Source: Morinoia aosen
Taxonomy: Eukaryota; Arthropoda; Malacostraca; Amphipoda; Talitridae
Assembly (NCBI GenBank): GCA_030386875.1
Contig: CM059577.1
Span: 22,889,038-22,953,037, forward strand
DNA length: 64,000 nt
Direction of reading: 5' to 3'
The translations under genes were made by a program, and so were the position numbers. Positions within the stretch are counted from its first letter, which is position 1. The number at the start of each line of letters is the position of its first letter. The notes below the pieces were generated by a model. The model worked only from the letters and a program-made list of their open reading frames with translations, ran no database searches and was not told the DNA's origin. This document shows, piece by piece, positions 1 to 64,000 of the stretch.

Positions 1-574
1 CGCACAGTTCCTTGTACGTGTGATGTGTGCGTGTGTCTACATCCCTACATGGCGCGAGCATGTGACGGGCACATGTTGCTCCTCTGCGGCCCCCTGCCAC
101 TCTCCACTGCCACTTTTTGTTGCCACTCTCCCATGCCACTTTTCGTTGCCGCTCACGCACGCAGACACACACACATAAAACTCACGCACGCAAACACACT
201 CAAGCACACATCCGCGCATACACATCGAAACACCAATAAAGCCGGGCGTGTGACTGCGGCGAGAGGAGCGAGCGGGGCGCGCAGGCAGCACCCCGCCCTG
301 GCGGTCAACTCTCAGGCCTCTTTTGGCAGTTGTTGCTGTACTGCACTCGGGGCTTCAAAAGGACTTCTGTTGGGCGCAGACCTGCCCTCCCTCACCCGGG
401 CAAGTGTACGCAATTATTCAATGGCATCCACACGCTACAGCGTCCTTGCATGTCTGGGTCAGTGTTGCGTGAGCTAAGATAAACTTTGGGCCTTTTTCCT
501 ATTGAAGTCGGGTTTTAAAATCACTCTGCGTCTGACAGTTGTACTTCCTTTCCCAACGGGAAGAAACTCAGGAC
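1..574. other. Unassigned, CA-rich then GC-rich
   Basis: CA-rich simple sequence (100-230), then a GC-rich patch at 240-330. A promoter or 5' exon is possible but nothing supports it. The open frames here show no recognisable protein. Confidence 0.3.
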
Positions 575-660
575 CTGCAGTACGGGGTCTCGAATCCACG
601 GCTTTCCACACGAAAGGCAAGCGTTCATAACTTCTGCGCAACTCAGCAGTCGGACACTGC
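575..660 (-). mobile_element. tRNA-like SINE head
   Basis: On the - strand, gttgcgcagaagttatgaac (A-box-like) and ggattcgagacc (B-box-like, rc at 586-597) are spaced as in a tRNA gene, with a cgcttgcctttcgtgtgg anticodon-arm-like block between. The flanking stem does not pair as a real tRNA, so I call a tRNA-derived SINE, extent uncertain (perhaps 480-690). Confidence 0.45.
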
Positions 661-2889
661 TGCTTCCGACCAGTCGTGTCTTCGCTCACCACCAATATTT
701 GCCTCGTATTTTGCTTGGAATATCGCATTGATGGGATGCCCTTGGAGCAGCTTAACTCATTCGGACCCACAGGCAGCTGTATTTGAAGTTTCCGATTGTA
801 AAAGTAATTAGGAATTGCCTTTTTTGATGTCTTACTCTTGGAAAATAACTTAAATTGTTTTGTCGAAATCAGCCTCGCTCTAAACCAAAATAAATTTTTT
901 ATGCGTACCCGCTAAGTAACGGTCTTCATACGTTTATTTGATACTAGACCACCGGTGCCCCGTTGGGTCAGGTTGTTTTTATAAGTATTTAGATCACCGC
1001 TGACCCCCTTTGGGGCAGGTCAGCTGTGCAGGGTCAAGCGAAGCGGAAGAAACTACGTTAAAGGCCGTTAAAAAGAAGCTATAATATTGATGAGAGAAAA
1101 ACTTACCAACCCTGTAAAGGGCACAAAATTCAATTTCGATGGACTGGATTTAGGCGAGAGGGATCGTGAAACCCATGCGTCTTTGAGACGAAACCAAATC
1201 TAAAGCCTTCTCAAGCGGTTCTGATCTGCAGTGAGAAAGCGCGTCCATTTATCGGGAATGTTAGCGAAACAAAACTTTCGATACAGGTCTGACGCCCTCG
1301 TGAATTGCTCCTACATTCCGCGAAGTTTACTACCAGACCGGCCCTTTCGACGTTATGAGTCATTTTTCGAATAAAAACACTTTTGTGACGGATCTCGGAC
1401 CTTTACTGTGAAATGCTCGAGTTTCCTCTGTCCAAGGGTAGTCAAATTTTTCACCGGTCATGGAACAGGTAGGCTTGTGGTTCCAAAAAGACGGTGCAAC
1501 GTTACAAAATATTGCGTCGACTTTGGCGGTCCCATCGTAAGTGATAGGATTTTTAAAACCTCATAGAACGAAATTGCATTCAAAATACTATACATTTTAC
1601 AGTTTTTCTTATCATTGTCAGCTACTTCTCAATTGACCTTCAAAATCGCAGCTCCGTTTTCGCGGTTCTATATTAACTCATTTCGGGCAAAAATTCTTCA
1701 CAAAATCGACATTCGTAACAAATTGTATCCACGAAATTGCGTGCAGAAAGGCTAAAATTTGTCATTTATTACTACCGAAGCGGAATCGTAAATTTTTCAC
1801 ACCGTTATTGCTGAAAGATCAACTGTGACAACCAAGTAAACAAACATAATCGGATTGTGATTAGTCGATTGATATAGGTACGTTTATGCGTGCGCGATGT
1901 ACACCGGGTGCACACAATGTACACTGCATTCACTGATGTGTGTAATTTCATACACTACGTGTGAACTCAGTGTATGCTGCGTGCCTCCTCTGTGCATTGT
2001 GTACACACAACAGTAACTCGCACGCTTTATATACTTCGAGGAACTGCCTTATAGCAAGATTTTTCCGACTTCATGTTTACTATATTACTTGTCCAATTAT
2101 GCTTACGTCGGTTAAATTGCGTACATGTAAAGCGCTGGTGGTGCTGGGCGGTGTTTGTGCAGGGGGCGTGTATTGATACACAATATTGTTGGGGTGTTGT
2201 GTGTTTAAACTGCTCCTGTATTACGGTGAGTGTTTCCCTGGTCTGTGTTACTGTGTAGTGTTTGAATACTGTGTTCCAGTATGGTGGAGGCAGTCTCGTG
2301 TATGTGTGCGTGCGTGTGTGTGAACTTGACACTCAGCCAAAGACATTTTCTCTTCGCTGTTCAGTCGCCTGAAGCTACAAAGAACACATTAATTGTGCTG
2401 CGTCGTTGCCTGATAATTTCGAGTCAGATTTGCAGCGGCCGCCAGCTTCGAACACAAAAGAAAACACAAGTCGATGCTGTGTCCGAAGTTTTTGCGGTCC
2501 CTCACACAGGTTCTGCTGGTCGTCGGTCGAGGAAAACGGCGTGCAGAATTTATTAGCAACTCGCTTCGGAATTTCCTAATAAGCTTGCAAACTTTTGTTC
2601 TCTGTAGAGTTGAGTTTATAAGTAAGTTGGTGGGGAATTTCCAAATAAGCTTACGAGTTTTTGCAGGCTAGAGAATAGTGAATTTATGGCCTCCAGTTGC
2701 CGAGTTCGCGTGCGTGCTCAGTTCTCATGACTCCTTCTACGGAGGGGGACGAAATTAAAATGTATTCATGGAGATAAGAATTTATTGCCCTGGCTTCAGG
2801 GAACTTTTTGTCGTCGTAAAAAGTAACTTTTTATGTCGATTGATAAACAGATAAATATTCTGATTTTGTAGTTTTTGCCGGTCTTAATC
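661..2889. other. No gene recognised
   Basis: Mixed-composition non-coding DNA with a small hairpin (gctgacc...ggtcagc, ~1000-1024) and GT/CA-rich stretches at 1890-2000 and 2290-2330. Confidence 0.4.
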
Positions 2890-3186
2890 TACCTGCACCT
2901 GCACCTACTCTTCTACATACACTAACACTTACTCTCCTACGAACACTGACACATACTCTCCTGCACCAACACCTACCCTCTTACCTACACCAACACCTAC
3001 CCTCTTACCTACACCAACACCTGCCCTCTTACCTACACCAACACCTGCCCTCTTACCTACACCAACACCTGCCCTCTTACCTACACCAACACCTGCCCTC
3101 TTACCTACACCAACACCTGCCCTCTTACCTACACCAACACCTGCCCTCTTACCTACACCAACACCAACACCTGCTCTCCTACACTT
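2890..3186. repeat. 24-bp minisatellite, ~12 copies
   Basis: Unit ccctcttacctacaccaaca plus cctg; regular at 2966-3170 and degenerate at 2890-2965. The open - strand frame (GVGVGKRA repeats) comes from the unit length being a multiple of 3. Confidence 0.92.
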
Positions 3187-3715
3187 GCATCGCCCACTAC
3201 CATGCCACGTAGCAGGTCTGCTTCCAAGTCCTCTGTCTACTCTCCGTGTCACTATGCCGCCCGCGTACGTGTTGCTGTTCAACACGCACGAAACTCGGCG
3301 CCACGCGCACGCAGCTTCACGAGGAGCGCGTGTATGCTGCAACTCAAAGGCTCCAGCAAATATTTGTTGAACTACCCGCTCGCCTTGACGATGTCTCGCC
3401 CGCTGTCGTGCTGGTGCAATGCAGTGTTCGAGTGTACATAAGTACACTCGCCGTGTACTGGTAATGCTGTACTGTGCACTGGAGAACACAGTCTTTGCGT
3501 GGTTGCCTTGCTGACTGAACTGGACAGTTCACTGGAAATGCCTGGTCATCAACTGAAACCCCGACTGCTGAAGAGAAATTGAACTACACCGCAGTTACTC
3601 ACTTGTGCTGCTTGCAGATAAATTTAAGCATTGATTGAATATCACATCATTGAAGCGAAATTGAAGGGTAATGGTGGTCTATAAAGTTAACTAATCCCAT
3701 ATCGACTTCCCTGCA

Positions 3716-3950
3716 GGCTAATGGTACATGCTCTATGGATCCATTATTTCCCTGCTAATGGATGGGTTCACTAGTATCCATTATTCCCCAGCTAATGAAT
3801 GTGCTCACTAGTATCCATTATTCCCCAGCTAATGAATGTGCTCACTAGTATCCATTATTTCCCTGCTAATGGATGGGTTCACTAGTATCCATTATTCCCC
3901 AGCTAATGAATGTGCTCACTAGTATCCATTATTTGTCTGCTAAGAGACGT
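3716..3950. repeat. 37-bp tandem repeat, ~6 copies of two types
   Basis: Unit tatccattatt, then ccccagctaatg, then aatgtgctcactag. A second type has tccctgctaatggatgggtt; the order along the array is A-B-B-A-B, then a decayed unit. Confidence 0.9.
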
Positions 3951-5741
3951 CATATATCACAATGTGTGCCTTGCAGGTGAGAAGGCTTTTTGTGTTACGC
4001 ATTTGTCTGATTCGTTAGTATTCAAGAAAAATCAGACATTCGGTAATGCGAGAAACATTAGCTTAAAAAATATATAAAGAAAACAGTTAAAAACATAAAA
4101 ACATACCTAATACAACACAAGAAAACACAAGAAATTACAGGCAAACCAAAAATGCACAAGTTTCGAAAAATACTAAAACAAGGACGGTACTCACCATCGT
4201 GAAGGGAAACCACTTTCACAGCGCGTTTTCTGTGCGCTTCTGAATTGATGAGGTGCCTCTCACGCGGACAGGTGCAAAACTCGAAAAGTGGTTGTGGGAA
4301 ATTTTTTTGATTACTTCCGAACATCCTATCAAATATTTACTGGGCGATCATACAATTCGTATATCATGAGGCATGAGGTACCCCCGACTACTCCTATTGC
4401 CACACCCTATTACAAGCACATTACCGTAATTTGAAGGAATTACGAATTATACATGTGCTACCCTACCGTTTTGGCCGGCCAATCACTTTCAAGTTAACTA
4501 CACACCGAACACACAATGAAATAATGCCTAACTATCATTGCCCACTCCAACAGCACAGAAGATGGTCATAACCTCAGCTCACGGGTTCATTCGCACTCGA
4601 ACAGCTTCAGTTCAAATCCCCTGATTCATTCACAGCTCAGAAAATGTCTTTCGACTACTGTATGCACCGCTTCGCGTAGACATTCCTGATGTAGAAATGG
4701 AAACAAGATCGAAGATTTTTCATGAAGAGACCGAACGTGAAAACGCCCTCCTGCAAGAAAGAAACATTTACCCATTACTTTGATTCTAAAAATGGTGCTC
4801 ACATATACATTCAATATTTAATTCAACGGCACGATTTTTTTGTGATATACATCTATTATTTCCAACAGCATCTATCGTAAACAAAAAAAACAGTCTCACC
4901 CGCCCACGATGGCGAAACTTAATGTTCCATCAAATGACTACCCCATTCTGATGCGATGCTCTTTACCCCTCTGCAAAAAAACAGACGGAGAATTTTTACT
5001 CTACTGACTCACAAAAAGGAGAGTTTTTTTTCAATAAGTTCAACTTCCTATATTCGCAAAGTATGTTTCGACGCACGTTGTATATGTCTTCACGTATTTT
5101 CAGAGTATAACATTTGTCAGTATAACTTCATTTCCGACGCTCCTTAACGGACGGCTAGCAAAAACGTACTAACACCTTTGTTGCCAGTGAGGCCTGGCGT
5201 GATCTTATGGACTGCCCTCTGGATTTCACAAGTGCACGCCTACACCCCTTCTAATTGGTTAGTCTGGATCTGGCCTTTTCCCTATTCGCGGTTCTACACT
5301 TCGAATTTTCCCTCATATGACATACTGCTCATTGTATTGGTTATACGTCCTGACGAGAACGTGTTCGACTCCGCCCTCTCTCAAGGCCTATCGCTGCCCC
5401 TTCGAGCAACAAGTGTGGGTGCCCGCTCATTCTCAGGGACCCAAGCTTCATGTGTAGAGCCATAAATAACTGACAACTCTTGCGGTTGCTCTCTAATGAC
5501 AAGGCCTTTTCACGCAAATTTTTGTTGAAACATGAGATGCTTCCCACGACTCCAGCACACAGGACCGTTGGGCTCGCCATAGATTTTCGCCGTACGTGGT
5601 CACAACACCGACCCTCTGTTCAGGCCTCTCAAGTTATTGATTTCAAAATCCTTGCCAAGCCCAGACTCAAATACACCACTCCAAATACACAAACGCATCG
5701 TTCACACACTACACACTCGATATTCTGACACCCAAGCGACT

Positions 5742-5817
5742 CTTCTGCACTGTTGTAAATGCCCTACAAAACCACCAAACTTCTGCACTGTTGTAAATGC
5801 CCTACAAAACCACCAAA
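5742..5817. repeat. 38-bp tandem duplication
   Basis: cttctgcactgttgtaaatg plus ccctacaaaaccaccaaa occurs twice in immediate succession with no difference. Confidence 0.95.
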
Positions 5818-6976
5818 CACGAAAACACGAATCACAACTCAATTTGTCATAAAAAACAAAAAAAACATTTTGTCATAAAAAACACAATCTCTGAAATATT
5901 CCATCAATTTCAACGAATCCACAAATCCGTAAAATTCCAAAACTCCAAGGAATTCACAAAATCAAATGTTTCCTAACAATATAGTTTTATCCGAGCTTCA
6001 ATTGAAAATAGAGCTTTTGGTTGAAGCTACTCTCATTCTTCATATCTGGAAAGATACACGAAAACATGGTAAGAGATTATTAAATTTCCTGTAAATTTTT
6101 GGTGAAAAAGAATTGTCATTAAAGGGATTAGCTTACCTAATACCTGAATACCTGCTTAGCGGTCAACCAAAGAGGTCGTCCTTATGAAGCTTGTGCGTGT
6201 CGATTGCAGTGATTTCCAAGGTTCTGATGTCAGTAGAAAATTTCGATATTTTAGCTTAAGATGAGCAGGTTGAAACTTACTACATGGTCGTAAATATTGC
6301 TTTTCGACGTGTTTACTCCGAAAACGTGCATATTTTCTTAGAAACCGAAAAATGTTTTAATTCGCGTTACGTTTTGATCATAAATTTTCTGTTATGTAAG
6401 TATTAAAGGGCGTGTAATGTGACTGGCCTTACTGTGTATATGTGTGTAACTGGACGGTGCGTCAATCTATACACCAACACAAACCGTGATGCGAAGCGTC
6501 ATGTAACGTTTGGATCTGAAATTCAGTGCAACAAAATCAAGCCACTTTACCTGACAAAATAGTCAGTTGCTATGGAGAATATAATTTGGATATATATCAA
6601 TACGTTAGATTTGCTTGTGAACCTTATACGTCCATACTCAGCGAAGGAGTTTCTTTTACTAGCAAATAACTTTACTGTAACGATTTTGGAAAATTCAAGT
6701 CACGAAATTTAGAAATTCACACTCGTTAGAACATTTTGGATACACGACAAACAATGCAAAGCATAGGGGTACACACCAAATGTGAGAACGGGCGAGTGAA
6801 CTGTAGCGTAACCCAAACTCTTGTGCTCAGCACGCTAACGCTGCACACTGCTTACGCTGCACATTGCTTACGTTGCTAAACTTGGGCTCAATTATTAGTC
6901 AAAAGTGACCTCAATAGCAAGCTGTTGATGAAAGGAAGTTCCGCGCTCTGTGCATGTCGATGTTGTACGACGAAAA

Positions 6977-7325
6977 TGCGACATGGCTGCAGTGCGACAT
7001 GGCTGCAGTGCGACATGGCTGCAGTGCGACATGGCTGATGTGCGACTTGGCTGTTGTGCGACATGGCTGATGTGCGATATGGCTGCAGTGCGACATGGCT
7101 GCTGTGCGACATGGCTGCAGTGCGATATGGCTGCAGTGCGATATGGCTGCAGTGCGACATGGCTGCAGTGCGACATGGCTGCAGTGCGACATGGCTGCAG
7201 TGCGACATGGCTGCAGTGCGACATGGCTGCAGTGCGACATGGCTGCAGTGCGACATGGCTGCAGTGCGACATGGCTGCAGTGCGACATGGCTGCAGTGCG
7301 ACATGGCTGCAGTGCGACATGGCCG
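6977..7325. repeat. 16-bp minisatellite, ~22 copies
   Basis: Unit tgcgacatggctgcag. Variants (gatgtgcgac, ctgttgtgcgac, gatatgg) are confined to 7030-7150; the right half is pure. Because 16 is not a multiple of 3, all three phases are read in turn, and no stops arise on either strand; the resulting 90-167 aa frames are not genes. Confidence 0.95.
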
Positions 7326-7454
7326 TTGACGACAGAAAGCGTGATGAAAGGACTAAGCAGAAAAATAATTTCAGAGCTCATGCTTACACAAGCAAAATAT
7401 CACCACGTGTTTTCCAAAATGACCATCTTGCTTCAGCACACAATTTTATATAAG

Positions 7455-7525
7455 TAGTTTTTCGAACCCAGGTAGTACAGTTCAGCACAGTGCTCTCACG
7501 AGTCACGTGACCCAATGTCTCTCTT
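7455..7525 (-). mobile_element. Possible tRNA-like SINE head
   Basis: On the - strand, tgactcgtgagagcactgtg is followed ~30 nt later by cctgggttcgaa, similar to Pol III A and B boxes. No acceptor stem visible. Confidence 0.3.
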
Positions 7526-8460
7526 GAGAGAATAAGAGAGATGTGTCACGGAGGAGAAATTTAAACCTGGCACGAAAGAGAGAGAAACTGCGAAAGGGAA
7601 ATGGAAAGGGCGTAGAGGAAGACAAATCGACACAGTAACAGGTGGGGTCGATATGGGGTATAAGGACAACGTATCAAATATTAGAAATTGTTATTCTAAG
7701 AATAGCACATGAGAATGCAAGTTACAGAGCCAGCTAAAAAATGTGCCTAAAAGCTTAACTAGACCCCGAATGAGTTGTCTGAAGTTAGTGCGCGCACATA
7801 TTGTACTGTTGTCGAGGGTATCAATACTGCAATATTCAGATCAGCGCTGAAGAAAGCAACATTGCGTGCGGTTGGCGTTAAAAAATAACATTCATGTATC
7901 GTTCTGTGAGCTTGAAATTCATGACATCGAGTTGATCAGTTTGACCAACGTCGATACGTGGCGTTTGAATGGCTTGAAATTTCTAATGCCTGTAATGTGC
8001 ATCACGACACTTCTTATGGTGGCGCTAAGTATAATGCCGTTCAACATCGCTTGATCATTGCATTCCCTCCCATTCTGATATTTTAACTTAACTGTATGTG
8101 TGCTGTGAATCAGCAGCAGCACGAAATGTATTGGTCCTCACTTTGTTTCAGCTTCGCGTTTCAATTTTTACATCTAAGCCAATTTTTTAGCTTGCTCTGT
8201 ATACTACATTTTTAATTTGCATTCTTAGGATGAACATTTTTTAGTCTATACTGCGGTGTTGTTATCCACCCATATCGGTTACACCTATTTCTGTGTGTTG
8301 TATTTACCTTTCTCTGGGCACCTTCCACCTTCGCTGTTCCTCTCTTTCCTGAGGAAGTTGGCATTCCTCTTTCATGACTTCCCATCTCCTGTGAGACTTC
8401 AAGTCTACGAAGGGTTGTGCTGTAGTTGTGCCTTCCGTACACGTGTTTGTTACGAGTGTT
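7526..8460. other. No gene recognised upstream of PSPH
   Basis: The missing PSPH 5' UTR exon and promoter may lie here or further upstream. I see no TATA/Inr arrangement I would defend. Confidence 0.35.
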
Positions 8461-8474
8461 AATTGCGCGTTTAT

Positions 8475-8796
8475 TTGGCGCTCCCAGGGGGACTATGTGA
8501 GGGCCCGAGCTAAAGGTTAGGTAGGCTTCCTTTTTGTTGTAATAAAATAGGTTTTTGTTTTGTTACGGACAATCTTTTTTCGGTTCACTGCTGTCCTGTT
8601 TTTCAGCACCTACTACTTTCTTCTTCAACTTTTTTCTTGTTTCATGAACTTCTTTCCTAGCTTACTGTTTCTGTGCACCTTGTGCATAGATTCCGCGTTC
8701 CCTCAACTCCATACTAAATGGTGCCTTCCTCTTTCCTCTCTTGGAACATCTTTGTCGTGGTTAAGGGAGGCTAAAATTTTCTTATATAATAATAAT
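8475..8796 (+). mobile_element. Retroposon family R1, copy 1 (5' intron of PSPH)
   Basis: Copy of a ~340-bp dispersed family (ten copies here). It runs from gctcccagggggac through ggtaggc, a T-rich middle and catactaaatggtgcc to a terminal gggaggctaaa and an (AAT)n tail. A 14-bp target duplication AATTGCGCGTTTAT flanks it (8461-8474, 8797-8810), which indicates target-primed reverse transcription. It ends ~45 bp before the PSPH branch point. No open frame; probably a SINE or a 5'-truncated LINE tail. Confidence 0.85.
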
Positions 8797-8840
8797 AATT
8801 GCGCGTTTATCAGTGCGAGTATGACGTGCGTTGCGCGTGT

Positions 8841-8869
8841 TACTAACCCCCCCGTGGTGTGCAGGCGAC
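8841..8869 (+). promoter_or_regulatory. PSPH: Branch point, acceptor and 5' leader of PSPH exon 1
   Basis: A perfect TACTAAC branch-point consensus at 8841-8847 is followed by a C-rich tract and gtgtgcag ending at 8864. The remaining leader gcgac precedes the ATG. This implies a spliced 5' UTR intron; the upstream exon was not found. Confidence 0.7.
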
Positions 8870-9006
8870 ATGAGCGCGGCCGAGACGCTCGAGGCGTGGC
8901 GCGCTGCGGACGCCGTCTGCTTCGACGTCGACAGCACCGTCATCACTGACGAGGGCCTCGACCAGCTCGCCAACTTCTGCGGCAAGGGCGACATCATCAG
9001 GAAGAT
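8870..9006 (+). CDS. PSPH: PSPH exon 1 (residues 1-45 plus two bases)
   Basis: Opens with ATG and encodes the N-terminus with the HAD nucleophile motif DVDST (19-23). It ends in AT before the donor gtgagcc, leaving phase 2. The donor sequence is repeated many times downstream (9001-9350). Much more GC-rich than its flanks. Confidence 0.96.
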
Positions 9007-12000
9007 GTGAGCCTTCTTTTGTTTTCTCGTGTCTCGAAAATGTGAGCCTTCTTCTTTTTATTTATCGCTCTATGTATCAGGAGGGTATGAGCTTTCTTTA
9101 GTTTTCTCTTATCTGGAAAATGTGAGCCTTCTTCACTTTATTTATCGCTCTATGTATCAGAAGGGTACGAGCTTTCTTTAGTTTTCTCTTATCTGGAAAA
9201 TGTGAGCCTTCTTCACTTTATTAATAGCTTTATGTATCGAGAAGATGTGAGCCTTCATTTCCTCATTTACATCATTATTTATTAGGAAAGTGTGAACCTT
9301 CTCTTCATTTATCTTCTTATTTATCAGTAAGATAGGAGCCTTCTTTGTATATCTCGGTATTCATGGAAAAAAATATCAGCTTCCTTTTCATATCAATTTT
9401 GTAACCTTTAGGGCTTTCCAGAACACAGGATTTTCATTCGTATAATTTTTTTTATTGAGCGTAAAATCAACATAAAGAAGTTTTCAAGATGGCATCTAGG
9501 TTTTCTGATGATCAATCGAGCAAATGACGGGTAAAGTTGATTGCTTCCTACGATGTGATGTCCAAACCCTCGCTATAATATAGGGGCATCGATGATGCAG
9601 GGGCGATATTGAGCGCCCCTCGCTCTCCGTATCTTGGATACAGCGCTCACCTGCTATGCTGTGTTATTTATTTCGAGTTTCTTGAATAATAGTACGAATG
9701 TCTCTTTATTTAACCCTTCATTTATTGGGAAGTCGTGAGCCTTCTCGTTTTTGTCCCTTGACAACTCTATCCCAGCCGCGGACAATGTTACTAAATTTAT
9801 TTCCGAACACCTTCGTAAATTTCAGTTGGACTTGCTTGTGTTTCTTTGCATATTTTTATTGCTGATAATTGCCATAGCCCACGAACGAATTTTTCAGTTG
9901 AATTCGTGAATACTCGGCGATTTTGTTTATTGTGAACTTTGTAGAACTTTGTAGAGTATAAAAAATTTTTACTTCATATTTTGTGTGCAAAGAACTTTAA
10001 TTTAAACCTTGACATAACAAAAGTCTTTGTGTAAATTTGAATCCTCTCCCACGTCAATACAATACACGATGCACAATTGTTCCAACTTCAACACTGATGT
10101 ATGACAAAATTAATTGAACCCTCCCCTCAGGGAGGAATAACTATTGTATCTAAGGGAATTAACACTCTTCGGGGAAAATGTGTGAGGGTTAGGTAGGACT
10201 TCTTTTTGTTGGAATAAAATGTTTTTTGTTATGTTAAGGACCAACTTTTTCCAGTTCACTGCTGTCTGTTCTTTTCAGCACTTACTACTATCTTTTTCAA
10301 CTTTTATCTTGTTTCATAAACTTCTTTCTCCACTTACTGTTCCTATGCCCCTTCTGCATAGATTCCGCATTCCCTTATCTCCATACTGAATGGTGCCTTC
10401 CTCCTTCGTCTCTTCGGTACGCTCTTTTAATTTTTAGCTGTTAGGGAGGCTTTAAAATAACATATAATCTAATGTAATTAATTGAAACCCTTCATGTACG
10501 TACAAGTAGCTTTGACGTAATATTTAGATACGCAGAAATTTTTTATGAAAGCTTCATTCACAAGAAAAACTCAGAACAACAATTTTGACATAGAAAATGT
10601 TACCTCGGCGTAGTAACGCTTTGAATCGCTGCGTGCAGCACGCAGGAGGCGATGCGAGGCTGCGTGGACTTCAGAGAGGCGTTGCGTGCCCGCCTCAGCC
10701 TCCTCAGGCCGGACCAGGATGTCGTCCAGAAATTCATCCGCACTCACCCGCCTCTCCTCACTCCGGGGATAAAGTGAGTGTCTTCTGCACTCCGGGGATA
10801 TAGTGTCTCCAGCATTCCGGTGATTTGGTGAGCACTCCAGCACTCCGGAGATAAAGATAGTATAGAAGGTTTCCGACACCTGGGTAGAGTGGGGTATTAT
10901 GCTTTGAATTTTTCCCCTATACCCAACGGAGAAAATCGCCAGGCAGCATATATAATAGAGAAAGCCTTCTACCATTACAATCCAATATAGTATTTTTGAT
11001 TTGCTATTTGAATCTTATATTTTCTATATGGGTTATACATTTTCGTGTTCTCAGTTGAATCGTAAAAACATATTTTAGGAGATAACATTACGTTTTATAT
11101 TTCCGTGACTCCCTCACTTTCCTGCTGGCAGAGAGTTGGTGTCCGAGCTGCAGTCGCGGGAGACGGATGTTTACCTCGTGTCCGGAGGCTTCCTGTCCCT
11201 CATCGCTCCTGTCGCTGAAAAAATCGGTGTGCCTGTCGAGAACATTTACGCGAACAGACTCAAGTTCTATTTCGATGGTGAGTGCACTTTCAAATAATAT
11301 TGTAAGATACACTTGAAAATTAACAAATATATTAGTGTATACATGGTATTTATTTTGTGCTTGAACAATTCTTCCGAAATACTTTCAAATAAACTTATAT
11401 AAGTGTGATTGATAGATTTTCGGACGGTTATTACGAAAACCTCACCCGGCGATTTTAGCGTATCTAAATCACTAATTCTCAATGAATGTATATCTTCCGA
11501 TGCGCAATTATTTTTGGTAGAATTACTGTTTTCTTTTTAAACTTCGAGTAAACACGAACAAGTTGTCTCAAACATCTGATTTAAACTAACCCCATTATAT
11601 TGAAGACTATGTCAAGCAGTTGATAAGTGTAACCAACAAACGCATAAAGATGATGAAAAAACCAACAAGGGGACAAATGCATCAACATTGTGACAAAGGC
11701 ATCGAGTTGACAGAACCACCAATTCGAAAGAGACATCAGTCAGTTTAGACACTTGTATCATGCCTCTCTGAACATGTAAATACATACAACACACTTCAAA
11801 CAAGCGCGTCCAACACATACAGCGAGCGCTTCACATTCACTACTTTCACTGAATGGATTTTTCATTCCCAAATGTTTAATTTACTTTTTGGTACCTCCTA
11901 GTTTGTGAAATATCCCCTAAAATTCCCCACATTTATTCTGATCCGTTCAATTCTGAGCCGCAAGTTAGTTCTGAACTACTAATTAACTTTGGAGCACAAA

Positions 12001-15000
12001 TGAATTTTGCACCACTAATTTCGAACTGTAAATTGATTTCGAATCGCTAATTAATTTTCAACTGCCTAATGATTTTGAGCGGCCAGATAACTTTGAGCGG
12101 CCAGATAACTTTGAGCGGCCAGATAACTTTGAGCGGCCAGATAACTTTGAGCGGCCAGATAACTTTGAGCGGCCAGATAACTTTGAACGGCCAGATAACT
12201 TTGAGCGGCCAGATAACTTTGAACGGCCAGATAACTTTGAACGGCCAGATAACTTTGAACGGCCAGATAACTTTGAGCGGCCAGATAACTTTGAATGGCT
12301 AGATAACTTTGAACGGCCAGATAACTTTGAATGGCTAGATAACTTTGAACGGCCAGATAACTTTGAACGGCCAGATAGCTTTGAACGGCCAGATAGCTTT
12401 GAACGGCCAGATAGCTTTGAGCGGCCAGATAGCTTTGAGCGGCCAGATAGCTTTGAGCGGCCAGATAACTTTGAACGGCCAGATAACTTTGAACGGCCAG
12501 ATAACTTTGAACGGCCAGATAACTTTGAACGGCCAGATAGCTTTGAACGGCCAGATAACTTTGAGCGGCCAGATAACTTTGAGCGGCCAGATAACTTTGA
12601 ACGGCCAGATAACTTTGAACGGCCAGATAACTTTGAACGGCCAGATAACTTTGAACGGCCAGATAACTTTGAACGGCCAGATAACTTTGAACGGCCAGAT
12701 AACTTTGAACGGCCAGATAACTTTGAACGGCCAGATAACTTTGAACGGCCAGATAACTTTGAACGGCCAGATAACTTTGAGCGGCCAGATAACTTTGAGC
12801 GGCCAGATAACTTTGAGCGGCCAGAAAACTTTGAGCGGCCAGAAAACTTTGAGCGGCCAGAAAACTTTGAGCGGCCAGAAAACTTTGAGCGGCCAGAAAA
12901 CTTTGAGCGGCCAGAAAACTTTGAGCGGCCAGAAAACTTTGAGCGGCCAGAAAACTTTGAGCGGCCAGAAAACTTTGAGCGGCCAGAAAACTTTGAGCGG
13001 CCAGAAAACTTTGAGCGGCCAGAAAACTTTGAGCGGCCAGAAAACTTTGAGCGGCCAGAAAACTTTGAGCGGCCAGATAACTTTGAGCGGCCAGATAACT
13101 TTGAGCGGCCAGATAACTTTGAGCGGCCAGATAACTTTGAGCGGCCAGATAACTTTGAGCGGCCAGATAACTTTGAGCGGCCAGAGAACTTTGAGCGGCC
13201 AGAGAACTTTGAGCGGCCAGAGAACTTTGAGCGGCCAGATAACTTTGAGCGGCCAGATAACTTTGAGCGGCCAGATAACTTTGAGCGGCCAGATAACTTT
13301 GAGCGGCCAGATAACTTTGAGCGGCCAGATAACTTTGAGCGGCCAGATAACTTTGAGCGGCCAGAAAACTTTGAGCGGCCAGATAACTTTGAGCGGCCAG
13401 ATAACTTTGAGCGGCCAGAAAACTTTGAGCGGCCAGAAAACTTTGAGCGGCCAGATAACTTTGAGCGGCCAGATAACCTTGAGCGGCCAGATAACTTTGA
13501 GCGGCCAGATAACTTTGAGCGGCCAGATAACTTTGAGCGGCCAGATAACTTTGAGCGGCCAGATAACTTTGAGCGGCCAGATAACTTTGAGCGGCCAGAT
13601 AACTTTGAGCGGCCAGATTATTTTGAGCGGCCAGATAACTTTGAGCGGCCAGATAACTTTGAGCGGCCAGATAACTTTGAGCGGCCAGATAACTTTGAGC
13701 GGCCAGATAACTTTGAGCGGCCAGATAACTTTGAGCGGCCAGATAACTTTGAGCGGCCAGATAACTTTGAGCGGCCAGATAACTTTGAGCGGCCAGATAA
13801 CTTTGAGCGGCCAGATAACTTTGAGCGGCCAGATAACTTTGAGCGGCCAGATAACTTTGAGCGGCCAGATAACTTTGAGCGGCCAGATAACTTTGAGCGG
13901 CCAGATAACTTTGAGCGGCCAGATAACTTTGAGCGGCCAGATAACTTTGAGCGGCCAGATAACTTTGAGCGGCCAGATAACTTTGAGCGGCCAGATAACT
14001 TTGAGCGGCCAGATAACTTTGAGCGGCCAGATAACTTTGAGCGGCCAAATAACTTTGAGCGGCCAAATAACTTTGAGCGGCCAAATAACTTTGAGCGGCC
14101 AAATAACTTTGAGCGGCCAAATAACTTTGAGCGGCCAAATAACTTTGAGCGGCCAAATAACTTTGAGCGGCCAAATAACTTTGAGCGGCCAAATAACTTT
14201 GAGCGGCCAAATAACTTTGAGCGGCCAAATAACTTTGAGCGGCCAAATAACTTTGAGCGGCCAAATAACTTTGAGCGGCCAAATAACTTTGAGCGGCCAA
14301 ATAACTTTGAGCGGCCAAATAACTTTGAGCGGCCAAATAACTTTGAGCGGCCAAATAACTTTTTGAACTCTAAATTCTTTTCGAGCCACAAATGAACATC
14401 CACCCCCTCCCCCCCCCCCCCCCCCCCCCACCCGCGCAGGGGAGTACGCGGGGTTCGACGAGACGCAGCCGACGAGCAGGTCGGGCGGGAAGGCGGAGGT
14501 GGTGGCGGCGCTGCAACGCAAGCACGGCTACTGCTGCGTCGTGATGGTCGGCGACGGCGCCACCGACATGGAGGCCTGCCCTCCTGCACAGGCCTTTATT
14601 GGTTAGTTATACCCTCCTCTTTCAAATGCAAGTTTGTAAAAAGCAGTTTTCGATAGTTTGTTAGGAGTGTTTTCTATTATTAAATAAAGAAATTATTTTT
14701 CATTCTTTTTTAGTTTTTTGCTCGTGCTAATTTGTTTTAAATGGAAAAATCAATTTTTTGTTCGTGCTCGTTTTTTGTAAATTTCTATATCAGTTTTTTT
14801 TATTTGATTTTCTGTTTTAAGCCTTCGAATGTTTATTCAAGAATTTATTCGTTGTTCCTTTTGTGAGCCTCGTGACGATTGATATTTCTCACTTTTTAAT
14901 TGAATTTATGTTTGATTTTTTCTGCTCGGTTTCACTTTCAAAATAGATCTTGAACGTTTCACGTATATCTTTCTAAATGAAATACGGATATATGTATACT

Positions 15001-18000
15001 GTTGTAATTTTTTCCAACGCTTCAAAAAAATTGTGATAATTCAAGTCGTTGATATTTCTCAAACGCTCGTTTTCGTGCACATTGGAATAGTAAATTTTCT
15101 CTGTCATCAATGGGTGACTCTCACTTGAGAAGAAGGTATTGGAGCTGGATCTGGTAATTATAGGCAATTCTTATGATTGAAAACATTTTATCACTTGCAC
15201 GTATTTTATAAAAAGTTTTGCGCAACAAAACGGTCTGGAAACTTTGTAACAATCAGGCTATTTCGTCTCACCTTCGAGTGAAGGTTACCCTTGTTAGGAA
15301 CAGCGTAAAATGTTCATTGGACAACACCCCTCAGGGGATGCAGCTATTGTATCAATGGGAATTAGCAAATTAGCACTCCCAGGGGGAAATGAGTGAGGGT
15401 CTGAGCTGAGAGTTAGGCAGGCCTTCTTTTTTTGAAATAAAATGTTTTTTTGCTATGCTAAGGACCACCTTTTTCAGGTTCACTGCTGTCCTGCTTTTCA
15501 GCACCTGCTACTTTCTTCTTCGACTTTGTCGACTTAGATCTTGTTTCATGAGCTTCTTTTTCAACTTACTGTTTCTATACCCTTTCTTCATAGATTCCGC
15601 ATTCCCTTAACTCTATACTAAATGGTGCCTTCCTTCTTCCTCCTTTTGGATCATATTTATTGCGGATAGGGAGGCTTAAAGTAACTAAAAATCTACTCCT
15701 TGAACAACATTGTTGAGCGTACATATTGATCGTTGTACCCTATACCTGAGCCATCTGAAACCACACATGGATGTTGGTTATTCTTTAACCTCTCGTCTGC
15801 AGTTTTTCACCAGCGCATTTACGTGCGTCGAATCAATAACGAGTTGTAGAGACCATTTAACTATAAACAGGTAAATGGATTTCAGCTTTTAAAAATCCCC
15901 ACCTAGTTTTTGCAGTATTTTTTCATGGACCATGTTTCATGTCTTCATCGTTTCTCCTTCATCATGGTTCATCTTCGTAATGATTCACGTGCGCTCCACA
16001 CGGTACGTGCCCAGTGCGAAATATTTGAAAGCTCACGTTCGCCTAAAGTTTCTCCTCAAATGAGTCCATGATAACAAACGCATCAGTAACACGTCATTTT
16101 CTCCCGATAACAAGCGCATCAGTGACACGTTATTTTCTCCCGATAACAAGCGCATCAGTGACACGTTATTTTCTCCCGATAAAAAGCGCATCAGTAACAC
16201 GTCATTTTCTCCCGATAACAAGCGCATCAGTGACACGTTATTTTCTCCCGATAAAAAGCGCATCAGTAACACGTCATTTTCTCCCGATAACAAGCGCATC
16301 AGTGACACGTTATTTTCTCCCGATAAAAAGCGCATCAGTAACACGTCATTTTCTCCCGATAACAAGCGCATCAGTGACACGTTATTTTCTCCCGATAACA
16401 AACACATCAGTAACACGTCATTTCCTCCCGGTAACAAACGCATCAGTAACACGTTATTTTCTCCCGGTAAAAAACGCATCAGTAACACGTCATTTTCTCC
16501 CGATAACAAACACATCAGTAACACGTCATTTTCTCCCGAAAACAAACGCATCAGTAACACGTCATTTCCTCCCGATAACAAACGCATCAGTAACACGTTA
16601 TTTTCTCCCGATATCAAACACATCAGTAACACGTCATTTCCTCCCGGTAACAAACGCATCAGTAACACGTCATTTTCTCCCGATATCAAACACATCAGTA
16701 ACACGTCATTTCCTCCCGATAACAAACGCATCAGTAACACGTTATTTTCTCCCGAAAACAAACGCATCAGTAACACGTCATTTTCTCCCGAAAACAAACG
16801 CATCAGTAACACGTCATTTCCTCCCGATAACGAACTCATCAGTAACACGTCATTTCCTCCCGAAAACAAACGCATCAGTAACCCGTCATTTCCTCCCGAT
16901 AACAAACTCATCAGTAACACGTCATTTCCTCCCGATAACAAACGCATCAGTAACACGTCATTTCCTCCCGATAACAAACGCATCAGTAACACGTCATTTT
17001 CTCCCGAAAACAAACGCATCAGTGACACGTCATTTCCTCCCGATAACAAACGCATCAGTAACACGTCATTTCCTCCCGATAACAAACGCATCAGTAACAC
17101 GTCATTTCCTCCCGATAAAAAACGCATCAGTAACACGTCATTTCCTCCCGATAACAAACGCATCAGTAACACGTCATTTCCTCCCGATAACAAACGCATC
17201 AGTAACACGTCATTTCCTCCCGATAACAAACGCATCTGTAACACGTCATTTCCTCCCGATAACAAACGCATCAGTAACACGTCATTTCCTCCCGATAACA
17301 AACACATCAGTAACACGTCATTTTCTCCCGATAACAAACACATCAGTAACACATCATTTCCTCCCGATAACAAACACATCAGTAACACGTCATTTCCTCC
17401 CGATAACAAACACATCAGTAACACGTCATTTCCTCCCGATAACAAACACATCAGTAACACGTCATTTCCTCCCGATAACAAACGCATCAGTAACACGACA
17501 TTTTCTCCCGATAACAAACGCATCAGTAACACTTCATTTTCTCCCGATAACAAACGCATCAGTAACACGTCATTTTCTCCCGATAACAAACACATCAGTA
17601 ACACGTCATTTTCTCCCGATAACAAACACATCAGTAACACGTCATTTTCTCCCGATAACAAACACATCAGTAACACGTCATTTTCTCCCGATAACAAACA
17701 CATCAGTAACACGTCATTTCCTCCCGAAAACAAACGCATCAGTAACACGTCATTTCCTCCCGATAACAAACTCATCAGTAACACGTCATTTTCTCCCGAT
17801 AACATACGCACCAGTAACACGTCATTTTCTCCCGATAACAAACGCATCAGTAACACGTCATTTTCTCCCGATAACAAACGCATCAGTAACACGTCATTTT
17901 CTCCCGATAACAAACGCATCAGTAACACATCATTTTCTTTGGATAATAAACGCACCATGCAGTAACCAGAAACACTTGATTTTCTCCCCAGGCTTCGGCG

Positions 18001-18092
18001 GCAACGTGGAGAGAGAGGCTGTGAAGAGCAAAGCGCCGTTGTACGTGACCAGCTTCCACACCCTCAGACAACAGCTCTGTAACAAGCACTGA
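8870..18092 (+). CDS. PSPH: Phosphoserine phosphatase, five coding exons, 226 aa
   Basis: Joins 8870-9006, 10639-10773, 11132-11277, 14440-14601 and 17992-18092 (681 nt, 226 aa plus TGA). The enzyme removes phosphate from O-phosphoserine, the last step of L-serine synthesis, in the cytosol. It is a HAD-superfamily enzyme with these motifs visible: motif I DVDST at residues 19-23 (nucleophile D19, acid/base D21), E28, motif II SGG at 108-110, K157, and motif III GDGATD at 177-182 (D178, D182). The length matches the ~225 aa of animal PSPH and it aligns end to end. All junctions are GT-AG with matching phases (2, 2, 1, 1). Start: the ATG has a purine at -3 and lies 5 nt after a spliced acceptor, so a 5' UTR exon should exist upstream but I could not place it. 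Every intron carries a tandem array or retroposon. The coding frame is intact. Drosophila's counterpart is astray. Confidence 0.97.
9001..9350 (+). repeat. 80-bp tandem array seeded on the PSPH exon 1 donor
   Basis: The authentic exon end and donor gaagat/gtgagccttc at 9001-9016 recur: gtgagcc at 9042, 9122, 9202 and 9247, with variants at 9087, 9167 and 9291. The regular spacing is 80 bp. The 9241-9256 copy matches the real splice site over 16 nt. Units also mimic the last exon codons (atcagga-gg-tat). A further isolated copy, gggaagtcgtgagccttctc, lies near 9730. Confidence 0.85.
9351..10130. other. PSPH intron 1, remainder
   Basis: AT-rich intron with no recognised feature except the stray donor-like copy near 9730. 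Confidence 0.5.
10131..10476 (+). mobile_element. Retroposon R1, copy 2 (PSPH intron 1)
   Basis: Near full-length copy beginning at cccctcaggg and ending ggaggctttaaaataacatataatctaatg. The flanks AATTGAACCCTC and AATTGAAACCCTTC look like a diverged target duplication. Confidence 0.75.
10639..10773 (+). CDS. PSPH: PSPH exon 2 (residues 46-91, cap domain)
   Basis: Acceptor gtgcag at 10633-10638. The first base completes the split codon from exon 1, followed by [11 protein letters not shown], which aligns to the PSPH cap-domain TxxAM...F block. The exon ends in AA before gtgagtg (phase 2). A second AG lies 7 nt downstream, but using it would break the frame. Confidence 0.95.
10759..10860 (+). 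repeat. Short tandem array seeded on the PSPH exon 2 donor
   Basis: The exon 2 end and donor cactccggggataaagtgag (10759-10778) is followed by three diverged copies starting at 10788, 10813 and 10841, spaced 25-29 bp. The third copy keeps ggtgag; the first has tagtgt. Confidence 0.8.
10870..10937 (+). repeat. Dispersed repeat R2, copy 1 (PSPH intron 2)
   Basis: A ~68-bp block (ttccgacacctgggtagag ... atacccaacggagaaaatc) that recurs at 51621-51688. Nature unknown. Confidence 0.6.
11132..11277 (+). CDS. PSPH: PSPH exon 3 (residues 91-140)
   Basis: Follows the acceptor ctggcag and encodes ELVSELQ..., the VSGG motif II (S108, G109, G110) and NRLKFYFDG. Donor gtgagtgc, phase 1. The conserved Arg usual after SGGF in vertebrate PSPH is Leu112 here, a difference outside the catalytic set. 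Confidence 0.96.
11278..11949. other. PSPH intron 3, 5' part
   Basis: Unique AT-rich intron sequence before the proto-repeats. Nothing recognised. Confidence 0.5.
11950..12068. repeat. Degenerate proto-repeats before the 18-bp array
   Basis: Loose ~18-22 bp units of the type ttcgaa-c-gctaattaattt (e.g. tctgaactactaattaactt, ttcgaatcgctaattaattt). They share the tt-gagc-g...taa skeleton of the 18-bp unit. Similar decayed sequence follows the array at 14367-14395 (cgagccacaaatgaac). Confidence 0.6.
12069..14366. repeat. 18-bp minisatellite, ~128 copies, PSPH intron 3
   Basis: Unit ttgagcggccagataact. Because 18 is a multiple of 3 and the unit lacks stops in several phases, it creates open frames of 300-760 codons on both strands; these are not genes. 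Variant units cluster: gaac units at 12345-12780, agaaaac units at 12815-13070, agagaac at 13183-13230, and an unbroken block of aaataac units at 14040-14366 beside exon 4. Such blocks are expected from unequal exchange or slippage. Confidence 0.98.
14402..14430 (+). repeat. Poly-C tract before exon 4
   Basis: A run of 22 consecutive C plus neighbouring C's lies directly before the exon 4 acceptor and serves as its pyrimidine tract. Likely length-polymorphic. Confidence 0.9.
14440..14601 (+). CDS. PSPH: PSPH exon 4 (residues 140-194, catalytic motif III)
   Basis: Encodes [11 protein letters not shown], then K157 and the Mg-binding loop GDGATD (177-182), ending at AFIG. The acceptor gcgcag follows an almost pure C run at 14408-14430. 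Donor gttagt, phase 1. Highly GC-rich. Open antisense frames across it belong to the adjacent minisatellite and are not genes. Confidence 0.96.
14602..15316. other. PSPH intron 4, 5' part
   Basis: T-rich unique sequence; no feature recognised. The stretch 15710-16069 between retroposon and minisatellite is likewise plain. Confidence 0.5.
15327..15699 (+). mobile_element. Retroposon R1, copy 3 (PSPH intron 4)
   Basis: Starts acccctcaggggatgcag, the longest 5' end seen in the family, and ends ggaggcttaaagtaac. The flanks TTGGACAACA and TTGAACAACA (15317-15326, 15700-15709) are a target duplication with one mismatch. Confidence 0.78.
16070..17991. repeat. 36-bp minisatellite, ~52 copies, PSPH intron 4
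   Basis: The unit contains catcagtaacacgtc then attttctcccgataacaaacg. Length is a multiple of 3, giving ~640-670 codon open frames on both strands that are not genes. Units 16104-16400 alternate two types (tgacacgttatt / taacacgtcatt) as a 72-bp higher-order repeat. The final diverged unit (17951-17991) is cgcaccatgcagtaac, then acacttgattttctcccc, then the real acceptor AG, so the array runs into the exon 5 splice site. Confidence 0.96.
17992..18092 (+). CDS. PSPH: PSPH exon 5 (residues 194-226 and stop)
   Basis: Acceptor tctccccag, then GFGGNVERE through to the C-terminus and TGA at 18090-18092. FGGN follows the family consensus after the AFIG block. The acceptor lies in the last, diverged unit of the intron-4 minisatellite. 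Confidence 0.95.
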
Positions 18093-18136
18093 ACCCACCT
18101 CGTCATCAGTCTACTGTGTGAACATTTGTTCGCATT

Positions 18137-18161
18137 ATGTGCTCACTTCGCGTGAGCACAT
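18137..18161 (+). other. Perfect hairpin in the PSPH 3' UTR
   Basis: Stem ATGTGCTCAC with GTGAGCACAT (10 bp, no mismatch) and loop ttcgc, 45 nt after the stop codon. Function unknown. Confidence 0.6.
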
Positions 18162-18734
18162 CGTCAGCGCACGCTTGAACGCGATTTGTATTTGTACGAA
18201 ATGTTTCTTGAAAACATGAATTCTGCGCCACGACTACTGAATAGGCAACAATTTAATGCAAGATGGCGTATTCTTTGGGTAAAACTCAGAGCTTTTGTAA
18301 TTGCTCTTGCTCCGAGAGGGGCAAAGCAAAATTTTGTTGAGCTGATATCGAGCACGCGATGCTCGACAGCTATGAAATTTTTGATCTCTGACAAGGTTAG
18401 AAGCTTGAAAATTTAGCCTTGAACTCGTTGGTTTTCATCAGGTAGAAATCTTTTAAGGATTTGAAAGTATTTATAACGCACCTTGTGTCCTAAATGTTAA
18501 GCATTCTCAGCAAATCTTTACATCTGAGAAATGTTGCTCGGTTATGTTAGAGAAAATCGTAGTACAATGTTGAATAGGGTACCAGGAGAACAAATTGCTT
18601 ATGCTTTGTGCATCGCAACAATTCTTGTAGTATACGTTCAATGTATAGTATATGCGCGAGGTATACTTCCAACATATACACATTGTAATACACATTAATA
18701 TACATTTAGCATGCGCGCATCGTAGCATAGAACC

Positions 18735-18912
18735 AGCACCGTACTACACACCCAACATACACGCATCACACTATGCACCCAATTTACACGTATCGTAGTA
18801 TAGATTCACAGTACACGCATTGTCTTATACCCCAACACATGCATTGCACCATACATCCAGTGCACACGCATGTCCTACGCACCCAATATACACGCATCAT
18901 AATGTACATGCA
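18735..18912. repeat. Degenerate ~28-bp tandem repeat
   Basis: About six diverged units around cacccaatatacacgcatc-cactatg (18735-18912), downstream of PSPH. Confidence 0.65.
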
Positions 18913-19552
18913 ATTTCACACGCGAACGTGATACACGCGCGTAGATTTTATGCTGTAATTTTATGAGATCTTCTGGAAGCCTCATCCGCTGTCTAGATTT
19001 GTTCGTTGATCAGAGTATTTTTTTTTACGATATTTGTATCTGTACGATAGTTTTAGGTTTAGTGAATAGATGATGTTGTGTTTTTGTGTACCGAAGTTTG
19101 ACTTCCATGAACTTTGTCACCAGTGGAGATTTTTTGACAGGCAACAAGCCGATAATTTTGGACTTTAGCTTAGTCACCAAATCCAACTTTAGAAAAATTA
19201 CTTTGCATTACTAACAAGTTCAACTTTTTGGGAAGTTACTTTGCTTTAGATTAGAATTTAGAAGAAATATATTCATTCTTTTGTTAATTGTAGTACAGAC
19301 TGATGAATGGTCGACGAGATGGTTATTGTTCTGCTACACTCAGACAGTTGTGTTTCATGCATCAGTACCGGCGGAGACACGTCTGAGATTATGTCCAGCA
19401 ATAATGGTGTAACTCTACGCCACTGTGTGTTGTGTACGTGTTGCTGCAGCCCGAATGCTGCACTCATAGGCTTTAGCATCTCCGACGTTGTAGGACTGAG
19501 ACATTTCTGTCTTGACTGCGGTAGTGCGGTTACAATGAATTTCTAAGCTAGT

Positions 19553-19558
19553 AATAAA
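19553..19558 (+). terminator. Candidate PSPH poly(A) signal
   Basis: AATAAA, the first clear one I see downstream of the stop codon; it would give a ~1.5-kb 3' UTR. Weak support by position only. Confidence 0.2.
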
Positions 19559-19927
19559 CTTCTGAAGCTACAGAATGTTGCCTCGTCCGCTATATGGTGA
19601 CTCGCTGTACGCGGCTTATTATACGTAAAATGCTGTGCGCAACATGCTGTCTTTAGTATAATACAAAACTGTCATAATTTATTCATGAGGCAGGTGCCAC
19701 AGAAGTACCAGCTCACAGTAAATTAGTTTTGTGTTGAGTCCTGTATTGGGCCACAGGTGACACTCGAGTTACGGGTGTCGTGCTTGTGTGTCATGTGTTG
19801 TTAGGGTGCTGTGCAGTGTAGGCAGATTTTTGTCGGCGTGTGGCGCTGCATGGCATATAGTGCGTAATATATCAAGCATCATCACGCATCATGTCGTACA
19901 TCACGTAGTGTATGGTGTGTACCGTGC

Positions 19928-19951
19928 CAAGGTACGGCTCATCGTACCTTG
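19928..19951. other. Short hairpin
   Basis: AAGGTACG and CGTACCTT form an 8-bp stem around a 6-nt loop. May be chance. Confidence 0.35.
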
Positions 19952-20498
19952 CTCGTACCCTTATATTGTAAATCTCTCACCACATCAAATTCGCCTCCTC
20001 TTTCAAGCACGTGAGGGGCGCCATAATTCTCATGTTCTTTTGTCACCAACTTCAAGTTTTTAGGATAGTTTCTAGAGAGTTTATTTTATTGTGGTTCTTG
20101 ATCGTTTTCCCTTTGGGGAAAATGATGAAAACTTACTTATAAGTTCCATGATATTTCTCTGTAAGCGCGCATCAGTTGGACGATGGTTGACCTCACAAGA
20201 ATGATGTCATCGTGTTAGAGCAAATGCTGTGATAAAAACTAGTTTATAATGAAACTGTATTGTGACACGGGTAAGCCCTTGCAAGTATCAGGGGGCAAAT
20301 TTTCTTCATCTACGATGTTGCTGGAGGCATCCTCATACCGGGTGTGAACAACACGCTGTGTGTTACCTTTCTAGTTGTGTACACGGTTGGCGTTTTGACG
20401 GACGTTTTAGTGGCTCTTGACTGGCGTGGGGCACTTGACTGGCGAAATATTTGACAGCTCATTGGAGCACCACAGGTTTTGAGCATAATGTGAAGCAA

Positions 20499-20995
20499 AC
20501 CCCTCAGAGTTTGCTTTGCATGGACAACTATTGTGTCCATAGGAATTAGCACTCCCGGGGAGAATATGCGAGGTCCCGAGCTAAAGTTTTCGTTTGCTTT
20601 CCTTTTGTTGAAATAGAATAGGTTTTTGGTTTTGTAACGAACCAACTTTTTCGGTTCTCTGCTGACCTGTTTTTCAGCACCTACTACTTTCTTTTTCAAA
20701 TTTTATCTTGCTTCATAAACTTCTTTCTCAACATATTGTTTCTATGCATCTTTTGCACCGATAATGCGTTCCTCGAAGTCCATACTAGATGGTACCTTCC
20801 TTCAGACTCCTAGAAACGCTTTTGTTGCGGTTAGGAAGGCTTAAGCTTACATCCAATCTCCCTTCATTTCATGCTAAATGCGGCCTTGCTTCTTCCTTTT
20901 TTGGGAACACGTGTGGTTAGGGAGATTTTAACTAACTTATAAAATCTGGGCTTAGGGAGGTTTTAGCTAACTTATAACCTAACTTTTATGTAAAT
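20499..20995 (+). mobile_element. Retroposon R1, copy 4, with repeated 3' end
   Basis: Main copy 20499-20860. The 3' terminal block (ttaggg-agg-ttttaactaactta) then appears twice more, at about 20880-20950 and 20955-20995, so the element carries three successive 3' ends. No clear target duplication. Confidence 0.75.
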
Positions 20996-21361
20996 CAAAA
21001 ACCCATTCTTCAATTCGTTGACTCGGTGATTCCCTAGCCCCTACCTTGCCCGTATCCATAGTGTACGGTACGTGTAACACTTTTTGTTTGATGTCTCTTC
21101 GGCACAATTTACGTTTCAGTTCTTGTTGTTTGTACAATTGTTGCGAGAATAATAATTGTTGTTTCCCATAGGAATTATGCTCAAGTGAATTACATTAGTT
21201 CATTCTGTAGTTTAGTTTTGTGAAGTATAAAAACTCGAACAAATATTTCAAGTCGATTTTTTTTTGTCTCTTGCTCTGTAACTTACCCATGAACGCAAAG
21301 TTCGACTCTACTTTTCTGCTTGATTTCGTTGAATTATTCGTAAACTGTTATTCTTTATACC

Positions 21362-21666
21362 CAGGGGGACAATGTGAGGGCCCGAGCTAAAGGTTAGGTA
21401 GGCTTTCTTTTGTTAAAATAGAATAGGTTTTGTTGTGTTACGGACCATCTTTTTTTCGGTTCACTGCTGTCCTGTTTTTCACCGCCTACCACTTTCTTCT
21501 TCAACTTTTTCTTGTTTCATGAACTTCTTTCTTAGCTTTCTGTTTCTGTGCCCTTTCTGCATAGATTCCACGTTCCCTTAACTCCATACTAAATGGTGCC
21601 TTCTTCCTTCCTCTCTTTACATCTCATTGTTGAGGATAGGGAGGCTTAAACTAACTAATAAACTAA
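21362..21666 (+). mobile_element. Retroposon R1, copy 5, with 21-bp target duplication
   Basis: 5'-truncated copy starting cagggggac. It is flanked by an exact 21-bp duplication at 21341-21361 and 21667-21687 (core AAACTGTTATTCTTTATACC). This is the clearest proof that the family moves by LINE-type target-primed insertion. Confidence 0.9.
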
Positions 21667-21687
21667 TAAACTGTTATTCTTTATACC

Positions 21688-23821
21688 ACGTCAATAGTAT
21701 CTAGAAGACCAAGCAGCCGGCACTTGAAATTCCATGTGAGAGTTGATATGAGGAGTAGTACTACGTGAGTGGTGTAACTTAGATTAATACCTTAGTGCAC
21801 CGTAAGGTTGATATGTATGAACCCATATTAGGGCTGATAATGAAGTTTGCGTTTATTATACCATTTAGTAGCTGGTATTTTTGGATCATTTTTAGAGCTG
21901 GTATCCACGATACCACCTTGGCAGGGGCTCACACAACCGCAGTTGCTCAGCGACAGGTGCCGATAGCAAATACAACCCGCGGTAATTTGTGCGAAAGTAT
22001 GCAGACGCGTTCCCCACGAGATACCTGTGTAATTCGCATTATTAAACTTGCGTCTTATGTGAAACCGTAAATTGTTTACTCAGCTGCTATGAATGAGATT
22101 GCGTACACTCGTGTCCCTACTGCAAGTTGAATGCCGCGCTTTGGCACTTTTTCCGTGGCAAATTTAGGATGTCTCCTCCCCCTTTTCTTTCCTTCTCTGT
22201 CCCACTCTAGCCTGACACCTCGTTAATAATAGCTTGCGCGCGTTCTGACGGCTGTTAAATGCGCTGCTTCACAGCCGTCTATATTTAAGTCTGCGCTTAT
22301 GAAGAAGAGTTGCGCCAAAAAGCTTCTTACCACTTCGTGTGTTCACTAATGTTTTCGTTTATTTTTTGTGAAGCTCTCTGAGTAAAAAGTTGCCACTCGT
22401 AGCCGGTGATTTTGAAATTGATTTCCGACAACAGAAAACTCGCGTTTTTTTTCAAGTCAAAACGTATTCAAGATGCGATCCTCGAGTTTTATATAGTTGG
22501 CAATGAAATTCTGACAAAATGAGTTGCTGTTGTGAACCGTCTGAACGTTGTTTTGAATCTGCCCTCTATATCGAAGGTGCTATTTAAGCCCTAATTTTAC
22601 TCCGGTATCTCTGCGCCATGTGCATCGTCGGGCAGACGCGCTGGTCGGTCCTGTCGTAGCATGCGAGTTGGCAATGTTGTGTGTATTCTGCGCTAAATGT
22701 TCCATCTTATCAATCTTCATTCGTTATTGAAATGCGCCTACAGAAGTAAAAAATTGCATTATTCTCCTCCGGTCACCCGTATGGGGAAACAACTTATGGA
22801 AATTGACGCTCCTAAGAGGAATGCGAGGTCCCGAGCTATAGGGTGCGTACCCCTTCCTGTCGTTGAAATAGAACAGGTACATTGGTTTGTTACGGACCAT
22901 CTTTTCGGTTCAGTGCTGACCTGTTTTTCAGTACCTACTTCTTTCTTCTCCAACTTTTACCTTGTTTCATGAACTTCTTTCTCACCTTACTGTTTCTATG
23001 CACGTTGTGCAAAAATTTCGCGTTCCCTGAAGTCCATACTAAATGCTGCTTCCCTTCTCTCCCTGCGGAACGCTTTATTTTCTAGTGGTTATGGAAGCTT
23101 AAACTAATATCTAATCTAAAAATTTTCCGTTATCGGGCTGCGTTTTCACATAAGTTGTTCCGCTTGATTCTAGAGATGGCGAGAGCAAAAAGCTATTATC
23201 TGTTCAGTAGCCGATGGTAAAATGTCTCGTCGTGACCTGCCCAATTGTACGGCATTTATAAACTACGTGTATCTCTTGCACATGTTCGCTCGGACGTAAA
23301 TAGTTTTGGTCCTCTTCGGGCTGATCACAAAAAGTGGATGAATAATCGCGTATCTAACTTGTGTCCTGTGAAAACAATTTTTGTTTATAAATCGAACACT
23401 CCCGCTCAGCAAGACCCTCATTCGTTACATCTCCATTGACGAACAATTTGCCGAAACTGGAAGGTACCGATTTCGACTAGTATTGTTGAAACCTTGTTTT
23501 TATTTGACAATAAAATATTCAATTTCAAATACTTGTCATATCATTGAAATTTTTCCGCAAAATTACTATGATATTAAACGGCTACCAGTGGACCTTCTAT
23601 GGTTGGTGATCCCGAAACCCTGCATATTTTCAGTCACATGGCATCCGCACAAAAAATTCGATAAAATATCCACTCGCTAGTTGAAACGTTTCTCTTCATA
23701 ACTGAGAAATGGTTCATAATCAAGTTTCATTTCTAATTACAAGCTCACGCAAACGACAGTTGAATTTAACTCATCGTACACCCGCTACTTTTCCATCATA
23801 ACCGTGCAACACTGAAGCATA
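21688..23821. other. Intergenic, nothing beyond retroposon copy 6
   Basis: Mixed AT-rich sequence. No exon-like GC-rich segments. Confidence 0.4.
22775..23120 (+). mobile_element. Retroposon R1, copy 6 (diverged)
   Basis: Diverged copy: gcgaggtcccgagctatagg, the T-rich middle, ccatactaaatgctgc, and an end ggaagcttaaactaatatctaatct. The 5' part is rearranged and no target duplication was found. Confidence 0.72.
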
Positions 23822-23892
23822 CGAGGCCTGTCGAAAAAGTATCCGACCTTTGGCCAGAAAAAATACTTCAACAACCTGACGGGGTTGGGACC

Positions 23893-24259
23893 CTAATCCC
23901 CTTCAAAGTAGGCTCCTTGTGCTTCCACACACTTAGCCCACCGATCCTTCCACTGCCGGAAACACCTCTGGAAGTCTTCTTTTGGAATGGTGTTCAGCTC
24001 TGTCGTCGCGTTCCGCATTATCTCTTCTCTACTCTCAAAACGGGATCCTTTCAGTGGTGTCTTCAATTTTGGAAACAACCAGAAGTCGCAAGGAGCCAGG
24101 TCTGGAGAGTAGGGAGGTTGGCGAACGGTCGTAATTCCATGTTTGGCCAAGAAATTGCGGATCAAATGGGATGAATGTGCGGGCGCGTTGTCGTGATGCA
24201 AGTGCCAGTTGTTCGCAGTCCACATGTCTGGTCTTTTGCGCCGAACTGCATCACGAAGT
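23893..24259 (-). pseudogene. Mariner transposase C-terminal half, left arm
   Basis: Encodes RDAVRRKRPDMW, HHDNAPAHSS (second catalytic Asp) and PPYSPDLAPCDFWLFPKLK (third Asp, 34 residues on), the DD34D arrangement of mariner transposases. It ends in ...EGD and a stop. The first catalytic Asp and the DNA-binding domain are absent, so it is not functional alone. Confidence 0.88.
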
Positions 24260-24518
24260 CTTGGCCAAACATGGAATTACGACCGTTCGCCAACCTCCCT
24301 ACTCTCCAGACCTGGCTCCTTGCGACTTCTGGTTGTTTCCAAAATTGAAGACACCACTGAAAGGATCCCGTTTTGAGAGTAGAGAAGAGATAATGCGGAA
24401 CGCGACGACAGAGCTGAACACCATTCCAAAAGAAGACTTCCAGAGGTGTTTCCGGCAGTGGAAGGATCGGTGGGCTAAGTGTGTGGAAGCACAAGGAGCC
24501 TACTTTGAAGGGGATTAG
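24255..24518 (+). pseudogene. Mariner transposase C-terminal fragment, right arm
   Basis: A second, shorter copy on the other strand, beginning at VLAKHGITTVRQPP and keeping only the last catalytic Asp. It lacks the HHDNAP block found in the left arm. Confidence 0.85.
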
Positions 24519-25138
24519 GGTCCCAACCCCGTCAGGTTGTTGAAGTATTTTTTCTGGCCAAAGGTCGGATACTTTTTCGACAGGCCTCGTACGAGATCTA
24601 ATGGGGCAGATTGGAATACAATACAGTACACATGCTTGACCATTAGGGCATCTATCATTATTATCAGTGGAGTTTTACTACTCAAGACGGTTCACTGTTG
24701 TATTTGCTAATTGCCCAACAACTTATCAGGTTTGACATGATCATTGTTTAGTCGAGTAACAAAAAATTGATTTTCATCCCACGTTTACATCTGAACTTTG
24801 ACAGATGGTTGGAAAAGTAGTGATGTGCATTCAAAGTTCTTACGAGGGAAAAATAGTCCTTCTCTTCACACTGATCCCTCTGTAACTGCTCGTCACTCAG
24901 CACGGTGAAATGTTAATTTAAGAATGTTTGACATCTTGTCTTGAATTGCGACACATAATCCTCGAGACGTAGCTCTCTAGAAAGCAACAATGGTTCGTTG
25001 CTTGTTCTGTCCGACCATTCCTATTCTCGCGGTCAATATGATATCTGAACATCAGGACTGCAAATTTCCGTGTTCAACGCAATTTTATACATATAGCAAT
25101 TCATATAGATGTTCTCCTAGTTCAAAAATTGAGGAGTT

Positions 25139-25463
25139 TAGTTTATTAGTTAGTTTAAGCCTCCCTATCCTAAACAAATGAGATGTAAAGAGAGGAAGGA
25201 AGAAGGCACCATTTAGTATGGAGCTAAGGGAACGTGGAATCTATGCAGAAAGGGCACAGAAACAGAAAGCTAGGAAAGAAGTTCATGAAACAAGAAAAAG
25301 TTGAAGAAGAAAGTGGTAGGCGGTGAAAAACAGGACAGCAGTGAACCGAAAAAAGATGGTCCGTAACACAACAAAAACCTATTCTATTTTAACAAAAAGA
25401 AAGCCTACCTAACCTTTAGCTCGGGCCCTCACATTGTCCCCCTGGGAGCGCTAATTCCCATAG
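25139..25463 (-). mobile_element. Retroposon R1, copy 7 (reverse orientation)
   Basis: Closely similar to copy 5 but on the - strand. It is flanked by TCAAAAATTGAGGAGTT (25122-25138) and TCAAAAATTGAGGAATT (25464-25480), a 17-bp duplication with one mismatch. A recent insertion by its low divergence. Confidence 0.88.
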
Positions 25464-25480
25464 TCAAAAATTGAGGAATT

Positions 25481-28400
25481 GACAACAGATACAATAAACA
25501 AATATGATGTTCTATCAAAAAATTCTTAATGGAGTTATTAAAACAGTTAAGAAAAATCAGTCAATTTTGAACAGAAGGGTTACATTGGCATACTTATAAA
25601 AACCTGGTCACCCTCTAGACTTGCTTGACGCCTTTCATTAGTAATATAGATGAGGCCAATATTTCGCACCCTGACTTTACTCTTTACTAATAAAGTCGAG
25701 AAAAACTAGTAATATTATGAAAATGATTCATTAGGAATACCCATTTTACGAAGCCTCTTCCTAAAAATTAGTTATAAAAGAAACTTTCTTCACGGCGTCA
25801 CGTGTTAAGTTAAATTAAAAGCACGTTGAAGTACACCAAGAGTTAAGATGACAGCCAGCACACAAAAACGACCCATAGAGCTTTGGTTAGTTCAAGACCC
25901 AACAGGAATGAGGGCAAAAAAATACAAAATACGGATAGAATATTTATATATATATGTCCGCATATATAGAAGCCAATACAAAAAGCCAGGCCATCTTCTA
26001 AATGATCCCTCGATACTACAGAGCGCATCTCGAGAGTTCAGACGGTCCATTAAATATACTCAGGAAGATGTTACGTCTATATTAAAGTTCACCGGACACA
26101 GGGAAACCGCTAAAGTTTATTTATACACGTGATTTGGTCATTTCATGCAAGAGAACAAACGTGAATCAAGTTGGGTGTTTTGCTATCGTCGCTGTTAGGT
26201 CACAGGACCAGCCAGCAGCCATTGTTTTGAGAAGAGAGAACAAAATTTTCACACAAACACTCGGAAGACGAGCCTTGTGGTGGTTTCAAAGAAGACAGCT
26301 TCCGCCATCATAAACTAACGAGGACAGACACTTGAAATGATTTCGAGTTCGCATGGCAATGATTAAGAAAAATGTTATTTTTCGGACTGAGCAGTTGAAT
26401 GAGCTCGATTTCGAGCTAAATGAGAGAGGAAGAAGTTTTGAAAATGTTATGAAGGGCACCTATCCAGAGAGCAATGCTGCAATAAGAAGAGAAAGTTGAA
26501 ATAAGCTGTCAACGAAGCAGAAGGTTCGTCCATAATAGAGATGAGGATGACCGACCATAATGTCCAGCGTAAAGCAAGGTCGTGAATGCGCAAGTAACGT
26601 TTTATTATGGCTGGAAAACAGGACATCATGAATGACCCATGGCCCACGCTGGAACATAAGTGTGGACATTAAAAATGCTTTCATTACAGTATAATACTAG
26701 AGGTCACAACAACGGGTTCATAAAATGAAAGAAATGCAAGATGAATCGACAGCCCCTGCTATGCTGTGGGCTCTCGGCGCCAGTCGAGTGCACCTCGCGC
26801 CTGTCGTCAAATTTGTCGGTGTCAATTAACCACAATCCAGACTCGTCAATAACCAAGAGCCGATCAGCGCTTACAGCAAGTACACACCGACATACATGAT
26901 CACTGATCCCTAATTACAAGAATGACGCGGAGGATTTGTCCTGCCCTATTACTGCACACTTGTTTGAGTGATCAATCGGTATCAATTACTTTGTTCTTGC
27001 CAGGTTGTCAATAATTTAAGGTCTCTAAAAGATCTATAGCAATTTCTTAGCCGACTTTTTTGATTTATAGAAATGTCAAATATAGCTCTTCAAGTACAAG
27101 CACATGGCTTAAATGCGGCAAGTCCCGCACGATACTTCGCAAAAATGTAGAGTAGAACGCCAATAGAAGCAACACCAAATCATTCGTAGGTCCTCAAAAA
27201 TTTCCACAAAAAGCAAACATTTGACCGGAGGATCGCGACCAAGTTTCAAGTACGAGCGGCAGGAAAAAGGAGAACAAGTAACTCTGTACACGAAAGATGC
27301 ATGAACTACAGTCCCGAACTGTATCTTGCGGTCAGGAGCGTATCCTCCCTACTTCGACTGTCCACTCGAATGCAATGAAGAACAAGCGACCTTTAGACAT
27401 CTAAGAACAACCACCGGATAGCCACAGCCAAGCAAGTGCATTTCATGTGGCCAGAATTATAGGAACCTGTTTGACTTAGGTAAAAAAAATAACTATTTTA
27501 TACTGTGTGTTGAGCGGCTTCCAATTGTGCCAGGAATATTTTCATACGGTATTTTTTGTTTCCATTTGTGTGCTATCCGCACAACTTGGCCGCGCGCAGC
27601 ACAATCCAGACAAGCAAACCTCGCACGACGACGGAAGTAAATTGGTAAACACTAATTTACTCGGCATCAAGTACTGGCGCACCCTGAAGTGGAATTCGGG
27701 ACTGGAAGACTTGGTTGCACATCGAAGCAGCAAAGCTCGTCGCGATATCTGGCCGCAGGAATGTAATAGGAATATAACCAGGAAATAACTGTATGCTAAA
27801 TATACCGACAAGATACAAGTACCTTGTGTAAAAATAAATTCTACTGAACTTCAACCGACAAACAAATTCAATCAATTAATGAAAGAAACAAAACCTATGC
27901 GAGGATAATACCATCATTTCGCATCAATATGACTTCTAGGTTGAATCTAGGAGAAAAATTGAACATTTCCATGCAATAAAATCTAATTCTACCGCTGGCA
28001 AATTCCTGAAGTAAATTGGAAAACCAAGAACACAAACGACTTAAGAACTAAAAAAGACATGAGAGCTTCGTGAGTGCAGAAAAAAGGAATTGCATGTTCA
28101 CCTCAGACCGGGCAACGACTCAACTTTCGGAAACAATCTGAGCATGCAAAGACGAAAAAAAATTTTCTTCAAGAACTGAAAAGCCAAGACTGACCCCCAG
28201 TATCATATAAAATTCAAGAGGCAAAACTCACTCCTGCGATTGTCGGCATAAATGAGAAATAGATTTGACTACGTTGATAAATTGATTCGATTTGAAAGAA
28301 ACTCAAAATGAGGCCGCGGTGGCGAATGAACATGGCCAACCACAGGGCAGCTTCCTGAAGAATCATTTTGTTATTGTTCTTATATTTATCGTAGCAACTA

Positions 28401-30216
28401 TAGTTTTAGCTCCTTGAGGAAGACCCGTTCACGGAAACATTAGCACGGCGAGGGAACACAAACACGTCAGACTGTGAACGCGCGCACCAAGACACACAAA
28501 GCAATAACTTGAGCGCTAAACCAAGTAAGATAAAATAAAACAAGTGATGCGGAAATCGTAAAGCTCAGATCAAATGATACAACTGTGTCAAGTGACGAAC
28601 ACTCACGAACGGATTTAGCAGAAGCACAAGATCAGCAAGGTGATGCGAGGGCTGGAAATAACGAACCTAGATAAGTCACTTTGCTGACAGACTAATTTTT
28701 TTTGAACAGAGTAGAACAAATGAATTAATTTCGAATTTCAAACAAAGTGTTCATCGAAGGTGTGTGAGAATTTCATAAAAAGAACTCTAGATAAATGGAA
28801 AACAGTGCGCTAGCTTCTTCAGTAAAGGAACTAAATTTCCACAACACTGAGCCAAGTAAACGGAAAACACTACTCAAAGGAACCCATCATGCACAATGCA
28901 AATGCTCATGCAATACAGGAATTACTACGATCTGAGCCAGCAACACGCAACTAAATATAATATTATACATAGAAGCAAAGAGAAAAAATAATCCACATCT
29001 CAACGAAGCAAGTAGTGATACAAATTACATTTCACGTAATTTCTTCTTTCACGTCGGGCGATAAACAATAAAACTATACTAGGAAATAAGACGCAATGCA
29101 TCATGAACAAGGCAACCAGATAAAAATGTAAGCAACTCGAGTTTCCACTGGAAAAAGGCCCTGTTAGTAGGCTCAAGGGAGGTACTGGAGGCTATCTCAA
29201 GACCATAAAAAATTGAATGATACCGTTGAAATTTTAAATTTAAATCTTCGAGAATTAATTGTAGGCCACTGAAAACGAACATTCAGGAAACTTATTAATA
29301 ATGGAGAAAATTATTGAAAAAAAATTATTGTTGGTACAGAAGAACCTTAGAGAATGTTGAAAAGTATTCGTTACTAAAAGAAGTATGAAAGATGCGAAGT
29401 GCAATACGTCCTTAAAACTAAAGAAGCGATAGTAAAGAACACGCAGCTTATTCTCATTATAAGGCACTACAGTTGATAGGCATAAACCCTCGTCTCCTCC
29501 AAACCCTTCTCTTCCTCCACAGTTTCACCTTTTTCTTGTCTCGACAAGAACCTCTTCCGGCCTTCTCAGTACGCGTGTCGTCTCAGGCTCTCTTGCCCCA
29601 ATTTACGCCACCTTCCCATTCTTTTATGCCTCCACAACTCACCGCAACTCTTCAGCTCCACATTACCATAATTATAGTTATATTTGATCTACAGAGGGCA
29701 CGTCGCCAACGGGAATTTATTACCAAGTAATTTGCCAGAGCAACATCGCTCGCTATCGCAATTAACTTCAGATCAATCTTTTATGAGGAACAAAAGGAGG
29801 AAATGAACGTCAATTCAAATGAGAAACCTCTATGTATTTCACAGAATTGGGGAGATTTTTTAAATTTACCTATATGACGGATACACTACATATACCTGTG
29901 TGGGATAGGTAAGAGCAAGAGTTGTGTGATGAGCATGCACGAGCTCAGCACATGTGCAGGAGGGCGCACGTACGTATCGCTGGAGAGGTGAGGAGGATAT
30001 ATGTCTCACTCCACAGCAACACGTATGGGAACACTCTCACTACACAGAGGCATGAGCAAATTCATACGACTATCACACTTTAACTAAAGAGCAATACGTG
30101 TGATGCTTACACCACAGAGTATGTACTCGCATAGAGTCTACCCACGTGACACAGGCACACAGCATGTGCAGAGCTCATCCACGCCACACAAGACGTGCAG
30201 AGTTCTCAAACACAAG
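25481..30216. other. Intergenic, no gene recognised
   Basis: 4.7 kb of A-rich sequence without recognisable repeats. One 93-codon frame at 27507-27788 (+) has a signal-peptide-like N-terminus (see findings). The last ~500 bp are probably the TMEM59 3' UTR. Confidence 0.4.
29716..29721 (-). terminator. Candidate TMEM59 poly(A) signal
   Basis: AATAAA on the - strand, ~500 nt after the stop. Position-only support. Confidence 0.25.
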
Positions 30217-30360
30217 CTACACAGAGGCGTGCGTGAGGGCGAGGTCGTGCTTGTTAGGTAGGGGCGCGGCTTGGTCGTCCTCCAGCAGCGACAGCTTCGT
30301 GAGCTCCTCAGGCCGCACCAGCTTCAGGGGCTCAGACTGCACCGCGATCGCCAGGTTGGC
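30217..30360 (-). CDS. TMEM59: TMEM59 exon 8 (residues 291-337, cytosolic tail)
   Basis: Encodes ANLAIAVQSEPLKLVRPEEL and the C-terminal PLPNKHDLALTHASV, then TAG at 30219-30217. The end aligns well with the vertebrate PLPTKxNLAH tail. Confidence 0.92.
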   Translation of the reverse strand, partial: ANLAIAVQSEPLKLVRPEELTKLSLLEDDQAAPLPNKHDLALTHASV

Positions 30361-33300
30361 CTGCACACACAACAAGGCAATGAGACGCATGACCTTTACA
30401 GAGACGTCATGGCGACAGTAACACCTCACACATACAGCACTCTTTCATGAGCAAACAAAACGAGAAATGTGCGTCAATTCAGGTGAGAAACCTCTCGTAA
30501 GAATTTCACTGAACACATACTTCCTAAATTGGGTACTGAAAAACGTCAGTATACAACAGCATATGTGCTAGCAAGAGCCACAGAAGAATAGAGACTCACA
30601 GCTTTGGCGGCCTGCCTGCGCTGGTGGCGGGCGACAGCAAAGCAGTAGCTAAGGGCAAGCAGAGAGAGGGACACGGCAGCGAGGAGCAGCAGCAGGTGCA
30701 GCAGGTAGGTGTAGCGAGTGCCATGCAGCGACACACGCGTCACTGTCGTCTCCTCCTCGGAGGTCGGGCTCATGGAGGCATCGTACACGCGGCTGCTGAA
30801 CGGGTTCAGGTTCTCCAGCGACCACGATGACGATTCTGCACAGATACAATGTTGCGTCATGTACAAGGGACAGTGCATGTTGTCCAAAAGCCTCATCTCA
30901 ATGCAGCTCATTTGAAAACTTGTTTGCAGCAGCTTATGTTTCTTGTTTTTCAATATGGCCAGTAGAGAACGAGAAGTCGATTATATTAGATGTTAATTTA
31001 AGCCACCTTAACTGCTGAAAAACAAAGCATTCCAAAGAGAGGAAGGAGGACGGCCCTATTTACTACGGAGATACGGGAATGTGGAATCTATGCACAAGGT
31101 GCGTAGAAACAGTAAGTTGAGAAAGAAGATCATGAAACAAGATAAAAAGTTGGAGAAAAAAGTAATAGGTGCTGAAAAATAGAACAGCAGTAAATAGAAA
31201 AAAGGCCATCCTTAACAAAACAAGAACACTTTATTTCAACATAAAGAAAGGCCACCTAACTCTGAGCTTGAGATCTCACTTTTTTCCTCTGGGAGCATAA
31301 TTCTTATAGATACAACAGTTTTGTCCCGATGAGGAGTGAGCATAATATCGGCACAAAAATAACATGGGGACGATGCTGAAGGTCCCCTCTATCAAGCAAA
31401 TAAGCTCAACAGCACTGTTCTCATGAGATGATGAGTGTTGCAGCGCGCACTGACCTCTGCTGGCAGGATCCTCGTCTCCCTGGAGGGCGGGAGGCTGCGG
31501 CTGCTCACCACACTCGTCCTCAGGGCCCTCAACAGGGGAGATCTCCACCATCACCTGCACCACAACACGCAGTTAACTCGCGCTCAACTCTACCACCAAC
31601 CGAGCTTCATGAGACTCAATGAGTAACTCAACTTTAAGAACATGTGAACAAAGACACGCGATTCGTTTGAAAGATGATCGTGAAGAGTAAAATCTGTAAC
31701 GTTCAAATGAAATCAGACAAGTACTTCTCTAAAATTACTGGAATTGGAACAATAACACATAAGCGTGATTTTCCTCAAATTTTCTTACCACAAAGGCTAC
31801 TGAAATACAGTAGTAAAACTATTTCAAAAACGCGGAAGAAGTATAGATGGCATCGCTTAGAAGATTCAGAGGCAGGCCACCCACCACCAAGCCAAGTAGA
31901 GGCAGGCCACCACCAAGCCAAGTAGAGGCAGGCCACCACCAAGCCAAGTAGAGGCAGGCCACCACCAAGCCAAGTAGAGGCAGGCCACCACCAAGCCAAG
32001 TAGAGGCAGGCCACCACCAAGCCAAGTAGAGGCAGGCCACCACCAAGCCAAGTAGAGGCAGGCCACCACCAAGCCAAGTAGAGGCAGGCCACCACCAAGC
32101 CAAGTCGAGGCAGGCCACCACCAAGCCAAGTCGAGGCAAGCCACCACCAAGCCAAGTAGAGGCAGGCCACCACCAAGCCAAGTAGAGGCAGGCCACCACC
32201 AAGCCAAGTAGAGGCAGGCCACCACCAAGCTAAGTAGAGGCAGGCCACCACCAAGCCAAGTAGAGGCAGGCCACCACCAAGCCAAGTAGAGGCAAGCCAC
32301 CACCAAGCCAAGTAGAGGCAAGCCACCACCAAGCCAAGTAGAGGCAAGCCACCACCAAGCCTCATAGAGGCAAGCCACCACCAAGCCAAAACGAGGCAAG
32401 CCACCACCAAGCCAAAACGAGGCAAGCCACCACCAAGCCTCATAGAGGCAAGCCACCACCAAGCCTCATAGAGGCAAGCCACCACCAAGCCTCATAGAGG
32501 CAAGCCACCACCAAGCCAAAACGAGGCAAGCCACCACCAAGCCTCATAGAGGCAAGCCACCACCAAGCCAAGTAGAGGCAAGCCACCACCAAGCCAAGTA
32601 GAGGCAAGCCACCACCAAGCCAAGTAGAGGCAAGCCACCACTAAGCCTCATAGAGGCAAGCCACCACCAAGCCAAGTAGAGGCAGGCCACCAACAAGCCA
32701 AGTAGAGGCAGGCCACCACCAAGCTCCATAGAGGCAGACCACCAGCAGAGGAGCCCCTTAACTCAGAGAGGAGCGCACCTCAGGGCTGGACTCGACAGCC
32801 ATGATGGTGTTGTCGTCACGCATGAAGTAGGTGAGGACGGACTTCTTGAGGATGCGCAGGTTGCACATGACGCTCGCCACCACACGCCGCACCTGCATCA
32901 CGGGCCGCACCAGGTGCACCTGCAGGCCTTCTCCCTCGCCTGCTCAACAGAATGGTTTTAGCTCCGTATACTATTTTGCACACAAAATTGAGGCACATCA
33001 CTACTTCAATACGATTTCGTTTTAACTAAATCGGAGTTCAGATTTTACTTCAATGATTGCAGCTCTATGTTTGTGATCGGAAGTAAGATTATCAATTATA
33101 ATTATTAACACCCGCCTGAAATGATCTTGTACCAAGTTTCATCAACAACCAGGCAAGAGCTCGAGATATCTGGCAGTGAGTGTAACATATTTGAAGAATT
33201 TACCACCGAATATCCCTACTTAGTCTGATAAGGCGAATAAAGGAAACATCTTTATTTATCGCTTCATTAGTAAGTGTGAGCTCATTTAAAATTAAAGATT

Positions 33301-36300
33301 TCCCTAAAAATGTTTCGCACGTCTACCACGTTTTCCATATTCAACAATAGAGCTGCTTCACTTCGGTGAAAACCCTGCTGCACTAAACAGGGATCAAACT
33401 ATTGTCTCGCTTTTCGAAGTGTGATGCGGGAGTGACCCCTGTGTCGCGCAAAGGAAACACCACAAGGATTAAACACACAAGTACATTAAACATCATGACT
33501 AGTATTTAATTGGTTCGCTTAATGCTCCCAAGCCATAACTAAGGCAATCTCACGAGAGCGAAGAGAACAAACCTTTTAATATGGACAGCAGAAAACCTAG
33601 AATCTATGCACAAGATGTGTTCTTACACAGGAAGCCAAATCAATACAAATATGAAAGAAAAAACTGTGTCTTCCTATAGGATTAGCACAGAGTATTAGGA
33701 CATAACACGAGACAAAGTTTTGGCAACCAGGAATGCAATGTTTAGAATTACTGTATAGAATCTTTGGACAACTCAGAGATAAGCGCAAGGCAACCACATA
33801 TAAGCCTCGACGAGAAGCAGTGATATTCTGAAATTGAACCGAACCCTTTTTGGGCTACACTAGAAATTAAAATTTGTAAACCAGGATGACTAAGTACTGA
33901 CCTAACAACACAAGTACCAGTTCATCACAGCCCAGAACGCAAACGTTAACTATATACTACACTATACTTGACATACAGGTAGGAAGAGCCCTAAAAACTT
34001 TGATATTTCAAAGTACTAGATACTCTTTAGCATATAAATATTGGCAACCTCATTGTAGTTTAATTTGAACATGAATTTGCTCAGTTATATGAGCCAAGAA
34101 GTATTTACTTTTGCACAAATAATTCAATTGTTCTGATGCATAAAATATGAGTGTCCATTGCATACGAGGGCCATTAAAATATTAGCACTACATTTATTAG
34201 CAAAAATTTTCTTAATTACATGATTGAAATGCTGCTATTGCGTAATTATTTTGCAGACAGAATAAAGCTTGGGAAATAAATTTACTAAAATCAAAGGAAG
34301 TGGTAAACGCAAACACTTGAAATTTAACTGCATGTTCTGCAATTAAAATTCCATTTAAAATAATTCAATTTTCTCAAATTCATTTTGCACTGTCATTAAT
34401 AACAACAGCAATTAACAATATATTAGCGAACAAATTTAATGCTGAGGTGTTGCGTGACTCCCTTGCTAAAGAACAAAAATCTCCCTTATTCTGCACCTAT
34501 GTCACAGCTGTGCGTAAACCATAAAATGCTGTCAGTCAGTAAAATTGGACAAAGGAATGTTAATATGGAAGCAAGATATTGCCTCTGTAATTAATACCTG
34601 TCCAGCAGCACGGTCTAAACACTTCAACACAACTGCAGCCCAAACAGTTTGGCACAGCCTCTCAGCAGCAGCAACACAGGGCCTGCCCCCATATGACATT
34701 TACCACACCTAAAATCTAGCTGTAAGTAATATTTTCACAATAAAAAGGTCTTCATAACTGTGAAGGTGGCAGCATGACTCCCTGACACACACAATACCCA
34801 CCTGCAGAGACCGACCCATCAGCATCAACAGCCACGGGGCGAGAGGTTGCGAGCAACTGTGGGGGAGGTGTGGCATCAGTGAGACGTAGGAACTCATCAC
34901 AAAACTAAAAACTAGGAATAATTCAGTTAATACCAGACCAATCAATAACCTAGTAGTAGTTACCACCAAACTAATTCATGAGCTAGTATTAGCTACCACT
35001 AATTAATAAGTTACTTGTCAATTGGTGACAACCAATTCCCAACACAAGCAATAGCAGCCACACCTAATTCTCTAAGTCCTTATTTTTGGAATAATTCACA
35101 ATACATTCTCTGGCAAAAGTAAGCTATTACTGTAGTTTTTGGTCCTACCTTTTCTACTGAAAAGAATCACTGAGAATTTCAAGTGTTCTAGCTTGAAGAG
35201 CAAACACGGGCACCTCAATTAACAAGAAGTGAGGTCACTAGTTTAATTGGCATTCGAATACAGCCTATTGTCCCACATAAATATACATGCTCCACTTTCA
35301 CTTTCCCTTTTTAAAAGAGTTTTACATTTGTATTAAATAAAAGCAACCATCCATCAGTATGCAGATTGTATTAAGAGTAACAAAGCAGATGGACAATGGC
35401 TCAGTTTCTTGATACTGATGTACGAGACAAAAAAAAAATGAAAAAAAAACAGCTCTGCAGCTTGTCACGTAAATTAAAATAAAAATTTACCATAATTGAT
35501 TGTCAAAATTTCCTCATAAAAATTTACCATGAACCTATCTCTGCAGCATGTCTTGAAGATTAAAAATATAATCACAAATGACCATGATCTCACCCCATCT
35601 CTGCAACCTGTTTTGAAGATTACAATAAAAGACTGTAAAAAATTTACCATAAATCAACTCAGCAGCTTGCCTTCAAGATTAACCCTAAATTGACTGCTGT
35701 CTTTTCTGACTGACATTATGAAATCACATTATTCTTATACTCTAAAGACTTTGGTGAGGAGTTCACACTTTACTGTGTTTCATGAATAATATAAGGGAAA
35801 TTACTCTAATATTGAGTTCAAAAGCAAAACAATTGGTCGTTATAAAGCTAAAATAGAGTTCATGGCTAACCACCTCTGACGAGGCCCAATCACCACCAAT
35901 ACACACCAGTTGTGCTAAGGACCCACACCTGTGCAAACACACACTCAACGTAGTTCCACCATGACCTTAAACCCCTCAATGGAATATTCCATAATCATTG
36001 AATCAACAGAAAAATATTAAGATCAATAATAGAATAAAAGAGTCCTTAGTAAACCTCAAACTAACTCCAGCATGTACATCCCCCAACCCATCCTACATGC
36101 CAGGTGCATCATCCCCATCACCACCAACCCTTCCACCACTGCCACCCCTGCCATCGCCACCATCACCACAACTCAGACCAGCTCACAGCTGTGCTGCACT
36201 CGTCAAGCTAGAGTAAACAAAGCAGTTGTGTCATGGCACAAAAGTACTAGCTGGTGCTGCTCAATCGATAGACAAAGAATAAGTATTGAATAAAGCCTAA

Positions 36301-39300
36301 GAAAACTGCAGAAGAACGAATTTGTTGAAGACAGGCACAGGTGAACAAACACCTGCTAACTTAACATCAATGAAACGGTCACAGCTGACTGGAAAATGGG
36401 GGAGGAGCTAGAGACAAGGATGAGTCATGCACAGCCAGTGTTCTGCTAATGACAAAGTAATTGCTGCATTAGAGGTAATGCATTACCCCACATATGCTCT
36501 TCCTTTTCATAGCCAGCACTATGTATGTTTTCATGTGAAGCATGCCAAAAATAATAATGCTTTATGTGAACTCTAAATATAAATCTTGGTGTAGAGTTAA
36601 GATTAAATTAAAGACAAATTACCTACTAGAAAAGCTGTATTTTTCTCATGAAAGAAATAATGAATAACCCAAAAATGAAAATAAAATTAATAACACATAC
36701 CATTCTTTTGAAAGTGCACTTTCAATACCAAAAGCTGGAAGTGCCCAGCAAATGACTATAATCACGCATTGCACGATGAAATGAGAGGCAAGCTCCTGAA
36801 CAAAGGAAATGAAGAAAGGATTGATAGGATCTAAGCCCACTTACAGGTGACTGTTCATCAGTGAGGGAAGACTGCTTCCCACACCCACTGTCGCATGTCA
36901 GGAAGTCGGGGTCATTGATGCCGTAAGCCTCCTCACATGCTGCACACCAGAGCAAAGGGGCATGAGACCGTGCCCTCAACTAGGCATGAGACCGTGGTTT
37001 CACTTCTTCAACCTTGTAACCTTTATCTAACATTCAGTGAACAAATTTTACAGTATTCTAACAAAATATGCAATAATATAATACTGATTGCAGCTAATAA
37101 TATTCTTAATATAGAATATTTTCAAGTTGATGGGCACATTTTAAAAACAAAATTTACAAATACACCTTCCATAACTGTATCTGAGTAGCAATATGAATTT
37201 AAAGATTCATACATCATTTTTAGTGTTATCATGTACATAATTATAACTGAACCCATCAAGTGAATAAATACTAACACAAAAGTTGTGAAACCTCTCAATT
37301 ATCAAAAGTACACAGTTCAGAAATCATTTTCTCTTTCAAATATGAGATGACAAACTATGACAATTTATTCATTTAAAGAACCAGCATTTAATGAAAAATG
37401 CACATCTTAATATAAAAAAAAGGATCATCAGTCATTTGGTCTTTCCTTTTATGCCAGCAACTGAAGTACCATCAAGAAATAAATGTAACTGCATAAATTA
37501 TACCTCTTGAGGATCAGTTTGTCTCTTTACAAACAAAATATTGCACAGATTAACAAGTGCAGTAGGATAATTGAAGTTTTGCAACAAAACATTGAGGCAA
37601 AAGAAAAACATTAAGGGGACCGTTTGGGTAAAAATAAGAGTCCATCATTTTTTGATGGATTTTTCTAATTTTTCACCATCAGTATACAACAATGCAAAAA
37701 TCTTTTACAAAATCAGTTTTTTGTTATTTTAGTAGAAAATTAAATTTTTTCCAAAAAATTGACAGAAATGGGTATTGTGGAAAATGTACCTCCTACAATT
37801 TTAAAGTTACAGAATTGGCAACAAGTTTTCTAGATAGCTAAATGAATTATCTACACTGCATTTTATTTGTGATAATTTGATTTATTGAATTTTAAAGTAT
37901 TCTTCCTGAAAACTCAATTTTTTCACCATACGGGTTACATAATTTTCAGCCTAAACTGCAGTTCAGAAATTGATTACAGTGTTTCTCAAGTTTTTCAAGC
38001 ACTATTCATAGATATATTTGCCATTACTGTACCTTCAAAACTGTGGGAGAAGATCTACATTTTATGTCAAAAACCAAGTTTTCAGGACAGCTTTTTTTTA
38101 ATAATTTTCTCTCATTTCAGGTATTGTTTTGGAATCTTTCTTCTGGTAGACAAACCAGTGAACGTTCACGCAAGTCAATGATATTAGATTTGTGAGAAAA
38201 TTTTCATTAAAATTTGCTAAGAAAATGAAACTCAATCATTTTTCATATGTTTAGCCAAACGGTCTCCTAAAACTTTATGTATGCCATGAACATAAGTGGC
38301 CAGAGTGGAGTTGAGCGCCTAACACAAGTCTACTCACAGCCCTTGCAGAAAGCTCTCAGGTCACCAGAAGGCTTCAGGAATTTGGAGATGACAAAGAAGC
38401 GGCAGCCACGGCCGCAGCTCCTTGCAGCAGACGGCTGTTTATCAAACAAGACATGAACTTAAATCAAGATATAATGAATCATATCTACTGGAGAAATTCT
38501 TCAAATTAGACAATTTACAGTTAAAATAATCCAAAATGAGTATTCCTATTTTTATAATTAAAGAAAATAGTAAACTCAAACATATGGTTCAAAAACTTTT
38601 ATGTGTCACCTATTTTAACATTACATTTCAAGGCAAAAAAAACTATCTAACTTTTAGCTTCTGACTTCACATTTTCCCAGTAATTCCCTCAGATAACAAT
38701 AGCAACATTTTACTGAAGGGAGTTCTTAAGTCAGAACTCAATCTTGCAACCAACCTACATGGAATGAGAGAGCTCTTAACCTCAAGGCAATACTGAATCA
38801 CAAGAGACTAAAACCATTAAAACATTTTAAAAATTAGCTCAGGTTTTAATTAAAAATATGAGTCGAAGCCTCTCTAGCTACAAAAAAAGAGGGCAATATA
38901 TAATACAATTAGGAAGGGAATCTGTGCCCAACCAATATTCCCACACTCTGTCCACAGAAACCAAAAAATTGCAGGATGTTTATGATATAGGATGATTGTT
39001 GATGAAAATCACAGCTTGATATAAAAAAACCCTGAATAAAAACATGGTAAGCACTAAAGAAGGCCTCAAGTTTCTTCCTTTGAATGCTAATTTTTATTGA
39101 TAAAACAGTTGCATTACAATGAGAGTCTCTTGGAGTTTTTGAACGTTATAATTTCAACAGAAGACAAACCTTATCATTCAGTCAAAGATACTGCTGAATC
39201 TCATTCAAAACATACCAAAATCACTAACTGTTACTTCCATAAACCTAACATAAATTTAAATACAGAACAGGCTATTAACGCACATTTTTAATAATGCAGT

Positions 39301-42300
39301 AATATGATGGAAGATATTTGTGAGTTTTAAATTTATTCCAAAGTCAAACATGTCATTTAAATGTTAATTATTTATTTTTAATTCAAGATTAGATTATAAG
39401 TTAGTTTAAGCCTCCCTAACTGCTACAAAAATAGAGCGTATCGAAGAGAGGAAGGAGTAAGGCAACATTTAGTATGGAGATAAGAAAAGGAGGAATCTAT
39501 GCTTAAGGGGCATAGAAACAGTAAGATGAGAAAGAAGTTCATGAAATAAGATAAAAGTTGAAGGAAGTCAGAGGTACTGAAAAACAGGATAGTAGTGAAC
39601 CAAAAAAAGGTGGTCCATAACCTAACAAAAAACATTTTAGTTCAACAAAAAGAAGGCCTACCTAACTCTCAGCTCGGGCCCTCACATTTTCCCCCTGGGA
39701 GCGCTAATTCCCATAGATACAATAGTTGTATCCCCCTGAGGGGTATTTTTTATTCAAAGATTCTTCTTAAATATATGGTCAAATATGCAGTTTAAGCCTT
39801 TCACGGAAATAAAGAATTCCGTTCCAAAGAATCACTAAATAAATACATTTAAAAACATTTTATATGAGTGACATTGTACTTGCTGATGCATTATTTTCAA
39901 GTTATTCAACTTTGAAATTTTTGTGTTTTAAAGCAGTTCCAGTCAGTTGCACGCTTGAGCTGGAGCTTTTAGAGTATGTTTGGGTACTTTGTTAATCATT
40001 ATTAGCCAACCTTGCGGAGCCTGAACCCACTTCTAGGATCTTTTAGGGTAAATGTGTAGCGTTGGTCAGTAATCGATTTTCCAGTTTTTGGTGTCTAATC
40101 GTAGTTAATTAGATCAAAATAAACAAGTTTTCTTCTATGCACTTTCTGTCTCAAATGAGTATTTTATTAGCTATAGCGGTAAATAACTTACCGCAACTCC
40201 AGTGTTTGACGAAAAAAGTGTATGGAAGAAAAGTTGTTTATTTCAATGTTATTACCATGATTCAAGCAACAAGAATTTGGAAATTGACGAGTAGCTGTTT
40301 ATTCGAGCGCATTCGTAATCAAAGACAAAACTAAACTTACTGCTATAAATCGTAAAATACTCATTTGAGACGGAGAGTGCATAGAAGAAAACTTGTTCAT
40401 TTTTATTCAATTAATTAGGTTCAGGCACCGAAAAGTGGAAAATCCATTACTGACCAATGATACACATTACCTCTTTTAGTTAATTACACAATAAAGGTTA
40501 TCACCAAAAAGTATTAGCAGGACTGGCATAGTGAATACTTAAATCTAGGGTATTCACTTCTACGGTTTTGCTAATGTTCTACGGTGGCCGCCATATTGAA
40601 GCTGATGTCAACTGCATTTCGATTTCAGTATTCACCCCAGTCCCGCTAATATTTTTGGGTTAAGGGAAGCATTTCCGGGGGTTTTTGGGGGCATCTGAGT
40701 CCAAAGGTCGATTCTCCCAATTTTTGTTTTTATTGCTTTAAATGAGTTAGAGACATGTCCCCGAATGTCTGTAAAAATATCAGGAACCTACCCCAGAGCT
40801 AACGTCCCTCCCGGGGGGGGGAGGGCATCCCTCTTGCGGACCTTTTTTTTCATTTTTGAACCTAAAGCAATGAAATTTGGTATACTGATAGGAAATGCAA
40901 TTTTGAATCATTTATCATCAATGACAAAATGCGATTTTCTTGAAAAGAAAACGGAAAATCATAGAAAACGACATTTTTGGGGGGGTTTTCTAAATGCTTC
41001 TCCTCCTACAGTTTTTGAGCTACAGTAATGATTTTGGTATCATTGAATGCAGAATAACGTGGACAAAAAAAAAAAAAAAAAAAAATCTGAAATTTTCAAT
41101 TTTTTTCCATTTCATTTTTTTATATATTTCATCATGCATATTCCTCATCCCCATCAGAATATTTTTTTTATTATTGAATTTAGAGCAATGAAATTTGGTA
41201 TACTGATAGGAAATACAATTTAGAATCATTTATCATTTATGGCAAAATGCGATTTTCTTGAAAAGAAAATGGGAAATCATAGAAAACGACATTTGGGGGG
41301 GGGGTTTCTAAATGCTTTTTCTCTGATAGTTTTTGAGCTACAGTAATGATTTTGGTATCATTGGATGCAGAATAACGTGGACATTCCAAAAACTTGAATG
41401 CTTTTCCTCAAATTTCCAATATAAAATTTTAAAAAATTAAAAACAAAAAAAATCAAAATATTCTCAAAAAAATTCAAATTCATGACGTCATAACTTTGAA
41501 ACAAGAATGAATTTTGAAAACCTTCTCAATACAGTGTAAAGCCCTTGTTTTTCTGCATCCAATGATACCAAAATCCTCACTGTAGCTCAAAAAATGTAGG
41601 AGGAGAAGCATTTTGTTTCTTAAAAATAGGTTTTATAAAAAAAGTAACTTATCAAGACGTTTGTCGCTAATTCTCCGAAGTTTACAAAGCTAGAGCAATG
41701 CGGTTTGTTGCATTTGAAAGTGAAATGTGTGTTCTACCTATATTACGGGTGGATTTTCCAAATTGTTTCTGTAAAGCTTTCCATAGACTTTTTACCCTAA
41801 AATTATAACTTTTGCCTGAGACTCTGACAAAAAAATTCATATAAATTCGGAATGAAATAAATAAAAAATTCCACCCGTATTATGGATAGAGCGCACGTTT
41901 GACTTTCAAATGCAACAAACCGCATTGCTCTAGCTTTGTAAATTTCGAAGATTTACTGAATAATATATGTATATATATAATTTCATTTTTTTCAAATAAA
42001 AAATTTTCTATGGCCTTATGAAAAATTTTTGTTTAAGAGAAGTTGTTACAAATGTAGAGATCTAGTAGTCTGCAAATTTTCATAGACGTAAGTCTAATAG
42101 AAAAAAAGTTTCAGTTTTTTGGAAATGCTTCCCTTAACTATAACCTTTATTGTGTTATTAACTAAAAGATCCTAGAAGTGGGTTCAGGCTCAGCAGGATC
42201 ACCTAATAATAAATTACAAAGTACCCAGGCATACTCTTAACAGCTCAAGCGCGCAATGCAACTGCTATGGAACACAAAAATTCAAAACTTGAATAACTCA

Positions 42301-45300
42301 AAAATAATGCATCATTAAGCAGAATGTCATTTTCTGTAAAAAATTTTTAAATGCGATTCTTTGGAATGGAATTTTTAATTTCCCTGAAATGCTTAAACTG
42401 CATATTGACCAAATTTATTAACAAGCTGAACATTTGTAATGTGGCAAGTAATGTAAGTTTTAGTTAGAGAGACCTAAAGTTGGCAATGCTTGATACGGCA
42501 AGATCACAGCCAGTTCTGGATTGGTCGTAGCCAGCAAAACAGTACTTGTTGGCTGCAAGTGTGTATATAGATTATCTTAAGGACGCCGTCTGGGAAAAAA
42601 AGTCTGTTTTTTATGGATGAATTTCTCTGAAGTTTTCACAGTAGGTGTGAAATGATGCAAAGATCATTTGTTATTTCAACAAAATTTTTGTATCTGCACT
42701 GGAATTTTTTTTATTTTCGAAAAATATGATAAAATAGGGTTTTTTATAAAATCTATCTTCTACAATTTTGAAGTTACAGAACCAGTACTTCGTTTTTAGA
42801 TTGCTTATATGTCTATATAACCACACGCAATAGGGAATTTCGACAACTTATTTTTGTGGATTTTGGGAATTGGAAAAAAAATACCTTTTAATTTTTTTTT
42901 TCATGTCGTTTAATTTTCAAAATAATAAATGTTATCAAAAAATGCTTTTCCTGTGAATACACCTTGCTAAGCCCTATCGAATGGTATATAAACCATTCTT
43001 GTAGCTCTAAAAGTGTGGAAGGAGATACATTTGAGAATCCAATTATCAAGTTTCCAGAAAAACACGTTTTTCCACAAAAATTTTTTTTTTCATCTTTTGA
43101 ACTACAGGGTTTTCTACTATGAAATCTTGAGCATTTGTAGCTCTTTTCAAGCCCTTTTGATTGATATAATTTAAATTGCTGTAGCTCTGTAACTCTGGGA
43201 AAAAATATACAACAAAAGAGAATAGGTGTAATTCTTGAAAACAACAAATTTTTTAAATTTTTCATTTATTTTTCAACCAAAATACGTTTTTTTGTCAAGT
43301 CAACTCCTTCGTTTTATAGCTCTTTTCAAGCCCTTTGGATTGGTGTGCTCGCCATAGCTGTAGCTATGATACTGCAGCTGTCATCGAGCTATGAATGAAA
43401 GCTGCAGTATCATAGATACGGCAGAACAGCTAAATTCTGAAATTGTCAAAAACTATAAAAAATATTTACTCAGTGTTAGAATGACTTGTTTGAATGATGG
43501 AAGCACTTTGAGTAGCCCATTAACCAACTATAATGCCATTCCCGCAGAGAAACATGCTCAATTGATCCCCAATAATGAGAGGGGAGGGTTCAAGGTCACT
43601 CCACCCCCATCACTTTCCCCCCTCTGGTGGGCGCACTAATCGGAGTAGACGTAAATGGAAAGTACCAATGGAAGCGCAAGAAAATCCTCTATAAGATGCA
43701 TATAAAAACAGATAATCAACACATATCCTGATTTCTACCCAGACGGTGTCCATAAGAGCAAAAGGTCAATGTGAAGTTTAATGCAATCACGGAAAATAAG
43801 AATTCCGATCTTAGGAATCACTATAGGAACCCATTTAAGAACGTTTTACACGAATGACATTCTGCTAGCTGATGCGTTATTTTCGAATAATTGAACTTTG
43901 AAGTTGGCCTTGGCGCCAAAGGAAGCGAGTGCGTGAAACGGAATTTAATTAATAACGGAAGCTATTACAAACGTAAAGAGGTTGGGTCGTGAGGGGGAGG
44001 CACAGTTCTTCTAGTGAAAATTATAAATAAAGCTTCTAACCCACCCATTAGGGTGACGACCGCAATCTTGTTGACATCGGGTCCAAGATGGCGGCGCCCA
44101 TGGTGGTCGCCATGTTAGACCCGATGTAAACAAGATTGCGGTCGTCACCCTAATGGGTGGTTTAGAAGCTTTATTTATACTTTTCACTAAAAGAACTGTG
44201 GCTACCCCTCACGACCCAACCTCTTTACGTTTGTAATAGGGGGTTAGCTTCCGTTTTTAATTAAATTATGCTCGCTTCCTTGGGCGCGCGACGGCCAACT
44301 TCAAAGTTCAATAATTCGAAAATAACGCATCAGCGAGCAGAATGTCGTTCGTGAAAAACGTTCTTAAATGCGTTCCTTTAGTGATTGTTTGGAATATAAT
44401 TATCAATTTCCGTGATTGCATTAAACTTCACATTGACCGAGCAAAATAACTACACCTAAGCTATTTCTGACTACCTACTACTAATTCTATGCTACCCTAT
44501 CATATTATTTCCATCTATCTCCGCTTTTATCTCACTGGCCACATGATTAGTAAACTGAGCATATTCCTAGCTAAGTGATATCAAAGAGGTGAGTGTCTAT
44601 TGGCTTACATAGTACTGATGTATCCATATGGCTATTGATATATGTTTCTATTTATGTCAGCACTACTACCGAGTTGTGTCTAAGTGGATCCAAATATTGT
44701 CCATGTGTTGTCTAACCTATACTGTGCTCTAGTGTAGGATTGCTAGGTGTGCTGGCATGTTCTATTATAAATTGGTTACCATACTACAATTAACATCCTA
44801 GGTAGGATTTACCTCAACATTATTGACAATTAAAGTTTCTACACTACTCTAGTAAATCAAGTAAGCTGAAATTTTTTTAAATTTCTATATGTTATCAATT
44901 TTTAAAATATTTATTTGATTCTTTAAAGAAGTTTGAAAACATTTACATTCATCTATTTAGCTGAACGTTTTCATAATAAAAATAACATATCCCTTCTTAT
45001 ATGCAGGGTGCGTACAGGCTCTGAGGTTCAAAATTCCACTACTTTTTCATGACTTTTTATGCCAACCAAATCACATTTTCACTACCTCTCTCTGCCCAAA
45101 ATAATGTCACACAAAGTTAAATTGCAGCACAATAAATGTATTTCAGTCATAAACTTCACAGAACATTCATCATTACTTGCAGGTCTTGTTTTCATAAATG
45201 TGTAAATGATCATCACAACACCAAACAGTCATGCTGGACAGTTCAATAGCATCTGCTATGCATTTGCCAGTGCATTAAGTTTGTCATTAATTTCCGCATT

Positions 45301-48300
45301 CAGCCCCTTGAGTTGTTCTTGCTTGTCTTTGGCTGATTTCCTCAATGCATTTGACTTTGCCAGTAGGCGCAAATCATTCTTGTCCTCTGCCTTCCGTGCA
45401 AAGCTGTCAGCATCCTCCACCAGCGCTTGCAGACTCTCCTCCATCCTCTTCCGTTTTGACTTCAGGTTCTCCACTTCATCCAGTTCTCTCTTCCTCTTCT
45501 CTCCCTTCTTCTGCTTCTCTGCCTCTTCCTTCTTTTGATCCAGGTAGTGTTGATAGCGCTGTCTGCCCTGTGAAGCTGAAAAGAGGAGTTTCTTGGAAAT
45601 GTCAACCTTGGAGATACCTCCTACATGTTTGATGTGGTCCATGACCACTCTCTGCGCCACGATGGTGTTCTCACCCATGTTGACTTCCATGAGCTGCTTG
45701 CTCACAGAAAAGCCCTTTTCCACTGAAGCCTGGCCATGTGACAGGACCAGTAGCATCTTCACAACCAGCCACAGTTTCTTGAGGGAGGATGTGGCCAGCT
45801 GGCTGCTCCAGAAGACATCTAGCCAATCAGTGTCTTGCTGAAAACTGTTGAAAGTGCTGATCTTCCTCTGTGCCTCATCAAAGAACTCTGAAAACTGGCT
45901 CATCACCTCATCGATGTCACCCTGTGGTAGCCTCTTAGCATCGCTGAGCAGCTGCAGACAGTTTTTCAGCATGGACTTGGTCTTCTCTCTCTTTGTGCGA
46001 TCCACAAAGACACTTGGCACCAGCCAGCCCATGTTTCGGGCCAACCCGAACTTCAAAGGTGACTTCTCAACAATCTTCTTGATGACAGCAACAAGCAAAC
46101 CGCCGTTGTTTTCAGTTTGGGATGCGGTGCTATCCATTGTTGAAAGTCTTTGTCTCGCAACCACAAGTTGTTGAAAGACCAACTGCCTGGCATGACGATA
46201 ATTCCTCAGCTCAGTCTCGGCACCGTAACTCTAGTCACACACACACGGGATGGTCAAGACCGATGATAAAAACTCAGCTCGAAAATGTTCAACAGTGGCG
46301 ACAGGTCAACAATGGTCCGAGCGAGCGCGTGTCTTCAGTCACACTGAGCGCGTTTGGTTTCACGTGACGCCTGAGAACCAATCAAAATCGCGGACACTAA
46401 AGACGTAGCTGTATCAACCAATCAGAGCCCAAGTAACACTCGAAGGTTACTGACAACGCCTCGCTCAACGCGGACCAAACGGAACGAAAATTTTCAACAG
46501 TAAAATTTTCTTTTCACGAAAATCCTAAAATTTCATGACTTTCAATGACCATTTTTAAAATTCCACTACTTTCGAGGCCTTGAATTTTATTTCCGAAATT
46601 CAACTACTTTCCATGCTTCTCCATGCCTGTACGCACCCTGTATATGGAGCAACAAAAAAATATATTTTTTTCAAGGTAGATATAAGTAGTCTAGTCAGGG
46701 AAGAATTTCAAGGAACTTTTTTATGCCTGGACACAATGGCAAATTGGAACTAGATGTAGCAGCCAGGAGGAATTTTGTGAGCTATTTTGTCGAACAATTT
46801 TGAAGTATCTTGATATCTATCTAAAATTAGTTTCTAAAAGGTTCCACCATACAACAAATCAAAATAACAATTATTAGTTAATATGTGCATCTTTTCAGGA
46901 GGGAGAATGAACTTGGGCTGAATAGAGAGACAGAAGCGTGGCAACCCCCTCAGGCTACTAGGATTCGAGTACTGAAGAGCGAGAGCTGTCGGAATGGCAA
47001 TGCATTGCAGCGAGGCTGCAGCTGAAAGAACGCAAGTTCCAGCTGAACATCACTCTCTATATTAAAAGATAATTTTAAACTCTTTATCTTGTTTTAAATG
47101 GCCCTCAAATTACTTCATTAGAAAGAGAAAATTTTCAGCTTTCCGAAAAGGTATTTTTTTTGGTCAAAAAACCCTCTAGAGTATTAGTTATTCATTATTG
47201 TTCCCTGTGAACAAGACATGCACAAATAAATTAGTGTTATTCCTACGAGAATGAATCGCTTTTCGGTCTCGTTTTAGGCATAAATTCGACTCGTTCCTCG
47301 AAAAATGAACTTAGGAGAAGAGTGGCTCCGGAAAGTTACTCCCGTGCCGCAGCTACCTGGCAGAGTGTAAAACATGATGTGAAATAATTATATCGTAAAT
47401 TCTGTTTTTCCTATAGAGGAATTAAATATTCGTGTATTATTTTTGTTTGTGTTAAAATACGCTGTGCGTATTGTGTTTATAATGATGGTGTAATGAAGTT
47501 AAAGAAAACTAATTTCTGCCAACCTATTTGGTGACTTGAAATTGAATATTAGGCATTAGTACTATAAAATGTAATCCATTAGTCCAAAAAATGTAATGTA
47601 ATCGAGCAAAGCGTAACATTCGAAATGGCAGTGGGTGTCTTAAAGAGGTATTTGGGAATGATTTTCTTTCTTTGTTCACGTTTGCAAATAAAATGCATCG
47701 AACGGTTTTTTGAGTATGAAGTTCACAAAGAGAACATCTATATAAATCAATAAAATTTATCCCACAGATAATTTCAACATTGATATATGTAATTCATTGT
47801 GGATTTAGTGGTAATTTAATATCCGATGAAATTACTCTACCAAAGTTTTTACCGATATTTCTCGATGAAGTTAGATGGGATGAGAAAGAAAAAAAGAAAG
47901 AAAACCCATTTATTTTCTAAAAATTTGATTTGTGAGATGCATTTCATCATATTGGGTTTCAAAACTTTCCTATTACAAAACGTCCTTAATTGATCTCATA
48001 AGATTTCATATATCGTGAAATTAGGAATTAAAATGATAGAGAAACATAATATTTAATATGACATACTCGTCTTAACAAAAGCTAGTTGATACATTTCCTT
48101 ACATGATATTTGTAAGTTACGATAATAGAAAACTTCTAAATTCAATTTGAAATGTTGTACAAAATATTTCTCCACATTGCTGTTTTTTGTTGTTGTTCCA
48201 GACCAGAGAAGAAAAATTGAAGATGATGCAATTAATGACTAAAAAACCTGTTTTGCCATATGAAGAGACATTGAGTGTTCCATTTACAACTGCAGCCAGT

Positions 48301-51172
48301 GCTTTGACATTCAAGTGACCAACCCATCTATAGTCATTGGTCATTCCGCTGGCGCTAATTATTGAATCGTGCCAGTAAGCTATTGAAGGTTGAAATGTAT
48401 GAATGTGCTGGAGCGTTCCTACTCACTTTTATTCTGATTTGGTGAGTTTGCCAATTATAGTTTTGTACGTTTTTTGTTCATAAATACCAAATATTTTAAA
48501 GAGGTATCCTGCAAAGTGTGCAGCAGGTGTGTAACTAGTTTAAAGATTGGCAGTAAACAAGTAAATAAACATGCCGGTGTATTTTCAAACATTCTGAGGG
48601 CCGTAGTGAAAATAAGTTTTAAAAACTGTTTATTTTACCGGTAACTTAAGCAGTACAGATGAGGTTTTGCTTGCTAGTCCTTTCAATTCCTGTAAAATAT
48701 TTTAACAGGATTTGAATGAAATATTATCGCGTAAAGGGGTTTGGAGTGCACGCTACTAACTAATTATTGCCAGTCGTAGTAGATCGAGTTACATCGAAAC
48801 AGCGCTTCATCGTGAGAACTGAATTCTAGAGATATCTTTTTTTCCATACTCACTCCATAGTTTTATTTTGCTGTGATAAGATTAACTGTACAAAAGAGTT
48901 GGGGTTAAGACAAAAGTTAATTTCTGTTTTCTTGGACTCAAAAAGCTCTTGTAATAAACAGCTTATTTATCAATAACATAATATCAATTTTTTTGTAATA
49001 AATACAAATATTTTTGTTTTACTGAGCTTCACCCAACAATGAGAGAAAGCTGAAAACTTTTGAACGATTCGTCCGGATTCCCAAAAAAGACAAAGTTGGA
49101 CAGTGCAGGAAAAGCACGAGTGCCGAGTAGTCAGAGACGGCATATAGATTCATGCATAATCAGTGCTGTGCTGGTCTCACTTTGTTCTAAGATGTTTTTA
49201 TTTTCCAGAACATTATGGTGAAGGTTATAGACTATAATGATTCATTACTATTGCAGGAGGAAGGGTAAAAATATTGAAGTCAAAGTTGTTTGCATTTTAT
49301 GCGATTTAATTTTGAGACTAATTTAGATAAGCACAATAATTTAACGAAGTGCAAGGAGATTAAAAACATTTTTTCAAAAAATAGGCTTCCTAAACAGGTT
49401 TGTAATTTGTTACTGCCAAACTTGGTAATAATGGAATAATAACAATGATATGGGTTCAAAATTGCTATTTTAAGTTCTGTAGTTAGCATGCTTATATTAT
49501 TTCAAACCTCAGCTGAATTCAATCATTGAAACGTTTAAGGAATTTACAATCATTTGCTTGCTATTAGGTAGCCTTATAAATTATCAAATGGCAATAACCT
49601 AACAACTAGGTTATTGATATTTCAATAATGTGTAAAGTTTTTAGTTAATCAAATAAACTATTCTTTATGAACAGATTTTGTAGTTTTCAAAGCTTAATAG
49701 GGGTTTGGAAAAAAGTGAACTTTTTTCATGTAATATCAAAAAATTTTTGAACTTTCTTTTAATTTGTTCCCTTCAATTCTGAAATTACACCCTGAGTCTA
49801 GTTAGTCATTAAATTGTCATCAATTTCACCAAAATTTACCCCTATTAGCAGTCAGTCCACCAAAAGAAAGAACGGTCAATGTTTAGTTTACCTTCGGCAG
49901 GGAAATTAAAGATGTCGTTGCTGATAATCACTAAATGAGCACATTTAAAAACCTTTTACAAGAATGACATTATGCTCGCTGATGCGTTATTTTCGAATTA
50001 TTTAACTTTGAAGTTGGCTGTCGCGCGCCATAGGAAGTGACCGCGCCAAGCGTAATTTAATTAATAATGGAAGCTAACCCCCTATTACAAACGTAAAGAG
50101 GTTGGGTCGTGAGGGTTCGCCACAGTTCTTTTAGTGAAAAGTATAAATAAAGCTTCTAACCCACCCGTTAGGGTGACGATCGCAATCTTGTTTACATCGG
50201 CACAAAGATGGCGGCGCCCATCATCTTCCAGTCGATGTAAACAAACGTCACTAGAAACCTTTATTATAATTTTCACTAAAAGAACTGTGGCTAACCTTCA
50301 CAACCCAACCTCTTTACGTTTGTAATAGGCGGGTTAACTACCCTTATTAACTAAATTACGGCGCCGGCGCCAACTTCAAAGTTCAATTATTCAAAAATAA
50401 CGCATCAGCAAGCATAATGTCATTCTTGTAAAAGTTTTTTAAATGTGCTCATTTAGTGATTGTCAGCAATGACATCTTTAATTTCCCTGCCGAAGGTAAA
50501 CTAAACATTGACCGAAAGAACTTTAACAAACTCTTAGTTTTATGCAGCTTGCATTTCAAAATAATGTTTGAAATAGAAATAAGGGTTTTAATTTCACACC
50601 CCTTAAAAAATCCGATCAGTGCTCAACGGCCGAGATAATTAAATGCATAATGCGACGATTTTGAAGGTCAAAGCTTTAAAAAATCCCACACCTGTCACAA
50701 ACATAAACCAATGAATTTTTTTCCCCGATGCCAACAGCTTAATTTCTCGCTATTTCTACCAACTACATGCGGTACGGTAACTAGTTTGACGCAAATCTTG
50801 CTAGAAAGATGACAAAATTAACCTCCTAACTAATACCTCCTCCTCCTCCGTTATTCTTTAAATAAATTAAAATACATAATTCATCAAAAGCTGCGCAGTA
50901 ACATAAATAGCTCAACTTAGGCAAATTTTCTTTCAATGCCTTCCGTATATCTAATATTCGTTCGCAATAATTCGTTTCCAAAAAGGAGGAGTAGGCTATC
51001 TGATTTCCGACGACAATTAGTCGAAGGACAGAAATGAATTACTCACATTGAAGTTTTTCTCGCAGTACGATTCACAGGCTTGATCACTTTCTAATTCCTG
51101 CGCAAAATTTCCAATCGGAAGTGCTCCGCAAATAAAGACGAAAACTAGAAATTGCATTGTCACAGACGCCAT
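30217..51172 (-). CDS. TMEM59: TMEM59-family membrane protein, eight coding exons, 337 aa
   Basis: Joins, in order of transcription, 51172-51047, 38434-38338, 36939-36845, 34856-34802, 32939-32779, 31554-31455, 30835-30600 and 30360-30217. Type I membrane protein: a signal peptide (1-24, likely cut after NFA) and four CxxxC motifs at C33/37, C49/53, C72/76 and C90/94, which match the four CxxxC motifs of vertebrate TMEM59. A single transmembrane segment lies at ~253-279 followed by basic residues, and the tail has the conserved PLPxK block. Vertebrate TMEM59 acts in Golgi/endosomal glycoprotein handling and ATG16L1-linked LC3 labelling. Here the aromatic residues of the ATG16L1 motif are absent and no NxS/T sequon usable for N-glycosylation is seen. 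All junctions are GT-AG and phase-consistent. Family call is firm; TMEM59 versus TMEM59L cannot be separated here. Confidence 0.92.
30600..30835 (-). CDS. TMEM59: TMEM59 exon 7 (residues 212-290, transmembrane helix)
   Basis: Ser-rich juxtamembrane stretch, then a Leu/Ala-rich transmembrane helix (from YTYLLHLLLLLAAVSLSLLA) followed by the stop-transfer-like RHQRRQ. Acceptor gtgcag, donor gtgagtc, phase 0. Confidence 0.92.
30990..31336 (-). mobile_element. Retroposon R1, copy 8 (TMEM59 intron 6)
   Basis: Same orientation as TMEM59. It carries the rc of the ggaggc 3' block, the catgaaacaagat block and the cagaggg/gggagc 5' block. Diverged; target duplication not clear. It fills more than half of the 619-bp intron. 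Confidence 0.75.
31455..31554 (-). CDS. TMEM59: TMEM59 exon 6 (residues 179-212)
   Basis: Acidic, Pro/Gln-rich luminal linker (VMVEISPVEGPEDE...), between gtgcag and gtcagt. Little conservation expected; phase 0 to 1 fits both neighbours. Confidence 0.85.
31868..32745. repeat. 26-bp minisatellite, ~34 copies, TMEM59 intron 5
   Basis: Unit ggccaccaccaagccaag plus tagaggca. The lower half is nearly pure; 32340-32560 mixes aagcctcatag and aagccaaaacg variants as blocks. Open frames of up to 237 codons (VVACLYLAWWW...) are repeat artefacts. Confidence 0.95.
32779..32939 (-). CDS. TMEM59: TMEM59 exon 5 (residues 125-178)
   Basis: Encodes LVRPVMQVRRVV and TYFMRDDNTIMAVESSPE, aligning to the vertebrate TFYLQADDGKI...SKPE segment. 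Donor gtgcgc, phase 0; a 26-bp minisatellite starts ~30 bp beyond it. Confidence 0.92.
32940..34801. other. TMEM59 intron 4
   Basis: AT-rich unique sequence. Nothing recognised. Intron 3 (34857-36844) is similar apart from the degenerate 65-bp repeat. Confidence 0.5.
34802..34856 (-). CDS. TMEM59: TMEM59 exon 4 (residues 107-125)
   Basis: Small 55-nt exon between cccccacag and gtgggt, encoding LLATSRPVAVDADGSVSA, phase 0 to 1. Low sequence conservation; supported by splice sites and phase continuity on both sides. Confidence 0.75.
35445..35690. repeat. Degenerate ~65-bp tandem repeat, TMEM59 intron 3
   Basis: About four diverged units of (ctctgcagcttgtcttgaag, attaaaataaaaatttacc). Unit boundaries uncertain. 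Confidence 0.5.
36845..36939 (-). CDS. TMEM59: TMEM59 exon 3 (residues 75-106)
   Basis: Acceptor gtgtgcag; completes S75, then CEEAYGINDPDFLTCDSGC with the third and fourth CxxxC pairs, in register with the vertebrate CTEAY...CHLGC block. Donor gtaagtg, phase 0. Confidence 0.93.
37615..38266. mobile_element. TTAA-flanked element T1 (TMEM59 intron 2)
   Basis: TIRs GGGGACCGTTTGG and CCAAACGGTCTCC; the flanks TTAA (37611-37614) and CTAA (38267-38270) fit a decayed TTAA duplication. No transposase. Internal ctacaattttaaagttacag recurs in T3. Confidence 0.75.
38338..38434 (-). CDS. TMEM59: TMEM59 exon 2 (residues 43-75)
   Basis: Acceptor aaacag, then PSAARSCGRGCRFF, which aligns to the family's CQRGC block, and AFCKG. 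Ends T/gtgagta, phase 1. A TTAA-flanked transposon ends only ~70 bp downstream of this donor. Confidence 0.92.
38632..38706 (-). mobile_element. Retroposon R1, fragment
   Basis: A ~75-bp diverged piece of the R1 5' region (ctaacttttagcttctgac, then acattttcccagtaattccc). TMEM59 intron 1. Confidence 0.5.
39388..39743 (-). mobile_element. Retroposon R1, copy 9 (TMEM59 intron 1)
   Basis: Near full-length copy on the - strand, ending at the cccctgaggggt 5' terminus. The flanks TATTTTTAATTCAAGA and TATTTTTTATTCAAAGA resemble a slightly diverged target duplication. Confidence 0.8.
40060..40470. repeat. Inner palindrome of FB-A
   Basis: Arms of ~150 bp: ttggtcagtaatcgattttc on the left and gaaaatccattactgaccaa on the right, with shared aaacaagttttcttctatgc / gcatagaagaaaacttgttc. 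The arms continue outward into the ctaaaagag block, so the segment has been duplicated within the foldback. Confidence 0.75.
40503..40659. mobile_element. Small MITE nested in FB-A
   Basis: TIRs accaaaaagtattagcagga and tcccgctaatatttttgggt, ~157 bp. It adjoins the TTAA insertion site of T2. Confidence 0.65.
40664..42133. mobile_element. TTAA-flanked element T2 (nested in FB-A)
   Basis: TIRs GGGAAGCATTTCC and GGAAATGCTTCCC; exact TTAA on both sides (40660-40663, 42134-42137). Inside are a ~210-bp direct duplication (40853-41066 and 41180-41382), an inverted block at 41553 and a palindrome at 41675-41950 around gctagagcaatgcggtttgt. No transposase frame. Confidence 0.85.
42591..43751. mobile_element. 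TTAA-flanked element T3
   Basis: TIRs GGACGCCGTCTGGG and CCCAGACGGTGTCC; flanks TTAA (42587-42590) and ATAA (43752-43755). AT-rich, non-coding, with several aactctg/agctctaaaag blocks like those in T1 and T2. Confidence 0.8.
43764..44438. mobile_element. Foldback element FB-B
   Basis: A 675-bp near-complete palindrome: ends GGTCAATGTGAAGTTTAATG and its reverse complement; exact 8-bp duplication GAGCAAAA (43756-43763, 44439-44446). The centre is GC-richer (aagatggcggcgcccatgg). No coding capacity. Confidence 0.92.
44447..44997. other. TMEM59 intron 1, unique segment
   Basis: AT-rich, nothing recognised between FB-B and the hAT element. Confidence 0.5.
45004..46640. mobile_element. Truncated hAT-like transposon
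   Basis: TIRs CAGGGTGCGTACAGGC and GCCTGTACGCACCCTG, flanked by TATATG on both sides (44998-45003, 46641-46646); hAT elements usually give 8 bp, so the duplication may have decayed. Sub-terminal blocks (aattccactactttttcatg) are repeated near both ends. Holds one long frame on the - strand. Confidence 0.82.
45256..46182 (-). CDS. hAT-like transposase C-terminal region, 308 aa
   Basis: An uninterrupted frame with the block LLVLSHGQASVEKGFSVSK (about residues 147-165), which resembles the hAT C-terminal dimerisation region (ILPHSNADVERxFS type). The last ~100 residues are Lys/Glu-rich and likely coiled coil. It lacks the BED zinc finger and the catalytic DDE core, so it cannot be an active transposase. 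It could be a deletion derivative, or a retained host-used fragment; the intact frame is the only hint of the latter. Met16 is an alternative start. Confidence 0.75.
   Translation of the reverse strand: MVFQQLVVARQRLSTMDSTASQTENNGGLLVAVIKKIVEKSPLKFGLARNMGWLVPSVFVDRTKREKTKSMLKNCLQLLSDAKRLPQGDIDEVMSQFSEFFDEAQRKISTFNSFQQDTDWLDVFWSSQLATSSLKKLWLVVKMLLVLSHGQASVEKGFSVSKQLMEVNMGENTIVAQRVVMDHIKHVGGISKVDISKKLLFSASQGRQRYQHYLDQKKEEAEKQKKGEKRKRELDEVENLKSKRKRMEESLQALVEDADSFARKAEDKNDLRLLAKSNALRKSAKDKQEQLKGLNAEINDKLNALANA
46647..49865. other. TMEM59 intron 1, unique segment
   Basis: AT-rich, with only R3 copy 1. No open frame of note. Confidence 0.5.
47885..47998 (-). repeat. Dispersed 3'-end repeat R3, copy 1
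   Basis: Read on the - strand, a ~115-bp block ends ...aaataaatgggttttctttc, resembling a LINE 3' UTR with an AATAAA-type signal and A/G-rich tail. Copies at 52511-52622 and 63608-63706. Confidence 0.6.
49874..50513. mobile_element. Foldback element FB-C
   Basis: A 640-bp palindrome of the same family as FB-B: ends GGTCAATGTTTAGTTTACC and its reverse complement; exact 8-bp duplication GAAAGAAC (49866-49873, 50514-50521). Arms share tgatgcgttattttcgaatt and gttgggtcgtgagggt with FB-B. Confidence 0.92.
51047..51172 (-). CDS. TMEM59: TMEM59 exon 1 (residues 1-42)
   Basis: ATG at 51172-51170, then a hydrophobic signal peptide (QFLVFVFICGALPIG) and the first CxxxC (QACESYC). Ends in phase 0 before gtgagt. 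An internal Met6 could also start translation; the first ATG was preferred because it gives a normal n-region. Confidence 0.88.
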
Positions 51173-52510
51173 CTTCGTTTCGCTATCAGCTGAATCTGAC
51201 TGGCACCCGAGGCAAGAGTGCCACCGATTGAACGGAGCTTAGCATCGTTACAGTACAAATATTAGCTACAAATATTCCGTTCTATGTTCAGATGATAGGC
51301 ATATGTATACAGTTTACTCCTCAACCCTAGGGGATATAAATAATTAGGCTTTACTAGCCCCTTTTTTATGTGAGAAGTATGAAAGAAATTGAATTTTTGC
51401 TATTTATAGGTATAATATCTGAGAAAATTGGTACTGTCCCTACACCAGAGAGGGTAATTCAAGAAACAAACAACAAACAAACAAACATCGGCATCTTTGG
51501 GATGCTTTATTTTCAATCAAGCCTGATACATATGATCTTAAGCATTGGTTTTTCAAACGTCTTATAACTAACCCTATATATAGGACACCATGACGGTTCC
51601 CCCGTAAAGCCGGTACCCATTTCCGACAACTGGGTTGAGTGGGGTATGGTGCTTGAGCTTTCCCTTATACCCAACGGGGAAAATCTCGGCTTGACTCGCC
51701 TGTCTTCACTTGGGCACAATTGCTTTTGTCTATTTGTTTACCGTCTTATGATCTTGCTTGAAATTTCTTGACTTGATTTGTACAATGGCCGTCCGCCATA
51801 CTACCTGGAAGTTGGTTACACACTGACGGTACCATTTCCTTAGGTAGGTATACTTTAACCATTGTGAATCCAAGAGAACTGATCATAACTGAGCTTCTGA
51901 ACTGTCACTTAGCCAGTTGTTAATGTACTGAAACTTCTTTCAATTTTCCCCCCATAAAGTATTCCTTCGGGTCCTGTCTACGACAGCGCACCCAGGTCAG
52001 CGGGGTGTCAACGAGGTCTTACTCTCAAGGTACTAATGAAAGATTGCTCTTAATTTTCGTGTAATAGTTATTCGAATTTGTTAATGCCCAGATTTGCATT
52101 ATTACAACATTGTTTTCTACTTTTCCAGCTCCTTCCGCGATCGGCCGGCGAATGTCCACTGGTCCGCCTCTTAAACCTGCCGCATAGAGTGTGCCAATCT
52201 TGTCCTCAGCTACAAGCCACTGTGTGGACCGGGAGAAGGGCCACGAGTGCTGCCGAACTAAGAAGCCTTCGGGCTGCTACCGTTTATTAACTGGCGTTGG
52301 TAAGCGTCTTATTTCATCGTTATTTTGTAGGTTTTAATTAAGCGTCGAAGTCGACCGGAGGGGCTGGGCGGCCCACTGCAACATGTGCTCCGCATTGTTC
52401 CCGCTCGGAGTTTATTGATTTATAAATAAATAAATCTTAGCAGTTGGAGCTAAACCAACGGATTTAAACAACCCCATTAAGTGTAACCTTCTGTAAAATA
52501 TTGGTAGCTT
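51173..52510. other. TMEM59 upstream region with GC-rich patch
   Basis: Immediately upstream of the TMEM59 start, then R2 copy 2 and a GC-rich stretch (52120-52410: cttttccag, gatcggccggcgaatgtcc, ending with aataaataaat). It could be an exon/3' end of another + strand gene or a retroposon; no frame is convincing. Confidence 0.35.
51621..51688 (+). repeat. Dispersed repeat R2, copy 2
   Basis: Matches 10870-10937 with few differences (ttccgacaactgggttgag ... tacccaacggggaaaatc). Located upstream of the TMEM59 start, in more GC-rich sequence. Confidence 0.6.
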
Positions 52511-52622
52511 GAAGAAGAAGAAACAAAGAAAGAAAAACAGTTTATTTCCAAAAAAAGTTGGCCCATGGGATACATGGCAACATATTGGCTTTTAAAAATT
52601 TCTTAATATAAGACGTCCTTAG
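52511..52622 (-). repeat. Dispersed 3'-end repeat R3, copy 2
   Basis: ctaaggacgtcttatattaa through ggaaataaactgtttttctt, with a ttcttcttctt tail at the low-coordinate end. Directly abuts the 26-bp minisatellite. Confidence 0.6.
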
Positions 52623-52882
52623 ACAAACGTACCATACGAGGTGTACCAATAGACAAACTATACCTGGTCTACTAATAGAAAAACTATACGTGGTCTACTA
52701 ATTGACAAACCATACGAGGCGTACTAATAGACAAGCCATACCAGGCGTACTAATAGACATATTATACGAGGTGTACTGACATATTATAGGAGGTGTTCTA
52801 ATAGACAAACCATACGAGGCGGCGTACTAATAGACAAACCATACGAGGCGTACTAATAGACAAACCATACGAGGTGTACTAA
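52622..52882. repeat. 26-bp minisatellite, left part
   Basis: About ten units of acaaaccatacgaggcgtac plus taatag, imperfect. The same units resume at 58550-58640 on the other side of a LINE. Confidence 0.88.
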
Positions 52883-53274
52883 TTTAAACAATTTAAACAA
52901 TTCATTTACCACAGGTGATACAGAGGTAGAATGTTTCTTAAGTCTAATACAATGGTCAAATTTGAGTATAGCTACCTGTTGGCCCGAATAAGTTCACTGA
53001 CTTTTAGGGCATCCTACCATTACATTATTCAATGGTGTACAATAATGTTTAACCTAATTCACTTAGCCTAGTTTCGCATTAGACTGATCAACAAGATAAT
53101 GAACTCGATTTTGATGTTTAATTTTACACAATATAGATCATTCGGACTATATATAACAGTATATTCGATAACGATTTAAGAGCAGACTGAAAATCAGCAA
53201 TATTACTCATGGCAAATTACATTATTAGGACCAGACATGTAGGAGGCAGGATTTGAATTAGTGATCTTACACGA

Positions 53275-55450
53275 CTAGTATTCTGATAAGAAGTGAGACT
53301 CAAGATTTCTTTTAAATACCTTGTAAGAATAACTTTCACGGATCTCCGCAGGTATTGAGTTCCAAGTTTTAGTTCCAACGAATAGTATACTGTTTTGCGA
53401 GAGGGCCTTTGAATAATAAGGAAGCATGAATTTATTTCTATTTCGCGTTAAATGGTCGTGATGACCAGTGTGCGCAGTTAATAATTGTTGTAGGCTATTG
53501 TCGCAATCATTAGTTAATGTTTCGTAATTGAAAGTGCAGATGGAGATTTTGTAGAGATCCGAGAGTTTAAGTATTTGTAAATTTTTGAATGAATCATTTG
53601 TGTGAGCATTATATTCTAGGTTCTTTACCGCTCTGATGGCTATTTTTTGCAGAGTAAAAATTATATTGGTTGTATTTTTATCAGTTCCATGCCATGCTTC
53701 TATTCCGTATTGCAAGTATGGTGAAATGAGCGTTCGATAAAGCATTAGTAAGGCTGTTTCAGGCAGGAAACTTTTAACTTTATTCAGGATTCCGATGGAT
53801 TTTGATAATTTAGAACTAATATGAGCGATGTGCTCTTTGAAGGTCAGATGTTTATCTATTATGATGCCCAGAACTTTACATGAGTTGGTTTCTTTGATTT
53901 CACTTTCGTCAATTTTAATGCATGGTAGAGATATATTTTTCTTGTATGAGAATATAATATAATTTGTTTTATCGATATTAAGGCTTATTTTATTAGCTTT
54001 GAGCCACAGTGAAACCATATGGAGTTCATTATTTATACTCTCCACAACCGTAGTGGGATTTTGGTTCGGAAGGACCGCAGAAAGCGTACTGTCATCGGCA
54101 AAAAGTATGAATTCAAAAAATGATGTAGATTTAATAATATCATTGATAAAAATCAGAAAAAGGAGAGGCCCAAGAACAGATCCTTGTGAAACTCCATGGC
54201 TAATTTTCTGTGGGTCCGATTTTGCGTCGTCAATGACAACGTATTGCTTCCAATTTGTTAGGTATGACCTGAACCAATCATGGGCAACCCCACGAATGCC
54301 ATAACGGTGTAGTTTCGAGAGTAATATGTTATGGTCCACACAATCGAATGCTTTTCGAAAGTCAAGAAATACGGAGAAGACAGTCTTTCCGTTATCTATT
54401 TAAGAATAATGGAATTGTAAATGATTTAATATTGCCTGTGTTGTTGATTTTTTACAGCGAAAGCCGTATGGTTTTTCATATAGAAATGATTTTTGTTCAA
54501 AATAAGAGTACACTTTTTTATTCACAATTTTCTCGAATACCTTGCTAATAATTGATAACATGGAGATAGGTCGATAATTGTTTACACAGGTTTTTTCACC
54601 ATTTTTAAAGATAGGGGTTACTCTAGCAACTTTCAGGGAGTTCGGGAAAGTGCCTAGTAAGAGAGACTGGTTAATAATATTGGATATCAACGGGGCTACA
54701 ATATCAGCAATAATTTTGAGTATTTTAGTTGGAAACGTTTGTAACCCACTCGATTTATTTTTCATGTTGTTTATGCACGCAATTACATCGGAGGAGTTTG
54801 TAGGCGTGAAGAAAAAGGAGTTGTGTTCAAGAATATGATCCATAAATTTCACGTGATCAGTAGGTTCACTTGGAATACCATTGGCTATAGTTTTCCCTAC
54901 GTTTACAAAGAAGTTGTTAAAGAGATTAGCAATTTCATTCTTCTCATGGTATTTTATATTATCTTGAATAATATATTCAATTTTCTTTTTATCGGCGTTA
55001 TTCGGTTTATAACAAGAGTTAAGGAGGCGCCAAGTTTTTTTAACGTCAGCTTTGAATTGAGTGAACATGAGGGCAAAGTAGCTCTTTTTTGACGTTCTTG
55101 TCTGGTTTGCACCTAGTTTCTGAATCGGTTATATGTTTCGCAAGATATTCGCCCTTCGCAAAGGAGGGCTAGGTACGCTTGATGTTTCTTTATATTTATC
55201 ACGATGTCTCTAGTAATCCTGGGCTTTTGTTTAGTTTTCGGAGTAACTGTACGAGGTAAAATTGGGCAACACTGATTGTTTGCGGTCATTATAGTTTCGG
55301 TCAACTTTACTACTGCTTCATCAATGCTCCTTGCATTATTGTTTTGTTGGGAGATGTGCAATGTAGGCATTGATTCTTCTAGAACGGTGCGCATTTGTTC
55401 TAAATTTGATTCGTTTATTTTACAATATGAGTAAGTTTCTGCCCGTGCTT
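53275..55450 (-). pseudogene. LINE ORF2: reverse transcriptase
   Basis: Order: linker, ARVTPIFKNG and NNYRPISML (finger region), LDFRKAFDCVDHN (motif A, catalytic Asp), GVSQGSVLGPLLF (motif B), FADDST (motif C; F in place of the more common Y/A), then a thumb-like tail ending in a stop at 53275. Frame breaks near 55090 and 54370. Joins in sense to the endonuclease part if T4 is left out. Confidence 0.88.
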
Positions 55451-55480
55451 TGGTGCAAGCAATATAGACATTTTTCTTAA

Positions 55481-57095
55481 GGGGATCATCCCAGTTTGAG
55501 ACCTTTTTTCGTCCGATTCGTTTGAAAATTGGCCAGTATATGTCTTTTGTGAAAGTAAACCTTTTTTACTCATGTCATTTTTTCGATTTAGGCCTTATTT
55601 TTTCTTTTTTTTACGAAAAATGTGTTTTTTGGTATATTTTTATTGATATTTCAGATTGGAACTCCTCCTTCAGTTTTGATGCTAGAACAAAAACAAAGAC
55701 AGTTTTAGAACCCTTGGAACATTTCTAACAAACTCAAGTTCGGGTTTTTGCAAATTCAAATTATTTCTATTTTTTCAAAAATTTTTGAAATTTCAAAAAT
55801 CAGCAACAATTTTTTTGGGCTTAGAGCTATATATTTCTTCAAAGAATTTGAATTTGAAAAAAACGAACTTGAGTTTGTTAGAATTGTTTCAAGGATTCTA
55901 AAACTGTCTTTGGATTTGTTCTAGCATCAAAACTCGAGGACAAGTTCCGTTTTGAATGTAAAAAAGTCAACTTTTCACTAGAGCCCAAAAACAAACTATG
56001 TCTATTGAATTTGAATATAATGAAAATTTTTTGTACATGAATGCAATTTCGATGATCTATTTCGATGTACGAACAATGAGCATCATTTTCCTTGTGAATT
56101 TCAAGTAAAGATCTAAGAAATATCGTAGTTATGAGTAAATAAAAATAATACATTATATTTCAGTAATCACCATGATGAGACTTTATCAATTTTTTCCGCC
56201 CGATTTGTTTGAAAATTGGCCAGTATATGTATTTCGTGAAAGGAAACTTTTTTTATTCGTGTCACTTTTTCGATTTATGCCTTAGTTTTTATTTTTTTTT
56301 GACGAAAAAAGAGTATTTCGGTATATTTTTTTGGATATTTCAAAACGAGACTCGTCATCGAGTTTTGATGCTAGAACAAAACCAAAACCAGTTTTAGAAT
56401 CCTTGAAACATTGCTAACAAACTCACGTTCGCTTTTTTTTAAATTCGAATTCTTTGAAGAAATATATAGCTCTAAACCCAAAAAAATTGTTACGGATTTT
56501 TTAAATTTCAAAATTTTTGGAAAAATAGAAAAAAATTGAATATGAAAAAAGCCGAACTTGAGTTTGTTAGAAATGTTCCAAGGATTCTAAAACTGTCTTT
56601 GGATTTGCTCTAGCGTCAAAACTCGAGGACGAGTCCCGTTTTGAATGTAAAAAATTTGCCCTCAAAATCGTCATTTTCGGTCCCCTTTTCACTCCCCTGG
56701 GGGGGGTTCTAGTGTCCGTAGGGCCATAAAATTTCATGGCATAATAACCCATCCCCTAAGGATCCTTTTTCAACATAAAAAAAATTGGGCCTAAAAATCG
56801 TCATTTTCGGTCCCCTTTTCACCCCCTGGGGGGAGGGTTCTGGTGTCCGTAGGGCCATAAAATTTCATGACATAATAACCCATCCCCTAAGGATCCTTTT
56901 TCAACATAAAAAAAATTGGGCCTCAAAATCAGCATTTTCGGTCCCCTTTTCACCCCCCTGGGGGGGGGGTTCTGGTGTCCGTAGGGCCATAAAATTTCAT
57001 GGCACAATAACCCATCCCCTAAGGATCCTTTTTCAACAAAAAAATTTTTCAGTGGGGGGAGCCGGTGGGGCCCAATTGGGCTCGGGATGATCTCC
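55481..57095. mobile_element. TTAA-flanked element T4, inserted in LINE ORF2
   Basis: TIRs GGGGATCATCCCAG and CTCGGGATGATCTCC with exact TTAA at both sides (55477-55480, 57096-57099). Contains inverted pairs around ttttgatgctagaacaaa and three tandem ~130-bp units (about 56651, 56782, 56912 to 57047) with ctcaaaatcgtcattttcgg and G-rich ctggggggg. No transposase. Confidence 0.88.
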
Positions 57096-57109
57096 TTAAT
57101 AAGAAAAAC

Positions 57110-57892
57110 TGAAAATGATCTGATAAGTCAGAAGTAATTATTCCGGAAAGAAAATCAGTTGGGTCTGTCATAAAGATATTGTCAAGCAGCGTAGCACATT
57201 CTGAGGTTATTCGTTTGGGCTTTGTGATGATCGGAAGGAAAGATTTAGATTGAAATGCATTTAGGAAATTAGAGATTGGCTCATAGCTTTCATGTTTCAG
57301 TAAATCATAGTTGAAGTCACCGCATATTATTATGTCATTGTAGAAGGACCTGTTGAACTGAGAAATAATGCGATTAAGTTCTTAAGGAAGGATATAGGAC
57401 CGGCTGTAGGAGGCCTATACACCGTTCCAAGCATAATTCGTTTGCCATCTCTAGACAGTTCTACTAATAATGATTCTATATGATCCTGATTCTGTGTTGC
57501 ACTTGCTATGATTCTCGAATCTATGTGCTTAGAAATGTATGTACTGATGCCCCCGCCTCGCTTGTTTTTTCGTAGCGAATGGTAACTATGATAATTTTCA
57601 AATTTAATCATGTCTTTGGTCGGTCATCTAGCCAGCTTTCGGTGAAGCTAATCAAATCTAGGTTATACTCAAGTTAAGTAATAGTGCATTGTATCTCTTC
57701 CGATTTTGGATAGAGTCACCTACAGTTCCAACACAGTAGCGAAAAATCCTGCCGAGTTATTCGTATAGATTCGTTGAATTTTAATATATTAGTATATCTG
57801 CAGTTTTCAGAGTCGTTTAGGTTTGGAAATATTCTGTTCAAATGATTGAGATCTGGGTCGATTTCATCTAATATATCAGCGTGATCAGTCAT
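57110..57892 (-). pseudogene. LINE ORF2: N-terminus and APE endonuclease
   Basis: Starts MTDHADILDEIDPDLNHL; then ISFTESWL, KRGGGISTYI, LGTVYRPP, CGDFNYDLL and LLDNIFM, ending SDLSDHFQ. These are the ordered motifs of apurinic-type LINE endonucleases, including the GDFN and SDH catalytic blocks. At least two frame breaks (near 57720 and 57640, and again near 57350). Cut at its 3' side by T4 at 57095. Confidence 0.85.
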
Positions 57893-58064
57893 TCAAAATT
57901 AGTAAACAGTAGGCAGTAAGTACTATTGTATAACTTAAAACGAAATATCGAGTCAAGATTAAAATGATATTCCTATCTAAAAACTAGCTTAGAAAGTATA
58001 GAAGAGAGTAAGAAATCTAGCGTGATTTCGTGAGTACACACAATACTCAGCCCATGAGCGAATA

Positions 58065-58345
58065 ATATTGGAGTTCAATATACAATATTGATGCGTACAA
58101 ATTGCTGAAGGCGTTGTTACAAAGTTCACATACAACAGGTAATAAGTTTCGAAAATTTTTGCGACAATGATAATCTAATCAGCTAATATGGTTTACACAT
58201 AATAATAATTATATTCACAAAAAAATTACATACAATTTATGAGGAAAAGCGAACAAGGTGGATATCAATATTCCATTATAATATTGGTAGGTATAAATTG
58301 CTGATGGTGTTGTTGCAAGTTCACATACAGCTGTCATAAATGTTC
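58065..58345 (-). repeat. LINE 5' UTR subrepeats
   Basis: Two ~80-bp blocks sharing aaattgctga-gg-gttgtt and gttcacatacag, 196 bp apart. Tandem 5' UTR units often carry LINE promoters. Confidence 0.6.
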
Positions 58346-58549
58346 ATATATATCTGTCGTACAATTGTCAAAATTGAGGTAAAACTGACGTATATATCTT
58401 TAGAGGTTGGAACTGATTCATGACATGAAGTTATGCAGTTTGAAGTTTTAGTGTAAAGTTATAGAATTCTAGGCGTTATTGACATACGAGTATATAATTT
58501 GACACAGTTACATGTTCTGATACCTAATTGAGGTGATCACCCAAGAAAA

Positions 58550-58642
58550 ACTAATAGAAAAACCATGCGAGGTGTAATAGAAGACAAACCATACGAGGCG
58601 TACTGATAGACAAACCATACGTGGCGTGCAAATAGATTAACC
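58550..58642. repeat. 26-bp minisatellite, right part
   Basis: About three and a half units (aaaaccatgcgaggtg, gacaaaccatacgaggcg) matching 52622-52882, cut off from it by the LINE insertion. Confidence 0.85.
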
Positions 58643-58789
58643 CTGTCAAGGGCTAGTTAGATTAAAAATATCATTTCTTGTATTTTTTATATCCCAAGAG
58701 ATGGCTGTCAAATTATAAATAATTAATTAGCAACTAGAGAATTCTTCGGACTTCCTAAATTATTTGTTAAATCGAAGTAAAAAAGACGA

Positions 58790-60960
58790 AAAAACGCTTT
58801 ACCGAAGCTGATTAAAACACCGTCGTATTCACATCTTGAGAAAAGGTTAGTCCCAAAGTAATTCATGAAGAACATCACGCAACACAACACGCACATCTAG
58901 AAAAGCGTAAACAAACGTACACGCAAAATGAGATTCAAGCCTTCTTTAACAGACGCACAGGGAGATAATTTTTTCCCTAGCGCTTTATTTCATTTGTCTG
59001 TTTATATTTTTCATTTTTTCTATCCAGAGATGTGCCCTCTGGGGTAGTGATCGATCTATTTTTGAATCTTTCAGCAAGTGCGATAAATATATTTATTTCT
59101 GAAATATGGTTCAGCGTTAACTGGTTAGGTTAGGTTAGGTTAGGTTAGGTTAGGTTAGGTTAGGTTAGGTTAGGATAGGGTAAAGTTAAATGTGTCTTGA
59201 AGTTTTATTTTTGTATATGAATTTTGTATTAAAATTGAAACATATGTATATGAATATGTTTATATATGAACATGTATATGTGCACACACACAAACATAGG
59301 CATAAATGTTTGGGTGCGCACACACATGCACGCACCCACTCACATACACATATGCATCTAGAGTATAAACGTATTGAAAATGAATGCAAGAAAAATAATG
59401 ATAAACAAATGACAGTCAAGCTAAGTGTATTCTTAAGAGATATTCTGAAGAACAAATAAGCAAGAGGAAAATGACTTCAAAATACGTAAAAAAGAAATGG
59501 TTTTTAATTTCCTAACAGAAATTTTAAGAAAACTCAAATTACAGTCGAGGAACATCAACAAAAAAAATCGGGTTTCACATCCTTTCGGTATTCTCTGCAA
59601 CATCATGCGGACATGGGTACATGGGATAAATGGAGATACAGTGTAAGAAAAATATCGCTTATGAGTACCAAATATCTACAAAAATTTTGGCAGAAACACG
59701 TAAACACACATATACTCAAAAATGAAAATTCATAACTTGTTCAACATACGGAAAGAAAAATAATGTTTCCACGATTCATATGTTCTAATTTCGCTTTATT
59801 TCATTTGTCTAATTGTATTTTTCATTTTTTCCTATCCCCTGAAACTCTCTCTGGGGAAGTGATGCATCCATTTTTGAATTATTTCGCAGGAGCAATAAAA
59901 TTAATTTACCGTATTTTATAGTAAAAAATAGAGTTAGAAATATGTTTTATATATTTATGTAGATATACGTATACCTACATACGTACACAAACATATTTAT
60001 ATATATATACACTTATTGAAAATGAATATAAGAAAAAAATATATAAAAATTAAAAGACGAAAAACAACCTACCTCCTACTATATTGAAAATGACAGACGA
60101 GTTCCCTGTAATCGCAAGAAATTATTCGGAAAAAATAGCTAAAAAGAAAGAAGACTTCGAAAACGTAAAAATGAAATGGTTTTTAATTTCCTAATAGAAA
60201 TTTTTAAGAAAACGCAGGTTACAGTCAAGGAACAACAACAACAGCAAATAAAATATTTCGGGGTTCACATCTTATCGGTATTCTCTTCAGCATTATACGG
60301 ACATGGGTGCATGGGATAATATGGAATAACATTGTGGCCTGATATCACATCTGAGTGGCGATTATTCACAAACTTTGGCACGTAGAGGTAGATTGAACAG
60401 TGGTCCACAGTAATAATTTTAATTCCGGAAATTTAGAGTTTTTTCTGATTTGAAAGTTCAGTGCTAGTGTGCGCTGAACGCAATGAAAATTAAAAAAATA
60501 AATAAAATACTTAACTATCCTCTCTCCTCAGCTCAGCCAAAATCGATTGAAACACCTTCGTGAATGATTTCGAAATTGTGAGGCAACGTTAGCCAAAAAT
60601 TAATTTTTTACAAACATAGCACAACACTCACATCTATAAACCTGTATATTGATGCACACACAAAAATGTATTTCAGTGTTTGTTTGGCATACGGACGTTA
60701 AATAAAAATCTTGAAAAGAGAAAAATAAAAAACAAAGATGAGGAAATGCTACTAATTATGGAAAAAACGACCTTCATTCCGCTGCATTGAACTAACGGCT
60801 GTGGTGCTCATTATAGTTGACAGAAATATGTAAGATCAATATTAGAATGACTTAACGAACGTAAAATGAAATAATTTCTAATTTTTTAACAGAAATTTCA
60901 GGAAATTAAAATCTCAGGTAAACACCGGAATGCTGCAGGCTCTATGACAGAGATGCAAAA
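58790..60960. repeat. Decayed ~0.7-kb tandem repeat, about three units
   Basis: Anchors recur at regular distance: gacttc-aaa-acgtaaa at 59473, 60153 and 60848; gacatgggt-catgggataa at ~59611 and ~60300; gctttatttcatttgtct at 58980 and 59795. Unit ~680-695 bp; the first unit is longer because it holds the TTAGG and CA-rich tracts. Confidence 0.7.
59123..59173. repeat. Interstitial telomeric repeat (TTAGG)n
   Basis: About ten uninterrupted TTAGG units, the arthropod telomere motif, followed by a decayed aggataggg. Both flanks are ordinary sequence, so it is internal, not a chromosome end. Confidence 0.93.
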
Positions 60961-63607
60961 TGACGTGACACATTTACTCTAAATTCTTTTACAGTTTTAG
61001 AGTTTGAGGGGTAGTATGAGTATTACATCTAGATAATGCAACAATCACCCTCTTGCTAAATTAAAAATGTTAGATAAGTAGCATTTGAAACCCACCTAGT
61101 TGTGTGGTGTGAGAAATGTATCATTGGGATCGTTCCCAATAATAACGTGGGGAGTTTGAGTACGTTTGTAGTTTTGTAGCGCTCCCTACACCCTCTGGAG
61201 TCCTTATATCTATTCCATCAGCTTCGCTTCGTCATTCTAGCTTTGATGTCCGTGGTTCATTGTCGGTCGCCAAATTATTTCCATTCATATGCTCTTGGAT
61301 GTAATTTCTCATTTTCTTTGGCTTGAAAATCTCCCTCCGTTCAAATTGCACTAATTTTGAAAATAAGCTGAAATGAGAGCTAAGCGTTTCTCTAAAAAAC
61401 ATAGGTTTTCAAAGCTCCTGTGTATAGGCCTACTTATTCTTCAATCTTTGTGTTACAGAAAAAACTCATACTAAAGGTTGTTGACGCAAAGCATTGCTGC
61501 CCATTTCTGGACATTTTGGCCGAATACTGAACCACTACAATAGTTTCTGGTATTTTGTAAACCAGACCTGAGGTGAGATTTTCTATGCTTTTAATACGTA
61601 ACCGCGGTATTCTCTCAAAGAATTACTGTGTTGTTTTTTAGTACTTGGAATCTCTTATACTTAAGGGAAAGAGAGTCACTCAGAAGATTGTCCTTTACCG
61701 TGTTTTGTGAATTTAATGCCGGAGGGTAATTCATTATCTTATTGCATCTTTACAGGGAGGGGGATTATGCAGCAAACTTTTCATTCCGCAAAAAACCTTA
61801 GAACAAATTGTGCAGCCACCGGTATTATAAACTAATGTAGGAGTAACTGTCGGAATGATGGTCTTACGAATCTCTTTAATTTTGTGTTAGTTCAGTACAC
61901 GTATAGAGCTAATTTTACTGTAGACGCCAGAACGAGAAAGCAGTTTGCCGGTTTTCCTGTAAAGATGAGAAAGTAGCATTGAATATATTGTAGGTAACAC
62001 ATTTTCTTCGCTCCATTTTTGCGTTGTGACTCTAAAGTCCAAACACTTTTTTACCCATTTAGCCTGCTTTGTCCTTGGTCTAAATGGACGATACGCTTAT
62101 TTAAATATTTTATGCGTCAGTATTAGTCAAAGCGAATGATTTCAAATTAATTGTTTTGGCCTCATCGTTTTCTGTGCTGCTGTTGGCCTGAAGTTCTAAG
62201 CATTTGGGTTCAGTTCAGATTGTAGCTCGATTGATCTTTCTGTATTCGTTGTAAAACTGCATAGCTATTAGAGTTTCCGCAAATTAATTGATATTGAACT
62301 AAGATACTACTAGTTTCATTTCATACGAATTAATTATTAATTCATTATGTAAAACGCTACATACTTCCAATGTTGAATAGTAATGAGATCCTATTTATTT
62401 TGGTCGGATTTGGGATGATGTGAAATCTGAACGTGGAAAAACTCTCAATTCAAGTAACTTTATGAAAATTCAGCAGAATGGCGATAATTTTGGGATTTGC
62501 CACCGAAACTTGTTTTGATTGAAATTAATTTTAATTATTAGTTAACGGTGTTAAAGAAAGTTTTATGTGAAAAAGTTTTAACATTTATTACGGAGCTTAT
62601 TAAATGTACGAATCATATGTGAGAGCTTAAAATGTAAAATGCGCTATTTTTGTAGTCGTGCGTGAGTGCCATGACGTCGAATATTAACCGCAGGTTTGAT
62701 GTTCAATCTTGAATTTATTTATATTTCATCTCCATGTGCATAAACACATAATTTTGCTGCGTGCGAGTTAACTCTTCGGGTTCAAGACTGGAATAAGTGT
62801 AAGAGTTCGATTTAAGAGTTTTATAAATGAACTTGATCTACTATAAACATTAGTTAACTTTACGAATTTTCTTCGTAAATCTACGTTGTTGATACCTCGT
62901 TATGTTGTTCCAATCCTTAAAATTATGAGACAATGTTTTATTGTCCTGTGGTTCCGCGGAAAAAATTGTCAGCGTATCTTTGAGAGTTAACGTTCCTTTA
63001 AGTTAAGGATGTTTAAGATTCCAGAGAGAACACGATAGTAGCAGTCTTCGTCAGTGCAACTTGCAATTCTCAATGGTAACGGTAGCAATTTATCGCTTAA
63101 AATGAGCAACGCGAATGAACTGAGTTTCCTCGTCACATTCTTCTACTTTTCTCTGTTTGGGAAGGCCGTTTATCTCTAAAGATGAACATTTTTATCGGCA
63201 AAAACTACAGGAGCATCTAAATTAGGTCGCAAGCATTTGTCGTACGAAGATAGTCCATTTAATCGTTAACGTCTAATAGTCTTGCCACGAGACGTTATGC
63301 ATTTCCGTATGAGGGTTCTAAACCTCAGTTATTAGTGAGAAAGAAAATGGAAAATACAGAGCTGAAAGGTGCATAGGAAGAGGAAAAAAGGACCGAGGAA
63401 AATGAAACAGTACGTGTTCGTTTTTCTATCATCGTGAACCCGACTCAACTTGGGGTAATGATAAATACCATGAGATCATTTCAAATAATTTCACTTCAAT
63501 ATACGGACGAACACATGAGTTGTCGACAGCAAAATTTATTATGATACTGAACCAAATTTCTCAACAAATGCACCATGTAACGACTCACCACAAAAGAAAC
63601 CCGTATG
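60961..63607. other. No gene recognised
   Basis: AT-rich unique sequence to near the window end; stop codons are dense in all frames. Confidence 0.45.
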
Positions 63608-63706
63608 TAAGAAAAAAATAAAAAAAACAGTTTATTTCGAATAGAGTTGAAACACGAAATGCTTAACATTGGTTTTAAAAATATCTTAACATAAACATCC
63701 TTAGTT
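63608..63706 (-). repeat. Dispersed 3'-end repeat R3, copy 3
   Basis: Same block near the window end: aaggatgtttatgttaagat ... gaaataaactgttttttttat on the - strand. Confidence 0.55.
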
Positions 63707-64000
63707 GATAGTTACACATTGGTATCGTAATACGCATGTCAAATGTCGAAACAAATATGATTGACAGAAAAGCACAGCAAAAATGAGGTTCTTTCATTCC
63801 GTAATCGGATTTTGACTGTGCATTTAAATGTAAGTAACTAAGAAAACAACAATACCTGAAAATCGTCCCCCTTCCCATCACTTTAACTTCAAAATTATCA
63901 CACTCAAAAACTGAACCCCTTCCAAAAAAAAAATGCTAGAGTAAACACAACACAATCATAGAAAGCGATAATAGATGTATACGAGGGCACGAAATAAATC

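Follow-up and report, generated by a model that had tools for sequence, protein, structure and literature searches.

The PSPH gene and its second copy

The window, by which we mean the whole analysed stretch of 64,000 nucleotides of Morinoia aosen (assembly GCA_030386875.1, contig CM059577.1), carries a PSPH gene with five coding exons and a product of 226 amino acids, and every intron is of the GT-AG type. The best solved relative of the product is L-3-phosphoserine phosphatase 1nnl, with an alignment covering residues 4-219; we take this structure to be human phosphoserine phosphatase. The coding exons and the tandem arrays of the introns are as follows.

8870..9006, forward strand: coding exon 1 (gene model; alignment to solved phosphoserine phosphatase)
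8996..9238, forward strand: intron 1 array, 80 bp x 3.0 (TRF; junction alignment), the first unit including the last 11 exon bases and the donor
10639..10773, forward strand: coding exon 2 (gene model)
10759..10853, forward strand: intron 2 array, 25 bp x 3.5 by TRF, decayed copies of CACTCCGGGGATAAA (15 exon bases) followed by GTGAGTGTCTTCTG (14 intron bases)
11132..11277, forward strand: coding exon 3 (gene model)
12074..14362, forward strand: intron 3 array, 18 bp x 127 (TRF), without a junction copy
14440..14601, forward strand: coding exon 4 (gene model)
16070..17954, forward strand: intron 4 array, 36 bp x 52 (TRF)
17992..18092, forward strand: coding exon 5 with the stop codon (gene model)

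An intact second copy (PSPH-B) lies 0.57 Mb from the window copy (PSPH-A). Both coding sequences are intact and differ at 11 of 681 bases (nine synonymous and two nonsynonymous differences), and non-coding divergence amounts to 3.5-7% in four aligned stretches. The two copies could be haplotypes of one locus placed side by side in the assembly, in which case their array differences would be allelic. We regard this account, which is compatible with the other readings discussed below, as possible though somewhat doubtful. Other gene pairs with equal or near-equal match scores, one pair and a further three, are also separated by 0.6-1.4 Mb on a single contig, which speaks for it, but 3.5-7% is high for alleles, and a weaker point against it is that no colinear second copy of the 42-47 kb part of the window appeared among the 40 candidates, of 14,092, that were scored. 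Haplotypes or paralogues, both PSPH copies contain the arrays.

Tandem arrays in the PSPH introns

TRF detected tandem arrays in all four introns of the window copy, confirming the preliminary description in this respect. Judged by eye, the decayed units of the intron 1 array reach about 9390, past the end called at 9238, and the array looks older, with subunits of about 40 bp. The intron 3 array, described earlier as lying close to the exon 4 acceptor, stops short of it: the gap between 14362 and the exon start at 14440 is 77 bp rather than 74 bp and no junction copy is present. In intron 4, a decayed last unit can be followed by eye as far as the pyrimidine tract that precedes exon 5.

In intron 2 of PSPH-B, the exon-2 junction unit (15 exon and 14 intron bases) occurs in about 98 repeats that include 92 exact AAA|GTGAGT donors (the bar marks the junction), the real donor among them. 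The donor copies of PSPH-A intron 2 are decayed, and a single additional GTGAGY is left at 10828. Copy number differs between A and B in intron 1 (3.0 vs 2.3), intron 2 (3.5 vs 98.5) and intron 4 (52.4 vs 7.6). The earlier proposal that junctions are duplicated in tandem, thereby expanding introns and creating decoy donors, is borne out most clearly by PSPH-B intron 2.

The units of introns 1, 2 and 4, the three searched genome-wide, proved to be local at a limit of 3 mismatches, which misses more diverged copies: all five matches of the intron 1 unit and all 51 of the intron 4 unit fell at the two PSPH copies, and the 95 matches of the intron 2 unit comprised one in the window copy and 94 in PSPH-B. 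A dispersed satellite or transposon family was thus ruled out for these three introns, every match within 3 mismatches being at PSPH. Their arrays are head-to-tail, made of units of roughly 10-100 bp, local and variable in copy number, as minisatellites are.

Splice junctions within the repeat units

Junction sequence lies inside the repeat unit in two of the four PSPH introns, 1 and 2. The array of intron 1 aligned across the donor junction over 23 bases with 2 mismatches (score 36; maximum of 300 shuffles, 25), and that of intron 2 over 16 bases with 1 mismatch (score 27; maximum of 300 shuffles, 24). Both arrays overlap the exon-intron boundary, which those of introns 3 and 4 do not, and vary between copies A and B. 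The exon copy is likely to be the source of the exon-2 junction repeat, because the end of exon 2 encodes LTPGI, which is also present in the solved relative.

The match between the intron 4 unit and the exon 5 acceptor ends at TTTTCTCCC, ahead of CAG|G; therefore, both the AG and the exon are outside the unit, and the junction-spanning test gave a score of 9 for this acceptor, below the threshold of 14. Accordingly, the intron 4 array does not include the acceptor, as had been thought, but shares the pyrimidine tract alone with it. We also rejected an acceptor as the source of the intron 3 array, the exon 4 acceptor aligning through a C run only. With alignment and shuffles giving two of four introns, neither splice-site sequence in the units of three introns nor junction duplication in every intron could be upheld. 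All four PSPH arrays lie no more than 80 bp from a splice site, where random placement within their introns would give 1.12 (P 0.003), and two touch or overlap one, where it would give 0.18 (P 0.0075).

Junction copies and array positions in other genes

Copied junctions are not peculiar to PSPH, contrary to the initial impression. Chaperonin genes (56 of 72 exon matches used, the others being of bacterial type or not assigned to any gene; 7 of 96 junctions excluded by hand) and myosin and proteasome genes (38 of 115 exon matches, 79 plus 36, with alternative-exon clusters and likely duplicate genes left out; 61 junctions kept by fixed thresholds) yielded tandem copies at 9 of 150 junctions, compared with none of 5,708 swapped controls. 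The copied junctions included donors (5 of 74) as well as acceptors (4 of 76), and 1 of the 61 myosin/proteasome junctions was among them. This proportion, about 6% of sampled junctions, suggests that decoy sites from junction duplication may be common in this genome. One more donor, at L046, has a repeated CTGCTGTCGAG|GTCAGG by eye; it was missed by the script and stands outside the counts.

Tandem copies covered 7.7% of 11,497 intron-interior positions of the chaperonin genes, compared with 0.1% of 1,788 exon positions. The density of array edges was about doubled in the 60 bp nearest to splice sites (ratio 2.0; gene bootstrap 1.2-3.4), with a ratio of 2.9 in the chaperonins but 1.0 in the myosin/proteasome sample, so the tally of arrays against splice sites proposed earlier gives an excess overall and in one sample but none in the other. 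In the chaperonin introns, at least 3 of 30 of which (C4 1, C20 4 and C5b 2) contain an exon missed by the family search, 8 of 15 arrays were no more than 30 bp from a splice site, whereas 1.6 would be expected and none of 2,000 random placements reached that number, and five touched or overlapped one against 0.56 expected. The non-PSPH line of this placement table effectively represents the chaperonins plus a few introns, and some myosin/proteasome rows, which hold no arrays, pair the donor and acceptor of one exon. Strong abutment of arrays on splice sites had appeared in this placement test and in a nearer-edge count, which took only the edge closer to the exon and in which an array in a short intron could be scored twice, once from each end; a fuller count of both edges and all flanks weakened it. 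Arrays were present in 4 of 4 PSPH introns and 10 of 30 chaperonin introns, a difference with a chance probability of about 0.01, PSPH having been chosen for its arrays. By our own arithmetic, junction copying (9 of 150) runs at about 3 times the rate predicted from first- and last-unit positions (about 3.0).

Across the genome, the donor consensus occurred in tandem in 20.4% of 66,239 instances and the reversed motif in 4.4% of 84,740, a copy-level ratio of 4.6 in which long arrays weigh by their copies and which rests on a single control motif. Five donor-consensus arrays, taken from about 13 among the first 100 matches listed on one contig, included none that clearly started at an exon end, L095 being ambiguous.

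Origin of the arrays

We consider it probable (about 0.65) that the PSPH arrays are ordinary gene-local minisatellites, purged from exons and tolerated when they straddle junctions. Segments of about 20-110 bp would duplicate in tandem at many sites of the genome, and selection would remove those in exons, where tandem copies are indeed scarce, and tolerate those that are intronic or straddle a junction. Duplication of an exon end with its donor would leave the original junction unharmed and drop the additional copy into the intron, and duplication of an acceptor with its exon start would be the mirror image; such duplications would be tolerated because the true splice site survives. Arrays would afterwards expand or contract through slippage or unequal exchange, and the unequal copy numbers of A and B fit this. 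The duplications would presumably be neutral, with the first donor being the one used. A junction-directed process finds no support as a necessity, intron interiors being rich in arrays as well, and what is seen at PSPH looks like the general repeat growth of this genome.

A junction-biased mutation process, in which junction zones are hot spots of tandem duplication in this lineage, for example because R-loops or breaks during transcription arise at the edges of exons, appears improbable. The density of array edges near splice sites, the five chaperonin arrays touching or overlapping a splice site and the tandem excess of the donor consensus all favor it, but the myosin/proteasome genes have a ratio of 1.0 and one copied junction, and the donor-consensus arrays sampled from the first 100 matches listed did not clearly begin at exon ends. 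Moreover, one-sided decay and the dilution of intron interiors by transposons would act in the same direction. With the exon-held copy conserved, its tandem partner should be recognizable about twice as long, and some of the modest enrichment close to splice sites is therefore to be expected, because that copy does not decay. The chaperonin excess within 30 bp is more than one-sided decay alone easily yields and counts against the local-minisatellite reading, as do the roughly 3-fold excess of junction copies, the arrays in every PSPH intron and the donor-consensus ratio.

Retention of the arrays for a function, with decoy donors sequestering U1 snRNP or tuning PSPH output through premature stop codons, is very unlikely: PSPH-B intron 2 offers 92 exact donors and reading through its real exon-2 donor gives K and then a stop codon, but the array is nearly lost in PSPH-A while the coding sequence is intact in both copies, and copy numbers in introns 1, 2 and 4 are unequal. 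Introns born by tandem duplication of exon sequence, with the arrays as remnants, have a precedent in the intron gain from AGGT-bearing segments outlined in two reports (PMC3443670, PMC2891723), but we rejected this origin as extremely improbable, since donor and acceptor junctions show no clear resemblance in any of the eight introns of both copies, where 41 to 495 of 500 shuffles reached the score of the donor-acceptor comparison.

PSPH-B shows that tandem repeats can engulf the splice junction of a conserved housekeeping gene and multiply its donor nearly a hundredfold with the coding sequence intact, and it offers a natural experiment on how a splice site is chosen when its competitors are identical. 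The broader proposition that exon-intron junctions are hot spots of tandem duplication in this lineage, with a sizeable share of genes bearing arrays of intact decoy sites beside the real one, is unlikely. Were it true, the spliceosome would have to select the right copy, and the 92 identical donors of PSPH-B intron 2 would be a test of first-donor choice; if the junction excess is real after correction, exon edges would be candidate fragile sites.

Comparison with known systems

Large minisatellite arrays occur in introns of earthworm metallothionein genes, where the repeats differ between tandem copies with identical coding sequence (PMC12783039). PSPH resembles this system in both its intronic minisatellites and the repeat differences between gene copies, but the part of that report consulted states no unit as splice-junction-derived, unlike PSPH introns 1 and 2. 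Intronic minisatellites of C. elegans are, in the part of the account consulted, linked to alternative splicing and not to copied junctions (PMC4039745). Intron gain by tandem genomic duplication, as excerpted (PMC3443670, PMC2891723), is similar in that the duplicated segment carries splice signals; in PSPH, an existing junction was copied into an existing intron, the two ends of which have no clear likeness to each other.

Among the matches listed in the open-licence literature, judged by title and the start of the abstract, only one report came near to tandem arrays that take in splice junctions (PMC2812944). It describes, in the part consulted, variable internal tandem repeats (ITRs) located where exons meet introns in human genes of segmental duplications; these genes are primate-specific and often polymorphic, and RNA supports their new introns. 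Both systems have minisatellites with units of about 30 bp at exon-intron boundaries and unequal copy numbers between recent duplicates. Unlike the human ITR genes as presented there, PSPH is a conserved housekeeping gene, known here from DNA alone, in which the extra junction copies, as many as about 98 and with their donors intact, lie inside the intron.

Results

Intron Arrays of the PSPH Gene

The PSPH gene copy in the window (PSPH-A), which encodes phosphoserine phosphatase, is intact: its coding sequence is divided among five exons, and its four introns are all GT-AG. The alignment of its protein with the solved L-3-phosphoserine phosphatase 1nnl, presumably the human enzyme, covers residues 4-219 (E 5e-81). 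As the preliminary description stated, every intron contains a tandem array, one in each. Its claim that splice sequence forms part of the unit in three of the four introns was upheld for donors 1 and 2, but not for the exon 5 acceptor. When each junction segment was aligned to 400 bp of adjoining intron and compared with 300 dinucleotide shuffles per junction, donor 1 was found copied into intron 1 (score 36, shuffle maximum 25) and donor 2 into intron 2 (27, shuffle maximum 24). Between the exon 5 acceptor and the intron 4 unit, similarity is confined to the acceptor's pyrimidine tract (24, shuffle maximum 22), and the match stops before the AG. Similarity to the intron was little above composition for donors 3 and 4 and for the exon 2 and exon 3 acceptors, whose scores were reached by 53, 109, 234, and 135 of the 300 shuffles, respectively; for the exon 4 acceptor (7/300) it consisted of a run of C.

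In addition, the intron 4 array stays open in the exon 5 frame (window 16047-18092, 681 aa), because its unit length, 36 bp, is divisible by three. By eye, a short dispersed element, CCCCTCAGGGGGATGCA... AGGGAGGCTTAAACTAAC, lies at ∼10120-10460 (PSPH intron 1) and 15320-15690 (intron 4), and also adjoins the array in a chaperonin intron at locus L045 (reverse strand, ∼1952-2150).

A Second PSPH Copy With a Donor Array

At up to three mismatches, the intron 4 unit has a single further site in the genome, in the same orientation and 0.57 Mb downstream, where a second gene was found:

G000:C22:23462601-23478600 (contig 22 of the assembly), same strand as PSPH-A: PSPH-B, an intact second PSPH gene (loci L049 and L044)

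PSPH-B is colinear with the window up to at least position 23.8 kb. The coding sequences differ at 11 of 681 bases (nine synonymous, two not), and ungapped non-coding divergence is 3.5-7% in four aligned stretches. The two genes may be either paralogues or unpurged haplotypes. Besides PSPH, four same-contig gene pairs with equal or near-equal match scores lie 0.6-1.4 Mb apart, suggesting segmental duplication or side-by-side haplotypes:

G000:C12:41.42/42.05 Mb, paired genes by match scores
G000:C14:48.20/49.11 Mb, paired genes by match scores
G000:C17:2.05/3.45 Mb, paired genes by match scores
G000:C1:49.53/50.22 Mb, paired genes by match scores

For window 42-47 kb, no colinear second copy appeared among the 40 scored of 14,092 candidates. 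The 1.6-kb segment at ∼45002-46642, which has a 324-aa reading frame and many whole or partial genomic matches at 97-100% identity, looks like a young mobile element. A short internal (GGTTA)n run, presumably the arthropod telomere motif, is located at 59123-59179.

Intron 2 of PSPH-B measures 3,107 bp, of which ∼2,850 bp are made of a 29-bp unit, CACTCCGGGGATAAA|GTGAGTGTCTTCTG (98.5 copies by TRF), composed of the 15 terminal bases of exon 2 and the 14 initial bases of the intron. Including the real donor, it holds 92 exact AAA|GTGAGT donors; readthrough past the real one adds K and then a stop. PSPH-A intron 2 retains ∼3.5 decayed units, and all 95 genome-wide matches to the pattern (up to three mismatches) fall in PSPH-B (94) or PSPH-A (1). 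Because the end of exon 2 translates to LTPGIK, close to LTPGIR in 1nnl, the exon copy is, judging from sequence, most likely the source of the unit. Exon 2 reads CCA in PSPH-B versus CCG in PSPH-A, and 16 of the 92 units match the CACTCCA variant exactly; this single site is a weak sign that array and exon may have exchanged sequence. The CACTCCA units are chiefly the first after the exon and those at the far end, with an almost uniform middle, which suggests that the latest growth took place in the middle and not at the exon.

Junction Copies in Control Genes

Two control samples were analyzed: chaperonin genes picked by family search, independently of arrays, with 7 of 96 called junctions removed before counting, and myosin plus proteasome exons. 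A junction copy was called when a tandem copy spanned the junction with a score of at least 14 within 200 bp. Chaperonin genes yielded 5/47 donors and 3/42 acceptors (swapped-intron controls, 0/2,162 and 0/1,722), and the second sample 0/27 donors and 1/34 acceptors (controls, 0/702 and 0/1,122). Pooled over 21 gene entries from three families, 9 of 150 junctions, as predicted from sequence, were copied in tandem. Junction duplication is thus not special to PSPH, and a process peculiar to this gene is not supported. At the pooled rate, at least two copied junctions among the eight of PSPH would arise with a chance of ∼0.08 by our own arithmetic. More unusual is the presence of arrays in every PSPH intron, 4/4 versus 10/30 chaperonin introns (∼0.01 by chance at the chaperonin rate, for a gene selected for its arrays).

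At L045, in a chaperonin gene that is presumably CCT2, 33 copies of a 29-bp unit (reverse strand 821-1789) begin 13 bp inside the intron; ∼15/21 bases resemble the donor region by eye, and the junction test did not call it. Many intronless genes with chaperonin-, HAD- and proteasome-family matches, mostly full-length in a single open frame, were seen at G000:C27:56-72 Mb and C26:20.8 Mb (L001-L003, L014-L021, L024-L026). They look bacterial, as if symbiont or contaminant contigs had been joined into one record of the animal assembly.

Discussion

Whether junctions are favored over the intron interior depends on the yardstick. In chaperonin intron interiors, 7.7% of 11,497 positions had a forward tandem copy; among 1,788 exon positions the share was 0.1%. 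The edge figure is lower than that for the interiors as a whole: first units, where a junction would sit in the one case, accounted for 1.6-1.9% of the interior positions, and last units, where it would sit in the other, for 2.0-2.2%. The 9/150 copied junctions represent ∼3 times the expectation from the edge figure (3.0 junctions expected, own arithmetic), and no excess against all array positions. In chaperonin introns, 8 of 15 arrays lay 30 bp or less from a splice site (1.6 expected) and five touched or overlapped one (0.56 expected). Counting both edges of every array in all flanks, we found 17 edges per 11.9 kb within 60 bp of a splice site versus 41 per 57.7 kb beyond, a ratio of 2.0 (gene bootstrap 1.2-3.4), or 2.2 and 2.3 at limits of 30 and 100 bp; the window outside PSPH has 0.55 edges per kb. 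The ratio was 2.9 in chaperonins and 1.0 in myosin/proteasome genes, an intermediate outcome for the proposed proximity of arrays to splice sites. Conservation could be sufficient: because the copy in the exon is conserved, its intronic partner would stay recognizable for about double the time expected of two free copies, and such one-sided conservation alone could yield the roughly twofold excess.

Genome-wide, 13,499 (20.4%) of 66,239 occurrences of the donor consensus MAGGTRAGT had the next copy at an 18-48-base gap, versus 3,753 pairs (4.4%) among 84,740 occurrences of the reversed motif. This count is weighted by copies and has one control motif, and of five array starts inspected none was clearly at an exon end and one was ambiguous; it is not relied on here.

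The arrays of PSPH introns 1, 2, and 4 are of local origin; junctions are included in arrays, arrays are scarce in exons, and copy number has changed between the PSPH copies. We propose that short segments may be duplicated in tandem anywhere in the genome, that exonic duplications would be removed, and that junction-straddling ones would be tolerated because the first donor or last acceptor remains. Arrays could later change by slippage or unequal exchange.

Intron gain through tandem duplication has already been described (PMC3443670; PMC2891723). PSPH differs, since no clear resemblance between the donor end and the acceptor end is seen in any of the eight introns of both copies. Human segmental duplications carry minisatellites that lie at exon-intron boundaries, have units averaging 30 bp, and differ from one duplicate to another (PMC2812944). 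We file the PSPH arrays with these known exon-edge minisatellites; here they occur in a housekeeping gene, keep an extreme count of donors intact, and have counterparts in other genes at a frequency that can be measured.
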